This document shows, piece after piece, positions 1 through 36,034 of a stretch of 36,034 nt of DNA. Made by a program: the position numbers and the translations under genes. Positions within the stretch are counted from its first letter, which is position 1, and each line of letters begins with the position of its first letter. The stretch is from Nanohaloarchaea archaeon B1-Br10_U2g21 (GTDB lineage: Archaea; Nanohalarchaeota; Nanosalinia; Nanosalinales; Nanosalinaceae): assembly GCA_001563915.1 (NCBI GenBank), contig LKMP01000009.1:1-36034 (forward strand). Reading direction: 5' to 3'. Under the pieces are notes generated by a model. The model saw nothing but the letters and a program-made list of their open reading frames with translations. It ran no database searches and was not told where the DNA came from.

Positions 1-324
1 GGTCAAAGAACTGAACAAGGAACTAGAAAAAATGTGGACACAAGAGAAAGAAGTCTGGCAGCTACAGCACAATTGATAGCTGCTAAAAACAGAATACCTT
101 GCGGCATCAAGAAATTAAGACTAGATAACAAAACAAACTATAGGCTAGTGTTTACAGTTTCCGACAATATAGTCATAGAAGATGGAAAAATGAAGCTAAA
201 AGTTCTCAGAAAGAAAGAATTATCTAGAAACTCCCCTAGAGAAGTAGAACCTCAACAGAAAGTATATAATCTCCAAGTAAAAGACGACGAGAGCTATTGC
301 ACAACCACAGTAGCGCTTCACAAT
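1..324 (+). mobile_element. Intein, C-terminal part (5' end outside window)
   Basis: The reading frame is open from base 1. Residues coded from about base 49 (RSLAATAQLIAAKNRI, then CGIKKL and YRLVF) resemble the region after the second LAGLIDADG motif of DOD homing endonucleases. The stretch coded at about 262-324 reads VYNLQVKDDESY...VALHN and is followed by Cys. This matches intein splicing blocks F and G, with penultimate His, terminal Asn (322-324) and a +1 Cys (325-327). Immediately downstream the frame becomes ligase. The N-terminal splicing block and most of the endonuclease lie upstream, so endonuclease activity cannot be judged. The C-terminal splicing residues are all present. The block F position that is often His is not obviously His here. 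Confidence 0.85.
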
Positions 325-1209
325 TGTCAAATACATGTCAAAAATGATACAGTCAAATTATACACTAGAAGACTTGAAGACGTTACAAAGCAGTTTCCTG
401 ATGTTAAAAGCGCAATAGAGAAACAGGTTGATGCAGAAAACTGTATTATTGATGCTGAAATTGTTGGCATGAAAGACGGAGATGTAATTCCCTTTCAGAA
501 GCTTTCCAAGAGAATAAAGAGAAAGTATGATATTGAAAGATTAAGAAAAGAGATTCCTGTAGAGGTAAGGCCTTTTGATTTACTATACATGAACAAGTCT
601 TACATGATGGAGCCTTACAAAGAGAGATTAGAGGTCTTAAGAGACGTAATTGAGGAAAATGGTGACATAAAATTTGCTGATCAGATTATAACTTCGGACA
701 TAGAGGACGTGAACGAGCTGCAGCAGAAAGCACTAGCAGCTGATCATGAAGGTGTTATGATGAAGTCATTGGAGGCAGAGTATAATCCTGGCTCTCGAGT
801 GGGTTACATGGTGAAGCTTAAGCCTGTGATGGAAACTCTAGATTTAGCAGTTATAGGGGCCGAATGGAGCGAAGGCCGTAAGAGTGGCTGGCTTGGGCGC
901 CTCAAGCTTGGTTGCTGGAACCAGAACACGGAAGAATATGAGATGGTGGGACGAATGTCTTCAGGCCTTACAGATAAGCAGCTTGAAGAAGTAACTGAGC
1001 GTCTGAAGCCGCTAATCACTGCGGAAGATGGTCGTGATGTTGAACTACTACCTGAGGTTCTTTTAGAGGTTGAGTACGAGGAAGTTCAAAAAAGCCCTAC
1101 GTATAATTCAGGATATGCATTGCGTTTCCCGCGCCTAAAGAAGTTTAGAGACGATAAAGAACGGCCTGATAGTAAAGAAAAAGTTGAGAGACTTTACAAG
1201 TCTCAATAA
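1..1209 (+). CDS. lig: ATP-dependent DNA ligase with in-frame intein (5' partial)
   Basis: After the intein, bases 325-1209 encode 294 residues of the C-extein of an archaeal ATP-dependent DNA ligase, which seals nicks in replication and repair. Visible nucleotidyltransferase motifs are CQIHVKND (just after motif I), DAEIVG (motif III), VRPFDLLYMN (IIIa), EGVMMKS (IV) and VKLKP (V). The OB-domain motif LRFPRLKKFRDDK lies near the end. About 300 residues after motif I is normal for the family, so this end is complete. The nucleophilic Lys of motif I and the N-terminal DNA-binding domain are upstream of the window. By family alignment the intein sits a few residues after the KxDG motif, so the enzyme should be inactive until splicing. 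The GTG at 34 is internal, not a start. Confidence 0.93.
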   Translation, partial: GQRTEQGTRKNVDTRERSLAATAQLIAAKNRIPCGIKKLRLDNKTNYRLVFTVSDNIVIEDGKMKLKVLRKKELSRNSPREVEPQQKVYNLQVKDDESYCTTTVALHNCQIHVKNDTVKLYTRRLEDVTKQFPDVKSAIEKQVDAENCIIDAEIVGMKDGDVIPFQKLSKRIKRKYDIERLRKEIPVEVRPFDLLYMNKSYMMEPYKERLEVLRDVIEENGDIKFADQIITSDIEDVNELQQKALAADHEGVMMKSLEAEYNPGSRVGYMVKLKPVMETLDLAVIGAEWSEGRKSGWLGRLKLGCWNQNTEEYEMVGRMSSGLTDKQLEEVTERLKPLITAEDGRDVELLPEVLLEVEYEEVQKSPTYNSGYALRFPRLKKFRDDKERPDSKEKVERLYKSQ

Positions 1210-1213
1210 TGAC

Positions 1214-1576
1214 TTATGCGTGTTTCTGAGCCTTATGAATTTTCATACCTCGTTCAGTGTCGAACTCTTTCCCACAGACAGGGCATTTATTCCTTGTAGA
1301 CGTCTCGGTTTCTTGGTGTTCCTTTTCTTTTTTCTTTGACTTCTCTTTCTTTGTCTCAAGTCTCTGTTGTATATCAAATCCTCTATCTGTATCTTTTTGC
1401 ATACGCAGCTTCCACTCATCACTCTCAAGCCAGATTATGAACGCACCAACGATCACAAGTAGCGGGCCAATCACTGCTTGAGTAAAGTTTAGTATCTCTG
1501 TCGAGTAAGTCAGCGATGCAAAGATTCCTAGTACCACCATAAACGCTCCTATAAACACTTTTAGTCCTGGATGCAT
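1214..1576 (-). CDS. Two-TM membrane protein with C-terminal C2H2 zinc finger
   Basis: The family is not recognised. From the ATG at 1576 the protein is 120 residues. Two hydrophobic segments (about residues 3-22 and 30-51) form a hairpin. A very charged Lys/Glu-rich stretch follows, and the tail has one classical C2H2 finger: CPVCGKEF, then an HKAQKH histidine pair at the C-terminus. An upstream in-frame TTG at 1600 would add eight residues; I prefer the ATG because the segment preceding it looks like leader sequence. The finger presumably faces the cytoplasm. It is convergent with the ligase gene (stops 4 bases apart) and divergent from L15e. A single finger on a membrane anchor suggests recruitment of a protein or nucleic acid, but that is a guess. 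Confidence 0.7.
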   Translation of the reverse strand: MHPGLKVFIGAFMVVLGIFASLTYSTEILNFTQAVIGPLLVIVGAFIIWLESDEWKLRMQKDTDRGFDIQQRLETKKEKSKKKEKEHQETETSTRNKCPVCGKEFDTERGMKIHKAQKHA

Positions 1577-1682
1577 GTTATCACAACTAAACGATGACAA
1601 AAAGCTCTTTTATTTGTTCCGCTTTCTCAGACTAGGGTTTATAATATTTGTCGCAGAACACGAAGTTACGAGCTGACACAGG

Positions 1683-2258
1683 ATGACTTATTACAAATAC
1701 GCCAGAAAACAGTACGACCAGCCTAAAGAGAATCTTGATGAAGTATGGCAGGAAAGACTGCAGAAATGGAGAAGAGAAGGAACAATTGAAGAAGTAGAGA
1801 ACCCAACAAGAATCCCTAAAGCACGACAGCTCGGGTACAAAGCTAAAAATGGTTTTAATATAGTAAGAGTACGGATTCGGAAAGGAGGAAGTAAAAGACA
1901 GCGTCCAGCAGGAGGAAGAAGACCAGCAGCAGCAGGACAAAGTCATTACAGCTCCAAGAAATCTAAACAAGTAATCGCAGAACAGAAAGCATCCAAAAAA
2001 TATTCTAATCTAGAAGTTCTCGCAAGCTACTGGGTAGCAGAAGATGGAAACTACAGATGGTTTGAAGCAATCATGGTAGACCCAAAACACCCTGAAATCC
2101 AGAGTGACGATGATCTTAACTGGATTTGCGATCAGAACAACAGAGCAGAAGAAGGCAAAACTCCTGCCTCAAGAGAAAGCAGAGGTCTACGCAACAAAGG
2201 AAAAGGCGCAGAAAAAGTGAGGCCCTCTCAAAATTCTCAGGGCGGTAGAGCAAAGTAA
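1683..2258 (+). CDS. rpl15e: Ribosomal protein L15e (eL15)
   Basis: Large-subunit ribosomal protein of the archaeal/eukaryotic L15e family, 191 residues, close to the usual length. Recognisable features are the N-terminal MTYYKYARKQY, the ARQLGYKAKNGF segment, the VRVRIRKGG strand, a basic GGRRPAAAG loop, and LEVLASYWVAEDGNYRWFE. The C-terminus is the typical basic tail with a GLRNKGKG motif. A TATA-like box (gtttataat, about 1636-1644) lies about 40 bases upstream of the ATG. It is followed after 26 bases by the RNase P genes, a common archaeal arrangement linking rRNA and tRNA processing with ribosome synthesis. Confidence 0.97.
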   Translation: MTYYKYARKQYDQPKENLDEVWQERLQKWRREGTIEEVENPTRIPKARQLGYKAKNGFNIVRVRIRKGGSKRQRPAGGRRPAAAGQSHYSSKKSKQVIAEQKASKKYSNLEVLASYWVAEDGNYRWFEAIMVDPKHPEIQSDDDLNWICDQNNRAEEGKTPASRESRGLRNKGKGAEKVRPSQNSQGGRAK

Positions 2259-2284
2259 AAAACTAAGGCCCTAATAACAAATTC

Positions 2285-2875
2285 ATGGGCTTCCACGACT
2301 TTTTAATCAATTTTCAACCAGAAAACACTCTCGGATGGAGCCAGCAATCTATAGACTCAAAAACAACTCTACTCCAAGAAGAAAACTGGGGAGAGCTTAA
2401 GAAACAGATTCAGCAAAAAAGCAGTGGCGCAGAAGTTTTAGTCTATCTTGGCGGCAAGAACAAACTTAATAGGAAAGCTGTAGAAGATTCTCGTATCGAT
2501 ATACTTCTCCATCCAGAGCATCATAGAAACGACTCGGGACTAAACCATGTTTTGGTCAAAGAAGCAGCCAAAAATAATGTATCAATAGGTATGGACTTCT
2601 CAAAACTCTACAGCGCAGAGAGAAAGGATAAAGTGATGGCAGACTGGCGTAAAAATTTGAAACTATGCGAAAAATATGGTGCGCCTTACATAATTACAAC
2701 AAATGCCTCTGAAAAACGAGAACTACGCGCTCCCCGAGATTTAGCAGCTCTAGTAACAGTATTAGACGGAAATGGAATTAAAGCAGTAAAGCACAGACCT
2801 AAAAAAATACTTGAAAGAGTTGAAAAGCACAAGAGCGGAAGATTTGTAGGGTCTGGCATAGAAGAGGTAGAATAA
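2285..2875 (+). CDS. rnp3: RNase P protein component 3 (Rpp30)
   Basis: TIM-barrel-like protein subunit of archaeal RNase P, which removes 5' leaders from pre-tRNA. The central IDILLHPEH, then SGLNHVLVKEA and VSIGMDFSKL, are hallmarks of the Rpp30 family, and the later APYIITTNA segment fits. Length 196 residues is at the short end of the normal range. Its stop (TAATG) overlaps the start of Rnp2, so the two subunits, which form a heteromeric subcomplex in characterised archaea, are translationally coupled. A box gtaaaaaac about 27 bases before the ATG would make the mRNA leaderless if used. Confidence 0.95.
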   Translation: MGFHDFLINFQPENTLGWSQQSIDSKTTLLQEENWGELKKQIQQKSSGAEVLVYLGGKNKLNRKAVEDSRIDILLHPEHHRNDSGLNHVLVKEAAKNNVSIGMDFSKLYSAERKDKVMADWRKNLKLCEKYGAPYIITTNASEKRELRAPRDLAALVTVLDGNGIKAVKHRPKKILERVEKHKSGRFVGSGIEEVE

Positions 2876-3195
2876 TGAAAACTTTACCTAAGTCTCTTAG
2901 AGAAAAGAAACGATATCTCAAGATAAAAATCGAATCAAATAATCGAAAAGAGTTTTCAGAAGTAGTGGACCTCATAAGAAGTGCCATAAAAGAGTTCTCG
3001 GGAGAAAAAGGACTATCAAATGTAGAACCTTGGATTCTTAAAGAAAATTTTGATTACAGAGAACAATGTTTCATAGTAAAAGTGAATCGAGACTTTGAGA
3101 ATGAATTCCGTGCAGCAATTATCCTCTATGATATAAATGGCCTAATTTATACGGAAAAAGTTTCAGGCACTCTAAAAGGCCTTCAATCATCTTGA
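2875..3195 (+). CDS. rnp2: RNase P protein component 2 (Pop5)
   Basis: Pop5-family subunit of RNase P, 106 residues. It opens with LPKSLREKKRYLKIKI, the diagnostic Pop5 start. It continues with GLSNVEPWIL and ends with EKVSGTLKGLQ, matching the conserved C-terminal SGT-KGL. Pop5 pairs with Rpp30 to activate the RNase P RNA. The ATG overlaps the Rnp3 stop by one base. The 3' end overlaps the convergent gene at 3183-3503 by 13 bases. Confidence 0.95.
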   Translation: MKTLPKSLREKKRYLKIKIESNNRKEFSEVVDLIRSAIKEFSGEKGLSNVEPWILKENFDYREQCFIVKVNRDFENEFRAAIILYDINGLIYTEKVSGTLKGLQSS

Positions 3196-3503
3196 GTTAT
3201 ATTTGTCAATGTATCCATACCTGTTTCAAAGTCATCCCATAGTGTAACAAGTCCATGTATGGCTTGTTCTATAACCCCCATCTCAGAAATGGGCTTATCG
3301 CTTTCACGAATCTCGTCAGTATCTATAAAACCTGTTTCACTATCATTAATCGACTCATTCCCATTAGACACTATATCCCCCGCATCTTCAGGCGAAGTAT
3401 CTTGTGGAGCAGGTTCAGAAATATGGACCATAAATACAGTCAACACAGACAGAAAAAACATTAGCCCCATTAGGAGCACTGCCGCCTGTGTCGAACTATT
3501 CAT
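3183..3503 (-). CDS. Small single-TM acidic protein, unknown
   Basis: Not recognised. 106 residues: a short polar N-terminus, one strong hydrophobic segment (AAVLLMGLMFFLSVLTVFMV, about residues 7-26), then an acidic Asp/Glu/Ser/Asn-rich domain that should face outside as in a signal anchor. The opposite-strand frame over the same bases is serine-rich and looks like a shadow, so this strand is preferred. A TATA-like gttataaat lies about 30 bases upstream on the minus strand. It is divergent from TBP, with 130 bases between the starts. Confidence 0.6.
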   Translation of the reverse strand: MNSSTQAAVLLMGLMFFLSVLTVFMVHISEPAPQDTSPEDAGDIVSNGNESINDSETGFIDTDEIRESDKPISEMGVIEQAIHGLVTLWDDFETGMDTLTNITQDD

Positions 3504-3585
3504 TAACTTCTCTTTAGTTATACTGCAATTTATAACACAATGGTCATCAGGCCTTTTAAAAGAGTTAGTTTATAAATCCAATTTA

Positions 3586-3614
3586 AACCGTATATAAATT
3601 GTTTATAAACGGTT
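3586..3614. promoter_or_regulatory. Inverted repeat with two opposed TATA boxes in the TBP promoter
   Basis: Left arm AACCGTATATAAA (3586-3598) and right arm TTTATAAACGGTT (3602-3614) are 13-base inverted repeats with one mismatch around a 3-base centre. Each arm contains a TATA box, so the element presents two boxes in opposite orientation. A third box, gtttataaat, lies at about 3569-3578. The TBP start is at 3633, preceded by a Shine-Dalgarno AAGGTG. The position over the core promoter of the TATA-binding protein itself suggests autoregulation; that is inference. Confidence 0.65.
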
Positions 3615-3632
3615 GTAAGGTGAAACAATGCT

Positions 3633-4181
3633 ATGGTAGAGAATAAAGATATCGAAATACAAAACGTCGTCGCATCAGCCACATTCGATCAAAGACTTCC
3701 TCTTGACAGGATCGCTATATACCTTGAAAACACAGAGTACGAGCCAGAACAGTTCCCAGGCCTAGTATACAGACTCCAGGAACCAAAGGCCGCAGCACTA
3801 CTGTTCGGTTCAGGAAAAGTAGTTTGTACTGGTACAAAAAGCCCAGAACAAGCTAAAGAAGCAACGCACAAGATTATAGATGAGCTTAGAGAAGCGGATG
3901 TCGAAATCGGGACTAAACCTGACGTAACAGTACAGAATATTGTTGCTTCAAGCCAGCTAGATGGGAACCTAAATCTAAACAGAATCGCATTCGAACTAGT
4001 TGGAACAGAATACGAGCCAGAACAATTCCCAGGCCTAGTATACAGACTCGACGATCCATCAGTAGTATTCCTACTCTTCAGCTCAGGTAACCTAGTATGT
4101 ACAGGCGGTAGAACCTATGAAGATGTGGAAAATGGAATTGAGCGACTAGAAGAGAACTTGAAAGAAATCGGTGCGCTTTAA
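3633..4181 (+). CDS. tbp: TATA-box binding protein (TBP)
   Basis: General transcription factor that bends promoter DNA and recruits TFB and RNA polymerase. 182 residues, the usual archaeal length, built as two direct repeats of the saddle fold. Each repeat has the pattern VQN(I/V)VAS...L(D/N)(L/R)(N/D)RIA, YEPEQFPGLVYRL, LLF-SG--VCTG. The identical 15-residue stretch TEYEPEQFPGLVYRL occurs in both halves. The start is the second ATG of AATGCTATGG at 3625-3634; the upstream ATG is out of frame. The Shine-Dalgarno AAGGTGA at 3617-3623 supports this. Unlike many genes here it seems to have a short leader. The promoter contains a large inverted repeat (see that entry). Confidence 0.98.
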   Translation: MVENKDIEIQNVVASATFDQRLPLDRIAIYLENTEYEPEQFPGLVYRLQEPKAAALLFGSGKVVCTGTKSPEQAKEATHKIIDELREADVEIGTKPDVTVQNIVASSQLDGNLNLNRIAFELVGTEYEPEQFPGLVYRLDDPSVVFLLFSSGNLVCTGGRTYEDVENGIERLEENLKEIGAL

Positions 4182-4187
4182 GCACCA

Positions 4188-4658
4188 TCATTTCCTCTTA
4201 TTTTCCAAAACACAGTCTAAAGCTTTTAATGCAGTTCTTCTAGCATTTTCAGGCATATTCAAATCTTTATTTTCTAACTCTTCGCGAGAAAACCACCTAA
4301 TATTTTCTTCAGCATACTCTTGATCTTCAATTTCATCCACGAGCCGTCCCAAATACTGAAAATCGCAATGCCAATGATGCTCATCAACCTGATGTAAATT
4401 AACATTCAAGGGTTGAGGCAGATCAAAACTGTCATCTAGCTCCGTATTAGCCCCTATAATTTCTATTTCTATACCCGTCTCCTCTAAAGTCTCCCTAATA
4501 GCACACTCATCCGGCGTCTCACGGCTTTCAATATGACCTCCAGGTTGGAGCCAAACACCATATTTTTTGTGGTTCAAGAAAAGCACCCTTTGTTTTTCCA
4601 CAACAAAAGCTCCAGCAACAAAATCTCTGTTTGCATCTTCTGGCACTCTCAAATCCAT
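4188..4658 (-). CDS. Nudix hydrolase
   Basis: 156 residues with a Nudix box starting at GGHIESRE and continuing through RETLEETGI, matching G-x5-E-x7-REUxEExGU. Nudix enzymes hydrolyse nucleoside diphosphates linked to another moiety; the substrate cannot be read from this sequence. WLQPGGHIE and a His-rich stretch (LHQVDEHHWHCDFQY) resemble unassigned bacterial and archaeal Nudix proteins. A strong Shine-Dalgarno (AGGAGGG) sits 6-7 bases before the ATG, and a cttataga box lies further upstream. It is convergent with TBP and downstream of the pterin dehydratase gene on the same strand, 55 bases away. Confidence 0.93.
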   Translation of the reverse strand: MDLRVPEDANRDFVAGAFVVEKQRVLFLNHKKYGVWLQPGGHIESRETPDECAIRETLEETGIEIEIIGANTELDDSFDLPQPLNVNLHQVDEHHWHCDFQYLGRLVDEIEDQEYAEENIRWFSREELENKDLNMPENARRTALKALDCVLENKRK

Positions 4659-4713
4659 CCTATCCCTCCTACGTAATGAAAAATGCTCTTAGATTTTTAT
4701 CTATAAGCTATCA

Positions 4714-5010
4714 TCATCTCCAGTCAATCTTACCTACAATTTCTTCTATCTCCTCTGCAAGTTCGAAATCACGTTCGGTCAAACTTTCAGCATCGTGACT
4801 CCATAAATCTATCTCCACTCCCCCATATTCCACGACAATCTTAGGATGGTGGAAATGCTTTTCTGCAAGAGCAAATATTGAATTAGCGAAAAAGCATGCT
4901 TCCCGATAACCATCAAATTCAACCCTTGTAACTAATTTGTCCTCTTTAAGGCTCCAAATACTGGTTTCGTTTAATTTTTCTTCTATTTGCTCTTTAGATA
5001 GTTCTGTCAT
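4714..5010 (-). CDS. Pterin-4a-carbinolamine dehydratase family protein
   Basis: 98 residues from the ATG at 5010 (MTELSKEQI). A longer frame to 5052 would run into the MCM promoter and exceed the usual length of about 95-105. The family signature is clear: FANSIFALAEKHFHHPKIVVEY followed by VEIDLWSHDAESLTERDFELAEEIE. The catalytic HH pair and the later SHD motif (usually THD) are present. The enzyme dehydrates 4a-hydroxytetrahydropterin. In archaea with no obvious aromatic hydroxylase its role is unclear and may lie in molybdopterin or folate chemistry. It is divergent from MCM with 53 bases between the starts. Confidence 0.9.
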   Translation of the reverse strand: MTELSKEQIEEKLNETSIWSLKEDKLVTRVEFDGYREACFFANSIFALAEKHFHHPKIVVEYGGVEIDLWSHDAESLTERDFELAEEIEEIVGKIDWR

Positions 5011-5062
5011 GTACTGTTTGTAGTAGTTGATCTTTTTCACTTTTACCTGCAAAATTACGAAT
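5011..5062. promoter_or_regulatory. Divergent PCD/MCM promoter region
   Basis: The two start codons (minus ATG ending at 5010, plus ATG at 5063) are 53 bases apart. The midpoint falls in an AT-rich box (tctttttcacttttac, 5031-5046). A box at the centre would lie about 26 bases from both starts, the spacing expected for leaderless archaeal transcripts in both directions. The box is a weak TATA match. Confidence 0.4.
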
Positions 5063-7045
5063 ATGGATTATGGAGAAGCGGTCTCAGACTTTGAAGAATT
5101 CTTCGCAGAAGTTTATGAAGATCAAGTCTTAGAAGCCGAGAGGAAAGGAAAAGACTCCATAGTTGTAGAATTCGAAGATTTAGATGTTTTCAGACCTGAA
5201 CTCGCTGATTATATAAGAGAAAATCCTGAAAACGCTGTCGATGCAGCCAAAGAAGGAGTGGAAGCAGTAGATCTTGCAGACCGAGACATAAACGTTAGGT
5301 TCTGCAACATGGCTGAAGAAGACTACGTACTGCTAAAAGACCTGCGTTCCGAGCATTTAGGCAAGTTTGTACCAGTGGAAGGAATGATTAAACGAGCTTC
5401 TCAGGTTAAACCCGAAGTTGTTGCTGCCGTTTTTGAATGCACTCAGTGCGGCGACAGGTATGAAAAAGAGCAGGATTCTTCCCAGCTTAAATCCCCTTAT
5501 AAATGCGAGTGCGGTTCAAAGAGATTCGAAGTGGATGAAAAAATTATGACTGATACACAAATCGTGACCTTAGAGGAGAATCCAGAGAGCCGTGAAGGCT
5601 CCGAACAGCCATCGAGTCTTTCAGTAAGGCTTGAAGGAGATCTTGTAGACCCAGAGTTCCAGAAAAAAGTAGTACCGGGAAACGTAGTAGAAGTTACAGG
5701 TGTACTGAGAGAAAGACCTCTGAAGAAAAACTCGAAAAAGTTCGATATCTACATGGAGGCTAACAACGTGGAACCACGACAACAAGAGTTTGAACAACTT
5801 GAACTAACTGATGAAGAAAAAGAAGAAATCCGCGAAATGGCCTCAGACGAAAATATATTTGACAGAATCGTTAACTCAATCGCGCCCAGCATATACGGCC
5901 ACGAACGAGTAAAAGAAGCAATAGCACTCCAAATGTTTGCAGGAGTCAGAAAGACACGAGATGATGGCATAAAGAGCAGAGGCGACATACATATACTATT
6001 AATTGGTGAACCCGGAACAGGTAAATCTCAGCTATTAAAATTTACAGGAGAATTAGCTCCTAAAGGCCGATATGTTGTAGGAAAATCCAGCACAGGTGCA
6101 GGCCTCACTGCCTCAGTAGTAAAAGAAGAATCTACAGGAGAATTCAGCCTGGAAGCAGGAGCAGTTGTGTTAGCGCATAAGGGTCTGGCAGCAATCGACG
6201 AAATAGATAAGATGAGTGTCGAGGATCGTTCCAGTTTGCACGAAGCAATGGAGCAACAACAAATTTCGGTTTCGAAGGCTAATATACAAGCGACTTTGAA
6301 TGCTCAGACTTCTATACTTGCTGCAGGAAACCCGAAATTAGGAAGATTTGATCCTTATGAGCCAATTCCTGAACAGATTAATATTGGGGACACGTTGCTT
6401 TCGCGTTTTGACTTTATATTTCCTGTTACTGATGAACCTGATAAAGAAAGAGATTCTGAGCTAGCATCTAAAATACTATCTAACCACAGGGAGCCTCAGG
6501 ATCAGGACGTAGATATAGACCAAGAAAAACTGAGAAAATACGTTGCTTATTCAAAGAGAAATGTTAGACCTGATCTTACAGAAGAAGCCACAGATAGAAT
6601 ACAGGACTTCTATGTTTCGATGCGATCTTCAGGAGATGAAGATAGTGTTCCTATAACTGCACGTCAATTAGAGGCGATGATACGTATTGCTGAGGCTTCT
6701 GCTCGCGCACAGTTGAAAGAAGAAGTAGATGAGAGTGATGCTCAGAGGGCGATTGATATACTGACATATACTCTGGAACAAATAGGCATGGATCCTGAAA
6801 CAGGAGATTTTGATATTGACCGTATCGAATCAGGAGTATCTTCAAGTCAAAGAAACAGAATCCAAACATTAAAGCACTTAGTTGATGAGCTAGCAAAAGA
6901 TGATGGTTCTGCAGAAATCGAATCTGTTCTTGAAAGAGCTTCTGAAGAAGGAATTGATCAGGAAAAAGCCGAAGATATAATAGAGAGGCTTAAGAGAGAG
7001 GGAGAGCTTTTTGAGCCGAAACAAGGTTTCGTTCAGAAGATTTGA
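5063..7045 (+). CDS. mcm: Replicative DNA helicase MCM
   Basis: Archaeal minichromosome maintenance helicase, 660 residues from the ATG at 5063; the longer frame from 5027 lies in the divergent promoter. Domains: N-terminal OB/zinc region with C126-x2-C129 and C148-x-C150; AAA+ core with Walker A GEPGTGKS (315-322), Walker B LAAIDEIDKM (375-384) and arginine-finger motif LLSRFD (Arg448); C-terminal winged helix ending FEPKQGFVQKI. It forms the hexamer that unwinds DNA at forks. The second zinc pair is spaced C-x-C rather than the commoner C-x2-C. The RPA-family gene follows 41 bases downstream, with its own TATA-like box. Confidence 0.98.
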   Translation: MDYGEAVSDFEEFFAEVYEDQVLEAERKGKDSIVVEFEDLDVFRPELADYIRENPENAVDAAKEGVEAVDLADRDINVRFCNMAEEDYVLLKDLRSEHLGKFVPVEGMIKRASQVKPEVVAAVFECTQCGDRYEKEQDSSQLKSPYKCECGSKRFEVDEKIMTDTQIVTLEENPESREGSEQPSSLSVRLEGDLVDPEFQKKVVPGNVVEVTGVLRERPLKKNSKKFDIYMEANNVEPRQQEFEQLELTDEEKEEIREMASDENIFDRIVNSIAPSIYGHERVKEAIALQMFAGVRKTRDDGIKSRGDIHILLIGEPGTGKSQLLKFTGELAPKGRYVVGKSSTGAGLTASVVKEESTGEFSLEAGAVVLAHKGLAAIDEIDKMSVEDRSSLHEAMEQQQISVSKANIQATLNAQTSILAAGNPKLGRFDPYEPIPEQINIGDTLLSRFDFIFPVTDEPDKERDSELASKILSNHREPQDQDVDIDQEKLRKYVAYSKRNVRPDLTEEATDRIQDFYVSMRSSGDEDSVPITARQLEAMIRIAEASARAQLKEEVDESDAQRAIDILTYTLEQIGMDPETGDFDIDRIESGVSSSQRNRIQTLKHLVDELAKDDGSAEIESVLERASEEGIDQEKAEDIIERLKREGELFEPKQGFVQKI

Positions 7046-7086
7046 AGAGGGTTATATTCATAAGATTCAACTCGGGGATTTGATAC

Positions 7087-7833
7087 ATGGCCGACCAGCA
7101 AAGAAGACAGACCGCTAAACTTGCAGATTTTGAACAATTGAACTCAGGCAACTATTTCCAGAGAGAAGGCTTTGAACCAAACTTTTTGCTTACCCCGGAT
7201 GGTAGAAGACTTTCAAGGGCTCGAGTTGTAGCCACAGTAGTTGACAGCTTCATAAATGATGATGAAACTTATGGATCGATCACACTTGATGACGGTCAAG
7301 ATACCTTACAAATCAAGTTTTTCAGTGAAATAGATCAGATGAGAGAGTTTGAAGTAGGCCAAATATTAGAAGTAATAGGAAAAGTCCGTGAATATCAGGG
7401 TCAGATCTATCTAGATGGCGAAACGCTAGTGGCTGTAGAACCTGAAAAAGAAATGTTGCATCAGCTTAGGCTAGTAAAAACCATGGAAGAATGGACTCAG
7501 ATACGCGAAACTGTTAAGCAGTTGAAAGAGTCCGGAAAAGATCATGAAGACATAGAAAAAGAGATGGCAGGCACTCTGAATAAAGATGAGGTAGATTCAT
7601 TACTACAGAGCTTCAATGAGGCCTTCAGCTCAGATTCACAAGGAGAAATGGCCAATATAGAGAGAGATGTTCTCGATGCAATAAAAGAGCTGGATGATGG
7701 CGAAGGAGCTGATTACTCTGACATATTGGACGAAGTTGATGAACCAGAAGAAAAGCTGGAAAGCACAGTTAATTCGCTACTTTCAGAAGGTACTTGTTAT
7801 GAACCAAAGCCAGGAAAGATCAAGAAGCTCTGA
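7087..7833 (+). CDS. RPA-family OB-fold protein (COG3390-like) with MCM-like C-terminus
   Basis: 248 residues. The N-terminal half has YFQREGFEPNFLLTPDGRRLSRARVVATVV, then ITLDDGQDTLQIKFFS and LEVIGKVREYQGQIYLDGE. This is the OB fold of the archaeal RPA-associated family, which acts with RPA on single-stranded DNA. Residues about 120-180 are helical and acidic. The last about 60 residues (from IERDVLDAI to EPKPGKIKKL) look like a winged helix resembling the MCM C-terminus next door. ATG at 7087, preceded by a gttatattcataag box about 25-35 bases upstream. Position right after MCM supports a fork role. Which RPA paralogue it corresponds to is unclear. Confidence 0.82.
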   Translation: MADQQRRQTAKLADFEQLNSGNYFQREGFEPNFLLTPDGRRLSRARVVATVVDSFINDDETYGSITLDDGQDTLQIKFFSEIDQMREFEVGQILEVIGKVREYQGQIYLDGETLVAVEPEKEMLHQLRLVKTMEEWTQIRETVKQLKESGKDHEDIEKEMAGTLNKDEVDSLLQSFNEAFSSDSQGEMANIERDVLDAIKELDDGEGADYSDILDEVDEPEEKLESTVNSLLSEGTCYEPKPGKIKKL

Positions 7834-7885
7834 TTCGTGACTTGGTAGTGATAAGTATTTAAGCTCTAAGATTTTGAATTTCAAT

Positions 7886-8470
7886 ATGGCCTCAGAATTC
7901 CCATTCCAAAAACCTGGAAGCGAGATTATTAGAGCCAAAGCTGAGACAAACGAACAACTACAAGACCTAAGTAACTATTTTGTAGACGCGACAGTCCTAC
8001 TTCAAGAACGAGATTGGCTCAACGAAGATGCAGATTTGTGGCCTGAAAGAAATAAAGAAGATCTCAATGTAGATATTGAGGCATACTCAGTAAATCTTCC
8101 AGAAGGTTATGTGAAGGAATTTTCGGATGGAGAAGACAAATTTTTCGCTTACGGAGCAGTTAGTCGTCCTTCAGATTTATTGGAAAAAGGCAAAGCACCT
8201 ATATTCATATCAGACACAGTTCTATCTGAACTCGATATTGCTGAAATATCCGGCTATATCATGCATGAAGTTGTAGAAGTACAGAATGCTGACAATGTTG
8301 ATCTGACTAACGTAGGCGTACAATTAAGAACTGCTAGAAATTTAGAAAAAATTCATGAGTATCGAAACGAACTAGAACATGAACTCGGGCCCCTACCATT
8401 AGATGTCAACGAGTCAGAAAGAGCGGCCACATACTCAAGACAAATGGGAGAATATTTTAATTGGTTTTAA
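7886..8470 (+). CDS. Hypothetical protein with HEVVE motif
   Basis: Not recognised. 194 residues from the ATG at 7886. An upstream TTG at 7874 would lie before the expected leaderless transcription start; the box agtatttaag (7853-7862) is about 28 bases before the ATG. The protein is acidic and soluble with no membrane segment. The segment VLSELDIAEISGYIMHEVVEVQNAD is reminiscent of the helix of zinc peptidases (HExxH), but the second His is Glu and no third ligand is clear. If it derives from that fold it may be non-catalytic. The C-terminal part (LEKIHEYRNELEHELG) is predicted helical. Neighbours are a replication gene and aIF2-beta, which give no functional hint. Confidence 0.65.
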   Translation: MASEFPFQKPGSEIIRAKAETNEQLQDLSNYFVDATVLLQERDWLNEDADLWPERNKEDLNVDIEAYSVNLPEGYVKEFSDGEDKFFAYGAVSRPSDLLEKGKAPIFISDTVLSELDIAEISGYIMHEVVEVQNADNVDLTNVGVQLRTARNLEKIHEYRNELEHELGPLPLDVNESERAATYSRQMGEYFNWF

Positions 8471-8521
8471 ACTGGGCGAAATTAGGCAAGATTAAGAAAC
8501 TTTAGGACCCAATCTTTTACT

Positions 8522-8917
8522 ATGGATTACGACGAAATGCTGGAAAAAGGTCGAGAACAGGTACCTGACGAACTTTCTTCAGGTGAAAGATTTGAAATGC
8601 CTGAAGTCAAGACTCGTAGAGAAGGATCAAAAACCGTTCTAGAAAACTTTTCTGAGTTCGCAGACAAATTCAATCGAGACCAAAAACACCTCTCAAAATA
8701 TATTCAAAACGAGCTCGGTACAGCAGGTCACATTGATTCAGATAAACTAGTCCTTAATGGAGAATTTCGTAGAGGTCAAGTTACTTCTCGTATAGAAGCA
8801 TACACTGACGAATATGTTTACTGCCCGGAATGCAACAGACCTGATACGAAACTTCTAAAGGAAAAAGGTGTTGAAATGTTGAAATGCCAAGCCTGTGGAG
8901 CCCGCAATCCTGTATAA
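8522..8917 (+). CDS. Translation initiation factor aIF2 subunit beta
   Basis: 131 residues, typical for aIF2-beta, the small subunit of the heterotrimer that carries Met-tRNAi to the ribosome. The N-terminal helix MDYDEMLEKGREQVP binds the gamma subunit. The central domain contains NRDQKHLSKYIQNELGTAG and LNGEFRRGQV, both diagnostic. The C-terminal zinc ribbon is CPEC...CQACG. It appears monocistronic. The alpha and gamma subunit genes are not in this window. Confidence 0.96.
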   Translation: MDYDEMLEKGREQVPDELSSGERFEMPEVKTRREGSKTVLENFSEFADKFNRDQKHLSKYIQNELGTAGHIDSDKLVLNGEFRRGQVTSRIEAYTDEYVYCPECNRPDTKLLKEKGVEMLKCQACGARNPV

Positions 8918-8968
8918 TTCGTGCTTTATAAGACTCGGGGATAACGGGATTTTAAGGTGTATTAAACT

Positions 8969-9190
8969 ATGTCTCAAGAAATGAATTCACAGCAAATCTT
9001 GCAGATTATGCAACAGAAGCTCGGTAACCTTGAGCTGACTGTACAAGCACTTCTAACGATTCTACAGGAAGAAGGAATCGTAGACCAAGATGAGCTTAAC
9101 GAAAAAGCTCAGGAAATTGTCGAAGAAATGCAGCAACAGCAGCAGGAAATGGCAGAAGAAATGGGAGATCTAGAAGACGAACTAGAATAG
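8969..9190 (+). CDS. Small Gln/Glu-rich coiled-coil protein
   Basis: Not recognised. 73 residues, almost entirely helix-forming. An N-terminal amphipathic stretch (ILQIMQQKLGNLELTVQALLTIL) could form a coiled coil. It is followed by a Glu/Gln-rich tail with a QQQQQ run and an acidic end. No Cys, no membrane segment. A good TATA box (gctttataag, 8923-8932) and a Shine-Dalgarno AAGGTG about 10 bases before the ATG support expression. Confidence 0.65.
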   Translation: MSQEMNSQQILQIMQQKLGNLELTVQALLTILQEEGIVDQDELNEKAQEIVEEMQQQQQEMAEEMGDLEDELE

Positions 9191-9235
9191 ATTCTCTTTC
9201 TTCTCTGAGCAAAGCAAACCAAAAACATATTTTCC

Positions 9236-9898
9236 TTATTTTTCCTTAAACTCAAGATGAGATTCGCAAAGATCAGATAAAGGACCCTCCTTACACTTCG
9301 GATGACGAGCTTTGCAATATTTTCGACCGTACTCAATCAGCAAACGATGAAACTCGTACTTAATATCATCAGGTACTTCTTCATCAAGCAACTTGTGAGC
9401 CTTCTTACGCGAAGTATCTTCAGGAATTAAACCCAGCCTCTTTGAAACCCTATGAACATGCGTATCAACAGGCATAACAGGCCTATCAAAATGAAAACAC
9501 AGAATAATAGCCGCAGTCTTGGGGCCTATACCCGGAATATCTTCAAGCCAAGCTTTTGCATCTTCTACATCCATATCATTTAGAAAATCCAGACTATATT
9601 CTCCGACCTCTTCGCGAGTAATCCTTAGCGATTCCTGTATCCTTTCAGCCTTTGTAGGCCCAAGACCCGCAATTCTTATAGTATCTATTAATTCTTCTCT
9701 ATCAGCATTCTCAACATCTGTCCAAGAATCATACTTTTCTTTCAGTTTTTTGAATGCCTTATCACGATTGATATCATTAGTGTTCTGAGAAAGTATAGTC
9801 TCTACAAGATAATCTATTCCAGACTGATCTTCAGGCCTTGGAGCCTCACCAAAATAGTCCTTCAATCTTGAATTTATTTCTCGTATTTCTTTTTCCAT
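9236..9898 (-). CDS. nth: Endonuclease III-like DNA glycosylase, one Fe-S Cys missing
   Basis: 220 residues of the endonuclease III family, a bifunctional glycosylase/AP lyase for oxidised pyrimidines. The helix-hairpin-helix DIPGIGPKTAA carries the catalytic Lys. The PVDTHVHRVSKRLG motif carries the catalytic Asp. The C-terminal iron-sulphur loop should be C-x6-C-x2-C-x5-C; here it is C195-x6-C202-x2-Gly205-x5-C211, the third ligand being GGT (9284-9286). The cluster is structural in the family, so it may be three-Cys, otherwise ligated, or absent. It lies 12 bases after the Vms1-like gene on the same strand and probably shares its transcript. Confidence 0.93.
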   Translation of the reverse strand: MEKEIREINSRLKDYFGEAPRPEDQSGIDYLVETILSQNTNDINRDKAFKKLKEKYDSWTDVENADREELIDTIRIAGLGPTKAERIQESLRITREEVGEYSLDFLNDMDVEDAKAWLEDIPGIGPKTAAIILCFHFDRPVMPVDTHVHRVSKRLGLIPEDTSRKKAHKLLDEEVPDDIKYEFHRLLIEYGRKYCKARHPKCKEGPLSDLCESHLEFKEK

Positions 9899-9910
9899 TA
9901 TTACATTGCA

Positions 9911-10792
9911 CTAGTTCCCAGAGCTTTTTAACCTCTGAACCTGATAAAAGTTCTCTCTAGGCGATTTCAACGGATCAAATCCTCCAAGATACTCGCCATC
10001 AAATCTTTTGCAGATTTCTCTATCCCCTAACACATAATAATACTCTAGCTTTTTCACCTGATTTTCAACCTTTTTCAAGTGCTGCTCTATCTGTTCCTTT
10101 CTCTTTCTCTCAAAACGACCTTGTGAAAACCCTCCTTTTCCATGTTTTCTATCTACTCTATCTCTAATTTTCTCTAACTCCTGAAGTTCACCATCTTCCT
10201 CCATTACCACACGCGAATCTCCTCGAGAAACCTGAACCCAAGTTTTTTTCTTATCGAAGAACTTCAATATCCCTCCAGTTTTGAAGCTAGTGCTTACAGA
10301 AAACATTTCAGAGAAAAATGGTCTAGCTCTGAAACAATAAGCACCCAAATCTTCATCATAGAATAATAAAATGCCTTCTTTCCCCGAAAGTTGTTCAAAA
10401 AGATTTTTAGGAACAGAATTTTTGATTTCTGTTACGTTCGAATGATCTCTCAGCTTTTTGGGACTATAAACCGTAACTAAATTTTTTCCTTCTATCATTC
10501 CAAGCTTTTTCAAAGAGTTCTTAAGAGCATTAGGAGTTATAGATTCAAAATCCGAGGTTTTTTCAGATTTAGTTCTAGAATTCCGATCTTCCAAGCTTTG
10601 GACCTTATCTCTGAGTTTATTGATTTTTTTCTCCGCATCCTGTTTTTTATGAGAAAGCTCGCTTCTACGCTTCTTTTCTGCTTCAAGCTTTTTCTGAGTT
10701 TTTTCTAGTTTCTCCTCTATGTTCAACAAGTCTGTTTCAAGACTGTCTATTTGCTCGTTTAGTCTCCGGTTTTTTGTCCACGGCAGCTCCAT
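9911..10792 (-). CDS. Vms1/VLRF1-like peptidyl-tRNA hydrolase or release factor
   Basis: 293 residues. Residues about 8-75 form a long charged coiled coil (KLEKTQKKLEAEKKRRSEL and so on). The remainder resembles the eRF1-like VLRF1 domain of archaeal and eukaryotic Vms1/ANKZF1: LLFYDEDLGAYCFRARPF, then WVQVSRGDSRVVM, and the catalytic-loop motif KHGKGGFSQGRFERKR with the invariant Gln. Vms1 releases stalled chains from peptidyl-tRNA on split 60S subunits during ribosome quality control; archaeal members are inferred to do the same. The eukaryotic zinc finger and ankyrin parts are absent. ATG at 10792 is immediately preceded by an 8-bp inverted repeat. It is the first gene of a probable operon with nth. 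Confidence 0.8.
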   Translation of the reverse strand: MELPWTKNRRLNEQIDSLETDLLNIEEKLEKTQKKLEAEKKRRSELSHKKQDAEKKINKLRDKVQSLEDRNSRTKSEKTSDFESITPNALKNSLKKLGMIEGKNLVTVYSPKKLRDHSNVTEIKNSVPKNLFEQLSGKEGILLFYDEDLGAYCFRARPFFSEMFSVSTSFKTGGILKFFDKKKTWVQVSRGDSRVVMEEDGELQELEKIRDRVDRKHGKGGFSQGRFERKRKEQIEQHLKKVENQVKKLEYYYVLGDREICKRFDGEYLGGFDPLKSPRENFYQVQRLKSSGN

Positions 10793-10815
10793 AATCTTAG
10801 TATACTGCTAAGATT
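10793..10815. promoter_or_regulatory. Perfect 8-bp inverted repeat abutting the Vms1-like start
   Basis: AATCTTAG (10793-10800) and CTAAGATT (10808-10815) are perfect inverted repeats around a 7-base spacer, directly against the minus-strand ATG at 10792. A TATA-like CTTTTAAG (10836-10843) upstream would start transcription near 10813, so the repeat spans the predicted 5' leader. It could be an RNA hairpin at the start codon or a DNA operator at the transcription start. Confidence 0.5.
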
Positions 10816-10874
10816 TTGTATGGTTTTGGGCAATGCTTTTAAGTTTCTCTGATTGACGGTTTTGTAGTGGTAAA

Positions 10875-11171
10875 ATGTCAGAACTGACAGTAGAGGAACT
10901 ATCTCCTGAAGATGACGATGTCGAAATAACAGGAAAAATCGCAGAACTCCCAATCCCTAGAGCAGTATCTACTCGATATGGACAGAAAAGAATTGTTACT
11001 GTAGTCTTTGAAGACGATACAGGACAAATAGATCTAACTCTATGGGAAGAAGAGATTGATGCGATTGAAGAAGGAGCCAACGTCCAAATTACAGGCGCTT
11101 ATGTCCGAGAATGGGCAGATGATATCCAGCTCAACATAGGCCGCGATGGAGAAATTGAGCAGGTCGAGTGA
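10875..11171 (+). CDS. Single OB-fold ssDNA-binding protein (SOSS-B/RPA-like)
   Basis: 98 residues making one OB fold: VEITGKIAELPIPRAV, then KRIVTVVFEDDTGQIDLTLWEEEID and VQITGAYVREWADDIQLNIGRDGEIE. The GQIDLTLW strand and the final LNIGRDGEIE strand are typical of small archaeal RPA/SOSS-B-type single-strand binders. No zinc finger is present. A shared TATA-like CTTTTAAG at 10836-10843 lies about 35 bases upstream and may also serve the divergent Vms1-like gene. Substrate (ssDNA versus RNA) cannot be settled from sequence. Confidence 0.85.
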   Translation: MSELTVEELSPEDDDVEITGKIAELPIPRAVSTRYGQKRIVTVVFEDDTGQIDLTLWEEEIDAIEEGANVQITGAYVREWADDIQLNIGRDGEIEQVE

Positions 11172-11255
11172 AAAAACTCTGACCTACCAATAATCATTTC
11201 TAACCCTTCCCTTTTCACCATTTCCTATTAAAATTCTCATCCAACTCTTTTTCTT

Positions 11256-12332
11256 ATGAGCATAGAAGACAAAATCAAGAGCGTAGAGGAGAAATTAGAA
11301 AAAACTCCTGTGAACAAGGCTACAGAAAAAGAGAGAGGGAGACTTAAATCACGCATAGCCGAGCTTAAAGAACAGAAACAGAAAAAAGCAAAAGGAACCG
11401 GCGACACATCAGGATATGCAGTGGAAAAAAAGGGAGATGCTACTGTCGCACTTGTAGGTTTCCCTTCAGTAGGAAAATCTTCGCTTCTAAATGAACTAAC
11501 GAATGCAGATTCAGAAACTGGAGAATACGAATTTACAACTCTCGATGTAGAACCTGGCATGATGAAGCACAAAGGCGCAAATATACAGATACTTGATGTG
11601 CCCGGACTCATAGGCGGTGCCGCAGATGGACGAGGAGGAGGAAAACAAGTTCTTAGTGTGGTACGGAACGCAGATCTCATACTTTTCTTGCTTGATCCAG
11701 AGGAAATGAGAGAGGAAGAAATTAAGAAAGAAGTATATGAAGTAGGCATCAGGACAAATGAAAGCCCTCCCGATATCAAAGTTGAGAAAAAAGGGCGTGG
11801 AGGACTAGATATACATGCAACAGTAGATTTAGACATTGAAAAAGACACTATAGAAGCTCTAATGCAGGAAAAGGGATTTGTGAATGCAAAAGTTACAGTA
11901 CGAGAAAAAGTCAACCTTGATCGATTTATAGACGGTTTGATGGCTAACCGAAAGTACGTACCTGCAGTCACAGTTGTGAATAAAGCCGACACGATAGATG
12001 ACAGAAACAAGTTCCAAGACCATGATTTAATGATTTCGGCAGAGACAGGAGAAGGCTTAGAAGATCTTAAAGACCTCATCTTTGAAGGCTTAAGCATGAT
12101 AAGAGTCTACATGAAAGAGCGTGGAAAAGATCCTGATATGGAAGAACCTCTAATTCTAGAAGAGAACTCCACAGTAGAAGATGCATTAAATGAGTTACCC
12201 GGAGATATGAAAGATAGGTTCAAGAAGGCGAAAGTTACAGGCAGCAGCTCCAAGTTCCCTGGTCAAAAGGTAGGTCTTGACCATACGCTTGAAGACGAAG
12301 ATGTACTAGAGCTAAACTTAAGACATATCTAA
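11256..12332 (+). CDS. DRG-family GTPase (Obg/DRG superfamily)
   Basis: 358 residues with the full DRG layout: N-terminal helical region, G1 GFPSVGKSS (from about residue 68), switch FTTLDVEPG, G3 DVPGLIGGAADGRGGG, a helical insert, G4 NKAD, G5-like ISAETGEG, and a C-terminal TGS domain (from about 288, IRVYMKERG to VLELNLRHI). DRG proteins bind translating ribosomes. In eukaryotes they need Dfrp partners; archaeal ones act alone as far as known. The ATG at 11256 lies about 25-30 bases after a ctattaaaat box, so the transcript is probably leaderless. The long minus-strand frame over this gene is a shadow. Confidence 0.96.
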   Translation: MSIEDKIKSVEEKLEKTPVNKATEKERGRLKSRIAELKEQKQKKAKGTGDTSGYAVEKKGDATVALVGFPSVGKSSLLNELTNADSETGEYEFTTLDVEPGMMKHKGANIQILDVPGLIGGAADGRGGGKQVLSVVRNADLILFLLDPEEMREEEIKKEVYEVGIRTNESPPDIKVEKKGRGGLDIHATVDLDIEKDTIEALMQEKGFVNAKVTVREKVNLDRFIDGLMANRKYVPAVTVVNKADTIDDRNKFQDHDLMISAETGEGLEDLKDLIFEGLSMIRVYMKERGKDPDMEEPLILEENSTVEDALNELPGDMKDRFKKAKVTGSSSKFPGQKVGLDHTLEDEDVLELNLRHI

Positions 12333-12426
12333 GATACTATCTTAGAAACCTTCGTTAACAGTTCTAAACAGTTAGCGCCTTTTAAACGGATTTGATTTAT
12401 AAGATTTCACGTCAGTTTTCTATACA

Positions 12427-12528
12427 ATGAGAGCCGATTTCATGGACGAAGCCGGCCAACATATTCCGGCAGAGTTCGAAAAAAAGGGGCTTATCTCCCG
12501 ATGGCTGAATAAGATCAAACAGGCCTAA
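12427..12528 (+). CDS. 33-residue leaderless small ORF, unknown
   Basis: ATG at 12427 reads MRADFMDEAGQHIPAEFEKK and ends WLNKIKQA, stop at 12526-12528. The product is amphipathic and soluble. Support: a good TATA box (gatttataag, 12391-12400, within the 309-bp gap between DRG and S8e) lies about 27-30 bases before the ATG, exactly as for other leaderless genes here. The composition looks like real protein. There is no homology I can name. The rest of this gap (12529-12641) holds only a 12-base direct repeat AACAGGCCTAAA (12518-12529, 12541-12552) and AT-rich sequence. Confidence 0.55.
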   Translation: MRADFMDEAGQHIPAEFEKKGLISRWLNKIKQA

Positions 12529-12641
12529 AAACCTCAATTTAACAGGCCTAAACCACATATCTTTCCCTCTTTATTTTAACAGTAGAGATAATACCGAATT
12601 TTAGTTAAGAAAATTATAGAAACGAAGAGAAAAATGGGAAT

Positions 12642-13016
12642 TTATTCAACTAGCTTGGCGTTTACCAGTCCTTCCTGTCCAGGTCTAGAAGTAACTCTTG
12701 CTTTACCTTCAGGAGTGTTAATGATAGTGCCTTTTGTTAGAATAGATCGTCTTACATAGTTAGGATTTGCAGGATTCTCTTCTACCGACTCAATCTCTAC
12801 CTGCTTAACTTCTCCATCTACTGCAAGGTTAACTGCCTCTGACCGCTTAGCCACTGCCTTGTTGTTTCCTCCTCTAGTCTTCTTTACCTTTACTTTGTGT
12901 TCTCCTACTTCAGGTTCAGAAAACTCAGATCCTAAGTCATATTTCCGAGACTTCCTGTACCTTCTGGTTCTACCGCCAGTATTCTTAGTCTTTGATCTGT
13001 TGTGCCATACAGCCAT
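12642..13016 (-). CDS. rps8e: Ribosomal protein S8e (eS8)
   Basis: 124 residues, the archaeal length. Starts MAVWHNRSKTKNTGGRTRRYRKSRKY, the S8e signature, followed by KVKKTRGGNNK and the C-terminal YVRRSILTKGTIINTPEGKARVTSRPGQEG. Small-subunit protein. It is divergent from the LSm operon with 114 bases between the starts. Its minus-strand TATA (ctttataac, about 13040-13048) gives a short leader containing GGACATAA, a motif also present in the LSm leader. Confidence 0.97.
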   Translation of the reverse strand: MAVWHNRSKTKNTGGRTRRYRKSRKYDLGSEFSEPEVGEHKVKVKKTRGGNNKAVAKRSEAVNLAVDGEVKQVEIESVEENPANPNYVRRSILTKGTIINTPEGKARVTSRPGQEGLVNAKLVE

Positions 13017-13109
13017 ACTGTTATGTCCGTCCTAAAAAGTTATAAAGAGTCCGTAGACAAGTCTTTCAGACCGTTCTAACTAGCTTTATATAAGTTGGCG
13101 ACTGATTTC

Positions 13110-13137
13110 TGGACATAAGGTGCAGTATTTATGTCCA
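13110..13137 (+). promoter_or_regulatory. Possible hairpin sequestering the LSm start codon; motif shared with the S8e leader
   Basis: TGGACATAA (13110-13118) pairs perfectly with TTATGTCCA (13129-13137). The 10-base loop contains the Shine-Dalgarno GGTG (13119-13122), and the ATG (13131-13133) lies in the right arm. A TATA box (ctttatataag, 13084-13094) predicts transcription starting near 13111, so the left arm may be the very 5' end of the mRNA. The same GGACATAA occurs in the divergent S8e leader (plus-strand TTATGTCC, 13021-13028), where it is followed by CAGTATG; the LSm leader has CAGTAT too. Structure and regulation are inferred. Confidence 0.5.
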
Positions 13138-13367
13138 ACAACGGAAGGAGACCATTCGACGTACTAGACGGATCAAAGGGCGGAAACGTGCTCGTAAAAC
13201 TCAAAGGATATGCAGGAAACACAACAGTCTCCGGCGAACTACAAGCATTCGATAAACACCTCAATGTGTGGCTCGAAAATGCTTCAGTAAAAACTGAAGA
13301 TGGAACCACTCAGTATGGGAAACTATTCCTTAGAGGAGACAACGTCCTATTCGTCAGTCCAGAATAA
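13131..13367 (+). CDS. Sm-like RNA-binding protein (SmAP/LSm)
   Basis: 78 residues with both Sm motifs: Sm1 GGNVLVKLKGYAGNTTVSGELQAFDKHLNVWLENA, containing the conserved G---G-L--FD-H-N, and Sm2 KLFLRGDNVLFVSPE with the RGDNV signature. Archaeal LSm proteins form heptameric rings that bind U-rich RNA ends. The gene heads the conserved archaeal LSm-L37e operon, with L37e 13 bases downstream. The start codon lies in a possible mRNA hairpin (see that entry). Confidence 0.97.
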   Translation: MSNNGRRPFDVLDGSKGGNVLVKLKGYAGNTTVSGELQAFDKHLNVWLENASVKTEDGTTQYGKLFLRGDNVLFVSPE

Positions 13368-13380
13368 AAAGTGATTCAAA

Positions 13381-13542
13381 ATGGCATTAAACAAAGGAAA
13401 AAGAAACAAGAAAACCCACGGCAAATGCCGCAGATGCGGAAAAAAGGCCTACCACCTTCGTAAAAAGGTGTGTGCAGCTTGCGGGTTTGGAAAGACAGAA
13501 AAAAGAACAGATTTTCAGAAAGACAAGCCTAGAAAGGACTAG
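13381..13542 (+). CDS. rpl37e: Ribosomal protein L37e (eL37)
   Basis: 53 residues: [20 protein letters not shown], then [18 protein letters not shown]. Two C-x2-C pairs form the zinc ribbon of L37e, a large-subunit protein. The LSm-L37e pairing is conserved across archaea. The distances to LSm (13 bases) and to the next gene (3 bases) indicate one operon. Confidence 0.95.
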
Positions 13543-13545
13543 AAC

Positions 13546-13761
13546 ATGGATTTCAAAAAAATTGTTCTCTCTGAAATTGGAGATTACCTTCTAGAGGAAC
13601 CCAGTCAAATGAAATGGACTGAAAAAGGTCTAGAGCTGAGGAATCCTTACGTAATCAACGAAGATGGCTTTGCACAACAAATTAAAGCTGAAAAACTTTT
13701 GATTACGCCCCATGTAGTCCAAGGTATTCAAGAAGGAGAGTTTGAAGAAGAGACAGTATAA
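13546..13761 (+). CDS. Small unknown protein in the LSm-L37e operon
   Basis: 71 residues, not recognised. It begins 3 bases after the L37e stop, with the same orientation and codon usage, so it is probably cotranscribed and expressed with a ribosomal protein. Two short parts are visible: a helix with alternating strands (DFKKIVLSEIGDYLL), and LRNPYVINEDGFAQQIKAEKLLITPHVV, which looks like a small beta domain. No Cys, no membrane segment. Confidence 0.7.
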   Translation: MDFKKIVLSEIGDYLLEEPSQMKWTEKGLELRNPYVINEDGFAQQIKAEKLLITPHVVQGIQEGEFEEETV

Positions 13762-13791
13762 AAGTTATCTCATTTAAGATTTACTAACTAT

Positions 13792-13865
13792 GGGCCCGTA
13801 GCTCAGTCTGGCAGAGCAACGGCCTTTTAAGCCGTGAGTCGCGGGTTCAAATCCCGTCGGGCCCA
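13792..13865 (+). tRNA. tRNA-Lys (UUU)
   Basis: 74 bases. Acceptor arms GGGCCC (13792-13797 and 13859-13864) pair perfectly, with discriminator A at 13865 and no encoded CCA. The D arm is GCTC...GAGC. The anticodon stem ACGGC/GCCGT encloses loop CTTTTAA, giving anticodon UUU. The T arm is GCGGG-TTCAAAT-CCCGT. A TATA-like catttaaga lies about 20-25 bases upstream. Confidence 0.96.
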
Positions 13866-13946
13866 TATCTAAAATTTTATTCTACTGAGCATCTATCCGC
13901 TTTAGTCAACCAAAGGAAACAAAACCTAATCTGTCAAACATTATTC

Positions 13947-14819
13947 ATGAAGATTTACGTGACCGGAGGCACAGGTTTTGTTGGGAGTCATTTAGCGCAT
14001 AAATTAGTATGGGCGGGCCATGATGTTACTCTTGGAGGCTTAAACCCTGAGAGAACTCCGATTGATTTACCTGAAAATACTAGAGTTGAACAAATTGATA
14101 TCACCGACCCCGAAACTTTGGACTTCTCCAGTCATGATGCAGTAATTCATCTAGTAGGACTTTCTCCACTTTTCAAACCTCGTATTTCTTATCATAGCGT
14201 TCATGTTGAAGGGACTGTAAATGTTATGGATGCCTGTAAAGAAGCGGATATTGAAAGCTACATCCATATGAGTGCGTTAGGAGCGAGTCCAAAAGAAGAT
14301 ACTGAATATCTGAGAAGTAAAGGGGAAGCTGAGATCCTGGTAAAAAACAGTGAACTAAACTGGACTATTGTCAGGCCATCAGTAATTTTTGGTAAAGGCG
14401 GACAGTTTCTAAGCTTTACAGAATCTTTGCTCACGCCTTTTATAACTGGGCTCCCTAATGGCGGGAAAAATAAATTCCAGCCTTTATATGTGGAAGACAT
14501 TAGCGATTTGTTTGTTGAAATAGTAGAAGACAAAAAACACGCAGGCAAAGTCTACAATTTCGGAGGACCTGAAATTTACTCTTTGCATGATATTGCTAAG
14601 CTGATTGAAAAATCAAAAGGCCGATCTTTGAAAGTTTTAACAATACCTATGCCTTTAACCAAAGTTGCAATGACTGTAAGCGATAGATTAGGTCTTAAAT
14701 TTGGATTAGACCAGTACAGGTCGCTGAAAAAAGATAATGTCACAGAAGAAAATAGTATTACTCAATTCAAAAAGCCAATTAATGAAATGAAAACTCTTCC
14801 CGAATATCTAGGATTATGA
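13947..14819 (+). CDS. NDUFA9-like atypical SDR (NAD(P)-binding epimerase-like)
   Basis: 290 residues with a Rossmann start MKIYVTGGTGFVGSHL (GxxGxxG). It has D51-I-T-D as in atypical SDRs, the catalytic-like SALGA (109-113) and Y121-x3-K125. The sequence HVEGTVNVMDAC and NWTIVRPSVIFGKGGQFL match the NDUFA9/complex-I-like subfamily, whose substrate is unknown in archaea. The DUF456 membrane gene follows with an ATGA overlap (14816-14819), so the two are coupled. The gap from tRNA-Lys is 81 bases and holds no other gene. Confidence 0.9.
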   Translation: MKIYVTGGTGFVGSHLAHKLVWAGHDVTLGGLNPERTPIDLPENTRVEQIDITDPETLDFSSHDAVIHLVGLSPLFKPRISYHSVHVEGTVNVMDACKEADIESYIHMSALGASPKEDTEYLRSKGEAEILVKNSELNWTIVRPSVIFGKGGQFLSFTESLLTPFITGLPNGGKNKFQPLYVEDISDLFVEIVEDKKHAGKVYNFGGPEIYSLHDIAKLIEKSKGRSLKVLTIPMPLTKVAMTVSDRLGLKFGLDQYRSLKKDNVTEENSITQFKKPINEMKTLPEYLGL

Positions 14820-15298
14820 TTAATCTCTTCCTAATCGCAGCGTTTTCTCTTATGATACTTGGAATATTAGGAAGTTTGCATCCAGGACTTCCCGGACCAT
14901 TACTCTCTATCTCTGGAGTAATAATCTATTGGTGGAGTACAAACTACACGACACCCGGACCCATATTTTTCACCGTTATGTTTTTCACAGGTATTTTGGC
15001 CATAGTTCTAGACTATTTAGCAAGTTATTATGGTGCTGAACGTGGAGGTGCGTCAAAGAAAACTATTTACATGGCGGTAATCGCATCTCTTGTTTTTTTC
15101 TTAGTTACAGGACCTCTAGGAATCATAATAGGTACTGCTGGAACAGTACTTCTTCGAGAAATGATGTTGGGTAAAGAATTCGAAGAAGCATTCAACGCTG
15201 CTTTAATGACAACTTTGGCTTTACTAGGCTCAGTAGCTGCGAAAGTAGGACTCACCACGATAATCCTAATACTTTTCGTAATTTCTCTAATCTTCTAG
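14816..15298 (+). CDS. DUF456 family membrane protein
   Basis: 160 residues, strongly hydrophobic with about four to five membrane segments. The LGSLHPGLPGPLLSISGVIIYWW and LDYLASYYGAERGGASKKTIYMA segments, followed by TGPLGIIIGTAGTVLLREM, match the DUF456 family of glycine-rich membrane proteins. Function unknown. The gene overlaps the epimerase stop by four bases, suggesting coupled expression and perhaps a membrane partnership. Confidence 0.85.
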   Translation: MINLFLIAAFSLMILGILGSLHPGLPGPLLSISGVIIYWWSTNYTTPGPIFFTVMFFTGILAIVLDYLASYYGAERGGASKKTIYMAVIASLVFFLVTGPLGIIIGTAGTVLLREMMLGKEFEEAFNAALMTTLALLGSVAAKVGLTTIILILFVISLIF

Positions 15299-15336
15299 GC
15301 CCTTAAACCTAAAAATATCGATTATCTCTATAATTT

Positions 15337-15822
15337 ATGGATTTAGACAATCCTGAAAATTTTGATTTTGAAGCTAACCTATGCTACATCCTTGAGGACA
15401 ATGAAGTTTTACTTATTAAGAAGAAGCGTGATCATGGCAAAGGTCTTTATAATGGACCTGGAGGAAAGATTGAGAATAATGAAACTCCAAGAGAGTCTGT
15501 AGTTAGAGAGGTAAAGGAAGAGACCTGTGTGACGCCTCTCAAACTAGAAAAAGTTGCTGAAATCGGTTTTTATTTTGGAGAAAATGCGTTTATGTACGTT
15601 CACGTCTATAAAACTGATCAGTATAGCGGCGAAGCTCATGAGACTGATGAAGCTAGACCCAAATGGTTCAATATAGAAAATATTCCTTATGGCGAAATGT
15701 GGCCCGATGATAGCTACTGGATGCCAGAGATGTTTGATGGAAAAACGTTCAAATCCGAATTTAAGCTAGATGAAGATGGTAAAGAAGTTCTGAACTACAA
15801 GCTAGAAGAAGAAAAGTTCTAG
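15337..15822 (+). CDS. MTH1-like Nudix hydrolase (8-oxo-dGTP diphosphatase type)
   Basis: 161 residues. The stretch GKGLYNGPGGKIENNETPRE and the later MWPDDSYWMPEMFDGKTF match the MTH1 (NUDT1) subfamily, which removes oxidised dNTPs. The Nudix box reads GGKIENNE...REVKEETC: the final conserved Gly of EExG is Cys here. Catalytic Glu residues remain. A box cttaaacc about 30 bases before the ATG suggests a leaderless transcript. It overlaps the convergent gene at 15819-16355 by four bases. Confidence 0.92.
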   Translation: MDLDNPENFDFEANLCYILEDNEVLLIKKKRDHGKGLYNGPGGKIENNETPRESVVREVKEETCVTPLKLEKVAEIGFYFGENAFMYVHVYKTDQYSGEAHETDEARPKWFNIENIPYGEMWPDDSYWMPEMFDGKTFKSEFKLDEDGKEVLNYKLEEEKF

Positions 15823-16355
15823 ATGTTTTCAAGTGTTGTAGCCAGACCTTTTCGGTCACCGTAAACAAACTCTTCTGGCTCTTCGATGAAGCTAATTTGC
15901 TCCTTAATATATTCTGTCACATCCCCTACTCTATGTTCCGGAACTACTACTCCCTCAAAATAGTGTATAGGTGCCTGATACAGCTGAATTCTCTGACCTC
16001 TCTGTTCATAATCGTAGATATCTAAAACTTGATCCGATATTTTTACGCCAATATAGTCAGGACTTTCCGCGAACTCTTCAACACCATAATTTGCTGCATC
16101 TCCTGCACTGTATGAAAAACCAGGGCAAAAAACTTCTGACTTATTCATAACCGTCATTCTTCCCGATTTGCCCCAATTGCGAATTATATCTTCTAGCGTA
16201 AAGTTATCTGGATCGATGCCTAAACTTTCTAAGTCTTCACTATTACTGACAGATGAACTTTCATCCCCATTAAACTCAGTTGTAATTACTCGGTATAGAT
16301 AGTCTCCATAATCCTTTTCTTGTATGACGTTAGCTAAGTTCAAGTCTAGAGACAT
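15819..16355 (-). CDS. Unknown protein; possible ADP-ribosyltransferase-like fold
   Basis: 178 residues, soluble and acidic, not firmly recognised. Three spaced elements recall the ADP-ribosyltransferase fold: an early LYRVIT (Arg), a central FSYSAGDAANYG (Ser-x-Ser, then an A--Y helix) followed by YIGVKISDQVLDIYDYE, and a late GVVVPEHRVGDV with a Glu. These match the general R-S-E layout only by eye. It lies 37 bases downstream of the AsnB-Dph6 fusion on the same strand, and that fusion's presumed target, EF-2 diphthamide, is what ADP-ribosylating toxins modify. The link is speculative. A possible promoter (ccataaaac) lies 25-30 bases before the ATG. Confidence 0.55.
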   Translation of the reverse strand: MSLDLNLANVIQEKDYGDYLYRVITTEFNGDESSSVSNSEDLESLGIDPDNFTLEDIIRNWGKSGRMTVMNKSEVFCPGFSYSAGDAANYGVEEFAESPDYIGVKISDQVLDIYDYEQRGQRIQLYQAPIHYFEGVVVPEHRVGDVTEYIKEQISFIEEPEEFVYGDRKGLATTLENI

Positions 16356-16392
16356 GTGTTGTTATACTGCAGTAACAGTTTTATGGTATAAA

Positions 16393-18369
16393 CTATCGCA
16401 ACATTGATCCCGGAAAATCTATTACCTGAGTCTCATACTCTCCGCCCTCCCCTGCCGCATGAAACCCATATTTTTCCGAAAGCTCAATCAACTCTTCAAC
16501 ATTATCCTGATCCAGAACTCTACCTTCCCATTCTTTTTCAAGACCTCTAGCGGCAACATCAGTTATTTCGACTTCAAAACCCTTCCTGACAAGCCAGCGC
16601 ATATAATTAACAGGATTCTCGCTCCACAAAGGCGTAAAAACTTTGAGCCCTAAACTTTCAGCTACTTTCTCCACTCTATCACGCTGATATGTAGATGCCA
16701 AGGCCCCCGAAACAACACCTTCTACCTCATAATCCTCCACAGCTTTTTCTAAACCCTTCTCTAAATCATTAAGCTCTTCCTCTTTTTCCCCCATTGTTTC
16801 CTGAAAGATTAACGGCACCCTCATTTTCGAGGCCTGTTCTTCAATTATTTTTTCCTCTTTTTTCGAGTCAAACATATAACTATCTCTATTCTCGGATCTC
16901 AAAGATAACAGACACGAAATTTCATTTTTCCGCCTCATTATTCTATATATGGCGGCGTTAGAGTCCTTTCCTCCCGATGTAAGAGCTACAAGCCTATTAT
17001 TTGATTTTTGGACGTCTGAATTTTGCCGCTTAGAACCTCCTTGATACTCTCCGTTTCGTAAAGAGTTAAGATATGCTTGTTTACTAACAAATTCATTTTC
17101 CTTAGCCAACTTGCTGATAGCCTTATCGAAGTTGCTACCGTATTGTGCGGCAACCTTCCCTCTCCAAGCTACGTCTTCAGGCACACCTAACTTTACGGCA
17201 GCCTTTCTCAAAACATATTTCCTGTAGCCCTCAGACTGTTTCTGTTCGCTTGGAATTGTCAATGCGTTTTCTACCAAGTCACAATCAAGAAACGGGACTC
17301 TCAGCTCATACCCATTGCGGAATCCAATAACATTATCTCTATAGAGATCTCTTTCGAATAAACCTCTTAATCCCGAAAGACATTCTTTGTTTAAATAATT
17401 CTGCTGACGGTGATACCCGGCATATAGTTGTTCTGATCCTAATCCTGACATCACGACCTTTTCATCCCCATTAAGAGCCATATGAAAAGGCAAAGCAACA
17501 CCTAATTTAACAGCACTTGTCGATGAAATCCAATTTGCAAGCTTAGGTAAAGCTTCTTCAACTTCTTCAAGAGCTACTTCTCGAATTTCTAAGTCTAAAT
17601 TCATTTCTTCAGCCGTTTTTTCAGCCCATTCCAAGTCACGAGGCTTACTAGTGTTACCATACTGTATTCCTGACGTATAGCACGTAAAGTCTTTTTCTAA
17701 CTCTTGTAGCGCTGCAGCAATTAACGTAGAATCAACACCGCCAGAAAACAAAAGACCTAATTCTGTGCTAGGTACTCTCTTTTCTACAGCTTTCAGAAAT
17801 AATTCTTTGATTCTTTCCGCATTTTCTTCTACTGAGGCGTCTTTCTCATTTATCTCGAAGAACTCTCTCTGCTCAAAACTAATTTCTTTTGTTTTTCTAT
17901 CATATCTGAGTATTTGTCTTGGATGGAGTTCACGTGCTTTAAGACCTGCTTTTTCCAGCGCTTGTTTTTCCGATGAAAATGAAAAAGTCTCTGTAGAGTA
18001 CCATATTGGATTAACTCCCAGTAGATCTCTTGCAAGTATTAATTCATCTTCATCACAGTATGCAAACGCGTAAATACCGTCCAGGCTCTCTAATGCATTA
18101 AGACCTTCAATTTCTAGTAACTGAAATAGTAGTTCTGCATCATTTTCAGCTGTTAAATCTCTCTCTTCTGAAAGCGTTTTCCAGTTGTATATTTCGCAGT
18201 TTGCGACCAGCATCCCTTTTCCCTTTAACGGTTGCTCCACATCTCCAACTACCGAATGAAGTATATGACCCATACCTCTAGTTTCTTTCTTTTTTGTGCC
18301 TCTATGCTCGAGATGTCGGCCTATTTCCTCAGTTAGTTCAAGAGTTTCTGATCCATAAATGCCGCACAT
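16393..18369 (-). CDS. Fusion of asparagine-synthetase-like protein and diphthamide synthase Dph6
   Basis: 658 residues from the ATG at 18369. A TTG four codons earlier is rejected because the next residue after this Met is Cys2, the glutaminase nucleophile. Domains: class II glutaminase (about 1-165) with ANCEIYNW; asparagine-synthetase PP-loop LLFSGGVDS (motif at 209-214) and the GYRKYVLRKAA region; a linker (about 435-458); then Dph6/DUF71 ATP pyrophosphatase with LTSGGKDS (465-470), GALASTYQRDRVE and the GEGGEYETQVID motif. Dph6 amidates diphthine on EF-2 using ammonia. The fused glutaminase could supply that ammonia. The Arg expected in the glutaminase GHRRL motif is not seen (GHILHS). 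A palindrome lies between TATA and start. Confidence 0.92.
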   Translation of the reverse strand: MCGIYGSETLELTEEIGRHLEHRGTKKKETRGMGHILHSVVGDVEQPLKGKGMLVANCEIYNWKTLSEERDLTAENDAELLFQLLEIEGLNALESLDGIYAFAYCDEDELILARDLLGVNPIWYSTETFSFSSEKQALEKAGLKARELHPRQILRYDRKTKEISFEQREFFEINEKDASVEENAERIKELFLKAVEKRVPSTELGLLFSGGVDSTLIAAALQELEKDFTCYTSGIQYGNTSKPRDLEWAEKTAEEMNLDLEIREVALEEVEEALPKLANWISSTSAVKLGVALPFHMALNGDEKVVMSGLGSEQLYAGYHRQQNYLNKECLSGLRGLFERDLYRDNVIGFRNGYELRVPFLDCDLVENALTIPSEQKQSEGYRKYVLRKAAVKLGVPEDVAWRGKVAAQYGSNFDKAISKLAKENEFVSKQAYLNSLRNGEYQGGSKRQNSDVQKSNNRLVALTSGGKDSNAAIYRIMRRKNEISCLLSLRSENRDSYMFDSKKEEKIIEEQASKMRVPLIFQETMGEKEEELNDLEKGLEKAVEDYEVEGVVSGALASTYQRDRVEKVAESLGLKVFTPLWSENPVNYMRWLVRKGFEVEITDVAARGLEKEWEGRVLDQDNVEELIELSEKYGFHAAGEGGEYETQVIDFPGSMLR

Positions 18370-18374
18370 GCTTC

Positions 18375-18389
18375 TTCTCAAGTTGAGAA
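18375..18389. promoter_or_regulatory. Perfect palindrome in the AsnB-Dph6 promoter
   Basis: TTCTCAA-G-TTGAGAA (plus strand) has perfect 7-bp arms around one base. On the minus strand it lies between a TATA-like acatataat (about 18391-18399) and the ATG at 18369. That is the usual place for an archaeal repressor site, blocking polymerase recruitment or initiation. The regulator is unknown. The box is about 26 bases from the ATG, so the gene is probably leaderless. Confidence 0.6.
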
Positions 18390-18465
18390 ATTATATGTAT
18401 CTCGACTAGAAATAGAAGAAAGGTTTTAATTTCTGAGACTCTCACGTTCATCTAGGTGTTACTAA

Positions 18466-18663
18466 ATGTACGAGACTCTAAAAAGAGAGCTTAAGGATAA
18501 GGGAGAAATCATGATTCGTTTTGACTCAGGTGAAGAAAGAGAATTGCACCTGCATAACACAGAATTCTTGGAGGCCCCAATGATTAAAGTGGATGCTGAC
18601 GATGAAATCCACTGGTTTAATGCCAAGAAGATTGAACGGTATTGGATCCACATGGATTTCTAA
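18466..18663 (+). CDS. Small unknown protein (65 aa)
   Basis: Not recognised. 65 residues: an N-terminal helix MYETLKRELKDKG, then a beta-rich body (IMIRFDSGEERELHLHNTEFL) and WFNAKKIERYWIH. It looks like a compact soluble domain. The ATG is preceded by AGGTG at about 10 bases and a gttttaatt box further up. It lies divergent from AsnB-Dph6, 97 bases between starts. Confidence 0.6.
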   Translation: MYETLKRELKDKGEIMIRFDSGEERELHLHNTEFLEAPMIKVDADDEIHWFNAKKIERYWIHMDF

Positions 18664-18710
18664 AAGCGCTCCGATATTTCTAAAAATTCTTATCTCCTAT
18701 TTTTTTCTTA

Positions 18711-18956
18711 ATGGCATACTATTTAGATACACATAACCGGAACTACCCAAATAACTCCGATTTAACGCAATTTAATGGTGAAGCTTCTTTCGATTACAAA
18801 GTTAGAGGTACTTTAAGAAGTTTCGAACACTATTCTCGTCTAGCAAGACTTCCTGATGTCCACGCCGAATTAGTAGACGAAAATTACCTCGGACTTGAAG
18901 CAGAACTCCTGTATGATGAAAAATATTATGATAAAATTGGGAGAGAATTACTCTAA
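18711..18956 (+). CDS. Small unknown protein (81 aa)
   Basis: Not recognised. 81 residues, rich in Tyr, Asn and Asp, with no Cys and no membrane segment. YYLDTHNRNYPNNSDLTQFN is followed by a helical region FEHYSRLARLPDVHAELV and an acidic tail. A TATA-like attcttatc lies about 25-30 bases before the ATG. The 3' end overlaps the convergent nucS gene by 9 bases. Confidence 0.55.
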   Translation: MAYYLDTHNRNYPNNSDLTQFNGEASFDYKVRGTLRSFEHYSRLARLPDVHAELVDENYLGLEAELLYDEKYYDKIGRELL

Positions 18957-19727
18957 AGAATGAGAAGGCTTGAAATCAGAAAGGCCTTTCTGGCTATTGT
19001 CAACTGCTTCATAACTAGGGATTATCTGAGCCATCTCCACACCTACAAACTCCAGACCTCTTTCCTCTAAATAGTCTTGAATTTTTTCAGAGAGCTTAGG
19101 AGCCATTAAAATGCCTCTTATATCTCCTTGAAACTCGTCATCTATTTCTTCTACATAGCGCTGGAGTTGAAGGACAGTATTATAGTCAGGATTCCTCTTT
19201 ACCTCAATAACCACATAGACATTATCTTTGTCTCGGGCAAAAACATCTATGAATCCTGCATCTGTCTCTTTCTCTCGTTCCACAACTTTCAGACCATCCT
19301 CTACAATTTCCGGATTTTCCTCTATTGCCTCATGTATATCGACTTCATGACCTGCTATCTTTAACTCTGACTTGTCCACTAACTGATCTACTGTAATAAA
19401 CGAAATTTCGTCAAAGAAAACTTCGACTACCTCATCAGGATTTCTGCGTAATGCTTTCAAGACTAGGCCTTCTTCTTCAATTTCAACCTTAAATGAGTCA
19501 ACTTCTGGCTGCCAATTCTTAGGTTGGTAATTCTCAGGCCCATGCACAAGTAATGCAGAGTCTTGCTTTTTCAACAAAATTCTCTCACCCCGATCAAGCT
19601 TTGACTTAGCTCTTCCACGATAATTAACTGTACAGAGACCGTTAACCTGAACAGTGTACTCTCTAGATAAGTACTCTTTCAAGAGTTCTGCAGCCTCCTC
19701 AAAACTAGGGTTTTGGATAAGTTCCAC
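18948..19727 (-). CDS. nucS: Mismatch endonuclease NucS/EndoMS
   Basis: 259 residues. The N-terminal dimer/DNA-binding domain has C32-x-V-N-Y-R-G-R-A (LCTVNYRGRAKSKLDRGER). The C-terminal nuclease domain carries D161, E175 and K177 in GFIDVFARDK...YVVIEVKRN, the restriction-like D-ExK core. The C-terminal tail QKGLSDF (246-252) resembles a PCNA-interacting (PIP-like) motif, as known for archaeal NucS. NucS cuts mismatched or branched DNA in archaea and actinobacteria lacking MutS-MutL. It stands alone with its own promoter region upstream; the 354-base gap to rpoH separates it from the polymerase operon. Confidence 0.97.
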   Translation of the reverse strand: MELIQNPSFEEAAELLKEYLSREYTVQVNGLCTVNYRGRAKSKLDRGERILLKKQDSALLVHGPENYQPKNWQPEVDSFKVEIEEEGLVLKALRRNPDEVVEVFFDEISFITVDQLVDKSELKIAGHEVDIHEAIEENPEIVEDGLKVVEREKETDAGFIDVFARDKDNVYVVIEVKRNPDYNTVLQLQRYVEEIDDEFQGDIRGILMAPKLSEKIQDYLEERGLEFVGVEMAQIIPSYEAVDNSQKGLSDFKPSHSLE

Positions 19728-20081
19728 ATTGAGAAATTCACAGTAAAGTTTTTACTCCTAACTAGGAAATCCAATCACAATTTATAGATTCTGGAAAAAC
19801 AGAGCAGCAGCAATAATTTTTAATCCTATTTGAGATATGCGTAGTTTTACGCCTAATTTGAACGCTATAAAATTTAAAACGAATTTGGTAGTCCTAAGTG
19901 TCCTTGTATACGTTAAATTCGGCTAAATTAGAGTTATTTATGATCAATTATCAAGCACACTTTCGGAAACTAATTTCTAGTGAACAGTCTATTTTAAACT
20001 TTTCGGCTGTTCTCACCACCTATTTAAAGTTTATCGGAACAGTTCAGATATAACTACTAGCGTTTCTGAGGGCATTAAAAA
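19728..20081. promoter_or_regulatory. 354-base gap: divergent nucS/rpoH region with duplicated rpo promoter
   Basis: AT-rich, with no convincing gene. Two near-identical 18-base segments, CTATTTTAAACTTTTCGG (19989-20006) and CTATTTAAAGTTTATCGG (20020-20037), repeat 31 bases apart, each with a TATA-like centre. GAACAG occurs at 19982-19987 and 20037-20042 and inverted at 20007-20012. The downstream copy is about 55 bases before rpoH, giving a leader of about 30 bases with Shine-Dalgarno GAGGG (20068-20072). The arrangement suggests tandem promoters for the polymerase operon. Two tiny ORFs here are not convincing. Confidence 0.55.
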
Positions 20082-20318
20082 ATGGCAATTGACGTACGTG
20101 ACCACGAGGCAGTTCCGGACCATGAGAAAATAGATGAAGAAGAAGTTAATGAGGTGCTGGAGAAATTTGATGCTGAGAAGTCTGATCTACCCGAAATAGA
20201 ACGAACCGACGCAGCACTCAAACAAATGGATGTGGAAGAAGGTGACGTCATCAAAATTGAGCGTAACAGCCCTACAGCTGGTAAAACCACATATTATAGA
20301 CTGGTAGTCGATAGGTGA
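20082..20318 (+). CDS. rpoH: RNA polymerase subunit H (Rpb5-like)
   Basis: 78 residues, the archaeal RpoH size, homologous to the C-terminal domain of eukaryotic Rpb5. Motifs: VPDHEKIDEEEVNEVLEKF, then GDVIKIERNSPTAGKTTYYRLVV, which is diagnostic. It binds the jaw of the polymerase. First gene of the rpoH-B''-B'-A'-A'' cluster. The stop TGA sits inside the Shine-Dalgarno GGTGA of rpoB'', coupling the two. Confidence 0.97.
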   Translation: MAIDVRDHEAVPDHEKIDEEEVNEVLEKFDAEKSDLPEIERTDAALKQMDVEEGDVIKIERNSPTAGKTTYYRLVVDR

Positions 20319-20325
20319 AAGAAAC

Positions 20326-21783
20326 TTGGATAAAAAATTCTTGGAGCAGCTGATAGAACAAAACTTGGTAAAACACCAGACCGAATCATACAATAGATTC
20401 ATAGAAGACCGAATACAAGCTATTCTTAACGAAGTAGGCAGTATTGAACCAGAACTTCCTGACGGAGAAGATCTAGTAATCAAAATCGTTGACATGGATA
20501 TAAAGAGGCCTAAAATTCACGAAGCAGACGGCTCAGTAAGAAAAATTACTCCAAGAGAAGCTCGAATGCGAGATTTAACCTATTCTTCTGAAATCAAAGT
20601 TGAAATGGCACCTATTTTCGAGGGAGTAAAGCAAGAACCTGAAGAAGTAACCATTGGAGAGATTCCAGTCATGGTGGGTAGCGATTTATGCTGGAGTTCT
20701 GACTGGGATGAAGAAGAAAAAATTGAAAACGGAGAAGATCCAAAAGATCCTGGAGGATATTTCCTAATAAACGGTTCTGAAAAAACTATTATCTCAATGG
20801 AGGAGCTTACAAACAACAAGCCAGTTTTCCTCCAAGATGGCGACGAACAGACGTGTAGAGTTAACTCAGAGAACTCTGGCTATGTACAGCGACACGTACT
20901 TACAAGAGATAAAGATATAGTTACCATATCATTCGCAAATGTGAAAAAGACTCCTGCTGTCGCACTTCTAAAAGCGCTAGGATATGAAACAGATAAAGAA
21001 ATAGTCGAAATAATCGGCGAAGAATATGCATCAGATATTTACTTGAACATCTACGAAGTTGATGCAGCAAATCAGCAAGAGGCATTCGAATATATTGCTA
21101 ACCGAGCCGGCGTAACTAACGACGTGGAAGAAAGAGTTTCTAGCATACTTGATGATTACCTTCTACCCCACCTCGGACAGGATCCTGAATTTAGAGAAGC
21201 CAAGGCAGAATTTCTCGCAAACATGATCAGAAATACTATTGCTCTTGGCAAAGGAGACATAACTGAAGACGATATCGACCACTATGCAAACAAAAGGCTC
21301 AATCTTGCCGGCGAACTACTAGAGATGCAGTTCAGATCTGTATTCCTCGGTAAATGGGGGCTAGTAGCAAGAATGAAGTATAACTTCCAAAAATCTGCTA
21401 AGCGAGGCCGGCTTCCAAGCCTACAATCTACAGTTGTCTCAGATACTTTGAGCAAACAGATAATGGGTGCTATGGCCACAGGTAACTGGGTCGGTGGACG
21501 AACAGGAGTCTGTCAGCAACTTGATAGAAACAATAGAATCAAAACATTATCGCACCAGAGAAACATTGTTTCTCCGCTAAGCAGCGATAGACAACATTTT
21601 GAGGCAAGAGACTTACACCCAACTCACTGGGGCAGAATTGATCCTATAAAAACACCGGAAGGTATGAACATTGGACTCAGGACACACTTAGCAATGAGCG
21701 CAGATGTATCAACAGGAATGACAGAAATGGAGAAGAACGCATTGAAAATGACATTAGAGCAAGTAGGAATTGAGGTGGAATAA
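20326..21783 (+). CDS. rpoB2: RNA polymerase subunit B'' (second-largest, N-terminal part)
   Basis: 485 residues. TTG start at 20326, chosen because GGTGA lies 5-10 bases upstream and overlaps the rpoH stop; no ATG is near. Conserved segments: TESYNRFIEDRI, LCWSSDWDEEE, GGYFLINGSEKTIISMEEL, and the C-terminal THWGRIDPIKTPEGMNIGLR. It forms the protrusion, lobe and fork of the DNA channel. Split B is common in methanogens and haloarchaea, in contrast to the fused B of Crenarchaeota and some DPANN. The next gene starts two bases after the stop. Confidence 0.97.
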   Translation: MDKKFLEQLIEQNLVKHQTESYNRFIEDRIQAILNEVGSIEPELPDGEDLVIKIVDMDIKRPKIHEADGSVRKITPREARMRDLTYSSEIKVEMAPIFEGVKQEPEEVTIGEIPVMVGSDLCWSSDWDEEEKIENGEDPKDPGGYFLINGSEKTIISMEELTNNKPVFLQDGDEQTCRVNSENSGYVQRHVLTRDKDIVTISFANVKKTPAVALLKALGYETDKEIVEIIGEEYASDIYLNIYEVDAANQQEAFEYIANRAGVTNDVEERVSSILDDYLLPHLGQDPEFREAKAEFLANMIRNTIALGKGDITEDDIDHYANKRLNLAGELLEMQFRSVFLGKWGLVARMKYNFQKSAKRGRLPSLQSTVVSDTLSKQIMGAMATGNWVGGRTGVCQQLDRNNRIKTLSHQRNIVSPLSSDRQHFEARDLHPTHWGRIDPIKTPEGMNIGLRTHLAMSADVSTGMTEMEKNALKMTLEQVGIEVE

Positions 21784-21785
21784 AA

Positions 21786-23576
21786 ATGACAGACGTATTT
21801 TTAGACGGAGAAATACTGGGAGAAATCGAAGAACCAGAACAAGTAAGACAAAAACTAATAGAACAGAGAAGAGAAGGACTGATTGATCAAGAAGTTAACG
21901 TCTACTATGCTGAAGACAAAGACGAAATCCGGATCAACACCGACTCAGGAAGAATTTTAAGACCTTTGATAGTAATAGAAGAAGGAGAAGCGTCAATAAC
22001 GGAAGAAGAAATAGAAGAACTAGGAGAAGACCTTGATTTAAAGGAACTAGAAGAAGAAGGGAAAATTGATTATCTAGATGCTGAAGAGGAAGAGAATGCC
22101 TACGTGGCTATGAACCGAGAAAACATAACTGAAGAACACACCCATCTAGAAATCGATCCAGAAATTATAAATGGAATTTCAGCATCTCTCGTAGTCTACC
22201 CCGAACATAATCGTGGAGACCGTGTAAACTTTGGAGCAAAAATGGTAGGGCAAGGTCTAGGCCTTCCAAGTACAGATTTCCACCAAAAATTCCCTACACG
22301 TTCAAACATACTAACTTATGGACAGGATCCAATCGTAACCACGAAAACTTACGATACCTTAGTAGGAAGACATCCTATCGGACAAAATATGGTAGTGGCG
22401 CTAGCGTCATTTGATGGATACAATATTGAAGATGCAGTAATTATGAACAAGGCCTCAATTGACAGAGGACTATCAAGAACGACTTACATGAGAACTTATC
22501 AAACAGAAGCTCAGCGTTTCTGGGGAGGACAGAAAGATGAGATTGGAATCCCTGATAAAGATGTCAGAGGGTACAGAAGAGAAGAAGTGTACGCTCACCT
22601 TGATGAAGATGGTATTGTTAACCCTGAAACGAAGGTAGATTCTGATGATGTGCTTATTGGTAAGACTTCTCCTCCAAAATTCCTTGGTAGCGATGCAGGC
22701 GAAGTACAAATGGGATTGGCTGACAGAAGAGAGACTTCTCTAACTGTCAGACATGGAGAAAGAGGAAAAGTCGATAAGGTGATGATTTCAGAGACAGGAG
22801 ATGGCGATAAACTTCTCAAAATTAAGATGAGAGAGTATCGTATTCCTGAGCTTGGAGACAAGTTTGCAACAAGGCATGGACAAAAGGGAGTGATTGGAAT
22901 GATTACTCCAGAAGAGAACATGCCATTTACTAGGCAGGGAATTACACCAGATATTATCCTTTCGACTCACGCTGTACCAAGCCGTATGACAGTGTCACAG
23001 ATAATTGAACTTATGGCGGGTAAAGCCGGAGCAATGAGAGGAGAACCTGTAGACGGGACCGCATACCATAATGAATCTAAAGAAGAAATCAAAGAACAGC
23101 TAGAGGAACTAGGATTCAACTCTACAGGAAAAGAAAAGATGTACAATGGAGTAACAGGAGAAGAAATGGAAGCAGAGATCATGATAGGCCCAGCATACTA
23201 CTTGAAGCTAAGCCACATGGTTGCTGATAAAGTCCACGCTCGTGGACGAGGACCAGTAACTCTTCTAACAAAACAACCGACAGAAGGCCGTTCACAGGAA
23301 GGAGGACTAAGACTAGGAGAGATGGAAAAGGATGTCTTCGTAGGACACGGCGCATCACTATTACTCAAGGAAAGATTCGGAGCAGACTCTACAGAAATTG
23401 AAGTATGTGCCGAGTGTGGAGAGATAGGTGTATATGACAGAAAAGAGAACAAGAAATACTGTCCAAATTGTGATTCTGAGAATGTAGAAGAATCAGAGGT
23501 TCCTCACGCATTCCTATTACTGATGAATGAGCTGAAATCCATGATGATGGATACGAAGGTTGAGTTAGAGGAGTAG
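21786..23576 (+). CDS. rpoB1: RNA polymerase subunit B' (second-largest, C-terminal part)
   Basis: 596 residues. Motifs: NRGDRVNFGAKMVGQGLG, then ASFDGYNIEDAVIMNK, ELGDKFATRHGQKGVIG and the C-terminal zinc ribbon CAECG...YCPNCDSEN followed by PHAFLLLMNELKSM (anchor and clamp). The ATG (21786) follows GAGGTGGAA. The combined B''+B' length of 1081 residues is slightly short of typical archaeal B subunits. Confidence 0.97.
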   Translation: MTDVFLDGEILGEIEEPEQVRQKLIEQRREGLIDQEVNVYYAEDKDEIRINTDSGRILRPLIVIEEGEASITEEEIEELGEDLDLKELEEEGKIDYLDAEEEENAYVAMNRENITEEHTHLEIDPEIINGISASLVVYPEHNRGDRVNFGAKMVGQGLGLPSTDFHQKFPTRSNILTYGQDPIVTTKTYDTLVGRHPIGQNMVVALASFDGYNIEDAVIMNKASIDRGLSRTTYMRTYQTEAQRFWGGQKDEIGIPDKDVRGYRREEVYAHLDEDGIVNPETKVDSDDVLIGKTSPPKFLGSDAGEVQMGLADRRETSLTVRHGERGKVDKVMISETGDGDKLLKIKMREYRIPELGDKFATRHGQKGVIGMITPEENMPFTRQGITPDIILSTHAVPSRMTVSQIIELMAGKAGAMRGEPVDGTAYHNESKEEIKEQLEELGFNSTGKEKMYNGVTGEEMEAEIMIGPAYYLKLSHMVADKVHARGRGPVTLLTKQPTEGRSQEGGLRLGEMEKDVFVGHGASLLLKERFGADSTEIEVCAECGEIGVYDRKENKKYCPNCDSENVEESEVPHAFLLLMNELKSMMMDTKVELEE

Positions 23577-23587
23577 AGGTGTCTAAA

Positions 23588-26065
23588 ATGAGCAAGAAAA
23601 TTAACAAGATAGAATTTGGAATCGTAAGTACAGAAAAACTAGATAACATGGCCGTGAAAGAAATTGACAAGGCCGAAGTATACGATGCAGACGGATACCC
23701 AGTAGAAAACGGAGTAATGGACCCTGCATTAGGAGTAATCGACCCAGGAATGACCTGCCAGACATGCGGAGGCCGGATCAGAGAATGTAAAGGACACTTC
23801 GGAATGATTACGCTTTCAAGACCTGTAGTTCACGTATTATACGCCAAAAAAATCAGAAACCTGTTAAGATTCACAAATATTAATGAAAACGGCGAGTGCA
23901 CACTGCTCCTGAAAGATGAAGACAAAGCCCTTAGAAAGTCAAACATGATGAAGGAAGACCCTGAAACAGGGGAAGAAATATCAGATGTTAAACTAAACAA
24001 GCCCTACACTTTTGTAGAAAATGGGGAAGAAATCAAGCCAGAAGAAATCAAAGAAAGGTTTGAACAGATTCCTGATGAAATTGCCGCTAAACTAGGAGTA
24101 GAAGGATGTAGACCTGAAGATCTTGTACTTGAAAAAATACCTGTTCCTCCTGTAACAATCAGACCTTCAATAACTTTAGAGACTGGAGAAAGGAGTGAAG
24201 ACGATATAACTCACAAGTTAGTAGATGTAATAAGAATCAACAAGAGACTTCAGAATAACATTGAGATAGAAGCTCCTGAATTCATTATTGATGACTTACA
24301 TGAACTACTACAGTACCACGTATCGACATTATTCTACAATGATATGAACAGTGTGCCTCCAGCACGACACAGGTCTGGAAGATCGCTGAAATCTTTAATA
24401 GAACGAGTCCAAGGTAAACAAGGACGTTTCCGTGAAAATTTAATTGGTAAACGTGTTAACTTCTCTGCTCGTACCGTAATCAGTCCTGATCCAAATATTG
24501 GGATTAACGAAGTCGGGGTACCTAAACTTGTAGCCAAAAAACTGACAATCCCGGAAAAAGTAACCGAGAGAAACTACGACAGACTAATGGAGCATGTAGA
24601 AAATGGGCCAGACAATCATCCTGGTGCTAACTACGTTTTCCAACCAAACGGAAGCAGAAGAAGGATAACTGAAGAAAACCAAGAAGAACTTAAAGAAGTA
24701 ATAGAACCCGGAGAAGGATGGATAGTTGAGAGACAAATACAGGATGACGACACAGTCTTATTCAACCGGCAGCCTTCCCTGCACAGAATGTCTATAATGG
24801 CACACAAAGTCAAAGTACTGCCATACAGAACATTCAGGCTCAACCTTAACGTCTGCGCACCTTACAACGCAGACTTCGACGGCGATGAGATGAACTTACA
24901 CGTACCTCAAAGCGAAGAAGCACGAGCAGAAGCAGAAGAATTAATGAAAGTACAAGAACATGTCAAATCTCCAAAGATGGGAGGCCCGATCATTGGAATG
25001 CTTCAAGATTATGTATCAGGACTATACCTCTTGACACAAGAAGATAGAGAATTAGACAGAGAAAAAGCATTCAATCTCCTAGCAGAAGCAGGAGAACACT
25101 TCTCAGATCTGCCTGAAGGAGACACCGTATCAGGACGAGAACTAGTATCATTATTCATACCTGACGACATCTCTTTGACAATTAATGAAGGCGAAGATCA
25201 CGAAGTAGTAATAGAAGAAGGAAAACTAGTCAAAGGAGTACTTGATGAAGATGCACTTGGAGACTATGGAGGAGAGATCATCCAACAGCTCAGCATTGAA
25301 TACGGAAGCGATAAAGTCGCAGAGTTCCTAAACAGAGTATCAAGAGTAGGAGCAATCTTCCTAACAAAGAGAGGATTCAGCATAGGTCTAGACGATCTTG
25401 AAGTACCAGAGGAAGCGACTGAACAAATCAAAGAAGTAATTGAGGCCTCCGTAGAGAATACTGAAGAACTTCTCAAAGAATACGAAGAAGGAAAGATGGA
25501 GGCTATGACTGGTAAAACTCTTGAAGAATCACGAGAAATTCGTGTTACACGAGAGCTGAATGAAGCCTTCACAGAAATTGGAGAAATCATCAGCAATCAC
25601 TTCGATGAAGACTCCTCAGCTTACGTCATGGCAGACTCAGGCGCAAGAGGTTCAATGCAGAACGTTACAACAATGGCCGGAATGCTTGGACAGAACAGTG
25701 TACGAGACCAGAGAATTGAAAGAGGATACAAGAACCGTACATTAAGCCATTACAAACCTGGAGAAATGAGTCCAGAAGCAAAAGGATTCGTATCTTCAAG
25801 TATTCTTGAAGGACTAGAACCACAAGAGATGTTTTTCCACCAGATGGCTCAAAGAAAAGCGCTGATGGATAAGTCACTCAGGACTAAGACCTCTGGATAC
25901 ATGTATAGGCGTATTTCTAACTCTCTCCAAGACTTGAGAGTAGAGTATGATCAAACTGTGCGTAATGCGCAGGGAGAAATCATCCAGTTCCGAGCCGGTG
26001 AAGACGGAATTGACCCACAAAAATCCGATAGAGGAAGAATCACAACCACCATCTCAACAAAATAG
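23588..26065 (+). CDS. rpoA1: RNA polymerase subunit A' (largest, N-terminal part), one zinc site missing
   Basis: 825 residues from the ATG at 23588, 7-14 bases after GAGGTG; an in-frame GTG at 23579 lies inside that ribosome-binding site. The first clamp zinc site is C57-x2-C60-x6-C67-x2-H70. The catalytic Mg loop NADFDGDE is at 427-434. The second zinc site (two C-x2-C pairs soon after the LLR segment in most archaeal A') is absent: between about residues 100 and 185 only two isolated Cys occur, and the region is an acidic linker instead. The protein is shorter than the usual roughly 870-900 residues. It continues into A'' in the next gene, as in all archaea. Confidence 0.96.
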   Translation: MSKKINKIEFGIVSTEKLDNMAVKEIDKAEVYDADGYPVENGVMDPALGVIDPGMTCQTCGGRIRECKGHFGMITLSRPVVHVLYAKKIRNLLRFTNINENGECTLLLKDEDKALRKSNMMKEDPETGEEISDVKLNKPYTFVENGEEIKPEEIKERFEQIPDEIAAKLGVEGCRPEDLVLEKIPVPPVTIRPSITLETGERSEDDITHKLVDVIRINKRLQNNIEIEAPEFIIDDLHELLQYHVSTLFYNDMNSVPPARHRSGRSLKSLIERVQGKQGRFRENLIGKRVNFSARTVISPDPNIGINEVGVPKLVAKKLTIPEKVTERNYDRLMEHVENGPDNHPGANYVFQPNGSRRRITEENQEELKEVIEPGEGWIVERQIQDDDTVLFNRQPSLHRMSIMAHKVKVLPYRTFRLNLNVCAPYNADFDGDEMNLHVPQSEEARAEAEELMKVQEHVKSPKMGGPIIGMLQDYVSGLYLLTQEDRELDREKAFNLLAEAGEHFSDLPEGDTVSGRELVSLFIPDDISLTINEGEDHEVVIEEGKLVKGVLDEDALGDYGGEIIQQLSIEYGSDKVAEFLNRVSRVGAIFLTKRGFSIGLDDLEVPEEATEQIKEVIEASVENTEELLKEYEEGKMEAMTGKTLEESREIRVTRELNEAFTEIGEIISNHFDEDSSAYVMADSGARGSMQNVTTMAGMLGQNSVRDQRIERGYKNRTLSHYKPGEMSPEAKGFVSSSILEGLEPQEMFFHQMAQRKALMDKSLRTKTSGYMYRRISNSLQDLRVEYDQTVRNAQGEIIQFRAGEDGIDPQKSDRGRITTTISTK

Positions 26066-26076
26066 GTGACTAAAAA

Positions 26077-27183
26077 ATGAGCGAATTACACTGGACAGAT
26101 AGAGCAGAACAACTACCAGAGCCATACACAGGCCTAAACCTTGATACAGAAACACAAGAGTGGTTAAACGAACGTTACAAAAAGATGCAGTACGAGCCAG
26201 GAGAAGCTATCGGTATTGTTGCAGCACAATCAATAGCAGAACCTGCAACCCAGCTTACGATGGAAACGTACCACCAGGCAGGAGGAGCACAAGTATCTCT
26301 TACTGCAGGATTACCTCGTCTAATCGAAATTGTAGACGCACGCCGAGAGCCAAAGACTCCGGCAATGAACGTCTACCTAAAAGAAGAATACAACTCTCGA
26401 GAAGAAGCTACAAAACTAGCCAGAAAGCTTAGAGAAGTCAAGTTCACAGATCTCGTCACAAAGGATACTATTGATATCATGCAGCTTGAAGTAGAGTACG
26501 AACTCAATTCTGCTCTATTAGAAGACTATGACATCGATATGGAAGATGTTAAATCTAGAGTAAAAGATTCTGTAAAGAAGTCTAAACTCAGTATAGATGA
26601 CAATAGCATAATATTAGAATCCTCCGAAGAAGACTATACCCTTCGAGACCTTAAAGACTTAAAAAACAAGGTTGAGGATGCAAGAATCAAAGGAATTAAG
26701 GGAATAGAGCAAGTTGTCATTAATGAAAACGATGGAGAGTGGGAACTTCAGACCGCAGGAACCGCACTTAGAAAGACACTGAAGATAGAAGAAGTAGATG
26801 AAAACAGAACAATCTCTAACCACTTATTCGAGGTTAAGAGAGTATTAGGAGTAGAAGCCTTAAGAAACAGAATTATCGTAGAGACAAATCAAACTCTAGG
26901 AGCACAAGGAATCAGTATAGACAATAGACACATTATGCTACTAGCTGACATGATGACTAAAACAGGAGGGCTCAAAGGAACAACACGTTATGGAATCGTA
27001 GGCGACAAGCACTCCATACTCGCCCGTTCAGTTTTCGAAGAAACCAAGAAACACCTAAGAGAAGGAACACTTGGCGGAGAAGAAGATGAACTTGAAGGAG
27101 TAGTAGAAAACATCATCACAGGTCAACCTGTACCTATAGGAACTGGTACCGTAGACCTGAAACCAAGCTTCGAAAAGGAGTAA
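26077..27183 (+). CDS. rpoA2: RNA polymerase subunit A'' (largest, C-terminal part)
   Basis: 368 residues. GEAIGIVAAQSIAEPATQLTMETYH covers the trigger-loop region, followed by PRLIEIVDARREPKTPAM. The C-terminal GTTRYGIVGDKHSILARSVFEETKKHL is diagnostic. Start ATG 26077, after the Shine-Dalgarno GGTGA that overlaps the A' stop. The L30e gene that often sits between A'' and nusA in other archaea is missing here; the 62-base gap instead holds a TATA box (ccatatataaaac). Confidence 0.97.
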   Translation: MSELHWTDRAEQLPEPYTGLNLDTETQEWLNERYKKMQYEPGEAIGIVAAQSIAEPATQLTMETYHQAGGAQVSLTAGLPRLIEIVDARREPKTPAMNVYLKEEYNSREEATKLARKLREVKFTDLVTKDTIDIMQLEVEYELNSALLEDYDIDMEDVKSRVKDSVKKSKLSIDDNSIILESSEEDYTLRDLKDLKNKVEDARIKGIKGIEQVVINENDGEWELQTAGTALRKTLKIEEVDENRTISNHLFEVKRVLGVEALRNRIIVETNQTLGAQGISIDNRHIMLLADMMTKTGGLKGTTRYGIVGDKHSILARSVFEETKKHLREGTLGGEEDELEGVVENIITGQPVPIGTGTVDLKPSFEKE

Positions 27184-27245
27184 AACCATATATAAAACCT
27201 GAGGCCTCTTTAAAATCTACAGACCTTCTAAAAAGGGAATAAACG

Positions 27246-27668
27246 ATGGTAACAGCAACATACGACACCGAAATGATTAGAACTCTCAACATGTTTGAGT
27301 CTCTCACAGATGTAGAGGCAAGAGACTGCCTAATAACCGAAGAAGAAGCTTATTTTGTAGTGCCTGAAGGCAAAGCAGGAATGGCGATAGGTAAGGGCGG
27401 AAAAATAGTTCAAAAAGTACAGAACCAGTTAGGAAAAACAGTGAAAATTTATGAGTACAACGACAACATCGGCGCCTTTATCAACAACATCGTACCAGGC
27501 GACATAAGAGGAGTAGACATTAACGATAGTGGCGAACAGAAAAAAGTCACTATAAACGTACCTAACAAGAACAAAGGCAAAGTACTCGGACGAGACGGAG
27601 AAAGGATCCAGTCAATCCGCAACATACTCAAAAGAACCCATAATGTCGACGAAGTTAAAGTAGAATAA
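27246..27668 (+). CDS. nusA: Transcription factor NusA (archaeal, KH-domain type)
   Basis: 140 residues, the archaeal short form: two KH domains, no S1 or N-terminal polymerase-binding domain. First KH loop: VPEGKAGMAIGKGGKIV; second: GKVLGRDGERIQSIRNIL (a GRDG variant of GxxG). Binds RNA during elongation or termination. Promoter candidates: atatataaaac (27188-27198) and tctttaaaat (27207-27216). It lies downstream of the polymerase genes, as in other archaea. Confidence 0.96.
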   Translation: MVTATYDTEMIRTLNMFESLTDVEARDCLITEEEAYFVVPEGKAGMAIGKGGKIVQKVQNQLGKTVKIYEYNDNIGAFINNIVPGDIRGVDINDSGEQKKVTINVPNKNKGKVLGRDGERIQSIRNILKRTHNVDEVKVE

Positions 27669-27714
27669 AAAAATTCTCAAAAATTATACAAGTCTAAGGC
27701 CTTGAAACTGATTC

Positions 27715-27984
27715 ATGGCCACAAGACTATGTCCTCGCTGCAGCTCAGAAAATATTGAACCTGAAGTAGCAGACTTCTCAGGCTTTCTACACGGCAGTAT
27801 AAACAAGTGGAACTGCCAAGACTGCAATTACATAGGTCTAGCGCCTGAAAAAACATCTGAAGAAAATGAAAATTCTCCCAGCCCAGAAAAAGAGGGAAAT
27901 AGCGAGGAATTAACTTTTACAAATTACCTCATTATCTTATTAGTAGCCTTGTTAGTAGGTCTGCTAATGTTATCCCTATTTTAA
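27715..27984 (+). CDS. Zinc-ribbon protein with C-terminal membrane anchor
   Basis: 89 residues, not a named family. N-terminal zinc ribbon CPRCSS...NCQDCNY (about residues 6-40), a Glu/Ser/Pro linker, and a C-terminal hydrophobic stretch NYLIILLVALLVGLLMLSLF to the end. That is the layout of a tail-anchored protein with the ribbon in the cytoplasm. It lies between nusA and S12, in a run of expression genes. A box aattatac lies about 30 bases before the ATG (leaderless). Confidence 0.7.
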   Translation: MATRLCPRCSSENIEPEVADFSGFLHGSINKWNCQDCNYIGLAPEKTSEENENSPSPEKEGNSEELTFTNYLIILLVALLVGLLMLSLF

Positions 27985-28026
27985 CCGTAGACCGGGTATA
28001 AAAAGTTTAGTTTTGATGAATTGGGT

Positions 28027-28449
28027 ATGGGAATGTACGGCGCACGCAAGATGAAGAAGAAAAGGCAGCAGTACAGGTGGAGTGATAAAAACTATAAAAG
28101 AAGAATGCTCAACCTGAAAGAAAAAGCTGACCCATTAGGAGGAAGTCCTCAAGGAAGAGGCATTGTATTAGACAAACGTATTATTGAGGCAAAACAGCCA
28201 AACTCTGCACTGAGAAAGTGTGTGCGTGTACAACTACTGAAAAACGGTAAACAGCTCACAGCATTCGTACCCGGAGATGGAGCAATTGAATACATTGACG
28301 AACACGATGAAGTACTAATTGAAGGAATCGGCGGAGCAGACTCCGGGCCTAAAGGAGATATTCCAACAGTACGTTACCAAGTAATTCAGGTAAACGGAAT
28401 TTCTCTAAAAGAACTCGTAAGAGGACGACAAGAGAAACCAACACGGTGA
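28027..28449 (+). CDS. rps12: Ribosomal protein S12 (uS12)
   Basis: Decoding-centre protein of the small subunit, 140 residues from the ATG at 28027. A TTG at 28021 and an ATG at 28033 are alternatives; the TATA ggtataaaaag (27994-28004) predicts transcription starting between 28018 and 28028. Motifs: [62 protein letters not shown]. The stop TGA overlaps the GGTGA ribosome-binding site of S7. Confidence 0.97.
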
Positions 28450-28458
28450 TAATAAAAA

Positions 28459-29085
28459 ATGAGTGAAGCAGCGACAATTGAGATAGAAGATGAAATATTG
28501 ACCTTTGGAAGATGGGATGCCACAGAAGCAGAAATCAACGATAACGGATTACTAAGATATATCAGCACCGAAAACATAATGGAGCCCCGCAGCAAAGGTA
28601 GACACACTGACAAACAGTTCTATAAGGCAGAAGTACCTATCGTAGAAAGACTCCTGAACCGCATGTATGTTGCAGGCCACAGAGGAAAGAAACACAAAAT
28701 TACCTCTGGTAAAAATACTGGCCAAAGACAGAAGCTATGGAATATAATTGAAGACACATTTGAAAAAATAGAAGGCGAAACAGATGAGAACCCAGTTCAA
28801 GTACTCATAGATGCAATCGAAAACTCTGCGCCTGTAGAAGAAGTAGTCACATATCAAAGAGGAGGAGCAAGAGCCCGAAAAGCTGTAATAGTAGCCCCAC
28901 AGAGAAGAGTAGATCTCGCATTGAGATTACTTGTACAAGGAGCCTATGAGAATAGACTAGCTTCAAGTAAGGATGCAGTAGATGCACTTGCTGAAGAACT
29001 AATAGGCGCACACAATAATGACAACAACATCCGTGCAGTAATGACCCGAGAACGGATGGAGAGAGAAGCAGAAGGCGCACGATAA
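28459..29085 (+). CDS. rps7: Ribosomal protein S7 (uS7)
   Basis: 208 residues; small-subunit head protein that organises the 16S 3' domain. Motifs: FGRWDATEAEINDNGLLRYIS, VERLLNRMYVAGHRGKKHKITSGKN, ENPVQVLIDAIENSAPVEEV, QRRVDLALRLLVQGA. C-terminal RAVMTRERMEREAEGAR is typical. The ATG lies 9 bases after the S12 stop. A T-rich run (29107-29130) following the gene may end the S12-S7 transcript. Confidence 0.97.
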   Translation: MSEAATIEIEDEILTFGRWDATEAEINDNGLLRYISTENIMEPRSKGRHTDKQFYKAEVPIVERLLNRMYVAGHRGKKHKITSGKNTGQRQKLWNIIEDTFEKIEGETDENPVQVLIDAIENSAPVEEVVTYQRGGARARKAVIVAPQRRVDLALRLLVQGAYENRLASSKDAVDALAEELIGAHNNDNNIRAVMTRERMEREAEGAR

Positions 29086-29214
29086 GAGACCCTCGTCTTC
29101 TCTTTCTTAAAAACTTTTTCTATTTCCTAAATTACTTTTCAGAGATAGAGGCCTCTATATCCTTTTTAAAACTTGTAAAGAATTTCCGGTTATTGAAACG
29201 GTGAAAAACTGAAT

Positions 29215-31398
29215 ATGGCCAAAGAGCTTGACGCAATTAAAGAAGTGATTAACGACCCGGAGCATATCCGGAACATCGCTATCGCAGCACACATTGACCA
29301 CGGAAAAACAACACTTACAGACAATCTCCTTGCTCGTGCAGGTATGATATCCGAGAAACTTGCAGGAGACCAAAGATTCATGGACTTCGATGACCAAGAA
29401 GCAGAAAGAGGAATCACAATCTATTCTGCAAACGTATCGATGGTTCACGAACTTAATGGACAGGACTACCTGATTAACCTTATCGACACACCAGGGCACG
29501 TTGACTTCGGAGGAGACGTTACCCGGGCAATGCGTGCAGTTGATGGAGTAGTAGTACTTGTGGACGCAGTCGATGGAGTAATGCCTCAAACAGAGACCGT
29601 CATGAAACAAGCCTTAAACGAAGGAGTCAAGCCTGTACTTTTCATCAACAAAGTAGACCGACTAATAGAAGAAATGCAGTTAACACCTGAAGAAATGCAA
29701 GAAAGATTCATAGATATCATCAGAGAAGCAAACACTGCATTAAGAAAATACGCTGAAGAAGATTTAGCCGACGAATGGCAGATGAAAGTAGACAATGGAA
29801 CAGTTGCTTTCGGATCAGGTCTGAAGAACTGGGCAATCTCTGTACCATACATGGCAGAAACCGGAATAACTTTTGGAGATATAATTGACAAAGTAAACGA
29901 CGGCGACCATGAAGGTCTAAGAGAAGATGCACCAATTGAAGAAGTAGTTCTCGACATGGTAGTAGAACATTTAGTTAACCCTCAAGAAGCCGCACAGAGA
30001 AGAATTTCTAAGGTATGGCCTGGAGAAGTAGACAGCGACATAGGACAATCAATGATGAAACACACCCAGGATGGACCTCTTGTAGGAGTAGTCACAAACG
30101 TTGAAGATGATGAACATGCAGGAACAATTGCAACAGCAAGACTATTCTCTGGAACAGTAGAAGAAGGAGATCAATTATATGGTATTGGATCAAAGAAGAC
30201 TGAAAGAGCTCAACAAGTAGGAATTTATTCAGGACCTAGAAAGCTGACAGTCGATGAAGTACCCTGTGGAAACATTGCAGCACTAACCGGTCCAGACTTT
30301 ACAACCGGAGAAACTTTTATTCGAGAAGGCGAAGATGAGATTCAGCCATTCGAACAAATCGAACACGTATTCGAACCTGTTGTAACTAAATCTATTGAAC
30401 CAAAACGAACATCAGACCTACCAAAACTCATTGAAGCTCTACGTAAACGTGCAAAAGAAGATAACACAATCAAGATCCAGATTGACGAAGAAACAGGAGA
30501 GACACTAGTATCAGGACTCGGAGAACTACACATTGAAGCAAAAGTTGAAAGATTCCTAGATGAAAAAGGAATTGACATCAACGTATCCGAACCGATTGTA
30601 GTATTCAGAGAAGGAATCGAAAAAGTCTCCCCAGAAGTAACAGGTAAATCGCCTAACCGCCACAACCAGTTACAAATCACTGTGGAGCCTATTCCTGAAT
30701 CAGTAAGAAAGTTCTTGAAAGAAGAATACAAAGAACTCAAAATGCAGTCCAGCGATGATACAGAAGTCAGAGATGCGCTTGTAGAATCCGGGATGGATAA
30801 AGACGAAGCAGATAACATCATGGAAGTCTACGAAGAAAACATGTTTATCAATGCCTCAAGAGGTATCAAAAGCCTAAGAGAAATTCAAGAATACCTGATT
30901 GATGCATTCCAAGAATTCTGTGATGAAGATCCGCTGGCGAACGAGCCTGTAATAGGCCTAAAAGTTAAACTTCACGATGCAAAACTGCACGAAGACGCAA
31001 TCCACAGAGGACCAGCACAAATGATTCCTGCAACAAAGAATGCGCTGAAAAGAGGTTTCCTTCAAGCACAACCTCAGCTAATCGAGCCAAAACAAGAGCT
31101 CAGAATTGACACACCGAGTGAAACTATGGGAGAAGCAATGACCGAAGTTTCCAACCGTAGAGGCGATGTCATGGACATGGAAGAAGAAGGCGGAAGCAGT
31201 GTGATATTCTGTAAACTTCCTGTAGAGGAATTGTTTGGATTTGAAGCAGATCTAAAATCTGCAACAAACGGAAAAGGATTCTTCTCACTGATAGACATAG
31301 TCTTTGAACCTCTAATGATGGATCTACAAGACGAAAAGATTCTTGAAATCCGTGAAAGAAAAGGAATGAAGGAAGAACTCCCAACACTGGAAGAGTAA
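29215..31398 (+). CDS. fusA: Elongation factor 2 (EF-2)
   Basis: 727 residues, the normal archaeal length. GTPase motifs AHIDHGKTT (G1), DTPGHVDFGG (G3), NKVDR (G4). Domain IV loop LHEDAIHRGPAQMIPA has the diphthamide acceptor His597 (31003-31005). EF-2 translocates the ribosome. The enzyme that would complete its diphthamide (Dph6) is encoded at 16393-18369. The ATG is preceded by CGGTGA about 13 bases upstream. Promoter candidate: cctttttaaaac (29160-29171). Confidence 0.98.
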   Translation: MAKELDAIKEVINDPEHIRNIAIAAHIDHGKTTLTDNLLARAGMISEKLAGDQRFMDFDDQEAERGITIYSANVSMVHELNGQDYLINLIDTPGHVDFGGDVTRAMRAVDGVVVLVDAVDGVMPQTETVMKQALNEGVKPVLFINKVDRLIEEMQLTPEEMQERFIDIIREANTALRKYAEEDLADEWQMKVDNGTVAFGSGLKNWAISVPYMAETGITFGDIIDKVNDGDHEGLREDAPIEEVVLDMVVEHLVNPQEAAQRRISKVWPGEVDSDIGQSMMKHTQDGPLVGVVTNVEDDEHAGTIATARLFSGTVEEGDQLYGIGSKKTERAQQVGIYSGPRKLTVDEVPCGNIAALTGPDFTTGETFIREGEDEIQPFEQIEHVFEPVVTKSIEPKRTSDLPKLIEALRKRAKEDNTIKIQIDEETGETLVSGLGELHIEAKVERFLDEKGIDINVSEPIVVFREGIEKVSPEVTGKSPNRHNQLQITVEPIPESVRKFLKEEYKELKMQSSDDTEVRDALVESGMDKDEADNIMEVYEENMFINASRGIKSLREIQEYLIDAFQEFCDEDPLANEPVIGLKVKLHDAKLHEDAIHRGPAQMIPATKNALKRGFLQAQPQLIEPKQELRIDTPSETMGEAMTEVSNRRGDVMDMEEEGGSSVIFCKLPVEELFGFEADLKSATNGKGFFSLIDIVFEPLMMDLQDEKILEIRERKGMKEELPTLEE

Positions 31399-31403
31399 TC
31401 AAA

Positions 31404-31631
31404 ATGAACCTAGCTTACTTTAAGCCAAGTAAGACGAACATCGTCTTATCTCTTTCATTTTTCGGGATTTTCATCGGCATAACTATAGTTGCTTTAATAA
31501 CAGAACTCGGAATCTATGGGCAACTCCACGACATCGAAGAGAACTTAGCTGCAGACATGATATACCTAGTAGCTATATTAGCTAGCGTATACCTCCAAGC
31601 AGTCTTTGCTAACTGGTATACAGACGAGTAA
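31404..31631 (+). CDS. Small two-TM protein behind EF-2, unknown
   Basis: 75 residues. Two hydrophobic segments: about 11-33 (TNIVLSLSFFGIFIGITIVAL) and about 51-70 (MIYLVAILASVYLQAVFANW), with a short acidic loop between. It starts 5 bases after the EF-2 stop and ends 20 bases before a strong terminator hairpin, so it belongs to the EF-2 transcript. No family recognised. Expression with EF-2 suggests high levels but not a function. Confidence 0.7.
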   Translation: MNLAYFKPSKTNIVLSLSFFGIFIGITIVALITELGIYGQLHDIEENLAADMIYLVAILASVYLQAVFANWYTDE

Positions 31632-31651
31632 AATCTTCGATAATGTAACGT

Positions 31652-31675
31652 GGGGATTCTGAAAACAGAGTCCCC
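31652..31675 (+). terminator. Hairpin terminator after the EF-2 operon
   Basis: GGGGATTCTG (31652-31661) pairs with CAGAGTCCCC (31666-31675): nine Watson-Crick pairs and one G-U around an AAAA loop. A pyrimidine-rich run follows (31676-31705). Archaeal termination is usually driven by U-tracts alone; a strong hairpin like this also acts as an mRNA 3' end stabiliser. Confidence 0.65.
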
Positions 31676-31827
31676 CGCCTCATTCATCATCTTTCTCTGT
31701 TCTCAACTCCAATTTAGGAAGGCCTTTATAGACACTAACAATATAAACTAGTTTTTTAGAAAACTGCTCCTTTTTAAAGGTTTAAGGAGTAAGTCCTACT
31801 TATACGCTTTAAAGGTGAATAATAAAA

Positions 31828-33093
31828 ATGGCAGATAATCCACACATTAATCTCGTGTTCATTGGACACGTAGATCACGGAAAGTCAACAACAATCGGTA
31901 GACTACTTTGGGATACTGAAAACCTTCCAAAAGAAGAGATGCGTAAGCTAGAGGAAGCTGCAGAAGAAGCAGGTAAAGAATCCTTCAACTTCGCGTTCGC
32001 AATGGACTCTCTTGAAGAAGAAAGAGAAAGAGGAGTTACAATCGATCTTGCACATCAAAAGTTTGATACAGATAAATACAACTTTACAATCATCGATGCT
32101 CCTGGACACAGAGACTTCATTAAGAACATGATTACAGGAGCTTCTCAGGCAGACGCAGGAGTTCTAGTAGTTGCTGCAGATGACGGTATCCAGCCACAGA
32201 CAAAAGAACACGCATACTTAGCAAAAACTCTGGGAATCGATCAGCTAGTAGTCGCAGTTAACAAAATGGACTTAGCTGACTACGGAGAAGATGGATACAA
32301 CTCAGTAAAAGAAGAAGTATCACAACTGATCCAAGGAGTAGGATACAACCCAGACAACATTCATTTTGTACCAATCTCATCATTTGAAGGAGAAAATATC
32401 ACAGAAAACACAGAAATGGACTGGTACGATGGACCAGCACTAGTTGACGCACTAGACGACTTTGAAGAACCTGAAAAGGCAATTGACCTTCCTCTAAGAG
32501 TTCCAATTCAGGATGTATACAGCATCTCAGGAATCGGAGCAGTCACAGTAGGAAGAGTAGAAACAGGAGAAATTAACCCTGGTGATGATATCACATTCGA
32601 ACCTGCTGGCGTAGGTGGAGAAGTAAAAACAATCGAAATGCACCACGAAGAAGTAGACGCAGCAGAACCAGGAGACAACATCGGATGGAACACTAGAGGA
32701 GTAGGAAAAGATGATGTCAAGAAAGGAGACGTAGCAGGAACATCTGATAACCCTCCAACAGTTGCAGAAAGCTTCGAAGCACAAGTAATTGTCCTAAACC
32801 ATCCAAATGTCATCTCAGAAGGGTACACTCCAGTATTCCACGTTAACACAGCACAAGTCAGCTGTACATTTACAGATCTCAAGAAGACAATGAACCCTCA
32901 AACAGGAGAGACAATTGAAGAAGACCCAGACTACATCAAACAGGGACAAGCAGCAGTTGTAGAAATCACACCGCAACAACCGCTTGTAATTGAGGAAAAC
33001 GATGACATCCCACAGCTAGCAAGATTCGCAATCAGAGACATGGGACAGACAGTAGGAGCAGGACAAGCTCTAAGCGTCAAAGAGAAGCAGTAA
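31828..33093 (+). CDS. tuf: Elongation factor 1-alpha (aEF1A)
   Basis: 421 residues, archaeal EF-Tu/EF-1A. G1 GHVDHGKST (about 13-21), [12 protein letters not shown] (G3), NKMDLAD (G4), ISSFEG near G5. Delivers aminoacyl-tRNA. Domains 2 and 3 follow with [26 protein letters not shown], and the C-terminal [12 protein letters not shown]. The ATG has GGTGA 12 bases upstream. Upstream boxes include ggcctttatag (31721-31731). It is separated from the EF-2 operon by a terminator. Confidence 0.98.
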
Positions 33094-33261
33094 ACCACTG
33101 CTCTCAAAAATCTCTTTCTTTACATATCACATTTCTCTTTCTCTTTTCTATAATCGTCATCAAATATTACTATCCGGCCTATGTAGTACAAAGATGTAGA
33201 TAAGAACAAAATTCAAAGGCCCTGAATTCCTTTATAAGAGTTAATATCACGATTATTTTCT

Positions 33262-33570
33262 ATGCAGAAAGCGCGTGTAAAACTCAGAAGTACAGAACAA
33301 GAAAAAGTAGACAATTTAGCAGAAGAAATACTTGAAATAGGAAAAGAGTACAACGCCAACGTATCAGGACCAGTTCCTCTACCAACAAAAAACATGAAGA
33401 TAACAACACGTAAAGCCCCAGATGGAGAAGGAGCATCTACAATTGAAAGATACGAAATGCATGTACACAAAAGACTTATAGACATTAAAGACAGTGAAAG
33501 AGCGCTAAGACAAGTCATGAGAGTACACGTACCTGAAGGCTTAGATATTGAAATTGAATTAATGGAGTAA
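33262..33570 (+). CDS. rps10: Ribosomal protein S10 (uS10)
   Basis: 102 residues. KARVKLRSTEQEKVDNLAEEI, then VSGPVPLPTKNMKITTRKAPDGEG, YEMHVHKRLIDI and the C-terminal VHVPEGLDIEIELME are diagnostic. Third domain of the small subunit head. Its box cctttataag (33229-33238) lies about 28 bases before the ATG, so it has its own leaderless promoter even though EF-1A-S10 adjacency is conserved in archaea. Confidence 0.97.
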   Translation: MQKARVKLRSTEQEKVDNLAEEILEIGKEYNANVSGPVPLPTKNMKITTRKAPDGEGASTIERYEMHVHKRLIDIKDSERALRQVMRVHVPEGLDIEIELME

Positions 33571-33690
33571 TTTCTAAGCCTCTAAATCAGTTCTAATTTA
33601 AAGTTTCTAAAATTCATTATTTTCTAAGAGGAATAATTTCAAAGTCATTAAACCAACGTCTCCGTTTATAAGTTAGACATAATCAGTCAT

Positions 33691-33778
33691 GCCGGAGTGA
33701 CTGAGCGGCTAAAGGTGCCAGCCTGGAAAGCTGGTGGGCCATTGCGCGCCCTCCTGGGTTCGAATCCCAGCTCCGGCG
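33691..33778 (+). tRNA. tRNA-Ser (GGA)
   Basis: 88 bases, class II with a long variable arm (GGGCCATTGCGCGCCC region). Acceptor GCCGGAG/CTCCGGC, discriminator G at 33778, no CCA encoded. Anticodon stem CCAGC/GCTGG with loop CTGGAAA gives anticodon GGA. T arm CTGGG-TTCGAAT-CCCAG. A TATA-like gtttataag lies about 22-27 bases upstream. Confidence 0.95.
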
Positions 33779-33785
33779 ACTTTTA

Positions 33786-34181
33786 CTAGTTTTCTTTCAC
33801 AAGGAGATCTCTTCTGAGATAGAACTCTTCTCTTGCTCTAAGGTTTAGGTAACTTGTAAATGCATAAAGAATTATTACCGCTGTTATACCAATATACGTC
33901 GCTATACTTTGAAGGATTCTCAACTGTTCTAGCCCCATAGATGCTGCGACAGAAGATATAAGACCTGCATAAAATAGGATTCTCAACGTAACTTCTACTC
34001 GTTTGGTATATCTGTACTTATCAAATGCCCTTTTGTATTGTATGTACTCTTTTGAACGAGGTTCCTCTCCTAGCGAGTTCAAAAGCTCATTGTGAGACTT
34101 TCCTATTGGGGTGAACCACCACAGCTTTCTTCTAAAGCTGTTCACATGGCTTCTAATTTTTAGAATATTTGGCGGCAACAT
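33786..34181 (-). CDS. Two-TM protein, paralogue of the gene at 34573-34929
   Basis: 131 residues, no known family. A basic amphipathic N-terminus with a FTPIGKS motif leads to a helical KYRYTKRVEVTL segment, then TM1 (about 65-83, LRILFYAGLISSVAASMGL), TM2 (about 91-112, SIATYIGITAVIILYAF) and an EEFYLRRDLL tail. Nearly every one of these elements has a counterpart in the neighbouring paralogue. It ends 8 bases from tRNA-Ser on the other strand. A minus-strand ctttaagtt box lies about 30 bases upstream of the ATG. Confidence 0.7.
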   Translation of the reverse strand: MLPPNILKIRSHVNSFRRKLWWFTPIGKSHNELLNSLGEEPRSKEYIQYKRAFDKYRYTKRVEVTLRILFYAGLISSVAASMGLEQLRILQSIATYIGITAVIILYAFTSYLNLRAREEFYLRRDLLVKEN

Positions 34182-34340
34182 AAGTATAATAATATTGGAA
34201 CAGAACTTAAAGCCTAAACAGAGACAACTTCTGTGCTATTAACTGGATAAAACTAATTTGACTACAATAATTCTACACCTCGTTCCTCCTAGAGCGTATT
34301 GCAACATTTTAAAAGAGTCCAGCGCTAATTTCCACTTGTT

Positions 34341-34550
34341 ATGAAAACAGAGCTTGTGCTATTCGCACTAGTCGTCGGTATTATTGCGACTTCAGGATGT
34401 CTTGATGGACAAGAAGCTCCTGATGTACCGGAAGATGACTTTGAAGAACCTGAAGCTCCTGAAGAAGGAGAAGAAGGAGATGTAGACGAAGAAACACTTC
34501 CTGATGAAGGCGTAGAAGACGGCGAAGACGACGAAGCACTACCTGAATAA
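34341..34550 (+). CDS. Tiny acidic lipoprotein
   Basis: 69 residues. A short N-terminal signal (ELVLFALVVGIIATSG) ends in a lipobox (TSGC, Cys20). The mature part of 50 residues is nearly all Glu, Asp, Pro and Gly (for example EAPDVPEDDFEEPEAPEE), with hardly any hydrophobic residue. It should be a lipid-anchored, highly negative, disordered surface peptide. Box cattttaaaag (34304-34314) lies about 30 bases upstream: leaderless. It sits between the two paralogous membrane genes. Confidence 0.7.
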   Translation: MKTELVLFALVVGIIATSGCLDGQEAPDVPEDDFEEPEAPEEGEEGDVDEETLPDEGVEDGEDDEALPE

Positions 34551-34572
34551 TCACGTTTTTACATTTACTTTT

Positions 34573-34929
34573 TTATTTTTCTAATGCAAGAAGAATCTGT
34601 CTTACATAAAATTCTTCCTTATAGAGCTGTAAGAAGTAGTAAGATACTCCATACATAACTAAAAGTATTGAAACTCCTATATACGACGCAATAACCGCTA
34701 TATACTCAGCACTCTCAAACCCTACTGTAGCAGCTATAGAAGTAATAACTCCAGCATAGAAAAAAATCTTCACCAAGTTATGTACAGTCCGGCTAAACCT
34801 ATACCTAGCTAAAGCTTTTTCATATTCTTGCAATACCTGCGCATCCATCTCTTGAAGCGAGGCTTTCAGCTGCTTATCCGCCCTCCCTACAGGCGTTAAC
34901 CTGAAAATCCAGTCTCGAATATTTTTCAC
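34573..34929 (-). CDS. Two-TM protein, paralogue of the gene at 33786-34181
   Basis: 118 residues from a GTG at 34929, the only start in this frame near the promoter. FRLTPVGRADKQL, RYRFSRTVHNLVKIFFYAGVITSIAATVGF, IASYIGVSILLVMYGVSYYF and EEFYVRQILLAL line up along the whole length with the other paralogue. It is divergent from htrA, with starts 54 bases apart around one CTTAAAAG box. Function unknown; the location suggests an envelope role. Confidence 0.7.
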   Translation of the reverse strand: MKNIRDWIFRLTPVGRADKQLKASLQEMDAQVLQEYEKALARYRFSRTVHNLVKIFFYAGVITSIAATVGFESAEYIAVIASYIGVSILLVMYGVSYYFLQLYKEEFYVRQILLALEK

Positions 34930-34982
34930 ATCTAACTAGTTCTCCCTCACAGCTTAAAAGGATCGATTCAAACCGTTTAGAT
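34930..34982. promoter_or_regulatory. Shared divergent leaderless promoter
   Basis: CTTAAAAG (34953-34960), a near-palindromic TATA-like box, lies almost exactly midway between the GTG at 34929 and the ATG at 34983, about 27 bases from each. One box could serve two leaderless transcripts, as in the PCD/MCM gap. Confidence 0.5.
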
Positions 34983-36034
34983 ATGGAAGTTCAAAACAAC
35001 ATAATCATGTTATCTTGTTTAGTCTTAGGTCTTATAGCTGGAGGAGTACTTACATACAGCGAATTAAGTTCCGATATATATGAACTAGAACAGCAAGTTG
35101 AGGAAATTCAGGGACAGGAAAGAGTGATATATGTAAACGACACTGGGCTAGGGCTTGCAAGCTTATTCAGACAAGTAGAAGGCTCAGTAGTTTATGTAGA
35201 TACTGAAGAAGCTCAAGGCTCCGGATTCATATATGATGAAGATGGACACATAATAACTAATGAACACGTAGTCCGTGATAGAGAAACAGTAGATGTCTAC
35301 TTTAGTGATGGCGAAGGTTATCGCGCAGATGTAGTCGGTCTAGACCCACACACTGATCTTGCAGTACTCAGAGTTGATCGAGAGGGCTTGGATCCTCTCG
35401 AGTTTGCTGACTCTGAAGATGTAGAAGTAGGAGAGACATCAGTAGCAATAGGCAACCCTTTTGGTTTAGAAAGCTCTATAACTCAAGGAATAGTATCTCA
35501 AAAAGGACGTAGCATTACTGTTGAAGGAGGATTTTCTATAAGAAACGTTATTCAAACAGACGCATCTATTAATCCAGGTAACAGCGGCGGCCCATTAATG
35601 AATAAAGAAGGAGAAGTAATAGGCGTTAACACTGCTATAGAGACAGATACAGGAACTTTTTCAGGGATAGGCTTTGCCGTACCTTCTAACACTGTCAATA
35701 GAGTAGTTCCTGACATGATAGATGAAGGCCAGTATGATCACCCATGGATAGGTGTACAAGGCGTAGATGTGAGTCCTGAAATAGCAGAAGAAATGAATCT
35801 TGAAAATCGAAGCGGCTTTCTAGTACTAGAAGTCTCCGAAAACAGTCCTGCTGACGAATCTGGTCTTCGAGCCTCAGAAGAAACAGCAGAAATAGAAGAG
35901 GAAGAAATGCTTGTAGGGGGCGACGTAATCACAGGAATAAATGGAGAAAATACAAGAGGCATAGATGATATACTCGAATACTTAGCACTCAACACTGATG
36001 TAGGCGACGAAATAGAATTAGAAGCTATTAGAGA
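34983..36034 (+). CDS. Membrane-anchored HtrA/DegP-type serine protease (3' partial)
   Basis: 350 residues are visible; the frame is open to the window end. The N-terminal anchor is hydrophobic (about residues 7-23, MLSCLVLGLIAGGVLTYS), followed by a short coiled coil. The protease domain has the catalytic triad His95 (TNEHVV), Asp125 (TDLAVL) and Ser201 (GNSGGPL). The region from about 250 (PWIGVQGVDV) starts a PDZ domain with an acidic insert (ETAEIEEEEM). HtrA proteases degrade misfolded proteins outside the membrane. The start follows a CTTAAAAG box by about 27 bases. Confidence 0.95.
   Translation, partial: MEVQNNIIMLSCLVLGLIAGGVLTYSELSSDIYELEQQVEEIQGQERVIYVNDTGLGLASLFRQVEGSVVYVDTEEAQGSGFIYDEDGHIITNEHVVRDRETVDVYFSDGEGYRADVVGLDPHTDLAVLRVDREGLDPLEFADSEDVEVGETSVAIGNPFGLESSITQGIVSQKGRSITVEGGFSIRNVIQTDASINPGNSGGPLMNKEGEVIGVNTAIETDTGTFSGIGFAVPSNTVNRVVPDMIDEGQYDHPWIGVQGVDVSPEIAEEMNLENRSGFLVLEVSENSPADESGLRASEETAEIEEEEMLVGGDVITGINGENTRGIDDILEYLALNTDVGDEIELEAIR

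Follow-up and report, generated by a model that had tools for sequence, protein, structure and literature searches.

It has long been asked how cells adjust the level of a factor on which all genes depend, and the DNA in front of tbp, the gene of the TATA-binding protein (TBP), raises the question for the salt-loving archaeon Nanohaloarchaea archaeon B1-Br10_U2g21. The window, i.e. the whole stretch of DNA analysed (36,034 nucleotides, contig LKMP01000009.1), carries the sole TBP gene of the genome, ORF 3633-4181. Its best matches include the named relatives Nanosalina, Nanosalinarum and strain M3_22, which places it in the Nanohaloarchaeota. A preliminary description of the sequence had drawn attention to an inverted repeat before this gene, with 13-base arms, one mismatch, a 3-base centre and a TATA box in each arm, and had suggested that TBP could bind both boxes and limit its own transcription, or that the element could be an operator for another factor. 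We asked which part of this DNA is conserved, whether it is peculiar to tbp, and what it could do.

The inverted repeat and the TATA boxes before tbp

The repeat was confirmed exactly where it had been placed. Positions 3586-3614 read AACCGTATATAAA-TTG-TTTATAAACGGTT, 12 of the 13 pairs are complementary, and the 3' end lies 18 nt from the ATG of tbp. Allowing up to 3 mismatches, the full repeat is found at a single site in the 815,638-base assembly, and a reversed control pattern gave 0 matches. The left arm contains box D (TATATAAA, 3591-3598) and the right arm contains box E (TTTATAAA, 3602-3609). Since two TATA boxes are adjacent here and TTTATAAA is itself a palindrome, most of the symmetry requires no further cause; beyond the boxes the repeat adds just the ends AACCG/CGGTT, i.e. 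5 pairs.

The preliminary description had proposed to look for compensatory changes in the arms of relatives, and there were none. In the congener L032 the arms are 11 bases long, the outer two pairs being broken without compensation while the CCG/CGG ends are kept, and in the congener L002 the outer arm pairing is lost. The rest of the family has unrelated repeats or none at all. Moreover, the flanks of 28 adjacent box pairs in the family showed no excess of complementarity (36 vs a permuted mean of 32.6, P 0.25). To judge from these alignments, the inverted repeat results from two adjacent, nearly palindromic TATA boxes and is not a conserved unit.

The boxes themselves are a different matter. 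The preliminary description had overlooked three boxes further upstream (A, B and C) as well as a box on the opposite strand (Table 1). Boxes A, B, D and E match TWTAWAW, the archaeal TATA consensus; box C does not, and was picked up at -51 by a matrix trained by expectation maximisation (EM). When the upstream regions of 19 tbp genes of the family were aligned, a common ladder became visible, i.e. box A is followed by B at +14 or +15, by C at about +25 and by D at about +35, with a regular spacing that is mostly 11 to 15 nt. The ladder is incomplete in some members, as not every family genome has every box. Box E occurs in that position in L001, which is the window genome, and in L032 only; it could either direct a leaderless start or be a site that blocks. 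We consider it very likely that 3554-3609 is a real and conserved homotypic array of TATA boxes that is specific to tbp.

Table 1. Features upstream of and including the tbp gene
Feature	Position	Strand	Sequence and remarks
TATA box, divergent	3528..3535	-	reads TTATAAAT on its strand; position -32 relative to divergent ORF 3183-3503
Box A	3554..3566	+	TTTTAAAAGAGTT; farthest upstream, best conserved; from family alignment; predicted start ~3585
Box B	3569..3576	+	TTTATAAA; 14 or 15 nt from A; from alignment and spacing; predicted start ~3599
Box C	3582..3589	+	TTTAAACC; weaker, TATA-like, between B and D; from family alignment
Inverted repeat	3586..3614	.	boxes D and E plus AACCG/CGGTT ends
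Box D	3591..3598	+	TATATAAA; left arm; ~22 nt downstream of B; near start predicted for B
Box E	3602..3609	+	TTTATAAA; right arm; 11 nt after D; at -31
Shine-Dalgarno site	3617..3623	+	AAGGTGA; conserved before tbp in most family members
tbp (TATA-binding protein)	3633..4181	+	182 aa, single copy; Pfam PF00352, E 4.9e-60

The minus-strand box probably serves the divergent ORF and not tbp. Immediately before tbp come the genes of two RNase P subunits, p30 and Pop5 (Rpp14), at 2285-3195 on the plus strand, and the order p30 - Pop5 - tbp is kept in most of the family. The divergent ORF is present in part of it only, and the array is found with or without it; from this common context we conclude that the array belongs to tbp. 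A cause residing in the divergent gene was rejected, because the array persists in genomes where Pop5 immediately precedes tbp with the same orientation, e.g. in L003, L004, L005, L012 and L033. A scan of 3400-4300 for bacterial-type promoters returned 0 sigma-70-type sites, a class that is irrelevant for an archaeon. Two further ORFs of the window may be mentioned. A DNA ligase ORF enters from the window edge (34-1209, plus strand), and its first part ends in VALHNC ahead of the ligase domain, which looks like an intein C-terminus. The product of ORF 1214-1600 (minus strand) is small, with two hydrophobic segments and, at its C-terminus, a C2H2-like zinc finger below the Pfam cut-offs.

Specificity of the array in the family and across archaea

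The number of boxes was counted as the occurrences of TWTAWAW in the 120 nt before the start codon. Three or more boxes were found in 16 of the 19 tbp genes of the family (0 boxes in one gene, 1 in one, 2 in one, 3 in ten, 4 in four and 5 in two), the genes below three being L008 (0), L009 (1) and L013 (2). The 359 other family genes had no box in 279 cases, one in 72 and two in 8, and none had more; in the AT-matched subset (n=120, AT at least 0.62) the maximum was again 2. Shuffles that preserve the dinucleotides reached the observed count at P <=0.012 in 16/19 family tbp genes, and the test failed for L013 (P 0.045), L009 (0.18) and L008 (1.0). We note that the control genes came from an automatic ORF call and had at least 80 nt free upstream, a filter that was not applied to the tbp genes. 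L176, which duplicates part of the window, was excluded from the background, and L285 and L286 are outside all counts. The EM matrix, trained on the control promoters, was less specific than TWTAWAW and was not used further; at threshold 5 it pointed in the same direction (mean 3.47 in family tbp genes vs 0.83), with one background outlier of 8 hits.

The same picture emerged when whole genomes were searched for three boxes with gaps of 3-20 nt. In the window genome this pattern occurs at tbp only, with seven overlapping matches. It is present in 15 of the 19 family genomes, tbp being included every time, and five other places were found in three genomes; the family genomes G005, G007, G013 and G014 have no match. 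A reversed control of the pattern gave four matches in total over the 19 genomes. Two of the five non-tbp places (L152 and L160) were judged by their ORFs and had no clear meaning. Outside the family, in 12 archaeal genomes, the three-box pattern is not unique to tbp, and many of the matches listed are in AT-rich genomes.

The gene of TFB, the essential partner factor of TBP, is intermediate and without an array, with a mean of 1.28 boxes over the family (18 genes) and of 1.11 over 28 genes of a wider set from which 2 of 30 loci had been dropped as too short. Pairs of boxes 9-15 nt apart were seen in 2 of the 28 wider TFB genes. Start codons were set by rule, and some of the TFB starts and of the distant tbp starts are probably wrong.

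A surplus of boxes is also visible far beyond the family. From 121 loci we kept 104 archaeal tbp genes, having dropped those with no hit, no start, less than 120 nt or a duplicate; these have a mean of 2.13 boxes, compared with 0.55 for 340 further genes in these loci. The means are similar for a domain-wide subset (36 tbp genes, 2.06, vs 183 controls, 0.48) and for one genome per family (31 tbp genes, 2.03, vs 162 controls, 0.50). In the 104-gene set the excess is present in each AT stratum, and when genes lacking a box are set aside, two or more boxes are far more frequent in tbp than in the others (stratified odds ratio of about 6). Box pairs 9-15 nt apart occur in 46/104 tbp genes vs 9/340 controls, 10 nt being the commonest gap. 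A second set scored by the same rules, in which 39 of 40 genes were kept and which includes paralogues and close relatives of the first-set genomes, gave a mean of 1.54 for 39 tbp genes vs 0.28 for 116 controls, and 11/39 vs 2/116 genes with such pairs. Some archaeal tbp paralogues in this set have one box or none.

Position of the boxes relative to the Shine-Dalgarno site

In the control genes of the family the TATA word is most frequent 26-35 nt ahead of the ATG, i.e. around -30, as expected for leaderless genes, and from this peak we took the rule that a start is predicted about 30 nt from its box. A start from box A (3585) or box B (3599) would keep AAGGTGA in the mRNA, with a leader of about 34 nt from B, whereas a start from D (3621) would cut the Shine-Dalgarno site and one from E (3632) would be leaderless. 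Because starts from A or B retain the site, one of these two is most likely the main promoter box of tbp, as far as can be predicted from spacing. By the rule used, 17 of the 19 family tbp genes have a Shine-Dalgarno site. In the larger set a clear site was found in 75/104 tbp genes vs 80/340 neighbouring genes, so tbp mRNAs seem to be leadered more often than those of the neighbours.

When only genes with a clear Shine-Dalgarno site are considered, a box whose proximity to the site would make it non-productive was found in 30/75 archaeal tbp genes vs 3/80 controls, and within the family in 4/17 tbp genes vs 1/65 controls. This roadblock geometry is not universal, as in several relatives, e.g. 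L003, every box lies far enough upstream to be productive. In the distant archaea L030, L034, L095, L096 and L114 the TATA box abuts the Shine-Dalgarno site of tbp (TTTATAAAGGAGG or a near form), and in several distant archaea TTTATAAA passes directly into GGAGG. TBP bound at such an abutting box could stand in the way of initiation or elongation.

An ATG at 3628, out of frame with tbp (ATG CTA TGG TAG; 3620-3642), is separated from AAGGTGA by fewer bases than the start codon of tbp (ATG at 3633). It possibly opens a three-codon upstream ORF, which is absent in this form from L032 and L002.

A proposed model for the control of TBP supply

Every box of the array fits the TATA box of the archaeal core promoter (BRE/TATA/Inr, bound by TBP, TFB and RNA polymerase). 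Family genes often have a single box about 30 nt before the start codon, which is leaderless-like, and genes other than tbp have at most two boxes and mostly none or one, whereas tbp typically carries three to five in a regular row. It is this presence of extra TBP-type sites specific to tbp that gives a basis for a gene-specific site of TBP autoregulation. We think it quite probable that the array senses TBP dosage, whichever the sign of the response. That through it the tbp promoter responds to the TBP level and limits itself by way of the downstream boxes is, in our judgement, marginally better than an even bet, and for self-limitation of the TBP supply as such, whose sign and mechanism we infer, we put the chances at about even. 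The self-limiting sign is favoured because some boxes sit where bound TBP would block initiation from an upstream box. In other words, the suggestion of the preliminary description that TBP binds the boxes and limits its own transcription is strengthened by the finding that the extra boxes are conserved and tbp-specific, but its reliance on the inverted repeat fails.

The proposed sequence of events would be as follows. At low TBP one box would be occupied, most likely A or B, TFB and RNA polymerase would join, and initiation would yield a leadered mRNA containing AAGGTGA. As TBP rises it would fill further boxes, and boxes C, D and E are positioned between box B and its predicted start or slightly beyond; TBP bound there would exclude the polymerase loaded from A or B, so that initiation would fall. 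The level of TBP would thus stay within narrow limits, and a dedicated repressor would not be needed.

The main rival is that the boxes are redundant tandem promoters, several starts allowing tbp to fire when TBP is scarce, i.e. a positive, fail-safe autoregulation that would be wanted since no TBP can be made without TBP. Pre-initiation complexes on boxes 11-15 nt apart would overlap, so that the boxes cannot all be in use simultaneously, and this speaks against it, as do the enrichment of non-productive boxes beside the Shine-Dalgarno site (30/75 vs 3/80) and the fact that other genes, the essential TFB gene included, do without an array. Yet most of the extra boxes precede the Shine-Dalgarno site at a productive distance (per gene within the family, a mean of 2.76 productive vs 0.24 non-productive boxes), and a kinetic model of eukaryotic TBP gives autocatalytic expression a dead zero state below a threshold (PMC2928763). 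All in all we regard redundancy as rather unlikely. Chance AT-richness or general promoter strength, with no TBP-specific regulation, could be invoked since the tbp upstream regions have an AT content of 0.68 vs 0.62 in controls and TATA-like words are cheap in AT-rich DNA, but the shuffles (16/19 family genes at P <=0.012), the AT-matched and AT-stratum controls, the regular spacing and the alignable boxes make it improbable.

Two further explanations attach to the repeat and are both highly improbable. As the operator of another dimeric regulator, it could point to a near-perfect dyad with the non-TATA ends AACCG/CGGTT, of which CCG/CGG are kept in one congener; however, the dyad is absent in the second congener and elsewhere in the family, its flanks are complementary at the permutation level, and its single genomic copy at up to 3 mismatches leaves no regulon. 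The operator suggested in the preliminary description is thus unsupported, having neither a second genomic site nor a conserved symmetry. As a hairpin in the 5' leader, transcribed from box A and folding before the Shine-Dalgarno site, the repeat would act on translation or stability. The stem does fold (-9.3 kcal/mol in a 65-nt stretch), and in L007, L013, L014 and L016 unrelated short hairpins follow the last TATA box and precede the Shine-Dalgarno site; but the stem would be cut by a start from box B (3599), folding is only weak in L006, L009, L015 and L017, and the hairpins of the relatives differ in sequence and position while the TATA boxes are conserved. Searched with Rfam at the gathering score, the whole window contained two tRNAs as the only hits, i.e. 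no known regulatory RNA family.

The self-limiting array can be compared with several known systems. Homotypic operator arrays repress by occlusion, i.e. several copies of one site overlap the start and fill as the protein rises. The tbp array is similar in having multiple copies of one site around the start; unlike in those arrays, its sites would both start and stop transcription, because the bound protein is a general initiation factor. Haloferax volcanii mutants that contain more TBP2 protein have less TBP2 transcript, and autoregulation is put forward by the authors (PMC4895103); the likeness is that the TBP level feeds back on the tbp transcript via a TATA box, but in the excerpts of that paper the remark comes from transcript levels and a TATA consensus, and an array is not described. 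The eukaryotic model mentioned above is alike in that the TBP gene needs TBP and can be acted on by it; it differs by positive feedback and dimerisation, the TBP promoter being thought TATA-less by the authors (PMC2928763). Our search of the open-licence literature did not turn up any description of a TATA array before tbp in archaea.

A model of early transcription, in the portions of it that we consulted, predicts that archaeal promoters with several TATA boxes are selected against (PMC4802759). The tbp array contradicts the expectation that archaeal promoters avoid multiple boxes, and tbp would be a notable exception to that model. In the same portions a row of three TATA boxes is drawn in an ancestral promoter, but it concerns the last universal ancestor and tbp is not singled out (PMC4802759).

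Tentatively, the surplus TATA boxes may across the archaea start tbp at low TBP and block it at high TBP, and may constitute an ancient, repressor-free homeostat that is sharpest in the nanohaloarchaea. Because tbp is marked by a DNA signature that is unique in its own genome and enriched over much of the archaea, the question of how TBP is set becomes open to promoter-mutation experiments in culturable archaea.

Follow-up and report, generated by a model that had tools for sequence, protein, structure and literature searches.

What an asparagine-synthetase (AsnB)-like PP-loop domain does when it is joined to Dph6, the diphthine--ammonia ligase, is the question raised by one gene in the window, the 36,034-nucleotide stretch of DNA analyzed here. 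AsnB-DUF71 fusions were described in 2012 by de Crecy-Lagard et al. in Methanohalophilus mahii, Methanosalsum zhilinae, and Ca. Nanosalinarum J07AB56; that paper proposes that the GAT-II domain provides glutamine-derived ammonia to both PP-loop domains for diphthamide, and there the reviewer L. Aravind asked which PP-loop takes the ammonia and what role the AsnB-like one has (PMC3541065). Both the architecture and the ammonia-supply idea were thus already published, and the same idea in the initial annotation is a rediscovery. A literature search found no paper answering what the AsnB-like PP-loop of the Dph6 fusion does. New here are the invariance of the AsnB-like catalytic residues without Glu364, the repeated loss of the glutaminase, and the presence of Dph2 in all carrier genomes tested.

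Overall architecture of the fused protein

The fusion ORF occupies an uninterrupted minus-strand frame from an ATG at 18369 to a TAG ending at 16393 (Table 1). An in-frame TTG lies upstream at 18381 and is an unlikely start, because class II glutaminases need an N-terminal Met-Cys. Pfam and NCBIfam profiles match in the order GATase_7/GATase_6, Asn_synthase (E 4e-37), and Diphthami_syn_2/Dph6_archaeal (E 1e-55/1e-66), and both PP-loop motifs are located, bearing out the initial annotation of a three-part chain with a class II glutaminase, an SGGVDS PP-loop, and the SGGKDS PP-loop of Dph6. GAT-II, Asn_synthase, and DUF71 domains in one chain define the AsnB-Dph6 fusion family (PMC3541065), to which the protein belongs. 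Two genes joined by a frame error at 17010-17070, a concern raised earlier, are ruled out by single-frame fusions among same-family relatives: the linker is open there, and these relatives give full-length single-gene matches.

Table 1. Features of the fusion gene and of its presumed substrate in the window
Feature	Position	Strand	Evidence
Whole fusion gene, 658 aa + stop: class II glutaminase, AsnB-like PP-loop domain, Dph6	16393..18369	-	ORF list, Pfam, NCBIfam
Class II glutaminase (Ntn) domain, residues 1-165; catalytic Cys2, ATG TGC start	17875..18369	-	Profile match, alignment
NCEIYN motif; Asn74 and Glu76 equivalents kept, Cys at the Gly75 position	18184..18201	-	Alignment
Asparagine-synthetase-like PP-loop domain, residues 178-440	17050..17838	-	Profile match, alignment
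First PP-loop, SGGVDS	17728..17745	-	Sequence
SGLGSE, equivalent of ASNS SGEGSD; Leu at the Glu364 position, Glu at the Asp367 position	17431..17448	-	Alignment, PMC6748925
Lys405, equivalent of human ASNS Lys466/E. coli Lys449, invariant	17155..17157	-	Alignment
Linker, lowest model confidence (residues 445-453)	16999..17049	-	AlphaFold2, sequence
Dph6 (diphthine--ammonia ligase) domain, residues 458-655	16405..16998	-	Pfam, NCBIfam, residue check
Second PP-loop, SGGKDS, of Dph6	16960..16977	-	Sequence, residue check
EF-2, presumed substrate, acceptor His597 in LHEDAIHRGPAQ	29215..31398	+	Residue check

An AlphaFold2 model of the fusion protein (35 alignment rows) has a mean pLDDT of 89.6 and a pTM of 0.86, and its confidence drops only in the linker; the pTM is high enough to suggest that the two parts are arranged in a defined way. 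By Foldseek, the front part resembles ASNS, AsnB, and beta-lactam synthetase, and the rear part PF0828 and PH1257.

Distribution of the fusion in archaea

All 12 good-quality genomes of the family retain the fusion. When 40 relatives were searched genome-wide, almost every genome of the same genus or family proved to have it, usually as a full-length match to a single gene (58-70% identity), and so did two further genomes of the order; in one same-family genome the copy is broken, and one same-genus genome (78% complete) gave no fusion match. The search for the same fusion or adjacency in other archaea that the initial annotation had proposed was fruitful among relatives, Woesearchaeota-like archaea, and Methanosarcinaceae: a scan of named genomes placed the fusion in Nanohaloarchaea, many Woesearchaeota-like and Nanoarchaeota MAGs, a few Diapherotrites, Methanolobus, Methanomethylovorans, and other Methanosarcinaceae. 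Counted from profile-search lists, about 44 of 393 archaeal genomes carry the fused gene. This spread across same-family relatives and other archaeal groups indicates that the fusion is real and old.

Within an otherwise unfused archaeal AsnB-like family, the fused and adjacent rows, plus a few unfused ones, form one group (SH-aLRT 95) in a quick tree with many weak forks. The AsnB-like gene and dph6 are separate neighbors in four genomes of family f30 (G132, G149, G166, and G233; L155-L158), with ~14-17 bp between the domain matches. The fused gene has no conserved neighborhood, no Pfam family recurring in more than 3 of 105 neighbors. In the window itself, two genes apiece encode the split RNA polymerase subunits B and A (20326-27183); they adjoin S12, S7, EF-2, and EF-1A, which are ordinary archaeal housekeeping surroundings.

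The Dph6 half and the diphthamide pathway

The Dph6 half scores 224.4 bits against TIGR03679 (cut-off 197.3). All six PP-loop residues of PF0828 are identical in the window domain, as are the nine predicted EF-2-contact residues (S44, Y45, E78, Y103, Q104, A149, E183, E186, and E188). Passing every test made, it is a predicted diphthine--ammonia ligase, and the fusion is the sole Dph6 match in a genome that encodes Dph2 and Dph5 elsewhere. EF-2 with an intact acceptor His597, reported by the initial annotation, is present in the same window, the His lying within LHEDAIHRGPAQ.

Every one of the 50 genomes tested in which the genes are fused, adjacent, or separate but closely related has a PF01866 (Dph2) match. 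In a sister family belonging to the same order, five genomes (G022, G024, G025, G026, and G027) give no Dph2, Dph6, or fusion match, nor anything close to the AsnB-like half; this family has apparently lost diphthamide. Its EF-2 (L177-L181) retains the acceptor His (HEDxxHRGPAQ) despite the missing Dph2 and Dph6 matches. The link to diphthamide is confined to the fused branch, because one genome (G048, 92% complete) has an unfused AsnB-like gene without a Dph2 match.

In many fusion genomes Dph2 is split, its profile being matched by a pair of ORFs that divide near position 60 and sometimes lie on different contigs (G283, C11:27505 and C3:28674; G064, C17 and C13; G269, C147 and C131; G368, C9:38383 and C9:50089; G309, C2:97061 and 97288). 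An order-mate (G021) encodes an unfused Dph6 (C11:165778-166419) ~1.7 kb upstream of EF-2 (C11:168117-170276) on the same strand.

Active site of the AsnB-like domain

All 110 fused sequences have the Ser and Asp of the PP-loop and the equivalent of Lys466, and 106 keep that of Arg403. The Glu364 equivalent (E. coli Glu348) occurs in none, the position being occupied by Leu (73), Ser (30), or other residues (7), and the Asp367 equivalent is Glu in 64 of 110. Human ASNS variants E364A, E364Q, and D367A are inactive (PMC6748925). The protein scores 213.8 bits against the TIGR01536 asparagine synthase equivalog (cut-off 267.1), and the missing Glu and the score below the cut-off together make asparagine synthesis unlikely; the residue pattern points to a domain that is probably not an asparagine synthetase and is likely to perform ATP chemistry. 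Mean identity within the window's family is 72% for the AsnB-like domain, 71% for Dph6, and 61% for the glutaminase.

The Glu364 equivalent is also absent from all 34 unfused archaeal relatives, and five unfused genes (L145, L147, L160, L165, and L168; loci assigned from gene sizes and positions) lie within ~1.2 kb of homoserine dehydrogenase, which suggests a role for these five in aspartate-family amino acids. Some members lacking the Glu might therefore still make asparagine, using a different residue at this position. In beta-lactam synthetase, a paralogue with another substrate, this position is Tyr.

ASNSD1, a eukaryotic AsnB-like protein without an assigned role, might be a distant relative of the AsnB-like partner. 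Human ASNSD1 (an approximate sequence) matches two profiles, with a QFGS motif like QYGS, and was rejected as a close relative, E. coli AsnB outscoring it on both; a literature search found no paper joining ASNSD1 and diphthamide, and no listed paper on yeast YML096W concerns diphthamide, judging by titles and abstracts.

The glutaminase is altered throughout the family and repeatedly lost

The window glutaminase contains the class II catalytic set (Cys2, Asn57, Glu59, and Asp77), with Leu37 at the glutamine-binding Arg48/49 position and Cys58 at that of the oxyanion Gly75. The missing Arg and the Gly-to-Cys change (ANCEIYNW) were correctly noted by the initial annotation and are traits of the fused family as a whole. 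Among 110 distinct fused sequences (human ASNS numbering), the catalytic Cys, Asn74, and Glu76 are each found in 105 and Asp96 in 106; the Arg48 equivalent is Leu in 105 and the Gly75 equivalent is Cys in 103. Unfused AsnB-like relatives mostly have Gly at position 75 and partly Arg at position 48. Because Arg48 and Gly75 serve glutamine recognition and thioester stabilization in human ASNS (PMC6748925), the glutamine pocket is altered in the entire fused family. The Gly-to-Cys change is no proof of inactivity, since Cys would still offer a backbone NH, and from its residues the window glutaminase is probably active, releasing ammonia from glutamine.

Of 40 sampled fused or adjacent rows, 8 have a glutaminase that is dead or absent, corresponding to at least six changes on the AsnB-like domain tree, a rough rate because the fused sequences were collected by likeness to the window protein. 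All eight rows keep the PP-loop Ser and Asp and the catalytic Lys. In a further family of the order (f3), two genomes encode a fused protein that starts MGG or MSG (L021 and L023). Among f30 genomes, probably Methanosarcinaceae by their tree position with Methanolobus, three have an unfused AsnB-like gene adjoining dph6, with a start of MG or MS and a degenerate pocket (L156-L158), and another has an N-terminal domain without glutaminase motifs (L144). In two small-genome archaea (L152 and L153), the AsnB-like domain and Dph6 are present and no glutaminase was found. L151 is not a loss case, its glutaminase sitting in an overlapping ORF. Since repeated loss leaves the AsnB-like domain and Dph6 in place, glutamine use appears dispensable and these two form the constant pair. 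The loss lineages constitute a natural experiment, in which Dph6 seems to have its lasting partner in the AsnB-like ligase domain rather than in the glutaminase.

These losses bear directly on ammonia channeling as the sole function, the proposal of the 2012 paper (PMC3541065), by which ammonia from the glutaminase would pass through the AsnB-like domain, mainly a conduit, to Dph6. The ammonia requirement of Dph6, the near-universal catalytic residues, a domain order and Glu414 equivalent that fit an ASNS-like tunnel, and the overall confidence of the fold model are all consistent with such a route, but a dead, truncated, or missing glutaminase beside a retained AsnB-like domain and Dph6 argues against it, and an invariant PP-loop and Lys are unexpected for a mere conduit. 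Channeling to Dph6, as put forward in the initial annotation, may operate in the window protein, whose Cys is intact, but is insufficient for the family; as a complete explanation it is doubtful.

Asparagine synthesis and scaffolding as alternatives

A bifunctional enzyme, in which an authentic glutamine-dependent asparagine synthetase would form the first half and simply be attached to Dph6, is suggested by homology to AsnB (E 1e-59 to human ASNS in a profile search), by the retained PP-loop, Lys466, and Arg403 equivalents, by the homoserine dehydrogenase neighbors of the five unfused relatives, and by the rest of the genome, where a search found no AsnA and no canonical AsnB. This reading is improbable, given the complete absence of the Glu364 equivalent, the score of 214 against 267 bits, and the sister family that lacks a close match to the AsnB-like half along with Dph2 and Dph6. 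The separate asnB that the initial annotation asked about exists only as a second PF00733 gene, which is without the N-terminal Cys and the key Glu. That gene lies on the minus strand at G000:C19:27906-28886 (L001:1471-3069), with Dph5 ~7 kb away on the same contig. In cultivated nanohaloarchaea, asparagine synthase AsnB is reported as one of few amino-acid genes (PMC10266531); the gene meant there may be the Dph6 fusion, differently named.

A catalytically silent AsnB-like module that binds EF-2 or senses glutamine or ATP would suit the unusual glutaminase residues (Arg48 to Leu, Gly75 to Cys) of the whole fused family, and is very improbable in view of the PP-loop Ser/Asp and Lys that persist in every fused sequence and of the conservation of the AsnB-like domain, which equals that of Dph6 in the window's own family.

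A proposed second AMP-forming activity in the diphthamide step

The explanation we propose is that the AsnB-like domain has a second AMP-forming activity, other than asparagine synthesis, that would serve the same diphthamide step, with the glutaminase optional; judged from residue patterns, its prospects are evenly balanced. The Dph6 domain would adenylate diphthine on EF-2 and then amidate it, the glutaminase would release ammonia from glutamine as an optional source, and the AsnB-like PP-loop domain would act as a second AMP-forming enzyme on a carboxylate or as an ATP-dependent aid to Dph6. An active enzyme is favored over a scaffold because the PP-loop Ser/Asp and the Lys never vary in 110 sequences, although conservation of catalytic residues is no proof of turnover. 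The initial annotation had left the synthetase domain as either an active second enzyme or a scaffold; the first is now preferred, though not in the form of a standard asparagine synthetase.

A more specific version has two PP-loop ligases in one chain, with EF-2, diphthine, or a small-molecule partner as the target of a new ATP-dependent reaction of the AsnB-like one. This version is unlikely; if it were true, the last diphthamide step would be more complex than Dph6 alone. The proposed second activity bears on the source of the amide nitrogen of diphthamide and on whether Dph6 acts alone in these archaea.

Comparison with known systems

The window protein has the three-part order, organism group, and proposed ammonia link of the 2012 fusions from M. 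mahii, M. zhilinae, and J07AB56; the AsnB active site, the glutaminase losses, and the wide Woesearchaeota-like spread described here are absent from the accessible part of that account. Stand-alone archaeal Dph6 proteins (PF0828 and PH1257) share the PP-loop and predicted EF-2-contact residues, at 38-45% identity in the fold match, but lack a glutaminase or AsnB-like module. With AsnB and human ASNS, the protein shares the fold, the PP-loop, the Lys466, Arg403, and Glu414 equivalents, and the N-terminal Cys, and differs by Glu364 to Leu, Asp367 to Glu, Arg48 to Leu, and Gly75 to Cys.

Beta-lactam and carbapenam synthetases, which catalyze small-molecule cyclization, have an AsnB fold like that of the front part (TMt 0.76 to 1mbz) and are likewise substituted at the Glu364 position, but are without Dph6, and the window glutaminase, unlike theirs, retains its Cys. 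Yeast and plant Dph6 with RidA-like domains are likewise fusions of Dph6 to a proposed ammonia-supplying domain, although their RidA domains are unrelated and C-terminal.
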